Below are positions 1 through 44,586 of a stretch of DNA of 44,586 nt, piece after piece. A model generated the notes under the pieces. It did not search any database and was not told where the DNA came from. It saw nothing but the letters and a program-made list of their open reading frames with translations. The stretch comes from Verrucomicrobiota bacterium. GTDB taxonomy: Bacteria; Verrucomicrobiota; Verrucomicrobiia; Chthoniobacterales; UBA10450. The stretch lies in contig QHOS01000039.1 of assembly GCA_003219415.1 (NCBI GenBank), positions 1-44,586 of the forward strand, in the 5' to 3' direction. The first letter of the stretch is position 1, and every line of letters begins with the position of its first letter. Position numbers and translations under genes: made by a program.

Positions 1-578
1 TCAAGCTGAATGTCAGTGGCGTCCTTTTCAAAGAGACGCTCGATCAGATGGGACAGGTGATAGACACTTGCCTCGACTTGGGCATCCCGGTCCATGCTCG
101 CGTGGTCCACGACGATCTCGTGCACGACCGCGCCTTGCGTGATGCAAGTGCAAGCGAGCCGCTGCTCCGCTTTCTCGAGCACCAGGAGAAACTGAAGCGC
201 AGCGGCGAGAAGATTCACTCGAGCTGGAACCTTTTCGCTTACCAAAAGAAGATGCTGCGGCAGGAACCGGTCGAATGGACCTGCATCGCGGGCTATAAAT
301 ATTTCTTCGTCTCATCGACCGGCAAGTTCTGGCTCTGCAGCCAGGTGCGAACCGAGAGGCACATTCTCGAGATCACGCGGGAAGATCTGCTGGGCTACAA
401 CCGGAAGAAGGATTGCCAGGCGAGATGCGGCGTTTATTGCACCGCACAGGCCTCACTGGCCGTGAGCCATCCCCTGCAATACGCCGGCCGGGAAGTGGCG
501 GGGATGCTGGCAAGTCGGGTGTCAAGGATGCGGCGCGGCGGGCACGAGCGAATTCGTGATCTGGCGTTCGCCCAGTAA
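1..578 (+). CDS. Radical SAM protein with SPASM-type C-terminus, 5'-truncated by the window edge
   Basis: The reading frame is open from position 3, before the first in-window ATG at 48, so the gene starts outside the window. The visible 191 residues form the end of a radical SAM enzyme: the last part of the barrel (KLNVSGVLFKETLDQM, then PVHARVVHDDLVH) followed by a cysteine-bearing tail with GKFWLCSQV and DCQARCGVYC. That spacing is typical of SPASM or twitch domains, which hold an auxiliary iron-sulfur cluster. The CX3CX2C SAM-cluster motif would lie upstream and is not seen, so the reaction and substrate cannot be named. The last 17 codons fall inside a segment that recurs at 2535. A plus-strand glycosyltransferase gene follows. 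Confidence 0.75.
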   Translation, partial: KLNVSGVLFKETLDQMGQVIDTCLDLGIPVHARVVHDDLVHDRALRDASASEPLLRFLEHQEKLKRSGEKIHSSWNLFAYQKKMLRQEPVEWTCIAGYKYFFVSSTGKFWLCSQVRTERHILEITREDLLGYNRKKDCQARCGVYCTAQASLAVSHPLQYAGREVAGMLASRVSRMRRGGHERIRDLAFAQ

Positions 579-676
579 GCGAAGCTCCGATTTACGAAGG
601 CCCGCGGCCAGAGTTTTATTTGGCAGTCGGCGTCAGCAGGTTAACTGTTTACGGTAAATTCGATATGTTTTGTATC
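527..676. repeat. Segment A, copy 1 of a diverged 150-bp duplication (partner 2535..2686)
   Basis: Starting at GATGCGGCGCGGCGGGCACG, this stretch matches 2535..2686 with scattered substitutions and small indels, up to TAAATTCGATA and TTGTATC. It contains the last codons of the radical SAM gene, a short spacer and, on the minus strand, the 3' end of a decayed GNAT gene. The match is far too long and ordered to be chance. Confidence 0.8.
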
Positions 677-735
677 GAACCGCACCGAATCCAACAACCA
701 GTTTCTCTGCGCACTTATCGTCCTCCTGCCTAGAC
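633..735 (-). pseudogene. C-terminal remnant of a ceramide-synthase-like GNAT acyltransferase (copy 1)
   Basis: Read on the minus strand, about 30 codons ending in TGA at 633-635 give EDDKCAEKLVVGFGAVRYKT then YRIYRKQLTC. This aligns with the C-terminus of the intact GNAT encoded at 4251..5384 (LEDNFMINRFLEAIGAHRYK, TYRIYSK), sharing the diagnostic RYKTYRIY block. Upstream, toward 735 and beyond, the frame no longer resembles the family, so only the tail survives. It is convergent with the radical SAM gene. I infer that a related acyltransferase once stood here. Confidence 0.6.
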
Positions 736-833
736 GAAGTAACGGAACGGAATGTTGAACGGCACATTTAAGCAGGTTACCTCGCGCGACGCTGGATTTG
801 ACAATCTAATAGCGGAAGAGCTGTTGATCATCG

Positions 834-2363
834 GTGGCGACGCGGATCGTGGATAAACAAGATCATAGTTTGCGACTGTTCCACTGGGCCGCGCTTGGGA
901 TTGTGCTGCTCACGGTCGTGACCCGACTTCCATCGCTGCTCCATCCGCAGCCAATCATTAATGAAGCGATCTATTCGGTCGTCGCGAACGAGATTGTCGA
1001 TGGCGGCCGGCCTTACGTCGATGCGGTCGAGCGCAAGCCACCGCTGCTTTTTTGGACTTACGCGGCAATTTTCGAAGTGGCGGGAAAGTATAATTGGAAG
1101 GCGCTGCACGTGGCCGCGCTTGTCTGGACGCTGGGCACGATGGCGGGCTTGTATGCGATCGGCAGGGCGTTGTTCGATCGCGAAACCGGACTGATCGCGG
1201 CGCTGCTCTACAGCATTTTTCAACCTTGGGCGCGCGGGCAGAATCTTGCATTCAACGGCGAGCTCTTGATGAATCTTCCGATCGTCTGGGGATGGGCGAT
1301 TGCGTTCCGGCCAAGCTCATCGCGCGCGCGGCCCGAGCTGGTTTTTTCGGGCGCACTTCTTTGCGCAGGATTTCTACTTAAACAACCCGCGGCGATTGCG
1401 GCGGTTCCACTCGGAATCTATTTGCTGCTGCCGGACTATCGCAAGAGCCGAGGCTTGAATGGAATGCAATCGGTCACTCACGCGGCGTTGCTCACGCTAG
1501 GATTTTTCGGAACCCTCGGCGCCGTCGCGTTCGTCCTTTGGCAACAAGGAATTTTGCGCGAGGCGTTCGATCGCACTTTTACAGATAATTCCATTCCGCA
1601 TGTGTTCTACACCACGGGAATTTTCTGCACTTTGGCGTTTGCCGCAGTGTGCCTGCCGCTGGTGATCGGAACCATCATGACGTGCCGCGACCGCGGTCTT
1701 TGGGACAAAAAGGAAGCTGAACGGACCGCGCTCCTCGGACTGCTCGCCGCCTCCGCTGTCGGCACCGCCGCGGGCGGCCGCTTTTACGTTCATTACTACA
1801 TCCAATTGATTCCGCCGATGGTGATGCTCGCGGCCCCGTTCTACGCGCAACTTTGGTTTCGAAAGATCCAACCGCCTTATTGGCTGCTGCGCCCGCCGAT
1901 CACATGCGCCTGGCTCGCCCTCACCGTGATCGCGTTTTCGTTCGTGCATTGGCTGGAGCTGGCGACGCGACGCAAACCATCGGAGGCTGGCCAATATTTG
2001 TCCGAGCATTCTGCGCCTAACGACAGGATTTTCGTCTGGGGCCAGGAGGCAGAAATTTATCTTGAGGCTCGGCGAAGACCGGCGAGTCGCTACATCGAAG
2101 CGGCTTCGCTCACGGGCCATGTTTTCGGCGGAGTGTTGCGCGGTGTCGATACCCGCAAGTGGATCGTGCCGGGCGCGTGGGACAAGCTCGAAGAAGATTT
2201 TGCGAAGCATCCGCCGGCTTACATCGTTGACGTCCAGACCGATCTTCGGCAGCCGCACCCGGTGCAGAACTTTCCGATTTTAGCGAAATTGCTAGCAGAA
2301 CAATACCGACCGGTGGCGAAAACTGCCGAGGGTGTTGTGTATCAAAGGTGGGCCGCGAACTAA
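834..2363 (+). CDS. Membrane glycosyltransferase, ArnT/PMT-like (GT-C fold, PMT_2 type)
   Basis: This 509-residue polytopic membrane protein has about ten hydrophobic segments in its first 370 residues and a soluble C-terminal domain. The N-terminus follows the GT-C pattern: one membrane span, then a first periplasmic loop with RLPSLLHPQPIINEAIYSVV and GGRPYVDAVERKPPLL. GT-C enzymes of this class transfer sugars from polyprenyl-phosphate donors to lipid or protein acceptors on the outer face of the inner membrane. In place of the usual loop-1 DE pair it has NE (residues about 43-44), so the catalytic acid pair is altered. The decayed copy at 2382 keeps DDEE there. The start is GTG at 834, with AGCGGAAGAG about 14 bases upstream; GTG at 849 is an alternative. 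Donor and acceptor are unknown. Confidence 0.75.
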   Translation: MATRIVDKQDHSLRLFHWAALGIVLLTVVTRLPSLLHPQPIINEAIYSVVANEIVDGGRPYVDAVERKPPLLFWTYAAIFEVAGKYNWKALHVAALVWTLGTMAGLYAIGRALFDRETGLIAALLYSIFQPWARGQNLAFNGELLMNLPIVWGWAIAFRPSSSRARPELVFSGALLCAGFLLKQPAAIAAVPLGIYLLLPDYRKSRGLNGMQSVTHAALLTLGFFGTLGAVAFVLWQQGILREAFDRTFTDNSIPHVFYTTGIFCTLAFAAVCLPLVIGTIMTCRDRGLWDKKEAERTALLGLLAASAVGTAAGGRFYVHYYIQLIPPMVMLAAPFYAQLWFRKIQPPYWLLRPPITCAWLALTVIAFSFVHWLELATRRKPSEAGQYLSEHSAPNDRIFVWGQEAEIYLEARRRPASRYIEAASLTGHVFGGVLRGVDTRKWIVPGAWDKLEEDFAKHPPAYIVDVQTDLRQPHPVQNFPILAKLLAEQYRPVAKTAEGVVYQRWAAN

Positions 2364-2381
2364 TGGGTGGCCTAACGAACG

Positions 2382-2541
2382 ATGTTCGACGATTTTGGTG
2401 GGCGGTGCTCGCGAATCGCGCTCCTGACGATCGTGACTCGGCTTCCGTCGCTGCTGCATCCGCAGGCGATCGACGATGAGGAGACATATTCCGTGGTCGC
2501 AAACGTGATCGTCGATGGAGGTCGGCCCTACGTTGATGCGG
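2382..2541 (+). pseudogene. 5' fragment of a second GT-C glycosyltransferase gene
   Basis: From 2421 to 2541 the DNA aligns without indels to 906..1026 of the intact glycosyltransferase (constant offset 1515). It encodes LTIVTRLPSLLHPQ, then AIDDEETYSVVANVIVDGG, then RPYVDA. At GATGCGG (2535-2541) the sequence switches to the tail of a radical SAM gene copy. The intact gene reads on into GTCGAGCGC instead. The fragment therefore lacks about 90% of the gene and runs into a stop shortly after the junction. It is a relic of an additional glycosyltransferase gene and is presumably not functional. Confidence 0.75.
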
Positions 2542-2686
2542 CGCGGCGGGCACGAGCGCATTCGTGATCTGACGGCCCCCCAGCAAGACGAAGCTCCGTT
2601 TTACGAAGCCCCGGCGGCCGCAGCTTCATTTGGCAGTCGTTGTCAGCAGGGTAACTGTTTGCGGTAAATTCGATACGTCTTGTATC
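2535..2686. repeat. Segment A', copy 2 of the diverged duplication (partner 527..676)
   Basis: This stretch matches 527..676: the radical SAM 3' tail (GGGCACGAGCG, ATTCGTGATCTG), the spacer (TTGGCAGTCG, GTCAGCAGG) and the minus-strand GNAT 3' end. Its left boundary coincides with the end of the glycosyltransferase fragment at a shared GATGCGG, which is consistent with a deletion through short homology. Confidence 0.8.
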
Positions 2687-2735
2687 TGGTCGATCCGATT
2701 GCCTCGAGAAAACGATTGATCCTCGGTCACACACT
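2643..2735 (-). pseudogene. C-terminal remnant of a ceramide-synthase-like GNAT acyltransferase (copy 2)
   Basis: The minus strand ending at TGA 2643-2645 reads RINRFLEAIGSTRYKTYRIY then RKQLPC. The intact GNAT at 4251..5384 ends MINRFLEAIGAHRYKTYRIY then SKSIA, so about 20 residues are nearly identical. Upstream of about 2725 the family frame is lost: TEDQ appears in another frame, suggesting a small indel. This copy is closer to the intact gene than the remnant at 633..735. It is a gene fossil. Confidence 0.7.
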
Positions 2736-2836
2736 CAAGATCAATCAAATCGGCAAAAGCACGTCCCCGGCTGCGCGCATGGGAAGTTTGCTCGATGAAA
2801 ATTGAGTTCAGCGACTAGGTCTATCGCCCTGGCTGT

Positions 2837-4024
2837 TTATTGGCTGTTCAGAGTGATTTGCGGAGCAGGTTCGCTTGCATCAATCCGTGCACTCACCTTC
2901 TGGATTTGTGCGCTCTGTTCTTTCACAGTCGCAGCGAGCGCTGAAATTTCCTGTTTAAGCTCTTGCACAGTGCGATGCTCTTTGAGGAATTCATTCAGCA
3001 ACATCGCGTTTATCGCCTCGTAGCGCACAGTGTTCACTTTGCCGTCCTCATCGCGTACAACCAAGTCGGGGTCGACCGCTTCCACGTCCTCAGCCACCAA
3101 GCCAAACTGCGGAATCTTTTGCGGCTCTATTTCTTTCTTGTAACGGAAGATGACCGGTTTAAGCGCGAAAAGCACTTCGCTGGATTGTGCCATTGGCCGG
3201 ATCTGCTCTTTAAACCTCCGGGAGGAAGTGATCGTGCCGAGCTTGCCGCTTGAATTAATGAAAACCGCAGCTCCCCCTGAAGAGGTCTGGCCAAATACGC
3301 TGCCGATAAAACAGCTGTTGCTTACATTCGCACCTACGACCCCGGAACCGATACAGATAACATTACCGGCCGTGGTGACATTGTTGCCGGCCCCAAAGCC
3401 TAAGGCCGTGTTGGCGCTGCCGGTGCTATTGTTTTCCAGCGAATGAGCGCCATCTGTTGTATTGAAATTGCCCGTTGTGTTGTTACTGAGCGCGACGTCA
3501 CCGTTGGCTGTGTTGTGGTTTCCCGTTGTGTTTCTCACTAACGCGGAAAAACCATCGGCCGTGTTGTGGAAACCGGTGGTGTTTGCAAAGAGCGCCCTCG
3601 AACCAGTGCCTGCATTCTCGAAGCCAGTGCTGTTGGCAAATAGCACTTCAAAACCAACTGCGGTGTTGTTGGGGCCAGTTGTATTAAGAAGCAGAGCACC
3701 AAATCCATTGGCCGTATTATCACTGCCAGTCGTGTTGCTACCGAGTGCGCCAATACCAGCCGCCGTGTTATTACTGCCAGTGGTATTGCTAAAAAGAGCG
3801 TCAAATCCAATGGCCGTATTCGAGGTGCCGCTGGTAAGACTTTGGAGCGCGCCATCTCCCTCAGCTGTGTTAAAGCCGGGATAGCCTCCATCCGGCGCCG
3901 GGGTCACCGCTCTGGCCTCCGGCAAAAGCGCAGCACACATTAGGACGAGTGGGATGAGAATCAACGCGCATCGTAAAGGCGAATGGCTGATCGAATGGCT
4001 GATCGGTAAAATTATCGTTTTCAT
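2837..4024 (-). CDS. Secreted repeat protein with C-terminal S74 intramolecular chaperone domain
   Basis: The protein has 395 residues. A signal peptide (hydrophobic LILIPLVLMCAALL, likely cleavage after ARA, residue 39) is followed by about eight 17-residue repeats of the form NTAxGxxALxxNTTGxx (residues about 65-210), which should stack as a beta-roll or beta-helix. The C-terminal part carries the S74 domain: TSSRRFKEQI, ALKPVIFRYKKE, QFGLVAEDVEAV, and a final heptad-like helix (about 345-385). S74 domains trimerise fibre-like proteins and usually cleave themselves off at the SS-R-x-K motif, which is intact here. A surface or secreted trimeric fibre is therefore likely, though its binding target is unknown. 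The start is supported by AGAGGAAA ahead of the ATG. A longer paralogue is encoded at 39526. Confidence 0.8.
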   Translation of the reverse strand: MKTIILPISHSISHSPLRCALILIPLVLMCAALLPEARAVTPAPDGGYPGFNTAEGDGALQSLTSGTSNTAIGFDALFSNTTGSNNTAAGIGALGSNTTGSDNTANGFGALLLNTTGPNNTAVGFEVLFANSTGFENAGTGSRALFANTTGFHNTADGFSALVRNTTGNHNTANGDVALSNNTTGNFNTTDGAHSLENNSTGSANTALGFGAGNNVTTAGNVICIGSGVVGANVSNSCFIGSVFGQTSSGGAAVFINSSGKLGTITSSRRFKEQIRPMAQSSEVLFALKPVIFRYKKEIEPQKIPQFGLVAEDVEAVDPDLVVRDEDGKVNTVRYEAINAMLLNEFLKEHRTVQELKQEISALAATVKEQSAQIQKVSARIDASEPAPQITLNSQ

Positions 4025-4250
4025 ACAAATGTTTTCCTCTTTCTCTCGCTGATTATCTTAATCGGAAACTCCATCGGGCAGCCCCGCCGCGCTAGATTAG
4101 AAAGGTAACGCCGATGTTACGTCGCCGAGCGCGACAAACTAGACATCCCAATGACGCATGCTGTGCACGATCCAGATTTGTGAGTTGTGATCCCTATCCA
4201 ATTAGAAGAAACGTCAGGCGAGTAACCGGGCCTCGATAAGCTCGCCCCAC

Positions 4251-5384
4251 CTACGCAATGGATTTGCTGTAGATGCGATATGTCTTGTAGCGGTGGGCGC
4301 CAATCGCTTCGAGAAAACGATTGATCATGAAATTATCTTCAAGCGTGAGACTGAGTTCTCCAGTGAATCCATGTTTAATCATTGCGTCTTCGACAATTCG
4401 CAGCACAAGCATTTCGGCAATACCAGCGCGGCGATATTTTTCGATCACGCCAAGCGCGATAAGCCGCGCAGTCCGGATACGGCTCTTGTAATAAAGGAGT
4501 TTTAGAAGCCCGATTGGAAATCCAAAAGTTGTAAGCCGGCCGTTGATATGGCGTAGGGCGACGTTAATGTCTGGCACACATAGGATGAAGCCGGCTGGCT
4601 CGTCGCCAACTTCCGCAATGAGCGTGAACTCCGGAATGATGAGCTGGCTAAGCTCGTGCGTCATAAACTCGATCTCTGCTTCCGTGAACGGCACAAAACC
4701 CCAGTTGTTTTTCCACGCTTGATTGTAAATCTGACGGAGCCGTCTGCTTTCCTCGCGAATATTCTTGAGGTTTCCAGCTCGGATCGTGACAGCCAAACGC
4801 TTTCGAAAACGTTCGCCCAGAGGTCGCAAACGCGCCGCGGCTCTTGCCGGGTCGGCAAACCACCAGGCGTACCAATCTTTTGCTTTTGTAAAACCGCAGC
4901 TCTCGATCAGGTCTTTGTAGTACGGGGGATTGTGCGCGGTCAATATGGTTGGCGGAAACTGAAACCCATCAATCAAAAGAGCGCAGACATAGTTCGTTGA
5001 GTAGTCAATCGGTCCCATGATTTCCGTGCGTCCTCTTTCGCGAAGCCAATGCTCCGCGCGTTCAAAGAGCGCAGCAGCCACATCGCGATTGTCGATGCAC
5101 TCAAACAAGCCGAAGCAGCCGACGTTCGATTGATGCAATGCATTGTAATTCGGATCGTCGCTCGCCATGATTCGGCCAGCGATCTTGCGGTTTTTCCTCG
5201 CGAGAAATAAGGCGGCGTCGCCATGTCTGTAGAACGGATGCCGTTTACGATCGAGGAACGCTTTGCGTTCGATGATTAGGGGCGGTACCCAGGCTGGATC
5301 GTTGACATAAATTCGCCATGGAAACTTGATGAACGCATTGCGCTCGCGGCGCGAGATCACTTCTGAAATTTCGATGTTCGACAC
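4251..5384 (-). CDS. GNAT-family acyltransferase resembling bacterial ceramide synthase (bCerS/YghO-like)
   Basis: The protein has 377 residues, the usual length for the YghO-like GNAT family, which includes the bacterial ceramide synthase described in Caulobacter. Family hallmarks visible are FGLFECIDN (about 94-102), MGPIDYSTNYVCALLIDGF (about 123-141), NPPYYKDLIESCGF (about 151-164), and a GNAT acyl-CoA/ACP-binding loop near KYRRAGIAE (about 316-324). The C-terminus RYKTYRIY is also characteristic. The proposed role is N-acylation of a sphingoid base to a ceramide in the cytoplasm. It is the last gene of the minus-strand operon, behind the CDP-alcohol phosphotransferase and SPT-like genes, and that context is what raises the ceramide assignment above a generic GNAT. 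Remnants of two related genes lie at 633 and 2643. The fold is certain; the substrate is inferred. Confidence 0.8.
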   Translation of the reverse strand: MSNIEISEVISRRERNAFIKFPWRIYVNDPAWVPPLIIERKAFLDRKRHPFYRHGDAALFLARKNRKIAGRIMASDDPNYNALHQSNVGCFGLFECIDNRDVAAALFERAEHWLRERGRTEIMGPIDYSTNYVCALLIDGFQFPPTILTAHNPPYYKDLIESCGFTKAKDWYAWWFADPARAAARLRPLGERFRKRLAVTIRAGNLKNIREESRRLRQIYNQAWKNNWGFVPFTEAEIEFMTHELSQLIIPEFTLIAEVGDEPAGFILCVPDINVALRHINGRLTTFGFPIGLLKLLYYKSRIRTARLIALGVIEKYRRAGIAEMLVLRIVEDAMIKHGFTGELSLTLEDNFMINRFLEAIGAHRYKTYRIYSKSIA

Positions 5385-5402
5385 GGAGGCGAAAGGCTAC
5401 AA

Positions 5403-5496
5403 TGTCATTCTGAGCGAAGCGAAGAATCTCGGATCATTTCTGGACCGAGTCGCCCACGGAAATAGACAGAGATGTTTCGCTCCGCTCAACATGACA
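5403..5496. repeat. Imperfect palindromic intergenic element (28-bp arms)
   Basis: Left arm 5403..5430 (TGTCATTCTGAGCGAAGCGA...) and right arm 5469..5496 (...GCTCCGCTCAACATGACA) are inverted repeats matching at 23 of 28 positions, around a 38-base centre. It fills the gap between the CDP-alcohol phosphotransferase and GNAT genes and would form a large hairpin in the operon mRNA. Sequences of this type (TGTCATTCTGAGCGAAGCGAAG) recur between genes in many soil bacterial genomes, so a REP or MITE-like mobile origin is likely. It could also modulate expression of the last gene. Confidence 0.7.
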
Positions 5497-5505
5497 AAGG
5501 GCCTA

Positions 5506-6432
5506 TCAAGCGGGTTCTAACGTTTCCAGGAGCGACTCGGCCATATCTTCCTGGCGAAACAGGAGGTAAACGAAGAGTAAATTGAGCGGGATGAGCTCAA
5601 ACCAGAAGTAATAAACTGGTTGGCTGATGAACAGAAGCGCAAACAAGACCAGCATCCGGACATTCGTCATCAAGAGTCGCCACCACTTGAGCGTCGGCCG
5701 GGCCAAATTTCGATAACGCGTTCTTAGCCGTTCAGGAATTTCGCCGTGAAACAATTGGCGGACCACATCACGCAACGTTTTTAAGCGCGGCGCCAGCATT
5801 TCCTGTTGGCGGGTAAAGTTCAAATACAACGCAAGCAGAAGCTTCTGCCACGGTGTGTGACGCCAGGTCAACTTCGAGTAATCCGATCGCAGGCCGGACA
5901 ACGAATCTACGCTCGTCCGCGCTCCCGTCGTTACAAAGTAAAGATAGGTGCTGCGATAATAGTCAGCCGCTGCTCCTTGCAATGCGTGACTGATCCCAAC
6001 AGCACACGCGAGAAGAATGATGGCAGGCGACGAGCCTGCGAACAGACAGCGGAGAGTCAAGTGCAAGTAAACACTGACAAAGACCAGGTGGTCGGCAACG
6101 CTGTCGATGATACGGCCCTCGCGGCTTTCTCGATGGGTCAGACGCGCGAGCTGGCCGTCCGCGTTGTCGAGCGTATTCGCGCAAACATGGAGCATCATCC
6201 CCACCACGTTGATGCCTAGATGGCGATAGTAATAAAGGTGTCCGGCAACAACGCCAAAGATGCCGGCCAGGAGGCTCACTGCCGCGGGCGTCATCTTGAG
6301 CCACGCAAAAAACCGGGCCAACCAAAACCCTATTGGCCTGTAGAAATAGAGATCGAACACTCCTTCGACCTCGCGCGCTTTGTATGTAGCCTCGACGCCT
6401 GAGCGCGGCGCGTCTGTTTGTCGTAGCATCAA
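5506..6432 (-). CDS. CDP-alcohol phosphotransferase, probable sphingolipid headgroup transferase
   Basis: The protein has 308 residues. It carries the complete CDP-alcohol phosphotransferase signature D-x2-D-G-x2-A-R-x8-G-x3-D-x3-D, seen as DNADGQLAR then GRIIDSVAD, with metal-binding Asp 89, 92, 110 and 114. About six membrane segments follow the family layout, and a long basic amphipathic insert lies at about 200-250. Enzymes of this family swap CMP of a CDP-alcohol for a lipid alcohol, or the reverse, at the inner membrane. Lying between the SPT-like and ceramide-synthase-like genes, it may make a ceramide phospho-headgroup; Bacteroides uses a family member for inositol phosphorylceramide. 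The headgroup cannot be read from the sequence. A glycerophospholipid role remains possible. Confidence 0.8.
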   Translation of the reverse strand: MMLRQTDAPRSGVEATYKAREVEGVFDLYFYRPIGFWLARFFAWLKMTPAAVSLLAGIFGVVAGHLYYYRHLGINVVGMMLHVCANTLDNADGQLARLTHRESREGRIIDSVADHLVFVSVYLHLTLRCLFAGSSPAIILLACAVGISHALQGAAADYYRSTYLYFVTTGARTSVDSLSGLRSDYSKLTWRHTPWQKLLLALYLNFTRQQEMLAPRLKTLRDVVRQLFHGEIPERLRTRYRNLARPTLKWWRLLMTNVRMLVLFALLFISQPVYYFWFELIPLNLLFVYLLFRQEDMAESLLETLEPA

Positions 6433-6515
6433 TAATTACACCGGCCGTCGCGATGCTGTGGTTAACGCCTCGAATCAAACCCGGCAGCTTTGTACATCTT
6501 TCCGGCCAGCGCGCA

Positions 6516-7772
6516 TCAGGCGCTTTGCTTTTGCAGTGCCACTGGAACGAGTGTGTCCGCGAGGATGTTTAAGGCTTCGTCCAGATCTGCGCGCGTATGT
6601 TTGGCAGTCACACAAGCACGAAAACATATCCGATGTTGCGGCACAGCCGGATAATCAACGGGAGCAACCCACAGACCACGGCGTCGCAGTTCATGTCCCA
6701 GCCGATACATGCGCTCCCGATCACCAATGACAATCGGCATCACGTATGTCGTCGATCCCCCAGTATTCAATCCGAGACCACGAAGTTGCGCGTGGAAGTA
6801 ATCGGCGTTTTCCCAAAGTTGGGTCCGCAATTCCGGCTGCTTCGTGCCGAGCTCCAGCGCTTTTAGAATTGCCGCGATCACCACGGGTGGCAGCGCACAG
6901 GAATAAACATACGGATGCGCATAAAATCGGAGGTATTGCAGCGTCTCCTTGGAACCGGCTACGAAGCCTCCCAGTGCTCCGAAAGCCTTGGAGAAGGTCC
7001 CATAAACCAGCGGAACGCGGTCCTCCACTCCGAACTTTTCCGCCGCCCCGCGACCATGTTCGCCACATGCCAGCATGGAATGCGCTTCATCAATAAAAAC
7101 GCTCGCGCCGTGAGATTCTGCGACAGCGAGTAATTCCGTCAGGTTGCCGAAATCGCCATCCATCGAATAAATGCCTTCCACTATCACGAGCTGGCGGCGC
7201 CCTTTTTGACGGCTCAGCGCGGCATCAAGCGAACCCGCGTCGTTATGCTCGAATTTCTCGGTGCGGCATCGGGACAGGACCGCGCCATCGCGCAAACTGA
7301 GGTGCGAGCGGTTGTCCAGAAGGGCGACGTCGGTCTTGCGAAGCAGCCCGGAGATCGTGCCTAGCGCGCCCCCAAATCCACTGTTGAATAGCATCGCATC
7401 CTCACGTCCAAGAAACTTTGCGACGCGCCGTTCGAGCTCCCGATGCAGATCCGTCATTCCGGAAAGCATGGGCGATCCGCAAGCTCCCAATCCATGGGTG
7501 CGGAGCGCCTCGTGCGCCGCGATCAGAACCTCGGGATGATTGGCAAGGCCGAGATAATTATACGAACAGAGATTAATCACCGGCCGCGGCCTGCCGCCGT
7601 AACTGATCACTGTGCGCGCATCCGCTGTGCCAAGCAGCTCAGGTTCATACAATTCAACCGCCCACGCGCCAACGCGCATCCAGTTTGTAAAGCTCGCTGG
7701 AGCTTGCAGCGGATCATTGCTTTCACCCGCCAGGAAATTGCTCAGACTAAGTTTTGCCGGGTCCTGGTTCAT
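6516..7772 (-). CDS. Serine palmitoyltransferase-like alpha-oxoamine synthase (PLP)
   Basis: The protein is a class II alpha-oxoamine synthase of 418 residues from the ATG at 7772. The frame extends to a TTG at 7829, but those extra 19 residues are not conserved-looking. Family features are NYLGLANHP (about 72-80), the cofactor-stacking His in NRSHLSLRDG (about 157), the PLP-nitrogen Asp in FIDEAHS (about 229) and the Schiff-base Lys in GTFSKAFGALGG (about 262). Homologues include serine palmitoyltransferase, KBL, BioF and HemA. Sequence alone does not separate these. The neighbours (bCerS-like GNAT, DEGS-like desaturase, FA2H-like hydroxylase) point to SPT, condensing L-serine with an acyl thioester to 3-ketosphinganine. 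There are no biotin or threonine-catabolism genes nearby. The RBS is weak; GTG at 7784 is another possible start. Confidence 0.8.
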   Translation of the reverse strand: MNQDPAKLSLSNFLAGESNDPLQAPASFTNWMRVGAWAVELYEPELLGTADARTVISYGGRPRPVINLCSYNYLGLANHPEVLIAAHEALRTHGLGACGSPMLSGMTDLHRELERRVAKFLGREDAMLFNSGFGGALGTISGLLRKTDVALLDNRSHLSLRDGAVLSRCRTEKFEHNDAGSLDAALSRQKGRRQLVIVEGIYSMDGDFGNLTELLAVAESHGASVFIDEAHSMLACGEHGRGAAEKFGVEDRVPLVYGTFSKAFGALGGFVAGSKETLQYLRFYAHPYVYSCALPPVVIAAILKALELGTKQPELRTQLWENADYFHAQLRGLGLNTGGSTTYVMPIVIGDRERMYRLGHELRRRGLWVAPVDYPAVPQHRICFRACVTAKHTRADLDEALNILADTLVPVALQKQSA

Positions 7773-8077
7773 CAAATGGTACACTGTCTTTCGCTCGCTC
7801 CCGTCCCTACGGACGGCCCGTCCCAGCAAAGTTGAGGGTTTTTGTGCTTCACAGCTTCCTTACGAAGTTATCTGCTACATCCGCAGAGTTCCGTGTCGGG
7901 GCAGCTAATTTAGCGAGTTTAGGATTCCGGACAAGACTTTAGTCGATTTGTAGCCATCGGCCCTGTGGGCTGTTTGATTCTCATTGCAACAGCTTTTGTC
8001 GACCGGCCACGGGTCCGTCACCGGACGGATTTCGTCGTGCGGCGAACCGGTGGCTTCAGGGTGCGATGGACCGCCGC
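7773..8077. other. 305-base intergenic gap inside the sphingolipid gene run
   Basis: This is the only long gap between the lipid genes. I see no convincing gene on either strand. It holds a small hairpin, GTCCG-TCAC-CGGAC (about 8026-8039), and GC-rich inverted patches. Its position upstream of the SPT-like gene makes it the natural place for an internal promoter for SPT, CDP-alcohol phosphotransferase and GNAT, but I cannot point to clear -35/-10 boxes. Confidence 0.4.
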
Positions 8078-8692
8078 CTACTTCCGCGTCGTGCGGAAAA
8101 CGTAATCCCATAGCGGCGAGCTAATGCCGTATCCGACGTGATCGTCCTTGAAATGATGGCGGAGGTGATACTGCTTCAGCCAAAGCCACACGCCGCTTTT
8201 CATGGCGAGATGGTGCGTCGCATAATGGAGCATGTCATAGCAGAGATACCCGAAAACCAACCCCGCAAACACCGCCGGCGCCAGGCTTCCAAAAATTAGA
8301 AAGAATAGACCAAAAAAAAGAAACGCGAGCGGGATGCTTATGGCTGGCGGCATAACGAGCCGGCGCGCGTCGTTAGGATAATCGTGATGCACTCCGTGAA
8401 TCACAAAGTGCAGCTGCTTTCCCCAACGAGTCTTCGGTTCGTAATGGAAGATGTACCGGTGAATGAGGTACTCGATCAGCGTCCAGAGCAAAATACCCAG
8501 CAAAAACAACGCCGCTACGGCAACAAACGACAATTGCCGTCGCCACAAAGACACGTAAAGCATGTAGCCAACCACCGGCAAATACAGCGCCAACGGAATC
8601 ACCGGATGCACCCGTGAAAAAAACTCCATGAAATCGCTCTCGAACATCCGGACTGTTTCGTTCTTGTTCGAGACGTATAGTCGGTCTGCCAT
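8078..8692 (-). CDS. Fatty acid 2-hydroxylase-like membrane di-iron enzyme (FA2H/Scs7 type)
   Basis: The protein has 204 residues from the ATG at 8692; a TTG six bases earlier would overlap the desaturase stop. It matches the catalytic half of eukaryotic FA2H/Scs7 without the cytochrome b5 domain. It has four membrane segments and the His clusters EYLIHRYIFHYEP (His 78, 83), HFVIHGVHHDYPND (His 95, 99, 102, 103), YDMLHYATHH (His 156, 160, 161) and QYHLRHHFKDD (His 176, 179, 180), which bind two metal ions. FA2H enzymes place an (R)-hydroxyl at C2 of the N-acyl chain of ceramides using O2. The ceramide-gene context supports the same role here, though carotenoid or sterol hydroxylases share the superfamily. 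Two bases separate its start from the stop of the desaturase gene, so the two are probably translated together. Confidence 0.82.
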   Translation of the reverse strand: MADRLYVSNKNETVRMFESDFMEFFSRVHPVIPLALYLPVVGYMLYVSLWRRQLSFVAVAALFLLGILLWTLIEYLIHRYIFHYEPKTRWGKQLHFVIHGVHHDYPNDARRLVMPPAISIPLAFLFFGLFFLIFGSLAPAVFAGLVFGYLCYDMLHYATHHLAMKSGVWLWLKQYHLRHHFKDDHVGYGISSPLWDYVFRTTRK

Positions 8693-8694
8693 GA

Positions 8695-9741
8695 TCAAAA
8701 ACTAATTGGCCTCGCACTCAGATCAAGGCTGCCAATTTGGCTGGGTGTCGCGTCGGGGACCCGGCGATAGTCGGCCTTTTGTTTCATTCGTTCAACCCGG
8801 GAATACAGGCTGTATCGCTTATCGAAAACGAACTGGAACAGCAACCGGCTCCACGATGAGTGATACTTCAGATCGCTGTAAAATTCCGGGGCCATCGCGC
8901 GCAGTTTCGGCAGGTTGTTCCACGGGATCGAGGGGAGATCGTGGTGTTCGTTGTGATAACCCATGTTTAGCGCTACGCGATTGATTGGCCCGTAATAGCT
9001 GAATGTCTCCTGGTCGAAATCGTAAGTGTAATGCTCCTGGATCCAGCGAGCCCCAACCGGGTGCAACCCAATCGAAAAGAAAAACGCGAACACGAGATAA
9101 AGAAATCCCGGCCAACCGCAAAGATAAATGACGGCCACATCGTAGAGCGCGGCACACGCAAAATTGATGAAGAACCAGCGATCCCACATCGTAATCGCCT
9201 TCAATCGTGGCGGGCGCGTCAGCTGAAAAAATGGGAAGAGCATGAGCCAGATTGCCTTCGTGAACCACCTGTTGCCTACCAGGCGCGCTTCCCAATGGTT
9301 CGCCAGGTCTGCGTCGTATTCGTAATCACCCTGATGAGAATGATGCTTTAAATGATAAACACGAAAGCCCATCGCGCCGGGCGCGAGATTGGGAAGATCG
9401 GCGATGACGGCCACCATCTTGTTCCACCTTTTGTTCCGGAAAATCAGATTGTGAGTTGCGTCGTGAATAATGACGTAATTCGCATGATTGGCGAACGCAC
9501 CGACGCAATAGGCAATGAGAAGACTCAGCCACCAGTAACCAAATCCGAGTTTTCCCATTCCAAACGCGATGGCTGTCTGCATGACTACGATTGAAGCGGC
9601 AATGAGCGCCGTCCACGGATTGCGCACCATCAGTTGCCGGACTTCCGGATGCGCTTTGACGATCGCACGCGCCCGCCCCGGATGCGGTTGATCGGATTCA
9701 GATTGATAAAACGCAGCCTGCATCGGCTTCAAAATATGCAT
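8695..9741 (-). CDS. Sphingolipid delta-4 desaturase-like (DEGS/DES family) membrane desaturase
   Basis: The protein has 348 residues, close to eukaryotic dihydroceramide desaturases. The N-terminal block PHPGRARAIVKAHPEVRQLM matches the DES-specific N-terminal domain (P-H-x-x-R...HPEI-x-x-LM). The histidine boxes are HDATHN (93-98), HLKHHSHQG (130-138) and HNEHHD (263-268). Beyond general desaturases, it has the DES-type run EHYTYDFDQETFSYYGPIN and GYHNEHHDLPSIPWNNLP, and ends FDKRYSLYSRVER. Family members introduce the 4,5-trans double bond (some also C4-hydroxylate) in the sphingoid base, using O2 and reduced cytochrome b5 or an equivalent. It sits between the exporter and the 2-hydroxylase. 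The resemblance to the eukaryotic enzyme is striking for a bacterial gene. The substrate is inferred from family and context. Confidence 0.85.
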   Translation of the reverse strand: MHILKPMQAAFYQSESDQPHPGRARAIVKAHPEVRQLMVRNPWTALIAASIVVMQTAIAFGMGKLGFGYWWLSLLIAYCVGAFANHANYVIIHDATHNLIFRNKRWNKMVAVIADLPNLAPGAMGFRVYHLKHHSHQGDYEYDADLANHWEARLVGNRWFTKAIWLMLFPFFQLTRPPRLKAITMWDRWFFINFACAALYDVAVIYLCGWPGFLYLVFAFFFSIGLHPVGARWIQEHYTYDFDQETFSYYGPINRVALNMGYHNEHHDLPSIPWNNLPKLRAMAPEFYSDLKYHSSWSRLLFQFVFDKRYSLYSRVERMKQKADYRRVPDATPSQIGSLDLSARPISF

Positions 9742-9754
9742 TGTGGACGTATCC

Positions 9755-11839
9755 TCAAACGCGCTTTTTCAAGGGCGCCGCACCGAGCAGCGGCAATACA
9801 AACAGATTTGCCAGGATGTCTATGATGCAGCCAGCGAGCACCACGAGGCCAAAACGCTGAGTCGGTGGAAAATCTGATAGCACGAAAATGGCGAAACCCG
9901 CGGCGATAATCACGTCCGAATAAACAATCCCGCGCCATTGCTCTTCGCGCGCGAAGACCCAGGCGTTCCACCCTTTCTTTCCGTCGCGTTGCGCGCGGCG
10001 GACCCCGAACATGAGATGAATCATCGAATCGATTGCAATGCCGATGCAGACGTTTGTGGCCGGCGCCGAAATGACGTCCACCGGCACATGAAACCAGCCG
10101 ATCCCTCCAAGCATCGACAGCGGCACAAGCGTCAGGCTCGCGATCATCGCTACCGCACCGCGGACAGATCGGGCGACAACCAGCGCGATCACAACGAACA
10201 ACAGATTCAGCCAGAACAATCCGGTCACGAGACTTTCAGCGACGAGTTTGGCGAGCCGACCTTGCAAATAATAAATACCGCCGACGAGGTCAGCCTTGAA
10301 TCCATACTTGCGACAGAGAGCGCGAAGATCGTTCACAACATCGACACGGTATTTCGTACGGCGTGCCTCGATCATCCGGAGTGTGAAAACCGCGTCCGCA
10401 CGGTCTTTACTGACAAAACTTTTGGCCACGCGCGCATACTTCGGTTGCTCCATGATCTCCATCATCTTTTCGTAGCTTATGAGAAACGAAAACGGCGTGC
10501 GATCGCCTTCGGCCAGAAGCGTTGGCAACGAAATTACAGTGCCAACATCTTTCTCGTTTTCCAGCGCGCCATGCAGCCTCCACATTCTTTGGTAGGCCTC
10601 ATCCGTGTTCAGCCTGGTGCCGCTCGTCGCGGAGACGACCAGTGTCAGCGGGTTGGAGCCGCCGGTCCGATCTACGAATTCCAGTCCGTCGCGAAGTTCC
10701 CGATTCGGCTTGAAATAAGCCATAAGGCTCGGGTCAGTGTTCACCCTCGTCAGACCAAGTCCCAAACCTACTGCCAGCAAAATGACGGCTAACGAGAGCA
10801 AGGCAAACCGGCGCGACCAAAATGCATGCGTAGGTTCTGCCTCGACGATTTTGCTTTTCCGCGGCACGGCCCAGCGCAGGAACGCCGGATACATCAAATA
10901 AGCGCAAACGAACGCGACAACTGTGCCAAGCACTCCGCCAAATCCCAATTCGCGCAACGGCTTTGCCTGAACAATTAACAGACTGGCAAAGCCTAACGAT
11001 GCGCAAACCATCGACCAGAACGAAGGCGGAAAAGTCATGCGCCGCGCGTCGGCTGCGAGATCGGGCGACTCCTTGTCCAGACGATGCGCGCGATCGGCAA
11101 GCGTTTGCCAGTTGAAGGTCATGTAAACCAGGTGTGAAAGCGCGATGACGAACACGATCGTACCGAGGTTGACCGTCAAAACGCCGATCTTGTCGCCGAG
11201 CATCGATTGGATGAGCAACGTCAACAAAACAGCGCTGCTGCATGTGCAAAGCATTCCTACAAACAGCCGGATTGATCGGAACAGCGCGGCCATCGTTAGG
11301 CCAAACAAGACAACCGCCGTGAGACTGAAGTAGCGGAAATCGTGCGCCAGACTGCGTCGGAGCATTTCAACGACGTACGGCGGACCCGCGATGTGAATCC
11401 GAAAATCTCGCGCGTTCAGTTCGTGCACGATTTGTTCGAGGCGCTGGATCGGCTTTTCCGTATGCCTGCCTTTCATGAAAATGATCACGTTGCTGGACTT
11501 CCGGTCGTGCGCGATCAACAAGCGGCTCCAGAACGGGCTTTTCAGTGCATCTTCAAGGCTTTTAGGTCCCTCAGCGAGGCTCTTTACGGCGCTCACTCCA
11601 CCGATGGTGTGGGCTCGTTGGGTGAGTTTTTGAATTCGACTCAGGTATCGTGGCGAAGAAATATCGCGTGACGACACCGCCAGAATCACTTCTGGCTGCG
11701 AAGGAAAACTTTGCTCGATCTTTTTGGTTTGCTGGATTCCGGGATCATTCGTTGAAAAGAAAAAATTCTGGTCCACGACGGGCGTCAGGTCCACGAACGC
11801 AGCGACCAGTACAAGCAGCACGCCGCCGATCACGAGCAT
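9755..11839 (-). CDS. MMPL/RND-superfamily membrane exporter, candidate sphingolipid transporter
   Basis: The protein has 694 residues from the ATG at 11839. The frame stays open to 11962, but that extension is the translation of a tRNA gene and is rejected. The layout is a duplicated RND fold: one N-terminal span, a periplasmic loop (about 25-175), five spans (about 180-345), then a second span, loop and five-span set (about 360-690). Proteins of this class move lipids (mycobacterial MmpL, hopanoid HpnN) to the periplasm or outer membrane using the proton gradient. The gene ends 13 bases before the desaturase start and heads the lipid genes, which suggests it carries their product. Its start lies only 9 bases after the tRNA end, leaving no room for a separate promoter. 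Confidence 0.8.
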   Translation of the reverse strand: MLVIGGVLLVLVAAFVDLTPVVDQNFFFSTNDPGIQQTKKIEQSFPSQPEVILAVSSRDISSPRYLSRIQKLTQRAHTIGGVSAVKSLAEGPKSLEDALKSPFWSRLLIAHDRKSSNVIIFMKGRHTEKPIQRLEQIVHELNARDFRIHIAGPPYVVEMLRRSLAHDFRYFSLTAVVLFGLTMAALFRSIRLFVGMLCTCSSAVLLTLLIQSMLGDKIGVLTVNLGTIVFVIALSHLVYMTFNWQTLADRAHRLDKESPDLAADARRMTFPPSFWSMVCASLGFASLLIVQAKPLRELGFGGVLGTVVAFVCAYLMYPAFLRWAVPRKSKIVEAEPTHAFWSRRFALLSLAVILLAVGLGLGLTRVNTDPSLMAYFKPNRELRDGLEFVDRTGGSNPLTLVVSATSGTRLNTDEAYQRMWRLHGALENEKDVGTVISLPTLLAEGDRTPFSFLISYEKMMEIMEQPKYARVAKSFVSKDRADAVFTLRMIEARRTKYRVDVVNDLRALCRKYGFKADLVGGIYYLQGRLAKLVAESLVTGLFWLNLLFVVIALVVARSVRGAVAMIASLTLVPLSMLGGIGWFHVPVDVISAPATNVCIGIAIDSMIHLMFGVRRAQRDGKKGWNAWVFAREEQWRGIVYSDVIIAAGFAIFVLSDFPPTQRFGLVVLAGCIIDILANLFVLPLLGAAPLKKRV

Positions 11840-11848
11840 CAACCAGTG

Positions 11849-11921
11849 CGACCCTAACGGGATTCGAACCCGTGTTACCGCCGTGAAAGGGCGGTGTCCT
11901 GGGCCTCTAGACGATAGGGTC
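11849..11921 (-). tRNA. tRNA-Glu (anticodon TTC)
   Basis: The minus strand folds as a standard cloverleaf: acceptor stem GACCCTA/TAGGGTC, D-arm CGTCTAGAGGCCCAGGACA, anticodon stem CCGCC/GGCGG around loop CTTTCAC (anticodon TTC), and T-arm with GGTTCGAATCC. The discriminator is G at 11849. CCA is not encoded. Most of the body matches E. coli tRNA-Glu as I recall it. It lies between waaA and the MMPL exporter, both on the same strand. Confidence 0.97.
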
Positions 11922-11933
11922 ACAAAACCGAGC

Positions 11934-11962
11934 AATATCAGAATTGCTACTCCTGGACGCAA
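11934..11962 (-). promoter_or_regulatory. Candidate sigma70-type promoter for tRNA-Glu and the lipid operon
   Basis: Read on the minus strand, TTGCGT (11962-11957) and GATATT (11939-11934) are separated by 17 bases and end 12 bases before the tRNA. A perfect inverted repeat AGCAAT-ATCAGA-ATTGCT (11931..11948) overlaps the -10 box and could be an operator or a weak hairpin. The boxes match consensus at only 3/6 and 4/6, so this is tentative. Confidence 0.45.
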
Positions 11963-12014
11963 GGTAAATTGCCGTCTCCTTTTTCTTTCAGTTTAGACGC
12001 GCATAGAGCCCTGG

Positions 12015-13316
12015 CTAAAGGCTCGAATGAAATCGGTGAATCAACGCCGCTGCGCGAGCAGTTGCACCGTAATGCTTGCTCAAAACGTCGAGCGCGTTTT
12101 CCAAAAGGCGCTCGCGCGCATCGCCGTCGCGTAGAAGCCCGGCGATCGTCATTTCAAGTGAATCGGCATCGCGAACCTGGATCGCCCCTTTCTTCAACAC
12201 GAGTGCTTTCGCAAGTGTCGCGAAGTTTTCCATGTGCGGACCAAACACGACTGGTTTACCGGCCATGATCGGCTCCACTGGATTTTGCCCGCCTTGCGCG
12301 GTCAGGCTTTTCCCAACGAATACAATGGTGGCAATACCATACCAGCGCTGAAGTTCACCTGTTGTATCGAGAAGAATGCAGTCCGCATCTGATTCGCGAT
12401 CAATCGCCACTTCGCTCGCCAGCGCCACGCGTAACGGCAGAGCAGCGAGTTGCGCGCGGATTTCGCGGAGCCGTTCCACATGGCGCGGCGCAATGAACAA
12501 CCGCAATGACGAGAATTGCTGACGCAAGCGCAGAAAGACTCTGGCCAGAATTTCCTCTTCGCCCCGATGCGTACTGCCGCCGAACAACACTGGACGCTGT
12601 CGATCCGCATCGCTCACGCTGGTTGTTCGCGTATTTTCCTGTGCTTCTGCCCTGTGATCACGCCCATTGGGATCGTATTTGATGCTGCCAACGGCACGAA
12701 TCCGATCGCGCGCAACGCCGATCGCGACCCATCGATCAACATCATCAGGCTCTTGCGCGCAAACCAGATCCAACAGTCGAAAAGTGGGCGCCACGAAAAA
12801 TCGGAACCGGCGAAATCTTCTCTCGGATCTCGGCGACAAGCGCGCGTTCACCAATATCGTGGGAATTCGGCGTTCGTGCGCCAATGCCACAAGATTTGGC
12901 CAAACTTCCGCTTCAACCAGCACGATTCGCGTCGGCCTGATCACCGCAAATGCGCGCCGCATGATCGGCCAGTAATCGAGCGGTGTGTAAATGACCTCGA
13001 TCCAGGCCGGAGCGTTCTTGTTTGCCAGAGCGAAACCAGTCGTGGTGGTCGTGGTCAGAACGCAGTGCAAAGCTGGTTCGAGCGCGCGCAATGAATTGGC
13101 TAGCTTTAACGCGACATTTACTTCCCCTACGCTTACCGCGTGCAACCATGTCGGTTTTTGCTTCGACAGGCGAACGCATACTTCGCAATCGTAAATTCCC
13201 AGACGCTGTCCGAACTTTTCGCCGTAGCCGCCTCGACGAATCATTTTCACCAAATAGCTCGGCAAAAAGAACAACAGCCCGATTGGCCAAAACAAATTGT
13301 AGATGAAACGAATCAT
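12015..13316 (-). CDS. waaA: 3-deoxy-D-manno-octulosonic acid (Kdo) transferase
   Basis: The protein has 433 residues, matching WaaA/KdtA in length and layout: an N-terminal membrane anchor (IYNLFWPIGLLFFLPSYLV), the Kdo-transferase N-domain with WLHAVSVGEVNVA and LTTTTTTGFALA, VEAEVWPNL (about 135-143), then a GT-B C-domain with GGSTHRGEEEI and the donor-site run GQNPVEPIMAGKPVVFGPHM. It transfers Kdo from CMP-Kdo to lipid A precursor at the inner membrane, so this organism should make LPS. Four bases separate its start from the rsmD stop, so it is cotranscribed with rsmD and the asmA-like gene. The sphingolipid genes follow downstream after tRNA-Glu. Confidence 0.92.
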   Translation of the reverse strand: MIRFIYNLFWPIGLLFFLPSYLVKMIRRGGYGEKFGQRLGIYDCEVCVRLSKQKPTWLHAVSVGEVNVALKLANSLRALEPALHCVLTTTTTTGFALANKNAPAWIEVIYTPLDYWPIMRRAFAVIRPTRIVLVEAEVWPNLVALAHERRIPTILVNARLSPRSERRFRRFRFFVAPTFRLLDLVCAQEPDDVDRWVAIGVARDRIRAVGSIKYDPNGRDHRAEAQENTRTTSVSDADRQRPVLFGGSTHRGEEEILARVFLRLRQQFSSLRLFIAPRHVERLREIRAQLAALPLRVALASEVAIDRESDADCILLDTTGELQRWYGIATIVFVGKSLTAQGGQNPVEPIMAGKPVVFGPHMENFATLAKALVLKKGAIQVRDADSLEMTIAGLLRDGDARERLLENALDVLSKHYGATARAAALIHRFHSSL

Positions 13317-13320
13317 TCAA

Positions 13321-13896
13321 TTACCGATTCCGAATTTTTTGATTGCGGACTCCGGAAAGAAACAAGACTTCGGTGGCGCCATATGTTTTCTGGCGAACCA
13401 AATGCCACTGTTTCATTTGGGGAAGAGCTTCAGCCGGCCTTTTCTCCAAAACGAAAATTCCATCTGCGTCCATTAACTGAGGCAATTCTTCGTTTGCGAG
13501 CAGTTTTTCGGTGAAGCGCTCACCATCTTCCGTCTTTTCGTAGGGCGGATCGGCAAAGACAATATCAAACAGTTCTGAGCCGGAAGCATGCCGGAGGAAA
13601 TCGAAGGCATCCTGCTGTCGAACTCGTCCTTTCAACTTTGTTTTGGCGAGATTGCGCTCGATGATCTCCGCCGATTGTCCGTCTTGCTCGACAAAAACAA
13701 CAGAAGACGCGCCGCGGCTGAGCGCTTCAATTCCAAGTGCGCCGCTGCCCGCGAAAAGATCGAGGATGCGGGCCTCCACGACGGCATCGCCCAAACTGGA
13801 AAAGATAGCAGCTTTGACACGGTCCATCGTCGGTCGCACACCGCGCTTCGGAACTACCAGGCGAATCCCGCCGGCGCTGCCGGCGATCACTCTCAT
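13321..13896 (-). CDS. rsmD: 16S rRNA (guanine966-N2)-methyltransferase RsmD
   Basis: This 191-residue Rossmann methyltransferase has the RsmD signature: MRVIAGSAGG start, RPTMDRVKAAIFSSL, the SAM-binding DLFAGSGALGIEALSRGA (about 46-63), and the catalytic DPPY at 116-119. It methylates G966 of 16S rRNA in the assembled 30S subunit. Its ATG overlaps the stop of the asmA-like gene by four bases (ATGA), which implies translational coupling. In many bacteria rsmD neighbours coaD; here it neighbours waaA instead. Confidence 0.93.
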   Translation of the reverse strand: MRVIAGSAGGIRLVVPKRGVRPTMDRVKAAIFSSLGDAVVEARILDLFAGSGALGIEALSRGASSVVFVEQDGQSAEIIERNLAKTKLKGRVRQQDAFDFLRHASGSELFDIVFADPPYEKTEDGERFTEKLLANEELPQLMDADGIFVLEKRPAEALPQMKQWHLVRQKTYGATEVLFLSGVRNQKIRNR

Positions 13897-15467
13897 GGCG
13901 AAGAGGCCGGCGTTGGCGTTACAGTCGCATCAGGCAGCGCTTCCTGCGGCGAAGCAGAAGTTGATGGCACGGCGGGCACTGCTTCTTCGATCTGTTTCTT
14001 TTTCTTCTTTGCTCGCTCCTTTTTTCCGCCGCCGAAGAAGCTGTTGATCATATTGCTAAGATCGCGACCGACCAGTCTGTCCATTAGGTTTGTGCTGGGG
14101 CGATCGATCGTGCCGCCAACCTGAAAATCAATCGCAGAATAGCCCGGCTCGTTGATCGGTTTAAAATTCTGGCGGATCGCTTTGAAAAGCTGACTACGAA
14201 TTTTGTCGTTGATCGCCAGCTGAGAATCGAGTTTTAGCCTGCCGTTAAACATAACGGTTCCCGACGCTGTGAGACGAATATTCGGGGAGCGTAAAATCAG
14301 TTCGTCGATTGTGACCAAGCCTGGATTCACGTGATATCTCGCCTCTGCTTGCTCGAGTTGAAGCTCTCTTAGCTCTTCGATCTGAAGAACTTCCCCTAGT
14401 AATACCAACAAGCTATATTGTTGGACGCGGCCCTCGCGCAGGGAAATTTCTCCCTTTCCCACAAACGCCTCTGGATCGGCCGTTTTGCCGGAAGCTTGGA
14501 AACTTCCCTCCAACTTACCCTGCACGACTCCTTTGGGGCCGCCCGCGTTTGCGATAATCTGATCGGCCAGCACATTGCGAAACTTTACGCTCGTCGTAAA
14601 CGGAGAATCCTCCGCTTCCGGCTGCATCGCAAAATAGCCGTTGATCTCACCGCTACCGGCGCGCGCGGAAATCTTGGAAAGCTCCAGCACATCCGGCTCG
14701 TAGCGCAGTGGAGAGCGCAGTTGCTCCAGAAAAAAACGGTTCTGCAAGGAAATTCTCGCCACCTTCGTATCGCCATGGAGCGCCAAGGCGCTCCGAATAC
14801 TGGTGCGAAAGTCTACCCCACTAAAACTCGCAAGGAGCTTGCCTGCATGATCAAGAAAAGTGAAATTCCCGTTCTTAATACTGACGCGTCGAACCTCGGG
14901 AGGCATCGCCAGTCTGGGTTCCTGTTTGGGAGGTTGATCGTTGACTGTTGCCTGAACCGGAGAAGGAAGATTCGCCGGCGTATTGGCAATAATAGGAGCG
15001 GTCCGTGTCGGAGAGGTTTGAATGGATTCGCTTTCTACTTCCGGCTGGGACACAGTTGGAGCCGCTGCCTTTGTTCCTCGTGACTTCGGTAATTTCCATT
15101 TTCCTTCCGCGTCTTGCGGCCAAACGACGTTTGGATTGATGAGCGAGACCTCTTTGATCACCAGGCGCCGGGAAAAAAGGGAGAGGAATCGAACCCGCAG
15201 GCGAAATGTCTTTGCTTCGAGGAAATGTTTCGGACCACCTGGCGAAGTTTGCCCAATCGTGATACCGCTTAGCTCCAGCCCTCCCCAGGGCGTTACACTC
15301 ATGCTACGGATTCCCAGCGTGGTGCCTAGGCGTCGGCTCAATTCCTGTTGAATCTTCGCGTGTGTACCTTGGGATTGCACATACAGATTCACGCCGGTCA
15401 AGAGAATCGCGCCAAGTCCAATCAGCGCCCCTAGAGCGATCAATGAAACCAGGCGTAATCTTTTCAC
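13893..15467 (-). CDS. AsmA-family envelope protein
   Basis: The protein has 524 residues. One N-terminal membrane span (SLIALGALIGLGAILLTGV) is followed by a periplasmic region of beta-strand character with AsmA-type features: LSRRLGTTLGIRSM and LELSGITIGQ near the start, and LQLEQAEARYHVNPGLVTID, DELILRSPNIRLTASGTV, KLDSQLAIND in the C-domain. A linker rich in P, T and Q (about 140-190) interrupts the domain, and the tail is Lys-rich then P/S/T-rich. AsmA-like proteins span the periplasm and are linked to lipid transport to the outer membrane. First in the minus-strand envelope operon, it fits alongside waaA and the exporter. It could equally be called DUF748-like. Confidence 0.7.
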   Translation of the reverse strand: MKRLRLVSLIALGALIGLGAILLTGVNLYVQSQGTHAKIQQELSRRLGTTLGIRSMSVTPWGGLELSGITIGQTSPGGPKHFLEAKTFRLRVRFLSLFSRRLVIKEVSLINPNVVWPQDAEGKWKLPKSRGTKAAAPTVSQPEVESESIQTSPTRTAPIIANTPANLPSPVQATVNDQPPKQEPRLAMPPEVRRVSIKNGNFTFLDHAGKLLASFSGVDFRTSIRSALALHGDTKVARISLQNRFFLEQLRSPLRYEPDVLELSKISARAGSGEINGYFAMQPEAEDSPFTTSVKFRNVLADQIIANAGGPKGVVQGKLEGSFQASGKTADPEAFVGKGEISLREGRVQQYSLLVLLGEVLQIEELRELQLEQAEARYHVNPGLVTIDELILRSPNIRLTASGTVMFNGRLKLDSQLAINDKIRSQLFKAIRQNFKPINEPGYSAIDFQVGGTIDRPSTNLMDRLVGRDLSNMINSFFGGGKKERAKKKKKQIEEAVPAVPSTSASPQEALPDATVTPTPASSP

Positions 15468-15528
15468 CGTGAGACGTTACGCAGTCCGAGTTTGAAGAAA
15501 AGGTGAAAGCCCTCTGCTACTTTTCCCT

Positions 15529-16398
15529 GTGACCGATACGATTGTCATTCTCAATCCAACCGCGGGAAGCCCGGAACATATTCGGAGCTGGCAGGAACGC
15601 ATCGAATCACTCACTGGTGAGTGCCCCGTCCGTATTACTGCACATTCTGGCGACGCGAAGGCGCTGGCCAGGCGCGCAGTCGAAGCGGGATTTAGGCGGA
15701 TCGTCGCGGCAGGCGGCGACGGAACAGTTAGCCAGGTGGCAAACGGACTCGCCGACAGCAATGCCACATTAGGCGTGCTCCCAATGGGAAGTGTGAATGT
15801 TTTCGCGATGGAGCTTGGCTTGCCATTGCACAATCTCCAGCGCTGCTGGGATATCATCGAAGGCACAAACGTCCGTCTGGTCGATCTGCCGAGTGCGAAT
15901 GGGAAAGATTTTGTCCAACTTGGCGGCGTGGGGCTGGACGCACAGGTAGTCAAAGAGACCAGCCTCGCTTTCAAACGCAGTTTCGGGCCGCTGAGCTATC
16001 TCATCTCCGCAACCCACATCGCGGCACGGCAACCGCCGAAGCTCTTCATCGAGTCGGAGCATACTGCTGTGGAAGAAGGATCGTTCGTTCTCATTGGCAA
16101 CGGACGCCTTTACGGAGGGCCCTTCCCGTTTTTTAAACACGCTATCATCGACGATGGTTTGTTTGATGTCGTGGTCTTCAAACGGCTCGGCTATCTCGAA
16201 ATCGTCAAGTATCTCCAGGACGTCGTATTCAGCTCCGACATTAAGGTTCCGGAAATCGAATATTTTCAGACGCGGCAATTGCGCATAACGAGCGAACAGG
16301 ACGTTCCTCTTGAGCTCGATGGCGAACTCGCGGGCAATTGCCCGGTTGATTTCCGAATTCGGAAGAGAGCGCTTCGCGTTCTGGCGCCTACGCCCTGA
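15529..16398 (+). CDS. YegS/BmrU-type lipid kinase (diacylglycerol/sphingoid kinase family)
   Basis: The protein has 289 residues, starting at GTG 15529. The DAGK catalytic N-domain is complete: ILNPTAGSPEH (about 7-17), AAGGDGTVSQVANGL with the nucleotide-binding GGDGT at 62-66, and LGVLPMGSVNVFAMELGLP (about 81-99). A beta-sandwich C-domain with GNGRLYGGPFP and DGLFDVVVFK completes the family fold. These cytosolic or peripheral enzymes phosphorylate lipid alcohols such as diacylglycerol, sphingosine or ceramide. It is divergent from the sphingolipid-bearing operon (61-base gap to the asmA-like gene), which makes ceramide or sphingoid base a possible substrate, but diacylglycerol or undecaprenol are equally allowed. 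It is followed 19 bases later by glnE. Confidence 0.85.
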   Translation: MTDTIVILNPTAGSPEHIRSWQERIESLTGECPVRITAHSGDAKALARRAVEAGFRRIVAAGGDGTVSQVANGLADSNATLGVLPMGSVNVFAMELGLPLHNLQRCWDIIEGTNVRLVDLPSANGKDFVQLGGVGLDAQVVKETSLAFKRSFGPLSYLISATHIAARQPPKLFIESEHTAVEEGSFVLIGNGRLYGGPFPFFKHAIIDDGLFDVVVFKRLGYLEIVKYLQDVVFSSDIKVPEIEYFQTRQLRITSEQDVPLELDGELAGNCPVDFRIRKRALRVLAPTP

Positions 16399-16417
16399 GC
16401 GCTGATCATTCTGCACG

Positions 16418-19159
16418 ATGGCTCGTAGTGATCATTGGACTCGCGAAAAAGCTGCCGCTTCAATTAACCCGGCACAGGTCGAAACTGCCCTGATTCATCT
16501 TAGCGAACATTGGCCGGAAACCGCCCAGTCTCTTATCGATGTCGTCGAACAATTTCCGTTGGGCGAAGCTGCCCTGATTCATCTTCTTGCTGTCTCCAGT
16601 ATTTGCGCCGCGCGCCTGACACACGATCCGGACAGCCTTCTGTGGCTTTGCCAGCCGCAAGTCTGCGGTGCGCCTCGCGGGTATGCGGAGATGCTGGGCT
16701 ACTTGCATAGGTCGGCTGGCAACTCGATCGCAGACCAGGGTTTTTCTGCCCTTCGTTTTTGGAAGGGCCGTGAGATGACGCGCATCGCCGTACGCGAGCT
16801 TGCAAACGTAGCGTCGCTAGAGGAAACCACCGGTGAGCTGTCGCAGGTGGCAGAAATCTGTATCCGCAATGTGTTCGAGCATTGGAACATGGAATTGCGC
16901 CAACAATATGGTTCGCCCAAGGCGGAATTCGCCATTCTCGCATTAGGCAAGCTTGGCGGCGGCGAGCTAAATCACAGCTCAGACGTCGATCTTCTCTTTC
17001 TCTACAGTGAGGAAGGACAGCTCACAACACACATTTCCTATCACGAATTCTTTAACCGACTGGGAAAAAGAATCCTCGAAACGTTTTCAGTTCAGCATCC
17101 GGCTGGCTCGCTCTTTCGCGTCGATCTGCGTCTGCGACCGGAAGGCTCGGCGGGGCCATTGGCCCGCTCGCTCGAGAGCATGGAAAATTATTATGCCGGG
17201 TTCGGCGAAACCTGGGAACGCCTTGCGCTGATTAAAGCGCGCGGAATCGGCGGCAGCAGCGAGCTGGCTTACGAATTTCTACGGCAACATCAGCCTTTCA
17301 TTTACCCCAAAAGCGCGTCGTCCGACTTGCTGGACGAAATCGCCAGTATCAAGCGACGCATCGAGCGCGACATCGTCGGCGCGGATAAGCTGGAACGCGA
17401 CGTGAAACTTGGACGCGGAGGGATTCGCGAGATCGAATTTATCGTGCAGACTTTGCAGCTTATCCATGGAGCGCGTCATCCGTTTCTGCAGGAACCGGGT
17501 ATGCTCAAAGCGCTGCGAGGGCTTCGTCAATTAGATCTTCTTCCGCGCGAGGAAGTGCTGACCTGCGATAATACTTACCGATTTCTCCGCCGCGTGGAGC
17601 ATCGTCTGCAGATAGAGGCCGAACAGCAAACGCATATCGTTCCTCGAGAGGCGGAAGCCTTGCGACGCCTCGCACTCAGCCTCCGTTTTCGGTCTAGTGA
17701 AGATTTCACTGCGGCGCTGCAGGAAAAGATGCGCGCAGTGCGTCCGATTTTTCAACGGATTGTTTCAGGAACCTCCACGGGTCCGGCCAGATCGTCCGAG
17801 GCAAACGATCTCGAAATTTTCAGCGATCAGAAACGCGCGACGAAGGCGCTTTCTGCTCTCGTACAGGGCGCTGCCGGTTTCCATATCGCGCCGCGCACAC
17901 GCCAGGTCTTTCGCAAGCTGCGTCCAGACTTGCTAGGATGGCTCGCAAAGACTGCAGACCCGGATGCGACACTGAATCAATTCGTTCGCCTCGTGGAAGG
18001 TTATGGTTTGCGCAGCCTGTTCTTTGAGCTCCTGGTGGCAAATCCTCGATTGCTGGAGCTGGTTATTAAGACCTTCGATGCCAGCCGCTTCGCCAGCGAG
18101 CTCTTGATTCGCCGTCCGCAGCTTTTAGAGGACATCACTCGAGACCCAACATTTGGTGAACCGCGGTCGGTGACAGAAAATTTAAAGCGGCTCGATTCGT
18201 TAGGCGCGGATGCAAACAATCTCAACCCGATACGCGCCTACCGGCAGAGGCAACTCTTGCGCATCATCCTGCGCGACGTGCTGGGACTTATCCAACCAGC
18301 GGCGACTTTTGCCGAGCTTTCCGACGTCGCGGAAGCGTGCCTGATTTTTGTCGCGAAGCTTCTCGCAAGTGAGAAGCTGACCGTCATCGCGCTCGGAAAA
18401 TTTGGAGGACGCGAGATCAGCTACGGCGCGGACCTGGACGTCTTGTTTGTGGGCGACGACGTTCGCGCCGCCCAGAATCTCATGATCGCCATGGCGCAGC
18501 CGACCGCAGAGGGAAACATCTGGGCGCTGGATGCAAGGCTGCGTCCTGAAGGCGAAAAAGGTCCGGTTGTCTGCTCTCCTGAAACCTACGAGTCGTACTA
18601 CGCAGGCCGAGCCCAGCCTTGGGAATTGCAGGCGCTGACTCGCGCACGCAGTGTGAGCGGATCGTTGCAAAGCGAATTCATGAAGATTGCAAAAGGCGCA
18701 TGGAGTCGTGCACGCCAGGATGCCGATCTTTTCATTAAAATCGACGACATGCTTGAGCGCATTCGGCGTGAGCGCGGAAGCAGATCGGATTTTCTCGATT
18801 TGAAGACCGGAAGCGGCGGCATCATAGAAGCGGAGTTTCTCGTTCAAGCATTGCAGATCCGCGAAAATATCTGGGAACAAAACTGGGAGCGCGCCGCCGA
18901 TGGATTGCACGAGCACGGACATCTGAACAGTGGGGAGGTTGCGAAGCTGAAAAGCTCTTATGCGTTCCTGCGCCGCTGCGAACTTGTACTGCGTCGATAT
19001 GACGATAGAGGCGGTTCAAAGCTTCCGAGCGATCCAGACGAACAACAAAAGTTTGGCATGCGTCTTGGCTACCATGAATTCGACGCTTTCCGTCGCGATT
19101 ATCTCGATGGTCGCGACGCGATTCACGCACTCTACCAACGGCACATTACACCGGCTTAA
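16418..19159 (+). CDS. glnE: Bifunctional glutamine synthetase adenylyltransferase/deadenylase
   Basis: The protein has 913 residues, near the 946 of E. coli GlnE. It has two nucleotidyltransferase modules. The first contains LALGKLGGGELNHSSDVDLL (about 174-193) and DLRLRPEGSAGPLARSLESM; the second contains IALGKFGGREISYGADLDVL (about 660-680) and DARLRPEGEKGPVVCS. Each is followed by a GlnD-PII-uridylyltransferase-like helical domain (GRGGIREIEFIVQTLQL and KTGSGGIIEAEFLVQALQI). It adenylylates and deadenylylates glutamine synthetase in response to PII and glutamine, so nitrogen assimilation is under covalent control. Both active-site DxD motifs are intact. The gene is probably cotranscribed with the lipid kinase and overlaps the convergent methyltransferase gene by 14 bases. 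Confidence 0.95.
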   Translation: MARSDHWTREKAAASINPAQVETALIHLSEHWPETAQSLIDVVEQFPLGEAALIHLLAVSSICAARLTHDPDSLLWLCQPQVCGAPRGYAEMLGYLHRSAGNSIADQGFSALRFWKGREMTRIAVRELANVASLEETTGELSQVAEICIRNVFEHWNMELRQQYGSPKAEFAILALGKLGGGELNHSSDVDLLFLYSEEGQLTTHISYHEFFNRLGKRILETFSVQHPAGSLFRVDLRLRPEGSAGPLARSLESMENYYAGFGETWERLALIKARGIGGSSELAYEFLRQHQPFIYPKSASSDLLDEIASIKRRIERDIVGADKLERDVKLGRGGIREIEFIVQTLQLIHGARHPFLQEPGMLKALRGLRQLDLLPREEVLTCDNTYRFLRRVEHRLQIEAEQQTHIVPREAEALRRLALSLRFRSSEDFTAALQEKMRAVRPIFQRIVSGTSTGPARSSEANDLEIFSDQKRATKALSALVQGAAGFHIAPRTRQVFRKLRPDLLGWLAKTADPDATLNQFVRLVEGYGLRSLFFELLVANPRLLELVIKTFDASRFASELLIRRPQLLEDITRDPTFGEPRSVTENLKRLDSLGADANNLNPIRAYRQRQLLRIILRDVLGLIQPAATFAELSDVAEACLIFVAKLLASEKLTVIALGKFGGREISYGADLDVLFVGDDVRAAQNLMIAMAQPTAEGNIWALDARLRPEGEKGPVVCSPETYESYYAGRAQPWELQALTRARSVSGSLQSEFMKIAKGAWSRARQDADLFIKIDDMLERIRRERGSRSDFLDLKTGSGGIIEAEFLVQALQIRENIWEQNWERAADGLHEHGHLNSGEVAKLKSSYAFLRRCELVLRRYDDRGGSKLPSDPDEQQKFGMRLGYHEFDAFRRDYLDGRDAIHALYQRHITPA

Positions 19160-19961
19160 CCGCGGTAACGATTAACGTTCGCCCAAGCAGCAGGTCCCGC
19201 GAATTCATCGCTCGAACGGCCCAGGCATTCCGCTCGTCCAGCGTGCCGTAGGTGCTCTTATCACGATGATAAACGATCCAGTTTGTGGCGCGCAGAGGAA
19301 CGATTAGGAACGGAAATGCCAGAAGGGAGCGGCGTTGGTACTTATCCACTGTCACTTTCAAATCCTGGAAACCAGCACTGAGAAGCGCGTGCGATAGATA
19401 GAACCAACTGACTGGGTTGATGTGGCCACGCGTGGTGTGAATGTCGGATTCGTCCGGCGCCAAAGGGCCAAATAAATTGTAAAAGCCAGACGACAGGTAG
19501 CGCAGACGGGAACGCAGATTCAAAATATTCGGGGTTGAGAATACTGCGACGCCCCCCGGTTGTAGAACACGGAAAATTTCGCGGACGGTCTCCCGATAGT
19601 TTTCCAAATGCTCGATTGTTTCGATGCATGTAACCAGCGCGAACCGATTATCGCTGTACGGAAGCGGTTGGCGATTCAGATCGACCGTGTCGATCCTGGG
19701 ACCCGGAATAGAGAGCAACTTATCCGTGTAATCGCAGCCAAAAGAACGAAAGGGATAATGCGCTCGAACAAGCCGCAACAATTCCCCGGTCCCGCTACCA
19801 ACATCGAGGTACTCTCCGCTCGATGGCATATCGGGCGCGGTCGCGATCGCGCGAAGGACGCTTTGATGAATCCTCGAAGTGCTTAGCTCGGAAACCTCGC
19901 GCCGCCGCTTTCTCCCAAAGATTTTTCGGTAGATTTTCTTGGAGAACCTTCGAGTGCGCAC
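19146..19961 (-). CDS. Class I SAM-dependent methyltransferase
   Basis: The protein has 271 residues from a GTG start and a strongly basic N-terminus (TRRFSKKIYRKIFGRKRRRE). The methyltransferase-11/UbiG-like core has motif I YLDVGSGTGELLRL (about 51-64), acidic loop CDYTDKLL, motif post-I VTCIETIEHLENY and LQPGGVAVFSTPN (about 132-144). The C-terminal part has a hydrophobic stretch (LLAFPFLIVPLRATNWIVY). The substrate is unknown; similar proteins often sit in polysaccharide or lipid gene clusters. The 3' end overlaps that of glnE. Confidence 0.75.
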   Translation of the reverse strand: MRTRRFSKKIYRKIFGRKRRREVSELSTSRIHQSVLRAIATAPDMPSSGEYLDVGSGTGELLRLVRAHYPFRSFGCDYTDKLLSIPGPRIDTVDLNRQPLPYSDNRFALVTCIETIEHLENYRETVREIFRVLQPGGVAVFSTPNILNLRSRLRYLSSGFYNLFGPLAPDESDIHTTRGHINPVSWFYLSHALLSAGFQDLKVTVDKYQRRSLLAFPFLIVPLRATNWIVYHRDKSTYGTLDERNAWAVRAMNSRDLLLGRTLIVTAVKPV

Positions 19962-20017
19962 AGCGAATGGTGAACCGTCTCCGATCGCGTTAAGACCGGC
20001 AATCGCCTGCGAACCAA

Positions 20018-21394
20018 TCAGCCCGGAATGCCCTTGAGCATCTCAGCGTTGGTCGGGAATTTTTTCACAAACATCAACAATCGCTGAATCGCTTCCTCCG
20101 GTTTGTGTCCAGCCAGGCCGCGCCGAATGAGATTAATTTTCTCCAGCTCCCACGGTTGCAGCAGCAACTCTTCGCGCCGTGTGCCAGATAGAAAAATGTC
20201 CACCGCAGGATAGATCCGCTGGTCGCTGATTTTCCGGTCGAGCACCATTTCCATGTTTCCGGTGCCCTTGAATTCCTGAAAGATCAGTTCGTCCATGCGG
20301 CTGCCGGTTTCGATCAGTGCCGTAGCAACAATTGTGAGAGAACCCGCTTCCTCGGTGTTACGCGCGGCCGCGAAGATTTTGCGCGGAGTCTCCATGGCAC
20401 GCGCATCGATACCGCCGCTCATTGTGCGACCTCCACCGCCCATCGCATTATTGAATGCGCGAGCCGTGCGGGTGATTGAGTCGAGAAGAATAAACACGTG
20501 TTTTCCTGCTTCGACGAGCCGTTTCGCGCGCTCGATCGCCAATTGCGAAATACGTGTGTGACTTTTGATGTCGGCATCATTCGAGCTGGCCATCAGCTCC
20601 GCGGTTGGATGCGAACGACGAAAATCGGTCACCTCTTCCGGACGCTCATCGACAAGCAGGATGATCAGAATGACCTCCGGATGATTTTTTGCCACTGCCT
20701 CGGCGATGTGATGCAGCAGTGTTGTCTTGCCGGTGCGCGGCGGCGCGACAATCAAACCGCGCTGCCCCATTCCCAACGGCGTCATTAAATCCATGATGCG
20801 CGTCGTGAAACGATCCGGCACTGTCTCGAGCTTGATTCGTTTGTTCGGATTGATTGTGGTCAATTCCTCAAATGGCGTGAGACCCTGATATTTCGTTGGC
20901 TCTTCACCATTAATCTTCAACAGCTTGACCAATTGGGGGCCGCGGCTGCCGCGCCGGGTTTCACCGTAAATCCACATGCCGTCACGCAAGGCGAAACGGC
21001 GAACAATTTCGGGGGTTACAAAAATATCCTGCGGCGTTTGCACGAAGTTGCGCTTCGCGTCGCGCAAAAATCCGAAACCCTTGCCCGAAATTTCAATGAT
21101 ACCTTCGCCGAATTCCGGTTCGGCCTGAACTTGTTCGCCACCTTCGGCAGCTGGCTCTCCTCCCTCTCGCGCGCCTGCGGCCGGTCGGTCGAGGGTCTGG
21201 ACATCAGTAACCGCACCGGCAGGATCGGAATTCACTGACGAAGAATTTGGCGACTCCTCTGAATCGTCGCGCCTGAACCGATCGCCCCGGTCTCTGTAAC
21301 GCTTTCGCGGGAAACGACGGCGCGGGCGATGATGACGTTGCTCCGGCGAGGCAGACTCAGTCGGCACAGGTTGGGTTTCGTTTTCTTCGTTCAT
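20018..21394 (-). CDS. rho: Transcription termination factor Rho
   Basis: The protein has 458 residues. About 95 N-terminal residues are low-complexity and charged (RHHRPRRRFPRKRYRDRGDR, then acidic and Ala/Gly-rich) and replace the helical Rho N-domain. The RNA-binding cold-shock domain follows (GKGFGFLRD, about 104-112). The ATPase core has the P-loop GLIVAPPRTGKTTLLHHIA (about 213-231), Walker B VILIILLVDERPEEV, the Q-loop area SSNDADIKSHTRISQLAIER and the Arg-finger region AAARNTEEAGSLTI. It is a hexameric RNA translocase that ends transcription. A disordered N-terminal insertion is common in Rho from several phyla. It lies 58 bases downstream of yebC. Confidence 0.96.
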   Translation of the reverse strand: MNEENETQPVPTESASPEQRHHRPRRRFPRKRYRDRGDRFRRDDSEESPNSSSVNSDPAGAVTDVQTLDRPAAGAREGGEPAAEGGEQVQAEPEFGEGIIEISGKGFGFLRDAKRNFVQTPQDIFVTPEIVRRFALRDGMWIYGETRRGSRGPQLVKLLKINGEEPTKYQGLTPFEELTTINPNKRIKLETVPDRFTTRIMDLMTPLGMGQRGLIVAPPRTGKTTLLHHIAEAVAKNHPEVILIILLVDERPEEVTDFRRSHPTAELMASSNDADIKSHTRISQLAIERAKRLVEAGKHVFILLDSITRTARAFNNAMGGGGRTMSGGIDARAMETPRKIFAAARNTEEAGSLTIVATALIETGSRMDELIFQEFKGTGNMEMVLDRKISDQRIYPAVDIFLSGTRREELLLQPWELEKINLIRRGLAGHKPEEAIQRLLMFVKKFPTNAEMLKGIPG

Positions 21395-21452
21395 AAGCTA
21401 AAATCTCGGGGCGCAGCACCGCCTTAACACGTCTCCTGCAAGCAATAGTTTT

Positions 21453-22208
21453 TCAGGCCGGCAACCTGGCCAGCAATTCGTCGGGAATTTCTAGATTTGA
21501 ATAGACGTTTTGCACGTCATCGTCGTCCTCAAGCGCATCGCATAAACGGAGCACCTGGCGCGCGGCGGTTTCGTCGGGCACCGCAACAGTTGTATCGGGA
21601 ATGAATGTAAACTTTTGCCCATCGGTGGTTACGCCCGCATTTTTGAGCGCTTCAGCTACGGCGTATAGCTGATCGTGGGAAGTGAGAATAACATACTGAT
21701 CGTCGTCGTTTGTCAACTCTTCTGCGCCAGCCTCCAAGGCAATCTCCAGTAATCGATCCTCGTCGATGCTCGAGCGCGGGACGGTGATTTGGCCTTTCCT
21801 GTGGAACATGTACGAAACGCTTCCGGTGGAGGCGAGATTGCCATTATTTTGACTGAAAATGCTTCGAATCTCCGCCCCGGTGCGGTTCTTATTGTCGGTC
21901 GCCGTTTCGACAATGATTGCCACGCCTCCCGGCGCGTAACCTTCGTATACGATCTCGTCGAATTGCTGCCCGTCCTTTCCTTCACCCGTGCCGCGTTTGA
22001 TCGCGCGCTCGATGTTATCGTTCGGCATACTCTGCGTGCGCGCAGCCTGGATTGCGCTGCGCAGACGGACATTACTATTGGGATCGCCTCCGCCGGTCTT
22101 TGCCGCGATAGCAATCTCCTTCGACAATTTGCTGAAGATTTTGCCGCGCTTGGCGTCAATCGCGCCTTTAAACCGCTTGACCTTTGACCACTTACTATGT
22201 CCCGCCAT
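21453..22208 (-). CDS. yebC: YebC/PmpR-family protein (TACO1-like)
   Basis: The protein has 251 residues with the full family layout: MAGHSKWSKVKRFKGAIDAK start, ARTQSMPNDNIERAIKRGTG, YEGYAPGGVAIIVETATDNK, and LASTGSVSYMFHRKG. YebC proteins have been described both as transcriptional regulators and, more recently, as ribosome-associated factors that ease translation of difficult (for example proline-rich) stretches. The sequence does not decide between these. The gene is probably cotranscribed with rho. Confidence 0.95.
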   Translation of the reverse strand: MAGHSKWSKVKRFKGAIDAKRGKIFSKLSKEIAIAAKTGGGDPNSNVRLRSAIQAARTQSMPNDNIERAIKRGTGEGKDGQQFDEIVYEGYAPGGVAIIVETATDNKNRTGAEIRSIFSQNNGNLASTGSVSYMFHRKGQITVPRSSIDEDRLLEIALEAGAEELTNDDDQYVILTSHDQLYAVAEALKNAGVTTDGQKFTFIPDTTVAVPDETAARQVLRLCDALEDDDDVQNVYSNLEIPDELLARLPA

Positions 22209-22438
22209 ACGTGCGGAGTTATTTTTCGACCTGAAGTTGCCTGACTAAATGCTGTAATTTTGGAACAGCGCCTCGCAAGAGAATGGCTGGCGAGGAAGAA
22301 TTACCGGCGCTAGTCAAACCCAAGAAGCCTGGTTTGTCAATCTTCGTCACGCGGCGACTGCGCCAGGCTAATCGCGCGCGATTATTTCGACGAAGGCAAA
22401 TCAGTTCAGGCGCGAATTCCGTTCTGAAATTGTGCTGC

Positions 22439-22834
22439 CTAACGAACGCCGGTATCGATGTCCATATCGACATGAACAGTCTGGTTCGAAACAACCGTGA
22501 ATTGCTGTGGTTTCGCTCGGACGTGACCCTTAGGCGGCCGTCCTTGCACATCCAGAATGTAATCGCCAGGTGGCAGTGCGAGACGATAGTTTCCATTTCC
22601 GTCTGCCGTTACACGCGCGATTGCTTTTTTGCCGTCGGGGCTCAAGATGATCAGCGGATATTCGGGATAATTTCCAGCGCTGAATTTTTGCGGGTTTCCC
22701 TCTGCAAGCTCAACATCTCTAAACGCAAGAATCCTCAACTGTCCTTCAAGAAAACCCGGCATAGCGTTATCGGAAGCCAAACAGCCGACCGGAACCAAAA
22801 AGATCCAGCCTAAAAGCAGGGATTTAAGACGCAT
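22439..22834 (-). CDS. Small predicted lipoprotein with carboxypeptidase-regulatory-like beta domain
   Basis: The protein has 131 residues from the ATG at 22834. The N-terminus MRLKSLLLGWIFLVPVGC looks like a lipoprotein signal, with Cys 18 as the lipidation site, although the -3 position (P in PVGC) is not ideal. The remainder is one beta-sandwich-like domain: ARVTADGNGNYRLALPPGDY (about 81-100), then ILDVQGRPPKG and VSNQTVHVDMDID. This resembles transthyretin/CarboxypepD_reg domains that bind or scaffold at the cell surface. Function is unknown. The start lies only 8 bases after the T-run of a terminator, so expression may depend on read-through. Confidence 0.6.
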   Translation of the reverse strand: MRLKSLLLGWIFLVPVGCLASDNAMPGFLEGQLRILAFRDVELAEGNPQKFSAGNYPEYPLIILSPDGKKAIARVTADGNGNYRLALPPGDYILDVQGRPPKGHVRAKPQQFTVVSNQTVHVDMDIDTGVR

Positions 22835-22841
22835 GACGTAC

Positions 22842-22876
22842 AAAAATGGGCGGGATAGTTTCTCACCATCCCGCCC
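22842..22876 (-). terminator. Rho-independent terminator of the secreted propeller gene
   Basis: Perfect 9-bp stem GGGCGGGAT (22848-22856) / ATCCCGCCC (22868-22876) with an 11-base loop. On the minus strand it is followed immediately by ATTTTTG (22847-22841). It lies 18 bases after the stop of the gene ending at 22895. Confidence 0.88.
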
Positions 22877-22894
22877 AAGCTACAAACTAGACCC

Positions 22895-25801
22895 TTATGG
22901 CAATGTCAGCTTCCAGGCGCTACGCCCGTGCGTGGCCGCGTAGAGAACCCGCGCACTCGGCACGATGGTCAGACCGGCCACCTCGACCATGGGAAGCCCA
23001 CTACCTGCGACCACCCAGTCGGACGAACCGTTTGCACGCCTTAGGACGCCCCAGTCATTCGAAACGTACAGATCACCGTTCGAATCATGAACGATATCTG
23101 TCGCAGGGAAGTCTGGGAATGCCGTTCCGCCCGAGCCATCAAGATTCGTCCAAGTCGCCGTGCCACCAATCGGATCGTAGGTCACTGAGAAGACGTGACC
23201 TGGTGCGGTTGGATTAAGAGTGCTATAGCTTGAATAGCAAATCCAGGCGTGATTCGCATTTACCGGATCTACATAGATACCGCTAACGAAACGGTTCGGG
23301 TCATTTAAAGCGAGTGAGTCAAGCCGCGTGTAGTGCACAGAACCAGCGGTGGTATCGGCGTTACTGGAGATGAAGACACGGCCAGTCGTGGTCGCTGCCC
23401 AGAGGGTACCTGTGTTACTGGGCGTGCGCTCGACCGCAGCGACGTTACCGCCGGCGCGGTTGCCCCAGGCCGAAGAGGTTAGCGAGGCCGATGGAACGCC
23501 ATCTCCGATTCTGACGAAGTCACCGCATCCAGGCTGATTTCCGGCCGTGGTGAACTCAGGGCAGTTGGCCTCGAGCGTCGCCTGGTTGCCGCCCCAGTCC
23601 TGCGTCCGCCACACGCTTGTCAGCCCAACGAAGATAGTTCCAGCAACAGACGGATCTGCGATGATCGGTTTGTAAAAGAGCGAGCTTTCGGCGAACAGCG
23701 GACCGGAGATTACGACCCATTTGCTCGGGGCGCCGTTCTGGAAGTTCGCATCCGTGTAGTTCGCGAAGAACGTGTTGAAACGCTGCGCGGAGTTGGCGAC
23801 GTTAAAACCCGACTGGCCACCGTCACCGTAGATAATTTGTGGCCAGACCACAGGCGATCCGTAGGTCTCAAATGTGCCGTTGTCCTGTGTGCCGCCCTGA
23901 AGATGCTTAGGATCATCAGCAGCAACTGACAGGCTCTGGAACTGCAAGGTCGAAAGTCCCTTATTCAGGTTGTAAAGGTACGTCGGCACAGCAGAGAGCA
24001 ACTGTTGGCAGAGCGCCAGATCCGCGCCGCTGAGCCCGCGGTACGTGGTGCACTGCGATGAGATGTCTGCGAAAGCCCCGCTCGAACGCATGAGACCACC
24101 ATCGGTCCCAAAGATTGCTGAGTCGGTCCCCGGGATCTCTACGATCGCGTGCGAGTCAGGGTGCTGACCATTAGGCGCAATCGGATTCGGCTGACAGCAG
24201 CTGCCGGGCGGAGTTGGATTTGTGGTGGCGTCCCATGTCATGTCGGTAAATGACGTACCTGCGTCCGCCGAGCGGATAAACGCGCGACCGTTTGTCGTAA
24301 AGCCGTAGCTACCGTAGGAGTACGAACCAGCGAGATAGACCACATCGGGCTTGCCCGGCGGAGAGTAAACCACGTTATCATACCAGCACTGACCCGTACA
24401 GTAGTCTTCGTTCTGTGTCGTTGTTAGATCGGTGAACGTCGGCGACCCAGTCGCAACGTCGTCACTGCGATAGAAACGCGCAGCCGGTGATCCCGTGTTG
24501 CCATCGCCAACATACATGCGCGTGGTCCCGCTTGCCAACAGCGTCACGGCAAACTCGGCCCGATCATTAATATTATTGGGAGCGAGCGCTGTCTTAATCT
24601 GCGTCCAATTGGCGCCATCGTCGTTTGAGCGCCAGACGCCTCCTCCACTTGCGGTAGGCCTGGGAAACGCAGCAGCGTACAGCGTGGTGTTCGTCGCGTA
24701 GTTCGGGTCAAATTGGACTTTGTTGACACCGCGGGCCGAGCCGAAGGTGGCCTGGATTTTCCCGGCGTCTCCTGGCAGGGCCGGGTTGAGACAAACACCC
24801 TCGGGTGCCAAGAGGGCGAAGGTCGCGCCGCCATCAGTGGATTTCCACAGCCCATACGGCGGGAGACCGGGAGCAAGCGTGACGCCACCACCTGTGACTG
24901 AACTGACTCCACGAACAGCGCGAGTTGAACCGACATACATGGTGTTGCCCCTAACCACAATCGATGAAATCGCGCGACCGTCGAAAGCCGGGCCGGTATA
25001 GGCCGGGGCATCACCGCAGGAGGTCGCCATCACGGGCACAGATGTATTCGCAACCAAATGTGTCCAGGTGTTGCCGCCATCCGTTGATTTGTAGATGCCA
25101 AAACCGGCTTCCGAATCACCCGACGCGTTCGGCTCGCCGGTCCCCGCGTAAAGCGCACCGGTCGCGGCGTCGTAGGTTAGCGTTCCGATCGCATTTGTCG
25201 CGAAGCTGCCGGAGACAAACGTCCAGCTCACCCCGCTGCCGGAGAGTGCGTTGGTAGTGCGCCAAACTCCACCGCCTGCTGCCGCAGCCCATACTCGGCA
25301 CCGCCGCGCGCTGCAGCTTGGGTCCACGGCCAATGCAGTGATGCGTCCGGATGTCGTGTAAGGGGCGCCGCTAAAAGTCAGAATATCGGGAGCATTCGAG
25401 ATGCTCGGTCCCGCAAGAGTCCATGCGCCAAGCGCGTTCGCGGCCTCCCGCCCAGACCTTCCTCTGACACTAGTCCATGCGGCATGCGCGTTCCGCCTCA
25501 ATGCAAACGGGATATCGGTGGCGGGGAAAGCTCGCTTCGCGTAATCCTCTTCAGCTGCAGACACCGGCCCACCTTCTCGTTCAGGTCCGGGCAAGGTCAT
25601 TTTGCTTCGAAACAACTCAGCATGATTTTGACGTAATTTATCGATCCCGCCTCTGTTTTCTGCTTTCGCCAAAAACAATGGGCCGGACGGTTTCACCGCG
25701 ACGAACGCCATTGCGGCGGCTGCGGACAATAGGGTGACGACACCTGCGAGGCGCAGATGCGATACAAGACGGTTGCGACTGAACGAACGATGAGTTTTCA
25801 T
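22895..25801 (-). CDS. Large secreted BNR/Asp-box beta-propeller protein (VPS10/sortilin-like)
   Basis: The protein has 968 residues from the ATG at 25801; a TTG eight codons earlier is less likely. An N-terminal hydrophobic signal or anchor (LAGVVTLLSAAAAMAFVAV) precedes a long region of propeller blades with repeated Asp-box motifs: YKSTDGGNTWTHL, LWKSTDGGATFALL, WRSNDDGANWTQI, FIRSADAGTSFTDM. WRTQDWGGN occurs near the C-terminal third, and the protein ends AATHGRSAWKLTLP. Such proteins form 7- to 10-bladed propellers that bind glycans or peptides or hydrolyse glycans; no catalytic residue can be assigned. Several Cys pairs suggest an extracytoplasmic location. A good terminator follows, and a candidate promoter lies upstream. 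Confidence 0.75.
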   Translation of the reverse strand: MKTHRSFSRNRLVSHLRLAGVVTLLSAAAAMAFVAVKPSGPLFLAKAENRGGIDKLRQNHAELFRSKMTLPGPEREGGPVSAAEEDYAKRAFPATDIPFALRRNAHAAWTSVRGRSGREAANALGAWTLAGPSISNAPDILTFSGAPYTTSGRITALAVDPSCSARRCRVWAAAAGGGVWRTTNALSGSGVSWTFVSGSFATNAIGTLTYDAATGALYAGTGEPNASGDSEAGFGIYKSTDGGNTWTHLVANTSVPVMATSCGDAPAYTGPAFDGRAISSIVVRGNTMYVGSTRAVRGVSSVTGGGVTLAPGLPPYGLWKSTDGGATFALLAPEGVCLNPALPGDAGKIQATFGSARGVNKVQFDPNYATNTTLYAAAFPRPTASGGGVWRSNDDGANWTQIKTALAPNNINDRAEFAVTLLASGTTRMYVGDGNTGSPAARFYRSDDVATGSPTFTDLTTTQNEDYCTGQCWYDNVVYSPPGKPDVVYLAGSYSYGSYGFTTNGRAFIRSADAGTSFTDMTWDATTNPTPPGSCCQPNPIAPNGQHPDSHAIVEIPGTDSAIFGTDGGLMRSSGAFADISSQCTTYRGLSGADLALCQQLLSAVPTYLYNLNKGLSTLQFQSLSVAADDPKHLQGGTQDNGTFETYGSPVVWPQIIYGDGGQSGFNVANSAQRFNTFFANYTDANFQNGAPSKWVVISGPLFAESSLFYKPIIADPSVAGTIFVGLTSVWRTQDWGGNQATLEANCPEFTTAGNQPGCGDFVRIGDGVPSASLTSSAWGNRAGGNVAAVERTPSNTGTLWAATTTGRVFISSNADTTAGSVHYTRLDSLALNDPNRFVSGIYVDPVNANHAWICYSSYSTLNPTAPGHVFSVTYDPIGGTATWTNLDGSGGTAFPDFPATDIVHDSNGDLYVSNDWGVLRRANGSSDWVVAGSGLPMVEVAGLTIVPSARVLYAATHGRSAWKLTLP

Positions 25802-25859
25802 ATGTGTGGAGATGGCTGATTCCAAGCCGGAAGAGAGAGAGCGAGCTTGGGAAAAATCG

Positions 25860-25889
25860 AGATTACCAGGATACGAACAAAAACGTCAA
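25860..25889 (-). promoter_or_regulatory. Candidate promoter of the secreted propeller gene
   Basis: On the minus strand TTGACG (25889-25884) and TAATCT (25865-25860) are 18 bases apart and sit 59 bases ahead of the ATG at 25801. The -35 box is good (5/6); the -10 box is poor (3/6). Confidence 0.35.
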
Positions 25890-26053
25890 GGCGTTTAACC
25901 TTATATTTTTGTAATGTTCGTAATTATAAGCCGAGCACCTGACTCGGTTGAATCTCTTCCACAAGTCGAAGCGTAGGCTCAAACGGAAAAGCGGTTCCAA
26001 CCGTGCGCGCTGCTACCGGGAAGGAGCCAAAGGATCGCGGTTTGTCAGCTGAT

Positions 26054-27865
26054 TTAAGCAGCTATCACGACGGCGCGCTTGCGGGCAGTCGCGTCGAGGA
26101 TCCGCTTGCGCAAACGCAAAGATTTGGGTGTCGCTTCCACATATTCGTCGACGTCGATGTATTCAATCGCACGCTCCAGGCTCATGCGAAGCGGTGCTTC
26201 TAGCTGGATGCCTTTCCCTTCACCTTGCGAACGCATGTTGGTGAGATGTTTTGCTTTGCAGGGATTGACTGGCAAATCTTCCGGGCGCGCGTTTTCGCCG
26301 ACGATCATCCCTTCGTAAATGTCCTCCTGCGGACCAATGAAAAGCCGGCCGCGTTCCTGAATATTGTTGAGCGCGTAAGCCGTGCTGACTCCCGATTCCA
26401 TCGACACCATCACACCACGACCGCGTCCTCCGATTTCGCCTTTGAACGGCGCGTATTCGCGAAAGAGATGACTCATCAATCCTTCGCCACGCGTCAGGTT
26501 GACCAAATCGGTTTCAAAGCCAATCAGGCCACGAGTCGGAATAATCGCCTCGACCGACACCCGTGTGGCGTGATGATTCATGCTGGCAACCTCACCTTTG
26601 CGATTGGCAATCAATTGCAAAATGTCACCGAGATTTTCGTCTGGTAGATCGACATAGAGATTTTCCAAGGGCTCGAGCAGAGACCCATTTTCTGCTCGAT
26701 GGAAAATCACTTCGGGACGCGAGACCATCACTTCATAGCCTTCGCGTCGCATTTGCTCGATCAGGATCGCGATCTGCATTTCGCCGCGTGCATTGATCTC
26801 AAATGCCCCTGCGGTTTCCGTGTCGTTGACCTGGAGTGAGACGTTGCCGCGCGTCTCGCGAATAAGGCGCTCGCGAATATTCCGCGCCGTCACAAATTTT
26901 CCTTCGCGCCCGGCAAACGGTGAATCGTTGACCAGAATGTGCATGCGAATCGTAGGCGGATCGATATCTACAAATTGAAGCGGCGTCCGTTCTTCGCGGT
27001 CTGAGAGGGTTTCGCCAATATAAACTTCCTCGAAACCGGCCAGTCCAATGATGTCGCCGGCGGTCGCGTGTTTGATTTCCACCTGCTCCAATCCCGAATA
27101 GGTAAAAAGCGCCGTGACTGTAGCCCGCTCATGGCGGCCATCTCGGTGAATGCAGACGATGGAGTCCCCGACTGCAACGCGACCGCTGACGATGCGCCCG
27201 AGTGCAATTCTTCCCAGGTAATCGCTGTAATCCAGATTCGAGACGAGCATTTGAAAGAATGGCTCGCTCGAAATTTTTGGCGGCGGCACGTGTTGCACAA
27301 TCGCCTGAAAAAGCGGCGTCATGTCTTCGTTGTTTTCGTGCAATTCGCGCACGGCAAAACCGTCCTTCGCGCTGGCGTAAATGATTGGGAAATCAAGTTG
27401 CTCGTCGGTCGCCTTCAATTCGACGAAGAGATCGAAAATCTCGTCCAACACTTTGTGCGGGCGCGCGTTTTCTCTGTCGATCTTATTAATGACAACCACC
27501 GCCTTCAATTTGTTCTCCAGCGCCTTGCGTAAAACAAAACGTGTCTGTGCCTGCGGCCCATCGTGCGCATCGACAACCAGCAGCACGCCGTCCACCATTT
27601 TCATGATCCGCTCGACTTCGCCGCCAAAATCGGCGTGACCGGGTGTATCGACGATGTTGATCCGGTAACCCTTCCACTGAAAAGCTGCATTCTTCGCACG
27701 AATCGTGATTCCTTTTTCGCGCTCGAGATCCATCGAATCCATCATGCGCTCCTCAATCTTTTGATTGGAGCGAAAGGTGCCCGATTGGCGCAACAGCTGA
27801 TCGACCAGGGTCGTCTTGCCATGGTCGACGTGCGCAATGATGGCGATATTACGAATTTTATCCAT
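26054..27865 (-). CDS. typA: Translational GTPase TypA/BipA
   Basis: The protein has 603 residues, the usual TypA length, from the ATG at 27865. The open frame continues 35 codons upstream, but MDKIRNIAIIAHVDHGKTTL is the conserved family start. G1 AHVDHGKT (11-18), G3 DTPGHADFGGEVER, and G4 NKIDREN are intact, followed by the EF-G-like domains and the C-terminal domain (FREYAPFKGEIGGRGRGVMV, QEDIYEGMIVGENARPEDL). This ribosome-binding GTPase acts in stress and low-temperature ribosome assembly. It is divergent from the membrane protein gene at 28129. Confidence 0.95.
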   Translation of the reverse strand: MDKIRNIAIIAHVDHGKTTLVDQLLRQSGTFRSNQKIEERMMDSMDLEREKGITIRAKNAAFQWKGYRINIVDTPGHADFGGEVERIMKMVDGVLLVVDAHDGPQAQTRFVLRKALENKLKAVVVINKIDRENARPHKVLDEIFDLFVELKATDEQLDFPIIYASAKDGFAVRELHENNEDMTPLFQAIVQHVPPPKISSEPFFQMLVSNLDYSDYLGRIALGRIVSGRVAVGDSIVCIHRDGRHERATVTALFTYSGLEQVEIKHATAGDIIGLAGFEEVYIGETLSDREERTPLQFVDIDPPTIRMHILVNDSPFAGREGKFVTARNIRERLIRETRGNVSLQVNDTETAGAFEINARGEMQIAILIEQMRREGYEVMVSRPEVIFHRAENGSLLEPLENLYVDLPDENLGDILQLIANRKGEVASMNHHATRVSVEAIIPTRGLIGFETDLVNLTRGEGLMSHLFREYAPFKGEIGGRGRGVMVSMESGVSTAYALNNIQERGRLFIGPQEDIYEGMIVGENARPEDLPVNPCKAKHLTNMRSQGEGKGIQLEAPLRMSLERAIEYIDVDEYVEATPKSLRLRKRILDATARKRAVVIAA

Positions 27866-28128
27866 TGGGGAAAATCTCTCCCGCGCGGGAGAGCCGCCTA
27901 CTCTACGAGAGACTGCAGTAGAGTCAAACTCCGGTGCCAATCGGACACACAGGTTTTCCCATCCAATCATACCCAGATCTGGATTACCGGATCAAAGCGT
28001 TTGACTTGAGGAACTCATCGAAAGACGAAGAAAGAATTCGCATTCTTCGTTCTAACTTCAATCTATGCCGTTTTCCTAATTCTGGATTTTCCTTCTAAAT
28101 TCCTGCTCCAATCTTCATTCTTCCGCTT

Positions 28129-28713
28129 ATGAAAATTCTTCTCGCTGGTATTCTCGGCGGAATCGTCATGTTCATCTGGACCTCAATCGCGCACATGGCA
28201 TTACCTCTGGGCGAAGCCGGTCTCGGCGAAATTCCAAATGAATCAGCCGTCCTCAGCGCGATGCAAAGCAACATCGGCGAGCAAACCGGTCTTTATATTT
28301 TTCCCGGCCGCGGTCTCGGTAAGAACGCGACTCGACAGGAAAAGCAGGAAGCGATGAAACACATGGGCGAAAAAATCGCGACGAACCCGTCTGGCATTCT
28401 CATGTACCACGCGCCCGGTCGACCGCTGTCGCTTGGCAAATTGCTCGGAGTTGAATTGGGCACCGAACTGCTCGAAGCCATCCTAGTCGTGTTCCTGCTC
28501 GCTCAGACGCGCATCGCGAGCTTCGCCGGCAGAGTCGGCTTCGTTCTCGCTGCCGGGATCCTGGCCGCCATCGCGACCAACGTTTCCTATTGGAACTGGC
28601 ACGGCTTCCCGTGTGTTTATACTGCCAGTTACATGCTTATCCAGATCGTCGGCTTTCTCTGTGTCGGCATTGTCGCCGCGCTGGTGCTGCGGAAGGCTGC
28701 CTTAGCAGCATGA
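28129..28713 (+). CDS. Predicted inner-membrane protein of unknown function
   Basis: The protein has 194 residues. The first span (ILLAGILGGIVMFIWTSIAH) is followed by a periplasmic-type loop (about 25-100) with FPGRGLGKNATRQEKQE and MYHAPGRPLS, then three further hydrophobic segments (LLEAILVVFLLA, FVLAAGILAAIATNVSYWNW, IVGFLCVGIVAALVL). It resembles small conserved membrane proteins of unknown role; I cannot name a family. The product could be a structural or stress-linked envelope protein, but nothing in the sequence fixes this. Codon use resembles that of its neighbours. It is divergent from typA with a 263-base shared upstream region. Confidence 0.65.
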   Translation: MKILLAGILGGIVMFIWTSIAHMALPLGEAGLGEIPNESAVLSAMQSNIGEQTGLYIFPGRGLGKNATRQEKQEAMKHMGEKIATNPSGILMYHAPGRPLSLGKLLGVELGTELLEAILVVFLLAQTRIASFAGRVGFVLAAGILAAIATNVSYWNWHGFPCVYTASYMLIQIVGFLCVGIVAALVLRKAALAA

Positions 28714-28717
28714 GACC

Positions 28718-28747
28718 CGATCACCGATCACGAATTACTGATCACTA
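28718..28747. repeat. Low-complexity GATCAC/ATCACGAAT intergenic repeat patch
   Basis: A run of imperfect ATCAC units (GATCACCGATCACGAATTAC and TGATCACTATG). It is the same type of sequence as at 38131..38145 and 44061..44150. It also enters the 3' end of the next minus-strand gene. Confidence 0.6.
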
Positions 28748-29157
28748 TGCCGGCCACGCTCTCGCACTGTCAGTGCCCGACGTCCGCTTGAGCTTCCATA
28801 CGTCGCCTCCGCTCTGTCGTCACTTCTTTTGAAGCGCCGTTCTTTCGACGTGTTGGCAGGAATCCATGTCGCACCGGCTGCATTTACTTTCAGGAAATTT
28901 GCGATCTCTTTTTCAGATAGGTCCGTACCGTTGATATGAGAATAGCTTTCTGAAACACTCCGGTCGTTGGCAAAAATCACCAAGTAAAGATATCGATCCT
29001 TATGGTAGAGGACGCTGACAGTTTCGTCATCCCGCAACTGTCGCTGGACCAGGTTGCCATATCGATTTTCGATTCTGTCCGAGCCGTCACCCAGGTTTGC
29101 CCAGATCGAGCTCAGGGCGGTGACAAAAGTCAACGTAGCCACCAGAAATTGTTTCAT
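28735..29157 (-). CDS. Small secreted protein of unknown function
   Basis: The protein has 140 residues. A signal peptide (MKQFLVATLTFVTALSSIWA) is followed by a mixed alpha/beta domain with ENRYGNLVQRQLRDDETVSV, YHKDRYLYLVIFANDRSVSE, and FLKVNAAGATWIP. A basic, disordered tail (about 115-140) runs into repeat sequence, so the true domain may end near residue 115 and the tail may be a recent addition. I do not recognise the family. It lies 19 bases downstream of the cupin-like gene on the same strand, so the two are probably cotranscribed. Confidence 0.55.
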   Translation of the reverse strand: MKQFLVATLTFVTALSSIWANLGDGSDRIENRYGNLVQRQLRDDETVSVLYHKDRYLYLVIFANDRSVSESYSHINGTDLSEKEIANFLKVNAAGATWIPANTSKERRFKRSDDRAEATYGSSSGRRALTVRERGRHSDQ

Positions 29158-29176
29158 ATCCCCAGTCGAATACCTT

Positions 29177-29734
29177 TTACTTCCTATCCAAATACTTCAT
29201 CTGCTTCGTTCCATCTTGGCTGCGGTCATCCGGCTTTTCTTCAATCAGTTCCTCAGCCGGAACAGTGTGAAACGAAACAACAGTCCAATCAGCGTCAGCG
29301 CCGACCACGGGGCGGTGCCAGACATTCTGCGGAATTGAAATCCAGCGCTGTTCCAGCGGCGCGTCCGGATTGCTAACCAACACATTCGATTGCCACTGGC
29401 TCGGCTCTCCGGTCTGCATATCGCCGCTTCCTTCGAACGTCATCATCCGCTGGTGACTATTCGGATGGCGTTCCGCGCCTGTGTTAGCGCCCGCGCGCAA
29501 AACAAATATCCAGGCAGATCGAATCTCAGTCGGTAACGCGCGACCGAAAACGGTTAATGGAATCGGTTCCCAGGTCATTAACGCCTCTTTCTTCCGAGCC
29601 AGCTCCGCACGGACCCGTTCGATAATTGGGAGAATTTGTTGGCGGACAGTCTCAGACTGTAAGATGTCATCGATCGATTCAAGTCGGGCGTGTTCTTGCT
29701 GTGTCATTCCGCGAATATTCACTATCAATTTCAT
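29177..29734 (-). CDS. Cupin-like protein of unknown function
   Basis: The protein has 185 residues. The N-terminal half is helical (about 10-60). The C-terminal half looks like a single cupin barrel: WIFVLRAGANTGAERHPNSH (His 90 and 94 region), RMMTFEGSGDMQTGE, WISIPQNVWHRPVVG with a further His, and WTVVSFHTVPAEELIEE. The pattern is that of small metal-binding cupins, but no substrate can be named. It starts 53 bases from the divergent SET-domain gene, with which it may share a control region. Confidence 0.6.
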   Translation of the reverse strand: MKLIVNIRGMTQQEHARLESIDDILQSETVRQQILPIIERVRAELARKKEALMTWEPIPLTVFGRALPTEIRSAWIFVLRAGANTGAERHPNSHQRMMTFEGSGDMQTGEPSQWQSNVLVSNPDAPLEQRWISIPQNVWHRPVVGADADWTVVSFHTVPAEELIEEKPDDRSQDGTKQMKYLDRK

Positions 29735-29787
29735 TTCCCAATTCTTAATTCTTGCTTCTGGGTTTTTTCTTCCTGCTTAATTCATCC

Positions 29788-30243
29788 ATGCCGAAGAAGA
29801 GCAACAGTCGCAAGCGAACCGTACGAATCGAGGTTCGCGAGTCCGGTGTCCACGGGCACGGTGTTTACGCCATGCAGTCTATTCCCAAAGGCACCCGCAT
29901 TATCGAATACACGGGGCAACGCGTCTCCTGGGAAGCCGCTCCCAACGACGAGAACGATCCACACACATTCAATTTTGGCCTCGACAACGGCGAGGTGATC
30001 AATCCGGAGATTGGCGGCAACAACGCGCGCTGGATCAACCATAGCTGCGATGCAAACTGCGAAGCCGTCGAAGAAGACGACCGCATCTTCATCGATGCGC
30101 TGCGCGATATCCAGGCCGGCGAGGAACTCTTTTACGACTACGCGCTGGAAATCGACGAACCGATCACGGAAGAATCAAAAAAGAGATTCGCTTGCCACTG
30201 CCACAGCCCAAATTGCCGCGGCACAATGCTCGACATTTCCTAA
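29788..30243 (+). CDS. SET-domain protein lysine methyltransferase-like, with post-SET cysteines
   Basis: The protein has 151 residues from the ATG at 29788; a TTG at 29752 would add an unlikely leader. The SET fold is complete: GVHGHGVYAMQSIPKGTRII (about 21-40), the SAM/pseudoknot motif NARWINHSCDANCEAV (about 86-101), and AGEELFYDYALE (about 118-129). A Cys-rich post-SET tail CHCHSPNCRGTM follows, which with a SET-domain Cys would bind zinc. This is a eukaryote-like minimal SET protein with a basic N-terminal tail (KKSNSRKRTVR). SET enzymes transfer methyl groups from SAM to protein lysines. Bacterial targets are mostly unknown; ribosomal or nucleoid proteins are possible. Confidence 0.85.
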   Translation: MPKKSNSRKRTVRIEVRESGVHGHGVYAMQSIPKGTRIIEYTGQRVSWEAAPNDENDPHTFNFGLDNGEVINPEIGGNNARWINHSCDANCEAVEEDDRIFIDALRDIQAGEELFYDYALEIDEPITEESKKRFACHCHSPNCRGTMLDIS

Positions 30244-30720
30244 TTGAAACTTGCTCCCCTCCCGGTTTGCTCGCTCCTACCTTGGTCACTTTATCTTGAT
30301 CACTCGCACTGCCCCGTGCTTGCGCCAGCTACTATCCGCGCGATTCCCAATCGCGACGTGTTCTATGTCGCACTTCTCGCGCGCTCCATTCTTCCTTCCG
30401 CTTCCTGATTCGCCCGGAATAGGCAAAACCTATCGCCACTAGACGCATAAAGTATTTCAATCGGCCTCCAGAGTGTGGCCAGTTGATTGTATGAACGGCT
30501 CAGGTTTAGGGATGGGAACGGCCAAGGGGGCTAAGGGGAATGACCGGTCCTGGAACGTAACGGCCTGACTCGCGCGGCCACGGTCTGGGTCTTAAACAAC
30601 CTGCCGATAAGGACTTCGAAGTTCTCGGTCTCACTACCGGAGACCCTCGTGAACCTGGGCCTGCGGAGTTTCACTTTTTCATCAACCAACAAAAACAACG
30701 ATTAGAGGAGACAAAATTAT
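30244..30720. other. 477-base intergenic region with a possible structured leader
   Basis: There is no convincing gene; the 63-codon frame at 30251 has no RBS or family look. The right half is G-rich and purine-rich (GGGATGGGAACGGCC, AAGGGGGCTAAGGGG). It includes a hairpin GGTCTC-ACTACCG-GAGACC (30627..30645) and ends with a strong ribosome binding site GAGGAG for the small gene at 30721. This looks like a long 5' leader that may fold. I do not recognise a riboswitch class. Confidence 0.45.
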
Positions 30721-30894
30721 ATGGAAAGTAAGATGCCGATAGGACAGCGCATTGCGCGATTCCTTGAGACACGATACGTGCACCGGGCGCAGCCTCATTA
30801 TTTGCCCGAGCTCGCAGGGTTTGGACTAATCCTGATCCTCGCGGTCTGGCCAATGTTATCGATGGTAGCGGCGGCGCTGGAAAAAATGCGATAA
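30721..30894 (+). CDS. 57-residue single-span membrane protein
   Basis: A short gene with a clear GAGGAG ribosome binding site about 10 bases before its ATG. The product is basic at the N-terminus (IGQRIARFLETRYVHRAQPH), then has PELAGFGLILILAVWPMLSM as a membrane span, and ends AAALEKMR. A strong RBS, a long leader and an uninterrupted frame make it a likely real small protein. It is convergent with the LysR gene, whose stop lies only five bases on. Function is unknown; regulatory small membrane proteins or photosystem-like subunits have similar size, but I see no specific match. Confidence 0.6.
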   Translation: MESKMPIGQRIARFLETRYVHRAQPHYLPELAGFGLILILAVWPMLSMVAAALEKMR

Positions 30895-30899
30895 GAACT

Positions 30900-31817
30900 T
30901 CACTCCTTCGCACTGGGAGTGACCGATAAATTCTTCGCTGACAAAGCAGCCGCCGCTTCCCGACGGAATGCTGCGGCGGCTTTGCTCTGAAATCGAAGCG
31001 GATTGTAAACGAGATTGAGCTCCCGCTCCGGGACCGGCGGAGCGAATGGTAAGCTGACGCATCCGGGCGTGGCGTGGTGTTTCACCATCATTTGAGGCAC
31101 AATCGAAACGCCGATCGAGGCCGCGACCATGTTCGCGATCGTGCTGAGCTGGCTGCCAGCCAGCGCGATCTCTGGCCGGAGACGACGTGATTCGAGGAGG
31201 TGATTCACCTGTTGCGACAGGCAATGCATTTCGTGAAGCAGTAGAAACCTCTGCGATTTGAGATCGTCGAATTCCACGAGATCCTTTTTTGCCAGGGGAT
31301 GTTCTTCCGACACGAGTGCCAGCAATGGTTCGGTTCCCAAAGATTCTCGTCGAAGAGTTGGACTCGGCCGGCACGTGGATGCGAGCGCGACATCCAGTTC
31401 GCCAGCTTCAATTCGCCGAGTGATCCCTTCGGTCACATCCTCAACGATCTCCAGCGTCACTTCTGGATAATGCTCCTGGAACGTCACGACCAACTCCGGC
31501 AGCACATAGGGCGCGATCGTAGGAATTGCGCCTACGGCCACTCTGCCGGCCACTTCGCCTTTGAGCTCGTCAACGCATCGGCGAGCGTCACCGATCGATG
31601 CCAAAATTTGCCGCGCATAATCAATCAAACAACGGCCCGCTTCAGTCAGCACAACTGAACGCGGGAGCCGATCAAACAACGGCTGACCGACCTCTGCTTC
31701 CAGCTTGCGAATCTGCTGGCTAAGCGAAGGTTGAGCCACGCGCACCTTACCGGCCGCGCGCGAGAAACTTCCTTCCTCCGCCACGGCGACGAAGTAACGC
31801 AACTGATGAATTTCCAT
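30900..31817 (-). CDS. LysR-family regulator, OxyR-like but lacking the second redox cysteine
   Basis: The protein has 305 residues. It has an N-terminal winged HTH (MEIHQLRYFVAVAEEGSFSR, then AQPSLSQQIRKLE) and a LysR effector domain. In the region matching OxyR, the motif HCLSQQ places a Cys at residue 199, the same number as the peroxidatic Cys of E. coli OxyR. The residue at 208, where OxyR has its resolving Cys, is Leu. It also has PQMMVK and GVSIVP, as in OxyR-type proteins. It may sense peroxide by a one-cysteine route, or bind an unrelated ligand. No katG, ahpC or dps gene is visible next to it. Confidence 0.8.
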   Translation of the reverse strand: MEIHQLRYFVAVAEEGSFSRAAGKVRVAQPSLSQQIRKLEAEVGQPLFDRLPRSVVLTEAGRCLIDYARQILASIGDARRCVDELKGEVAGRVAVGAIPTIAPYVLPELVVTFQEHYPEVTLEIVEDVTEGITRRIEAGELDVALASTCRPSPTLRRESLGTEPLLALVSEEHPLAKKDLVEFDDLKSQRFLLLHEMHCLSQQVNHLLESRRLRPEIALAGSQLSTIANMVAASIGVSIVPQMMVKHHATPGCVSLPFAPPVPERELNLVYNPLRFQSKAAAAFRREAAAALSAKNLSVTPSAKE

Positions 31818-32016
31818 AGAAAAGTTCTGCCGAGGGGAGACTCACAGTAGCGCCAGCCTTCCTACTTTGAAACTCGCTCGTTGCATGTCGTTTCCGACAC
31901 TGTAGCCGGTGGTCGCTGACCCCGGAACAAACCACTCTTCCGTCGTCCACTGAGTTCCTGCTTTTGTCCTTTCTACTTCTTTGCTCTGTGACACGTTCAT
32001 TGCTAGCAAGGCAGTC

Positions 32017-32946
32017 ATGATCTCACGCCTTAATTCTTCTCTCGTACCCGTTACGTTTTTCTCACTTTTCCTAACGATAATGCTGACGTCGCCGCATCCA
32101 GTTGCTGCCGTTGATCGACCAATTTCTATTCCCGTGCAGATCACTCATGCCCAAAATTTTGATCCGTTCCCGTCTCCGGACGGCAAAAGGCTCGTCTTCA
32201 TCTCAATGCTTTCCGGTAGGGAACAATTGTTCACCATGAACGTCGACGGCTCCAATGTAGTCCAGCTAACCCGCGACGATGCCGATCACGAAGATCCCGC
32301 GTGGTCACCGGATGGGACCAGGATCGCGTTCGTCCTCATCGCCAAGGACCGTCACAGCATCGCGGTCATGAGAACTGATGGCAGCAACTTGGAAGTACTT
32401 ACACCACCGGAGCAGAATACCATCCATCCAAACTGGTCCGCGGACAGCAAACGCGTCATCTATTGCACGAATGATGACTTGCAACCGCCAAAGAAAAATT
32501 CTGCCGACATCAATGCGGTCGATCTGGCTACGAAGAAAGTCACGCGCCTTATCACAGGCGGGATCAATACCTACGGTTCGTGGTCGCTCGATATGAAACA
32601 CATCGCCTTCCGCAAAATCATTGGTGACGAGAACTCGGAGGTCTTTGTTGCGGATGGCGACGGCTCGAATCCGCGCGACCTAACGAACAACCCGTTCTTC
32701 GACGGCTGGCCGGCGTGGTCGCCTGATGGAGGGAGGATCGCGTTCGCATCGAATCGCCGTGGCCACGGTTACCAGATATTCATCATGCAAGCCGATGGCG
32801 CGAACCCGCGACTGGTCGCGAATACGGAAGGCCGCGGAACAGCGCCGCGATGGTCTCCCGATGGCAAAGCGATCTACTTTACAAACTGCGTTGCGAAAGA
32901 TTATGGAGCGGATTGCGAGGTTCTCATGGCGCGTTTAGAACCGTAG
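32017..32946 (+). CDS. Secreted TolB-like WD40/PD40 beta-propeller protein
   Basis: The protein has 309 residues from the ATG at 32017; a TTG at 31981 is possible but adds a non-signal leader. The signal peptide (SLVPVTFFSLFLTIMLTSPH, cleavage near VAA) is followed by at least five PD40 blades: FDPFPSPDGKRLVFIS, DPAWSPDGTRIAFVL, HPNWSADSKRVIYCT, WPAWSPDGGRIAFASN and APRWSPDGKAIYFTN. It lacks the N-terminal TolB domain, so it is not the Tol-Pal TolB itself. Such propellers act as periplasmic binding or scaffold proteins. The gene is divergent from the LysR gene and is followed by decayed gene fragments. Confidence 0.8.
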   Translation: MISRLNSSLVPVTFFSLFLTIMLTSPHPVAAVDRPISIPVQITHAQNFDPFPSPDGKRLVFISMLSGREQLFTMNVDGSNVVQLTRDDADHEDPAWSPDGTRIAFVLIAKDRHSIAVMRTDGSNLEVLTPPEQNTIHPNWSADSKRVIYCTNDDLQPPKKNSADINAVDLATKKVTRLITGGINTYGSWSLDMKHIAFRKIIGDENSEVFVADGDGSNPRDLTNNPFFDGWPAWSPDGGRIAFASNRRGHGYQIFIMQADGANPRLVANTEGRGTAPRWSPDGKAIYFTNCVAKDYGADCEVLMARLEP

Positions 32947-33010
32947 CCGCTCGTCGCGCCGTAGTCTGCGAAGGCGAAGTCCTTCCTCCCTAATTCTCCC
33001 TTGTTATCTG

Positions 33011-33150
33011 TTACTTATCCGGCAGCAGCACGATTTTCCCAAGCGCGCCCCGGCTCCATCATCGCGCGATGCGCCTGCGCTGCTTCCGCCAGCGGAAATT
33101 CTTTGCCGATCACTGGACGCAACGTTCCGTTTTCCAAACCGGCCACGAGT
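33011..33150 (-). pseudogene. 3' fragment of a zinc-type alcohol dehydrogenase / quinone oxidoreductase gene
   Basis: The minus strand reads VAGLENGTLRPVIGKEFPLA, EAAQAHRAMMEPGRA, then after a one-base frame change LGKIVLLPDK and TAA at 33011-33013. This is the typical C-terminus of NADPH:quinone oxidoreductases (AHR-x-ME-x-G...GKIVL). The rest of the gene is missing; at about 33150 the sequence switches to an unrelated HAD gene fragment on the other strand. A gene fossil. Confidence 0.7.
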
Positions 33151-33157
33151 GTGGCGG

Positions 33158-33439
33158 GAGGGGTACACCTCTGCCGACGATGCCGACAATTCCAAACCGG
33201 CGCCCGACATCTTTGCCGCTTCATTGAAAAAGCTTGGCGGCATTTCGCCTGCCGATGCCGTGACGGTCGGCGACACAAGGTCGACATCGAAGCCGCCGCA
33301 AAAGCCGGCCTGAAAACGATTGCGTTTCTCTGTGCCGGAACATCGGAATCAGCGTTGCGCGAAGCGGGGGGCAGCCGCGATCTACCGCGATTCCGCTCAT
33401 CTTCTGGACGAGTACAATAAATTGTCTTCTACTTTCTAA
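33158..33439 (+). pseudogene. 3' fragment of a HAD-superfamily hydrolase gene, frameshifted
   Basis: In three successive frames the plus strand gives TSADDADNSKPAPDIFAASL, KKLGGISPADAVTVGDT, then DIEAAAKAGLKTIAFLCAG and TSESALREAG, then AAAIYRDSAHLLDEYNKL with a stop at 33437. The motif III Lys (SKPAPDIF) and the motif IV acids (VGDT..DIEAA) of HAD phosphatases are recognisable. There are at least two frameshifts and no 5' half, so it is inactive. It abuts the oxidoreductase fragment, marking a rearrangement point. Confidence 0.7.
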
Positions 33440-33514
33440 TCCCCCTGTTAATTCGTAATTGAAACTCGCTCACTCTCGCAATCGACTGCCGTAGATTAAG
33501 TCAAATCTCACAGC

Positions 33515-34678
33515 ATGAAAAAGCCTCATCCGAAAGCGATTTCGCTGAAACCGTCTGTGGAATATGGTGGTTTGATCGGTGACATTGGGGAGTTGCTCGA
33601 GGCAGCCCGCCGCAATGCGGCGCGAGCGGTTAACGCTCTCATGACTGCGACCTATTGGGAGATCGGGCGGCGCATTGTTGAGTTCGAGCAGCGAGGGAAA
33701 AAGCGCGCCGAATACGGAGAAGAGCTGTTGCAGCGATTGGCGCAGGACTTGACCGCCAGGTTTGGTCGCGGCTTCTCGTATCCAAACGTTAACAAGTTTC
33801 GCCAATTCTACCTTGCGTTTCCCGCTTCGGGAATTCTCTCGACACCGTCAATAGAATCCATCCACACGATTCTCTCGACACCGTCAATAGAATCACAACG
33901 CAAGAAAGGCCAGACATCGTCTGGCGAATTGGCGGTTCGCGATCTTGCGGCTCGGTTTCCGCTGCCTTGGTCACACTATGTCCGCCTGCTTTCCACGAAG
34001 AGCGCCGAGGCGCGCCGATTTTATGAGACCGAGGCCTTGCGCGGTGGCTGGAGCGTACGCCAGCTCGACCGTCAGATTGGCTCGCAATTCTACGAACGCA
34101 CCGCTCTTTCGCGAAATAAAAGCGCCATGTTGCGCAAAGGTTCCCTTGCCTCCGCAGAGGATTCAATTTCCGCCGACGAAGAAGTACGCGATCCGCTCGT
34201 TCTCGAATTCCTCGGACTAAAAGATGAATACTCGGAGACCGAACTTGAACAGGCGCTCTTGCGGCACCTTGAGAACTTTCTGCTCGAGCTCGGCGGCGGC
34301 TTTGCCTTCGTCGGTCGCCAACGCCGATTGCGAATCGGCGGCGAATGGTACCGCGTCGATCTTCTTTTCTTTCACCGCAAACTGCGGTGCCTTGTGATTA
34401 TTGATCTGAAAGTCGGCAAGTTCACGCATGCCGATGCGGGCCAGATGCACCTTTATCTGAATTACGCGCGCGAACACTGGACGCAGGCGGACGAGAATCC
34501 GCCGGTTGGTCTAATCCTGTGTGCCGAGAAAGATGATGCGATTGCTAAGTACGCGCTGGAAGGATTGCCGAATAAGGTTCTGGCGCGCGAATACAAGCTC
34601 GCCCTACCAGCTGAAAAACGCCTGGCGGCCGAGATCGAAAAGACCCGCGAGCTTCTGGAACGAAGAACCCGCACATGA
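33515..34678 (+). CDS. YhcG-type PDDEXK nuclease-family protein (DUF1016)
   Basis: The protein has 387 residues. The N-terminal DUF1016 helical domain has ATYWEIGRRIVEFEQRGKKR (about 45-64), YGEELLQRLAQDL and GRGFSYPNVNKFRQFYLAFP. A repetitive linker follows, then PLPWSHYVRLLS (about 149-160) and RGGWSVRQLDRQI. The C-terminal PD-(D/E)XK nuclease core has RVDLLFFHRKL (Asp 282) and IDLKVGKF (Asp 297, Lys 299), both catalytic positions present. Family members are dispersed widely, often near restriction or mobile genes, and are thought to act on DNA; the exact role is unsettled. It stands alone here, between gene fossils and a GH13 gene, consistent with horizontal transfer. Confidence 0.85.
   Translation: MKKPHPKAISLKPSVEYGGLIGDIGELLEAARRNAARAVNALMTATYWEIGRRIVEFEQRGKKRAEYGEELLQRLAQDLTARFGRGFSYPNVNKFRQFYLAFPASGILSTPSIESIHTILSTPSIESQRKKGQTSSGELAVRDLAARFPLPWSHYVRLLSTKSAEARRFYETEALRGGWSVRQLDRQIGSQFYERTALSRNKSAMLRKGSLASAEDSISADEEVRDPLVLEFLGLKDEYSETELEQALLRHLENFLLELGGGFAFVGRQRRLRIGGEWYRVDLLFFHRKLRCLVIIDLKVGKFTHADAGQMHLYLNYAREHWTQADENPPVGLILCAEKDDAIAKYALEGLPNKVLAREYKLALPAEKRLAAEIEKTRELLERRTRT
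33833..33894 (+). repeat. Tandem in-frame 36-bp duplication in the YhcG-like gene
   Basis: Two identical 26-base copies (ATTCTCTCGACACCGTCAAT plus AGAATC) at 33833..33858 and 33869..33894, period 36 bases, encode the doubled peptide ILSTPSIES in the linker between the two domains. A related 20-base sequence is found at 43971..43990 in an intergenic region (17 of 20 match). Confidence 0.85.
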
Positions 34679-34722
34679 ATGCATTTTCTCCTTCTCCTGC
34701 GTGAGTCTTCTCACTGCCCCAT

Positions 34723-36411
34723 ATGATCAATGATCTTTGGTACAAAAACGCGGTGATCTACTGCCTGTCGGTCGGTACTTACATGGACGCTGATGGCGAT
34801 GGGACCGGCGATTTCCGGGGACTAATGCGTCGCCTCGATTATCTGCATGGACTCGGAGTCACCGCGATTTGGCTCATGCCGTTTCAAACTTCGCCGTGCC
34901 GGGATGACGGTTACGACGTCGCCGACTACTACAATGTCGATCCGCGCTACGGCACGCTCGGCGATTTCATCGAGTTTACCCACGGCGCAAAACAACGCGG
35001 CATTCGTGTTTTGATCGATCTGGTCGTGAACCACACGTCCGACCAGCATCCCTGGTTCAAGCAGGCGCGTTCGGATCCAAATTCGAAATATCGGAATTGG
35101 TACGTCTGGTCGAAGAAGAAACCGAAGCAAGCGAGTAAAGGAATGGTGTTTCCCGGCGTACAAAAAACAACGTGGACCTACGATCGAGAAGCCAAAGCCT
35201 GGTATTTCCACCGATTTTACGACTTCCAGCCTGACCTCAATACCTCAAGTCCGGAAGTGCAGGATGAAATACTTAAAATCATGGGCTTTTGGATTCAGTC
35301 GGGCGTCTCCGGATTTCGCATGGATGCGGTCCCTTTCATTATCTCGACTAAGGGACCCAACGTGCGAAAACCAAAGCAGCAGTTCGATATGCTGCGCGTG
35401 TTTCGCGAATTCCTTCAGTGGCGCCAGGGCGACTGCATTGTGCTGGCCGAAGCCAATGTGCTGCCCGAAACCGACATGGATTACTTCGGCGAAGACGGCG
35501 ATCGCATGCACATGATGTTCAACTTTCAGGTGAACCAAAACCTGTTCTATGCATTGGCCGCCGCTGATACGCGCCCGCTGATCAAAGCGTTGAAAGCGAC
35601 AAAACCGCGGCCGGCGACGGCGCAGTGGGGAATCTTTCTTCGAAATCACGACGAACTTGACCTGGGGCGCTTGCAAAAGAAGCAGCAGCAAACGGTGTTT
35701 AAGGCGTTTGGACCGGACAAACACATGCAGCTTTACGATCGTGGGATCAGACGCCGCCTTGCGCCAATGCTCGGAGGCGATCAGCGCCGACTTAAGCTGG
35801 CTTATAGCTTAATGTTCACACTTCCTGGAACACCGGTGGTTCGCTACGGCGATGAGATCGGCATGGGCGACGATCTCACGCAACGGGAACGCGCCTGTGC
35901 GCGGACTGCGATGCAATGGTCGGACGAACCGCACGGTGGATTTACTAAAAACCCAAAGCCGCATATTCCTGTGATAGATAAAGGGCCTTATGGCTATCAA
36001 CATGTGAACGCTGCGGTCCAGCGACGCGATCCAGAGTCAATGCTGAACTGGACCGAGCGCATCATTCGAATGCGCAAAGAAGTTCCGGAAATTGGCTGGG
36101 GAGATTTTACCGTGCTGAAAGTCCGCGATCCCGCCGTTCTCGCTCTCCGGTATGACTGGCGCAATAATTCAGTGTTGTTTCTACATAATCTTTACGAACA
36201 ACCGCGCGAAATTCTCGTGGACCCGGGCGTCAATAGCGAACAAGGCAAACTGCTGGTTAATCTTCTTGCCGAGAACCACAGTCGGGCTAACAAATCCGGC
36301 AAGCACCGGATTATGCTGGAAGGCTACGGTTACCGGTGGTACCGAATCGGCGGACTCGACTATCTGTTGCGTCGAACCGATATCGATCACAAAGAGACCG
36401 ACGCGGTTTGA
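34723..36411 (+). CDS. GH13 alpha-amylase-family enzyme, trehalose synthase-like
   Basis: The protein has 562 residues with an intact (beta/alpha)8 GH13 domain: conserved region I DLVVNHTSD (99-107), region II GFRMDAVPF with nucleophile Asp 201, region III VLAEANVLP with acid/base Glu 243, and region IV FLRNHDELDL with Asp 310. The opening WYKNAVIYCLSVGTYMDADG and DGDGTGDFRGL resembles trehalose synthase (maltose to trehalose isomerase), as does GIRRRLAPMLGGDQRRLKLA. It lacks the fused maltokinase domain seen in some TreS proteins. The substrate could also be another alpha-glucoside. No glgE or treY/treZ gene is visible nearby. The ATG is preceded by only a weak RBS. A hairpin terminator follows. 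Confidence 0.85.
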   Translation: MINDLWYKNAVIYCLSVGTYMDADGDGTGDFRGLMRRLDYLHGLGVTAIWLMPFQTSPCRDDGYDVADYYNVDPRYGTLGDFIEFTHGAKQRGIRVLIDLVVNHTSDQHPWFKQARSDPNSKYRNWYVWSKKKPKQASKGMVFPGVQKTTWTYDREAKAWYFHRFYDFQPDLNTSSPEVQDEILKIMGFWIQSGVSGFRMDAVPFIISTKGPNVRKPKQQFDMLRVFREFLQWRQGDCIVLAEANVLPETDMDYFGEDGDRMHMMFNFQVNQNLFYALAAADTRPLIKALKATKPRPATAQWGIFLRNHDELDLGRLQKKQQQTVFKAFGPDKHMQLYDRGIRRRLAPMLGGDQRRLKLAYSLMFTLPGTPVVRYGDEIGMGDDLTQRERACARTAMQWSDEPHGGFTKNPKPHIPVIDKGPYGYQHVNAAVQRRDPESMLNWTERIIRMRKEVPEIGWGDFTVLKVRDPAVLALRYDWRNNSVLFLHNLYEQPREILVDPGVNSEQGKLLVNLLAENHSRANKSGKHRIMLEGYGYRWYRIGGLDYLLRRTDIDHKETDAV

Positions 36412-36432
36412 AAAACAAACCCAGCAAAGAAA

Positions 36433-36463
36433 AGCCGCCAGGGCATTGACGCGCCCGGCGGCT
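36433..36463. terminator. Bidirectional hairpin terminator between convergent genes
   Basis: AGCCGCCAGGGC (36433-36444) pairs with GCCCGGCGGCT (36453-36463) with one bulged base. On the minus strand the stem is followed at once by TTTTCTTT, suiting the gene that ends at 36529. On the plus strand a T-run starts about 14 bases on, so it is weaker for the GH13 gene. Confidence 0.65.
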
Positions 36464-36528
36464 CCTCGAATCCAACTTTTTACTTGTTCTTCGGCGCGCC
36501 CGGCGGTCGCGCCCTACCAAATCGCTAC

Positions 36529-37396
36529 TTATCCCATCCCAAGGGAATCTAGCGTCGGCTGGTCAATCGCGGCTGTCGTCGTGAGCCCATTGTCGTTCTG
36601 GTAGGCGGTGAGAGCCTCGCGGGTCAACGGCCCGAGCAGTCCGTCCACCTCACCCTTGTAATAGCCCATCTCTTGAAGCACGCCCTGCACGTCGGCGATC
36701 ACCTTGTCCGGTGGCTCAGCATGGTGACCCACGTAGATCGGTCCGTCGTAGGCATAATATTGGGCCGAAGGACTGTAACCCCATGCCGGATACCAGTAGC
36801 CGTTGTTCCAGTAGTAGTAACCGCCACCGATCAGCTCCACACGGTTGTAATGCGACCGATACCAGCCCTGATCGTGCCATTCCGGATGATACGAGCGGAA
36901 TACTTCGTATTGCGGACCCTGCCAGCGATCACTTCCTTGAATCCGATAATTCTGGTTGTAGGTAACCGCTGGAACCTGCTGCGGCTTTGGCTGCGCACGG
37001 AAGTTCGCGTGCTGTTGCACGAGGTGTCGGCGCGCCTTCCCGTTGACCGGTAACGTTCGTTCCCGGCGCATTCGCAGATTCCTGGTTCGCTGGAGTTTTT
37101 CCGCCCTTTCTTGCACCGGGCTCATTGGTTGTGCCACGCTCATGCGTAGCTCCGCGTTCCTTCATGGCACCGGGCTGATTCGTAGGTTCGTGTTCCTTGA
37201 TCGCTCCGTGCTGCTTTGCGGGCGGTGTCTCAGGCTTCGCCGCATTCGGCTTCGGCTGTTGTGCTTGAGTGGCGCGCGCTTTTTCCGGGGCGCGCTTGCC
37301 CTTTGATGGTGATTGCTGTTCGACTGGCTGTTGCGCCAAAGCGGCTCCCGCCAGCGCCAGTGAACAGCTTATTAGTAAACTGGTAAGTTTTTTCAT
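36529..37396 (-). pseudogene. Secreted peptidoglycan-binding-domain protein, interrupted by a frameshift
   Basis: Two overlapping frames make one sensible protein. From ATG 37396 the first frame gives a signal peptide (SLLISCSLALAGAALAQQ) and a hydrophilic repeat-like linker (ERGATHERGTTNEPGARKGG) as far as GTNVTG. From about 37050 the other frame continues VNGKARRHLVQQHANFRAQP, a Tyr/Trp-rich segment (GGGYYYWNNGYWYPAWGY), and a peptidoglycan-binding domain 1 (VIADVQGVLQEMGYYKGEVD, about the last 60 residues). One extra base (or two missing) near 37045-37055 would explain the break. Either the gene is recently inactivated or there is a sequence error. It would bind cell wall in the periplasm. 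The protein at 38282 shares the linker style. Confidence 0.7.
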
Positions 37397-37707
37397 AATA
37401 ATAATATTTAGTCGTCAGACGTTCGCGATTTATTCAGGGTCCTTCCTGTAATTTCCCCTCAGGCGCGTGCTCGCGAATCTTTTCGGAGTTACGCGTCATT
37501 CGATCGCCTAACCATACTTCGTGCAGCCGCACCCATCCGGTTCCTCGCAAACAAGATTACAGCTCAATGGGACACCTTTCCTTGCAGGTTAGCGGGATAA
37601 AACCGACTACCCTATACGCCGCGCGGCGAAAAAATTTTCGTTGAGACGCGAGACAGCGCATTTCACAGCGATGCGGTCGAGCTTTTTACCACTTTATTGA
37701 TTTCAGA
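37397..37707. other. 311-base intergenic region
   Basis: No gene is seen. It must hold the promoter of the minus-strand gene starting at 37396. It contains a short AT-rich dyad CGAAAAAATTTTCG (about 37627-37640), with no other clear signal. Confidence 0.4.
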
Positions 37708-38070
37708 TTACGTCTCACCGCTTTCCCCAGACCTTGAACGCTGATCGCGGTCAGCTTCTTCAACGCCTTCCTGAATTAGTTTCTCCGGGATGTTTTGCTC
37801 ATCTTCGGGGCGCACCGTCGGAGCTTTTTCGCCCGAGGACACAAGTGGCATTCCCCAGTCTCGACCCGGTTCCTCTCTTGTCGCAGACTTCTCCGAGCCT
37901 GATGTCGCACCGATCAGTTCCTCCCGCGCACGAGTCTGGTCGAGATCATTCGGCTGCGCGCGCCCGTCGCTGCGCGCGATCTGACGCGCCCGCTCCTCGA
38001 TCATTTGCGGCGTCACTGTTCCTAGTCCTTGCGTTCCACGAATGATTTTCCCTTTTTGTGCTTCATCCAT
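37708..38070 (-). CDS. Small hydrophilic protein of unknown function
   Basis: The protein has 120 residues from the ATG at 38070; a GTG four codons upstream is an alternative. The first third is well structured and conserved-looking (MDEAQKGKIIRGTQGLGTVT then PQMIEERARQIA). The remainder is charged and likely disordered (NDLDQTRAREELIGATSGSE, EKLIQEGVEEADRDQRSRSG). There is no signal peptide or membrane span, so it is cytoplasmic. I do not recognise a family. It precedes the frameshifted wall-binding gene on the same strand, with a 311-base gap between them. Confidence 0.6.
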   Translation of the reverse strand: MDEAQKGKIIRGTQGLGTVTPQMIEERARQIARSDGRAQPNDLDQTRAREELIGATSGSEKSATREEPGRDWGMPLVSSGEKAPTVRPEDEQNIPEKLIQEGVEEADRDQRSRSGESGET

Positions 38071-38130
38071 AAGCGTATACACGATTCGCGTCGGATAACG
38101 CTCGCGGCTGGGTTCTAGTCCTAACGAGCC

Positions 38131-38145
38131 TAATCACTAATCACG
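38131..38145. repeat. Short ATCACTAATCACG intergenic patch
   Basis: TAATCACTAATCACG repeats the unit found at 28718 and 44061. It sits between two minus-strand genes. Confidence 0.55.
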
Positions 38146-38220
38146 GTTTCGCCGGCTTCCCCTGCGTTCTAATCGGATCGGTACTTTGGAAAAATGCAAA
38201 GCGACGTCCAGGATCAGGTC

Positions 38221-38267
38221 GACACAAAAAAAGCGCTCCGCATTTTCCAGCGGAGCGCTTTTGTGTC
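38221..38267. terminator. Strong bidirectional Rho-independent terminator
   Basis: The long stem GACACAAAA..GCGCTCCGC / GCGGAGCGCTTTTGTGTC surrounds an eight-base loop and has A-rich and T-rich flanks, so it can work in both directions. It lies 14 bases after the stop of the minus-strand gene ending at 38282. Confidence 0.9.
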
Positions 38268-38281
38268 GCGCAGAGGCTGCG

Positions 38282-38842
38282 CTACTCAACTTCAATAAAC
38301 TCCGGATCGCCTGCGCAGATCACTCGTTCCGAGTATACAAAGCCGTCCACGTCAACCGCGACCCAGCAACCGTCCACGAACGCGAAGTACGTGTTCCCGA
38401 TCAGCCGGAAATGGTTCGCCCCGAAACGTTGGACGAAGAACTCCTTCGGATGCCGCCCAAGACTGAACACTTCGCTGTGACGCGACTTGAACTCTTGCAC
38501 GTTCACCCTCGTGGATTGGTTTACGTTCGTCTGATTCGTGCTCCTCACGTTCGTTTGGCTCGTGCTCGAACGTGCGCCAGGCTCATTCCTGTTGATACCA
38601 GGTTCATTCCTGTTTACGTCCGGAGCGCGGCCCTTAACGTCCGTCTGTCCACGTACGTTGGCGCCCGTTTCAGGTTTTGCCTGCGGTTTGCTCTGCTCCT
38701 GCGCGGGACGCATCTTCTTCCCTTTCGTCGGCGCAGTAGTCTGCGTTTCCTTCGTCTGCCCCTGCGTCTGTTGTGGCTCCGTTGTCTGGCCTAACGCCAG
38801 GAGCGGTAAGGCCACAACCGCTGTTATTGTCAGTATCCTCAT
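38282..38842 (-). CDS. Small secreted protein with N/E/P/G-rich linker
   Basis: The protein has 186 residues and a good RBS (AAAGGGGAAT) before the ATG. The signal peptide (MRILTITAVVALPLLALGQ) is followed by a Gln/Thr/Lys-rich region (about 20-60), then imperfect repeats DVNRNEPGINRNEPGARSS and TNVRSTNQTNVNQSTRVNV. The C-terminal folded part has FKSRHSEVFSLGRHPKEFFV, RFGANHFRLIGNTYFAFVDG, CWVAVDVDGFVYSERVICAG and one Cys pair. It is a paralogue in style of the broken gene at 36529..37396, where RRHLVQQH takes the place of KSRHSEVF. Function is unknown; it is likely periplasmic or exported. A strong terminator follows. Confidence 0.65.
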   Translation of the reverse strand: MRILTITAVVALPLLALGQTTEPQQTQGQTKETQTTAPTKGKKMRPAQEQSKPQAKPETGANVRGQTDVKGRAPDVNRNEPGINRNEPGARSSTSQTNVRSTNQTNVNQSTRVNVQEFKSRHSEVFSLGRHPKEFFVQRFGANHFRLIGNTYFAFVDGCWVAVDVDGFVYSERVICAGDPEFIEVE

Positions 38843-39016
38843 GATTCCCCTTTCTTTCTATTAATTCGTATCCCAAAAAAGCATTGGACCCCTAGATCAC
38901 TCAATATCCTGACACCGCCGACGCGTAGGCTTGGAAAATTATTTTTCGAATCACCAACTCAAGGAGTTACAAACTAATGTGGGCGCGCCCGGGTTTTCCC
39001 CTTTAGACTTTTGCTA

Positions 39017-39453
39017 ATGCTCGACATAGGTCTTTTGCTTTTCCGCGCAGCCGGATTCCTGCTGGCGTTTACCTTCGGCGTGCAAAAGATCGGATGGTAC
39101 GTGACGGCGTTTCATGCCGGGAAACCGCTATTGTCATCCATCGGACTGACGCCGCTAATTGCGCATATGGGCCTCCCGTTACCAGTCATTCTTGCGTTGT
39201 GGATCACACTGAACGAATCGATCGGAGCTTTCTTCGTTGGCATCGGTTTGCTTACTCGGTTTGCAGCGGCGAGTCTCGCCTTGGAATGATCGGCGCGCTT
39301 TATACCAGCGTCCGCTTGGAAGAAGATTGGCTGAGAGCAGCGCTTTATTTCGTCATCTTTCTCGGTTTGATCTTCACCGGAGCTGGCAAGTTCTCAATCG
39401 ATCGCTTACTGCAAACTAGAAAGACAAAACAACACCGCGGGTCCGTGTTCTGA
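39017..39453 (+). pseudogene. DoxX-family membrane protein split by an ATGA frame change
   Basis: The first part (ATG 39017 to TGA 39287-39289) gives three DoxX-type spans: LLLFRAAGFLLAFTFGVQKI, HMGLPLPVILALWITLNESI and FFVGIGLLTRFAAASLALE. The second part starts at ATG 39286 in another frame, overlapping the stop as ATGA, and gives MIGALYTSVRLEEDWLRAAL, then YFVIFLGLIFTGAGKFSIDR. Joined, this is one DoxX protein of about 146 residues. A missing A in GGAATG would explain it as a frameshift. Alternatively translation may restart at the ATGA. A nine-codon frame with a good AAGGAG site (38977..39006) lies just upstream. DoxX proteins are small quinone-linked or redox-associated membrane proteins. 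Confidence 0.65.
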
Positions 39454-39525
39454 TCGATCCTGCGATCCGTGCTTATGGCGAGTTAAATTGACAAGTAGTC
39501 GAGATTTTTTCCAAACTTCACGCCT

Positions 39526-40965
39526 ATGAAAACAATAGCGCCATCAATTCTTATCATACTGTCACTCGTCTGCGTTGCTCTTCCTCTCACAGCGCAGGCG
39601 GTCAGTCCGTCACCGGATGGAGGCTATCCCGGAGGCAACACGGCAGAGGGGAGCAGCGCCCTTTTGAGCTGCACAACCGGCATTTATAACAACGCGATCG
39701 GTATATATTCGCTCCTGAGCGTCACGACCGGCAGCTTTAACACCGGTGTCGGCGCTGGGGCGCTTCTTGCCAACACCGCAGACGAAAATACGGCTACTGG
39801 CGCCGGGGCGCTTTTAAGCAACACCACTGGCATTGAAAACACGGCCAATGGAGCGTTCGCTCTTTTTAGTAACACAGAAGGCAGCTTTAATACCGCCACC
39901 GGCGAAGGCGCACTGCTTAGCAATACCACCGGCACACAAAATACGGTAAATGGAACAGCCGCACTTGGATTTAACTCGACCGGCAACTACAACGATGCTG
40001 TCGGCGCCTTTGCGCTCTTTAATAACATCAGTGGATCTGGCAACAACGCTTTTGGTAATTCTGCGCTTCTTGAAAATATGGTGGGCGTTGACAACACTGC
40101 CATTGGTGATCTCGCGCTCCTGAATAATGACTCGGATGGAACCGGCACTGCCAATTTCAACACGGCAGTTGGTTCTGGGGCACTCTCAGCTAACGTTAAT
40201 GGCGGCGAAAACACCGCCCTGGGTGTCGACACGCTCGCGAACAACAACAACGCGGACTTCCTCACCGCCGTTGGTATTGATGCGCTATTTGCCAACACCA
40301 CCGGCTCCGGCAACACAGCCATCGGCAGTGGCGCGCTCGCTTTCAACACGACGGGCGGTGGTAACACTGCCTTGGGCTTGGATGCTGGTAGCAACGTCAC
40401 CACGGCCAATAACGTCATTTGTATCGGTGCCGCTGGTAACAATGTGGAAAATAGCTGCTTTATTGGCAATATCTTCGGCGCGACATCTTCGAATGGAGTT
40501 GCCGTCCTCATTAATTCAAACGGAAGGCTCGGAACAATGACTTCGTCGGCCCGGTTCAAGGATGAGATCAAGCCAATGGACAACGCCAGTGAAGCGCTCT
40601 TTGCTCTCAAACCGGTCACCTTCCGATACAAGAAGGGAATAGACCCGCAAGGGATTCCACAGCTTGGGCTGGTGGCCGAGGAGGTGGAGGCGGTCAATCC
40701 TGATTTGGTGGTACGCGACAAAGAGGGAAAACCCTACAGCGTGCGTTACGACCAGGTGAACGCGATGTTACTCAATGAGTTCCTCAAAGAGCACCGCAAG
40801 GTGGAGGAACAACAGGCGACAATCACGCAATTAAAGCAGGACTTTCAATCCAGAATCGCCCACCAGCAAAAGCAAATTGAAGCCCTTACTGCGGGCCTGC
40901 AGAAAGTGAGCGCACAACTCGAACTGAACAAGCCCGCACCACAAACGGTGGCAAACAATCAGTAA
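39526..40965 (+). CDS. Secreted repeat protein with S74 intramolecular chaperone domain (longer paralogue)
   Basis: The protein has 479 residues. A signal peptide (MKTIAPSILIILSLVCVALP, cleavage near AQA) is followed by about sixteen 17- to 20-residue repeats such as NTATGEGALLSNTTGTQ and NTAIGDLALLNNDSDG (about 50-310). The S74 domain has TSSARFKDEIKPMDN, ALKPVTFRYKKG, QLGLVAEEVEAVNPDLVVRD and AMLLNEFLKEHRKVEE. A coiled coil ends the protein. It is a paralogue of the protein at 2837..4024, on the opposite strand, with twice the repeat number. A trimeric surface fibre is likely, with self-cleavage at the SS-x-RFK site. Confidence 0.82.
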   Translation: MKTIAPSILIILSLVCVALPLTAQAVSPSPDGGYPGGNTAEGSSALLSCTTGIYNNAIGIYSLLSVTTGSFNTGVGAGALLANTADENTATGAGALLSNTTGIENTANGAFALFSNTEGSFNTATGEGALLSNTTGTQNTVNGTAALGFNSTGNYNDAVGAFALFNNISGSGNNAFGNSALLENMVGVDNTAIGDLALLNNDSDGTGTANFNTAVGSGALSANVNGGENTALGVDTLANNNNADFLTAVGIDALFANTTGSGNTAIGSGALAFNTTGGGNTALGLDAGSNVTTANNVICIGAAGNNVENSCFIGNIFGATSSNGVAVLINSNGRLGTMTSSARFKDEIKPMDNASEALFALKPVTFRYKKGIDPQGIPQLGLVAEEVEAVNPDLVVRDKEGKPYSVRYDQVNAMLLNEFLKEHRKVEEQQATITQLKQDFQSRIAHQQKQIEALTAGLQKVSAQLELNKPAPQTVANNQ

Positions 40966-41107
40966 GCTGTCGAGTTACTACTACTCTTTGAACTCGCCCC
41001 TTACTCGTAACGCATTTCGATCACGTTGTTAATAGCATCCGCCCTCGCGCCGCAAGATCACCTCGAGCCGATCGGTACAACGCTGGCAGCGCTGGCGATC
41101 TCGGTCG

Positions 41108-42760
41108 TCACTTGTCAGAGACTTCGTCACTGCCGTGGCAGTTCGTGAATCTGAACGAGCCAATCCGGGTATGCCAGTCGTTCAGGTTGTTAGTCGTGAG
41201 ATAGTAGGTCCCAGTGTACCAGAACGTACAATCATCAACCGGATCAATCGTCATCTGACTGTAGTCTCCGAAGCTGGTGTTGCCTGGTCCAAGTTGGACG
41301 CCACCGCCGTCGATCAGCGACATCTCGCCACTAGGCAAGGTGCCTAGTGGGTCGGTCGGCCGCCGGCCCACGTAGTGGATTGACGGAAACACACTCGCGC
41401 CTGAGACGTTGAAGCCAAGCGCGATGTTTCCGTTCCTGTCCATCGCGATACTCCCAAGCCACCGATCATTGGCATCGGGCGCGTAGGTCCCCTGCTGATA
41501 AATTTCCCATGGACTGCGTGTTCGCCCTCTTGTTGTCATGCGCAATTCGTACCAGCGGATGCCCGCGTGATCCTGTGATGGATCGCCGCCGGCCGCCACG
41601 GTATGGTTGAGCAGCAGCGTCTGGCGAGGGCCGAAATTGCGGTACGTCAGGCGCTGCATCATGTAGCCATAAGAAAGCGAATCGAGTCGCTGAGCTCCCG
41701 GCTGCTCGATACAGACAAACTCATCGTGGCACGCGTTGGAGTTGAACGGCTGCGGGACAAGGCTGGCGGTCGGGACGAGCGTGGAAGACGAAGGAGAGTC
41801 CCAGTCCACATGAAACTCGTACACTTGGAGCCGGCCCGCAGGGAAGCCGAGGTGCGAATCCTGGACCTGCACCACGTACTCAGGTGTATCCCTTAGCGGC
41901 AACCTCGTACCCTCGAGGTCCGCCGCCAGCATATGGCTACGGGTGGTTTGGAACGGATTGCGGGGAGCCGGCACAAAGAAGGTCACGAACTTCGGGTCGG
42001 GGTTTCCGGTTAGCATGGCCGCTCGCTCAAACGCGGAGATGGTATTGCCCAGTCCGCTAAAGATCTTGTTGGGGTCCGCAGTGGCGTAGTAGGCGTCAGT
42101 AAACACACTGATCTTCGGATAATCGTTGAAGAACCCAGCCAGCTGATTGGTCGTGTTGTTGACCTCGAACGCGTACTGATCGTACGGCCCCGTCGGGTCC
42201 GAGGTCTGGGAGACGGCCATACACAGGTCCTGACCGTACGGTCCCCCGCCTGGACGACTCACGACCCATCGATTGGCATATCGGTCGAACCGTACGACCG
42301 CATCGCTCCAGATCTGGGTGGGACCGCCACAGTCAGGCTGGCTCTGCCAGAAGGTCGTGGTGCTCACGGGACCCGCCAGGACATTGCCGGACTTGTCGTA
42401 GACAACGATCGCGGTATTGACAAATTGCACGTAGTGGTCGAACCCCACAGCCCCGCTGTCGTCGGATGCGTAGCCCCCGAGAGAACAATCGTCGCCGGCC
42501 GGCAGTTCACCGACATGAAGCCCATCGAAGCTCACGATCGGCTCTGATAGGAAATTTCCTCCAGGCTCGCTCTTGCGGCCAGGCGCGGCCGAACCAATCG
42601 CTCCAGGACATGGCGTCATCTGGCTGAGCGGCAGCGACACGGAATGCGAGTGCGCGGTCCCCACGGTCTTCACAGAGCCGGGAGGCAGCTGGGCGTTAGC
42701 AACGCTGACAAATCTGGCGACAGAGCCGGCGACAAGTAGAGCAACAAGAAATGCTTTCAC
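41108..42760 (-). CDS. Large secreted protein, probable beta-propeller, unknown function
   Basis: The protein has 550 residues from GTG 42760 (MKAFLVALLVAGSVA, cleavage near ANA). TTG 42799 would add a leader without signal character. The mature part is Trp-, Gly- and Pro-rich with blade-like motifs: IWSDAVVRFDRYANRWVVSR, NDYPKISVFTDAYYATAD, GIRWYELRMTTRG, DRWLGSIAMDRNGNIALGFN and GDYSQMTIDPVDDCTFWYTG. Similar proteins occur in soil bacteria without a known role. Cys pairs suggest a disulfide-bonded exported protein. It lies behind the TMEM175-like gene on the same strand, with a 42-base gap. Confidence 0.65.
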   Translation of the reverse strand: MKAFLVALLVAGSVARFVSVANAQLPPGSVKTVGTAHSHSVSLPLSQMTPCPGAIGSAAPGRKSEPGGNFLSEPIVSFDGLHVGELPAGDDCSLGGYASDDSGAVGFDHYVQFVNTAIVVYDKSGNVLAGPVSTTTFWQSQPDCGGPTQIWSDAVVRFDRYANRWVVSRPGGGPYGQDLCMAVSQTSDPTGPYDQYAFEVNNTTNQLAGFFNDYPKISVFTDAYYATADPNKIFSGLGNTISAFERAAMLTGNPDPKFVTFFVPAPRNPFQTTRSHMLAADLEGTRLPLRDTPEYVVQVQDSHLGFPAGRLQVYEFHVDWDSPSSSTLVPTASLVPQPFNSNACHDEFVCIEQPGAQRLDSLSYGYMMQRLTYRNFGPRQTLLLNHTVAAGGDPSQDHAGIRWYELRMTTRGRTRSPWEIYQQGTYAPDANDRWLGSIAMDRNGNIALGFNVSGASVFPSIHYVGRRPTDPLGTLPSGEMSLIDGGGVQLGPGNTSFGDYSQMTIDPVDDCTFWYTGTYYLTTNNLNDWHTRIGSFRFTNCHGSDEVSDK

Positions 42761-42802
42761 GGGGACACTCTTTTCGCACGAGGACTCAGCATCGCGCAAG
42801 CA

Positions 42803-43564
42803 TCAGTTCCTAGTTCTTAAGTCTTCCTTCAGCCTTCGCCTGTGCCAGAACCAGTGCACCCGCAATATGATCGCCATCAAAAAATAAACCCACCCGCACC
42901 ACGCGATTTTTTCTATCGGCAAAGTAAAAGAAAACACCAGCGAGACGAGCCCCACGCTCATCGGGATGCTCCAGCCCGTCAGCTCGCCGCGCGTCATCAA
43001 TCGTTCCCGCGCATTCAAACCTAACGGCTCACGTAGCTGCCAGGCACGAAAATTCAGGAGCAGGATTTCAGCGGAAATGGCAATCAAGCCGAGCGCGTAA
43101 ATCGCAAAAATCGTTCTCGCCTGTGATTCGGTGGTGTGAAGCGAGAACGGCTGGCCGACCTGGCCATTGCTCAGAAGGTACCACATCGCCCCGAAAATTG
43201 CCTTGAGCGGATAGATAAAGATCAGGATCGTAACGATCATCGCCCAGCTAATCAAAATCGAGACGCTGTCCTCGAGGCCGTAACGCCGGCTCCACAACCA
43301 ATGGCCCCGCCAAAAGATGCCCAGCACCGCGATGCTGCAGACAAAGGTCGGTACATTCTTGAATGCCGCCAGGAGCGCTTGGATGTTATCGGGGATCTGC
43401 TGCGCGGCGATTACCAGCATCGAGATGGCGAACGCGAACGCTGCGTCGATAAAAGTTTCCAGCCGCGTCATCTGCATCCCGCGCAAGCGAAATCCGCGTA
43501 ACCGGGGCAATGCATCCAAGTCGGCGGGCACTGCTGACGCAATCTCGTCGTAGCGCGCGTTCAT
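42803..43564 (-). CDS. TMEM175-like potassium channel family protein (DUF1211)
   Basis: The protein has 253 residues and about six membrane segments. The first span carries the family signature R-x3-F-x-D-A-x-F-A (MTRLETFIDAAFAFAISMLV, residues about 32-51), as in TMEM175 channels, where bacterial members form potassium-conducting tetramers. Later spans include FVCSIAVLGIFWRGHWLW, SWAMIVTILIFIYPLKAIF and FAIYALGLIAISAEILLLN. A cytoplasmic N-terminal region of about 30 residues precedes the channel. Ion selectivity cannot be read from the sequence with certainty. Confidence 0.8.
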   Translation of the reverse strand: MNARYDEIASAVPADLDALPRLRGFRLRGMQMTRLETFIDAAFAFAISMLVIAAQQIPDNIQALLAAFKNVPTFVCSIAVLGIFWRGHWLWSRRYGLEDSVSILISWAMIVTILIFIYPLKAIFGAMWYLLSNGQVGQPFSLHTTESQARTIFAIYALGLIAISAEILLLNFRAWQLREPLGLNARERLMTRGELTGWSIPMSVGLVSLVFSFTLPIEKIAWCGWVYFLMAIILRVHWFWHRRRLKEDLRTRN

Positions 43565-43621
43565 CTGCCGGGAATCCTATGCAAAACAGCACTATGTTTG
43601 TAAGGATTTTTCTCGGGGTTT

Positions 43622-43677
43622 CGCCATCGACTCTCAACTCTCAACTATCAACTACTCACTAATCTCCGATCACTCAT
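43622..43677. repeat. Low-complexity CTCAACT / ATCACT intergenic patch
   Basis: Imperfect seven-base units (GACTCTCAACTCTCAACTAT, CAACTACTCACTAATC) fill the space upstream of the channel gene. The same type recurs at 44031..44150. Confidence 0.55.
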
Positions 43678-43739
43678 CGCCGAACACGGTCATATCGCCG
43701 ACGAAAAGCGAATCATAATCGCGTAAAGGAGGATGATTT

Positions 43740-43919
43740 ATGGCTGATGATAATGGTGGTGGCAGCAACGCCGCAGTGGTGGCCATATTCGTAATCTTTC
43801 TGATCATCGTTGCCGCTGCGATCTTTTTCTTCGGCGGCCAATTTGTCGGCGGTGGCAGTCAGACCAAGAAAGTCGATGTAAACGTCAAAGCGCCAGCCGT
43901 GCCTAGTAAATCGCCCTGA
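43740..43919 (+). CDS. 59-residue single-span membrane protein
   Basis: A short gene with a textbook AAAGGAGG (43725..43732) seven bases before its ATG. The product is Gly/Asn-rich at the N-terminus (MADDNGGGSNAAV), has one long hydrophobic span (VAIFVIFLIIVAAAIFFFGG, about 14-33), then a short basic and Pro-rich tail (SQTKKVDVNVKAPAVPSKSP). Similar tiny proteins occur in related genomes as I recall. Function is unknown. The strong RBS makes it well supported as a gene. Confidence 0.75.
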   Translation: MADDNGGGSNAAVVAIFVIFLIIVAAAIFFFGGQFVGGGSQTKKVDVNVKAPAVPSKSP

Positions 43920-44265
43920 GGAACAACTAAGAGTCTCGCAACCTTGGTTTCCTGATTAGCTTTCGAAATCCGATACCGTCAACGGAATCCATTTTTCCTT
44001 CTGGCTTTTCTCCCTGCCTCCGTCCATCAACTCTCAACCATCATCCCTCAACTCTTTTCCCTGATCACGGATCACCAATCACTAATCACGATATCCCTCC
44101 GCTTTCCTGATCGCTTCGCTTGTTCACTGATTACGAATCACTGATCACTGGATTCACTTCCCTCTGCGCGTGGCATCCATAAGCGCGCAGAAATTCGAAG
44201 CGATAAAAAAAGGAAAGATAAAAACGGGACCCCGGGGCTCTCCGCCATAATTGAAGGGAAAGATT
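43920..44265. other. 346-base intergenic region with low-complexity repeats
   Basis: It includes CTCAACCATC and CCCTCAACTC at 44033..44053, and imperfect GATCACGGATCACCAATCAC units at 44061..44090 and 44128..44150. It also includes a sequence at 43971..43990 related to the linker repeat of the gene at 33515. No gene is seen apart from the tiny frame starting at 44266. Confidence 0.5.
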
Positions 44266-44352
44266 ATGAACTTATCCGTCGAAACGAAAGTCGCTATCGC
44301 GGTCGCGACGAGCTTGGTCGCGTTAATCGTGGGCGCCATGGCCCGAGGATAG
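44266..44352 (+). CDS. Possible 28-residue membrane peptide
   Basis: A short frame starts at ATG 44266, with GAAGGGAAAG nearby as RBS, and encodes MNLSVETKVAIAVATSLVAL then IVGAMARG: one hydrophobic span with a charged end. Tiny peptides of this type are common, but chance frames of this length are also common. It is included because of the RBS and the clean span. Confidence 0.4.
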   Translation: MNLSVETKVAIAVATSLVALIVGAMARG

Positions 44353-44457
44353 CAAAAGCGGAACCGGCAGCAGAATCAGCCTCCGTCTTCTTCTCCGCCA
44401 ACCGACGGAGTGACTTACTCGGTCCCGCTCCTTTCGACCTCTCGGCTTTACCTGATT

Positions 44458-44586
44458 CTAGAGATCCTCCTCGTGCAGCCCGGCGATCTTCATAAGTGAG
44501 CGAAGCAATCCCCTTTTCAGCGGCTGATTTCAATGGATCGGAATCACGATCCGTTCGCGTCGGCCAGCCATTGTAAAAACATGGTG
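44458..44586 (-). pseudogene. hicA: HicA-type toxin gene fragment with an in-frame TGA, cut by the window edge
   Basis: The minus strand from the window edge reads HHVFTMAGRRERIVIPIH, a TGA stop at 44532-44530, then NQPLKRGLLRSLMKIAGLHE and EDL with TAG at 44458. Without the stop this is the C-terminal two-thirds of a HicA mRNA-interferase toxin, where Gly normally stands at that place (H-G-N-x-x-L-K-x-G). A GGA-to-TGA change would give it. Other genes in the window use TGA as a normal stop, so recoding is unlikely. The N-terminal part and any hicB antitoxin gene lie outside. Confidence 0.65.

Follow-up and report, generated by a model that had tools for sequence, protein, structure and literature searches.

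The window analysed here is a stretch of 44,586 nucleotides (contig QHOS01000039.1) from a soil bacterium of the Verrucomicrobia, within the Candidatus Udaeobacter group. The open reading frame list and domain profiles place six minus-strand genes at positions 4251–11839. The original prediction had described six same-strand genes of named families, and all were found there. The first gene in the direction of transcription encodes an MMPL/RND-type lipid exporter (9755–11839, minus strand; PF03176, E 2.8e-21), with weak matches to HpnN and HAE3. As listed, its reading frame extends to 11962 and overruns a tRNA-Glu gene (11848–11921, minus strand), so the ATG at 11839 is the likely start; this agrees with the end coordinate given originally. 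It is followed by DES, a membrane enzyme of the sphingolipid Δ4-desaturase type (8695–9741, minus strand; 348 aa), and FAH, a fatty acid 2-hydroxylase of the FA2H/Scs7 type (8078–8692, minus strand; 204 aa), for which the ATG at 8692 is the likely start. Next lie an SPT-like α-oxoamine synthase (6516–7772, minus strand; 418 aa), a CDP-alcohol phosphotransferase that probably performs the headgroup step (5506–6432, minus strand; PF01066, E 6.6e-10) and a GNAT N-acyltransferase that belongs with the bacterial ceramide synthases (bCerS, aca, YghO; 4251–5384, minus strand; 377 aa). The synthase likely starts at the ATG at 7772, to which the synthase of a second copy at locus L124 aligns, with an upstream TTG at 7829 as a possible alternative.

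The gaps between these genes measure 13 bp (MMPL–DES), 2 bp (DES–FAH), 305 bp (FAH–SPT), 83 bp (SPT–CDP) and 121 bp (CDP–GNAT), the last of which holds a palindromic repeat. Given this spacing, a single transcript covering all six genes is plausible. The MMPL gene also adjoins DES in several contigs of the Udaeobacter group. Near the left edge, the C-terminal part of a radical SAM protein (family c21) is encoded on the plus strand at 48–578. As this gene stands after the operon in relatives, the cluster probably extends past the window's left edge. The start of another contig, C236, matches window positions 415–688 at 91%.

DES carries a fatty acid desaturase domain (Pfam PF00487, 92.4 bits, E 5.2e-26) and the N-terminal domain of sphingolipid Δ4-desaturases (PF08557, Lipid_DES; 34.6 bits against a cut-off of 23). 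Both domains also score above cut-off at loci L110 and L093. The three histidine boxes, HX3H, HX2HH and HNEHH, are conserved across 46 sequences. The structure predicted from those sequences is a desaturase fold with a pLDDT of 86, superseding an earlier model built from 11 close sequences (pLDDT 55). In the PDB, this fold matches generic desaturases, and a sequence search of the PDB with DES gave no match. DES has in common with eukaryotic DEGS1 and DEGS2 the PF00487 and PF08557 domains and the histidine boxes, but it is bacterial and encoded in an operon. Its prediction as a sphingolipid Δ4-desaturase-type enzyme is supported by these features. Many relatives of DES belong to the Bacteroidota, and named Methylocella, Methylocapsa and Beijerinckia strains also have the gene. 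Neither protein patterns nor a DNA pattern for YHNEHHDFP found a viral relative in the viral_contigs set.

The only domain in FAH is the FA_hydroxylase domain PF04116 (E 9.7e-20). Its nearest PDB entry is the yeast FA2H enzyme Scs7 (E 7.3e-33), with which it has in common the metal-ligand histidine motifs and an RLVMPP segment. Functional FA2H homologues have been reported from myxobacteria (PMC10002949), and bacterial FA2H homologues as such are already known. FAH resembles these and the eukaryotic enzymes in domain, histidine motifs and RLVMPP segment; it differs in lacking the N-terminal cytochrome b5 domain of eukaryotic members and in being clustered with genes of ceramide synthesis.

The GNAT protein is homologous over its full length to YghO of E. 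coli B (39% identity over 381 columns, E 6e-82). YghO is listed as an orthologue of CC_1154, which is needed for ceramide formation in Caulobacter (PMC9386255). A PDB search with the GNAT protein gave no match, and its family was settled through YghO instead. Members of this family also lie near classical SPTs in Alphaproteobacteria. The DEGS-like desaturase, at family level, the FA2H-like hydroxylase and the bCerS-like GNAT of the original prediction are all borne out by this evidence, as are the MMPL and CDP-alcohol phosphotransferase families by their Pfam matches.

The identity of the synthase is less straightforward. Its best PDB match is the Sphingobacterium SPT 3a2b (E 1.1e-75), and SPT structures score higher than the cysteate acyltransferase 28eh (E 9e-60). 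It falls under every curated SPT cut-off (NF047599, 317 of 500 bits; NF047600, 310 of 640; NF047603, 254 of 670). In the oxoamine synthase tree it occupies its own deep clade (support 100), outside the KBL, BioF and ALAS clades and also outside the known SPT clade, beside which it is placed at a non-significant support of 74–80; a union of its clade with KBL was not rejected (p-AU 0.657). The same genome encodes a separate KBL (661 bits, cut-off 493) and a separate BioF (446 bits, cut-off 426). A KBL or BioF identity is rejected on the strength of these separate genes and of the position of the synthase outside both clades; placement with KBL or BioF had been named beforehand as grounds for rejecting the sphingolipid reading. 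With the synthase lying apart from KBL, BioF and ALAS yet short of the curated SPT models, the original interpretation is partly supported. An SPT-like gene distinct from KBL and BioF is present in most genomes of the family.

Further genes of the presumed pathway lie elsewhere in the genome and had been missed in the original account, as had a second DES-FAH-SPT-CDP-GNAT copy on contig C225. Contig C236 carries an SDR, a gene resembling CTP:inositol-1-phosphate cytidylyltransferase, a second CDP-alcohol transferase and a myo-inositol-phosphate synthase (MIPS, PF01658). Four other genomes likewise have MIPS on a contig that carries cluster genes; in all five Verrucomicrobia and Saprospiraceae genomes checked, it lies at most about 18 kb from cluster genes on the same contig. 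The best NCBIfam matches of the window's CDP-alcohol transferase are inositol-phosphate lipid synthases, all far under cut-off. Because MIPS and cytidylyltransferase-like genes are present in the genome, inositol phosphate is indirectly favoured as the probable headgroup. A tblastn search with a Saprospiraceae PAP2 protein found no BT_1522-like protein in the window or at loci L123, L124, L213 and L214. The operon holds no ketoreductase, and no CerR homologue was found in the window. For the SDR on C236, KdsR is the third-best NCBIfam match, with scores similar to those of generic SDRs; SDR scores against the KdsR model were 182 and, for C236, 153 bits (cut-off 400). The ketoreductase is probably a KdsR-type SDR encoded outside the operon rather than CerR.

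Synteny across related genomes, proposed at the outset as a check, revealed a shared gene order within the family. Some 20 further contigs from Verrucomicrobia share the order DES-FAH-SPT-CDP-GNAT, and FAH adjoins DES in 26 of 31 family loci; of the five exceptions, one is at a contig end and the others (L025, L026, L028 and L029) all belong to genus g6. Chance adjacency is ruled out by these counts, and an artefact of one genome by the dozens of independent loci. The combination of DES, FAH, an oxoamine synthase and a bCerS-family gene recurs in three phyla. Alphaproteobacteria have compact AOS-GNAT-DES(-FAH) operons at 15 loci, with a further, different clade of oxoamine synthase. A Saprospiraceae operon encodes a CDP-OH-P protein (NF052561 PIP synthase, 354.5 bits, cut-off 350), DES, FAH, a PAP2 protein matching nothing but the phosphoinositol dihydroceramide synthase model NF052609 (276 bits, under the cut-off of 480), an SPT above its curated cut-off (NF047600, 681 bits against 640), a GNAT ceramide synthase, a reductase resembling CerR (27% to E. 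coli epi, E 1e-37) and MIPS. A desaturase and hydroxylase sharing one operon, as first noted, are thus confirmed here, but the arrangement is not unique to this locus. This comparative operon evidence is the strongest support for reading the locus as a putative sphingolipid pathway. The carriers of the operon are abundant soil Verrucomicrobia, Bacteroidota and methylotroph-related Alphaproteobacteria.

It is proposed, with a probability of about 0.78, that the operon directs both the synthesis and the tailoring of a sphingolipid, a 2-hydroxylated ceramide that is Δ4-unsaturated (or 4-hydroxylated) and bears a phospho-headgroup, probably inositol. The analysis establishes what the genes are at family level, that they lie together and that they recur in other phyla, while we infer the substrates, order of steps, headgroup and export. 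The oxoamine synthase would join serine to an acyl thioester, yielding a 3-keto base, and the YghO/CC_1154-type GNAT would N-acylate this base. The KdsR-related SDR encoded outside the operon would reduce the 3-keto group. FAH would act on the N-acyl chain, hydroxylating it at C2, and DES would introduce either the Δ4 double bond or a hydroxyl at C4. The CDP-alcohol transferases would attach the phospho-headgroup, most probably inositol phosphate supplied by MIPS and the CTP:inositol-phosphate cytidylyltransferase-like protein, and the MMPL protein may carry the lipid toward the outer membrane.

The family identities and the shared operon agree with the 2-hydroxylated, Δ4-unsaturated phospho-ceramide first predicted, but they also allow a 4-hydroxylated base. 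The PF08557 family covers both desaturase and C4-hydroxylase activities, and a match to it cannot separate the two. Since DEGS2-type enzymes are bifunctional, catalysing both Δ4 desaturation and C4 hydroxylation (PMC10140171), the product of DES could be a C4-hydroxylated base. That DES acts mainly as a C4-hydroxylase of the phytosphingosine type, or as a bifunctional enzyme like DEGS2, is nevertheless rather unlikely, and none of the sequence features tested points to hydroxylation over desaturation. It is improbable that the synthase uses another amino acid (e.g., glycine, alanine or homoserine) to form a different N-acylated amino-ketone or amino-alcohol, giving a 1-deoxy or non-canonical sphingoid lipid. 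Its separate clade and the unrejected union with KBL would permit this, and known bacterial bases include ones formed from homoserine and from threonine (PMC11765627). However, the operon carries genes for headgroup transfer, a step that presupposes a free primary hydroxyl, and neither glycine nor alanine would supply one; the best structural match is an SPT.

A sulfonolipid pathway, in which the synthase takes cysteate and DES and FAH tailor capnine-type lipids, is very unlikely. The homology to 28eh and the abundance of DES relatives in the Bacteroidota, a phylum where sulfonolipids occur (PMC9304779), fit such a pathway, but the CDP-alcohol transferases and inositol genes require a hydroxyl to which the headgroup can be attached; serine provides it, a sulfonate does not. 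In addition, SPT structures outscore 28eh and the Saprospiraceae operon carries a curated SPT. Glycerolipid metabolism, too, uses CDP-alcohol transferase, MMPL and desaturase families, and the genes might be glycerolipid-modifying ones gathered by coincidence with no sphingoid product. The recurrence of DES, FAH, synthase and bCerS in three phyla, the Lipid_DES domain and the YghO homology make this scarcely credible.

The preferred sphingolipid pathway has partial counterparts in described systems. The clusters of Caulobacter crescentus and E. coli B (BL21), comprising spt, acpR, aasR, epi/CerR and aca/bCerS, likewise combine an SPT-family enzyme with a YghO/CC_1154-family N-acyltransferase. 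They differ in that homologues of the ACP and acyl-ACP synthetase genes acpR and aasR were not found in the window or loci checked here, that DES and FA2H-type enzymes are present, and that the ketoreductase is probably a KdsR-type SDR. Caulobacter also has phospho-headgroup genes, namely the CDP-alcohol transferase-type CC_1159 and nucleotidyltransferases, and its acyl hydroxylation has been attributed to the DesA-type CC_0202, encoded away from the cluster (PMC11324152). The inositol pathway of Bacteroides thetaiotaomicron (BT_1522–1526 plus SPT) similarly links MIPS and a CDP-alcohol transferase to sphingolipid genes, and the Saprospiraceae relative has PIP-synthase-like and PI-DHC-synthase-like members. 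The Bacteroides product is phosphoinositol dihydroceramide, with no desaturase or hydroxylase mentioned, and the cytidylyltransferase-like gene of the Verrucomicrobia resembles the "alternative" NTP-transferase cluster of B. vulgatus and Prevotella (PMC9246714). Bacterial sphingolipids in the cited literature are dihydroceramide-based. In open-licence literature, of incomplete coverage and hence weak as evidence of absence, no bacterial Δ4-desaturase or such gene combination was found, nor any report of sphingolipids in Udaeobacter or Methylocella.

The Δ4 double bond and the 2-hydroxyl group are textbook features of eukaryotic sphingolipids. It may tentatively be postulated that, in three phyla, bacteria produce and export a complete complex sphingolipid of the eukaryotic type, a 2-hydroxylated, Δ4-unsaturated ceramide that is inositol-phosphorylated in two of the phyla, from a mobile operon module, with bacterial DES and FA2H being either the source of the eukaryotic enzymes or the result of reverse transfer. 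The presence, origin and use of such "eukaryotic" lipid features would then be testable directly in bacteria. The carriers would offer systems for studying DES and FA2H enzymes, their role in the membrane and which way genes have passed between bacteria and eukaryotes, and 4-ene ceramides from soils or guts need not come from eukaryotes.

Six genes lie on the minus strand of the window from 11839 to 4251, in the families and the single orientation given by the original prediction: an MMPL transporter, a desaturase (DES), an FA2H/Scs7-type hydroxylase (FAH), an alpha-oxoamine synthase, a CDP-alcohol phosphotransferase and a GNAT acyltransferase. As a tRNA-Glu gene occupies 11848-11921, the MMPL reading frame is taken to start near 11839. 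DES and FAH are separated by 2 bp, FAH and the oxoamine synthase by 305 bp, and the gap between the CDP-alcohol transferase gene and GNAT holds a short palindromic repeat (TGTCATGTTGAGCG ... CGCTCAGAATGACA; 5411-5496). A radical SAM gene is represented at the left end of the window by its C-terminal portion. Since this gene comes after the operon in relatives, the sphingolipid cluster probably extends beyond the edge. The place of the remaining cluster genes in relatives is occupied here by a repeat-rich protein (2837-4024, minus strand), which by eye resembles a tail fibre or trimeric autotransporter that has a chaperone domain at its C-terminus. A PMT_2 (ArnT-like) glycosyltransferase is encoded at 834-2363 (plus strand); because its homologues (family c42) adjoin DES in several relatives (loci L051, L054, L055, L075 and L108), the lipid of the operon may be glycosylated. 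A YegS-type lipid kinase gene (15529-16398, plus strand) is located close to the operon, on the other strand. In Caulobacter, phosphosphingolipids are made with the help of a ceramide kinase (CC_1160).

At the sequence level, the proposed DEGS-like, FA2H-like and bCerS-like identities are borne out. DES scores above cut-off for Lipid_DES, the domain found at the N-terminus of sphingolipid Delta4-desaturases, and its His boxes are kept in 46 relatives. The nearest solved structure to FAH is yeast Scs7 (E 7e-33), with which it shares the histidine motifs and the RLVMPP segment; it carries no cytochrome b5. The alignment of GNAT with E. coli B YghO spans the entire protein (39%, E 6e-82); YghO is given as the orthologue of CC_1154, the N-acyltransferase required for Caulobacter ceramide (PMC9386255). 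The GNAT family also occurs in the neighbourhood of classical Alphaproteobacterial SPTs.

The assignment of the oxoamine synthase is less certain than the others. Its top PDB match is Sphingobacterium SPT, and separate genes encode KBL and BioF in the same genome; it falls below every curated SPT cut-off in profile comparison. In trees it forms a clade of its own (support 100) rather than grouping with KBL or BioF, placed beside SPT with weak support (74-80), but tree tests did not reject its union with KBL (p-AU 0.657) or BioF (0.168).

The gene order is kept among relatives, as synteny across related genomes showed. DES was found in 37 of 61 genomes of the family (E <= 0.001; a few matches weak), FAH adjoins it in 26 of 31 family loci, and the order DES-FAH-SPT-CDP-GNAT recurs in about twenty named Verrucomicrobia contigs, Candidatus Udaeobacter included. 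The phylum outside the family is almost devoid of DES: four of 289 genomes were positive, three being family members (the window's own included). A contig labelled Acidobacteria gp1 (L056) bears a complete Verrucomicrobia-type operon (DES 78%) and probably belongs to Verrucomicrobia, the label being a binning error.

Behind the operon, relatives carry genes for a second CDP-alcohol transferase, an SDR and a nucleotidyltransferase of MobA-like type. In the window's genome these three reside on contig C236; contig C225 carries a second DES-FAH-SPT-CDP-GNAT copy. The second transferase is nearest to the inositolphosphotransferase half of NF041135, and the nucleotidyltransferase to CTP:inositol-1-phosphate cytidylyltransferase (2xme, E 4e-21). 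The KdsR (3-ketodihydrosphingosine reductase) model is among the top matches of the SDR, below cut-off. Myo-inositol-phosphate synthase shares a contig with cluster genes in all five Verrucomicrobia/Saprospiraceae genomes checked, and is missing or off the cluster contig in the two Alphaproteobacteria and one Chitinophagales genome checked. The first 168 nt of the C236 locus (L123) hold the end of another GNAT gene. Its DNA is 78-85% identical to that of the copies in the window and on C225; the assembly therefore contains two or three cluster versions, or mixed strains.

With substrates assigned from family and context, the SPT-like enzyme would condense serine and an acyl thioester to a 3-keto base, GNAT would N-acylate it and the SDR encoded elsewhere would perform the reduction. 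FAH would 2-hydroxylate the acyl chain, DES would introduce Delta4 desaturation or C4 hydroxylation, the CDP-alcohol transferases would add a headgroup, probably inositol phosphate, and MMPL would transport the product. In Caulobacter, acylation comes before reduction (PMC11087976).

Several elements of this scheme have precedents. Ceramide synthesis is already known in bacteria. Also known are bacterial inositol sphingolipids (PMC9246714) and functional FA2H homologues from myxobacteria (PMC10002949); acyl chain hydroxylation in Caulobacter is ascribed to the DesA-type protein CC_0202 (PMC11324152). In a literature search of partial coverage, no paper described a Delta4-desaturase from bacteria, nor a single operon that unites DES and FA2H with genes for ceramide synthesis. 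The set is not confined to this lineage, as it recurs in Saprospiraceae and Alphaproteobacteria.

In a Saprospiraceae contig (L093, genome G066) the following genes lie on one strand: DES, FAH, GNAT, a CerR-like reductase, myo-inositol-phosphate synthase, an SPT above its curated cut-off, a CDP-alcohol transferase above that for Bt-type PIP synthase, and a PAP2 protein with a sub-threshold match to phosphoinositol dihydroceramide synthase. In two Chitinophagales-type Bacteroidota (L070 and L072; G068 and G069), DES has no neighbouring sphingolipid genes and an SPT-like gene is on a different contig. Classical Alphaproteobacterial SPT clusters (L162, L164, L166, L170, L171) contain an FA_hydroxylase-like gene (250-270 aa) of a different, distantly related kind adjoining the ceramide synthase gene. 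Compact AOS-GNAT-DES operons, six of which include FAH, occur in Beijerinckiaceae, Methylocystaceae and Methylobacteriaceae, with an oxoamine synthase from a third clade. In the DES tree, Bacteroidota and Verrucomicrobia are intermixed, with Alphaproteobacteria placed among them. In three phyla, the same accessory enzymes join three different oxoamine synthases, from which we infer that the tailoring set travels and that all three produce long-chain-base lipids.
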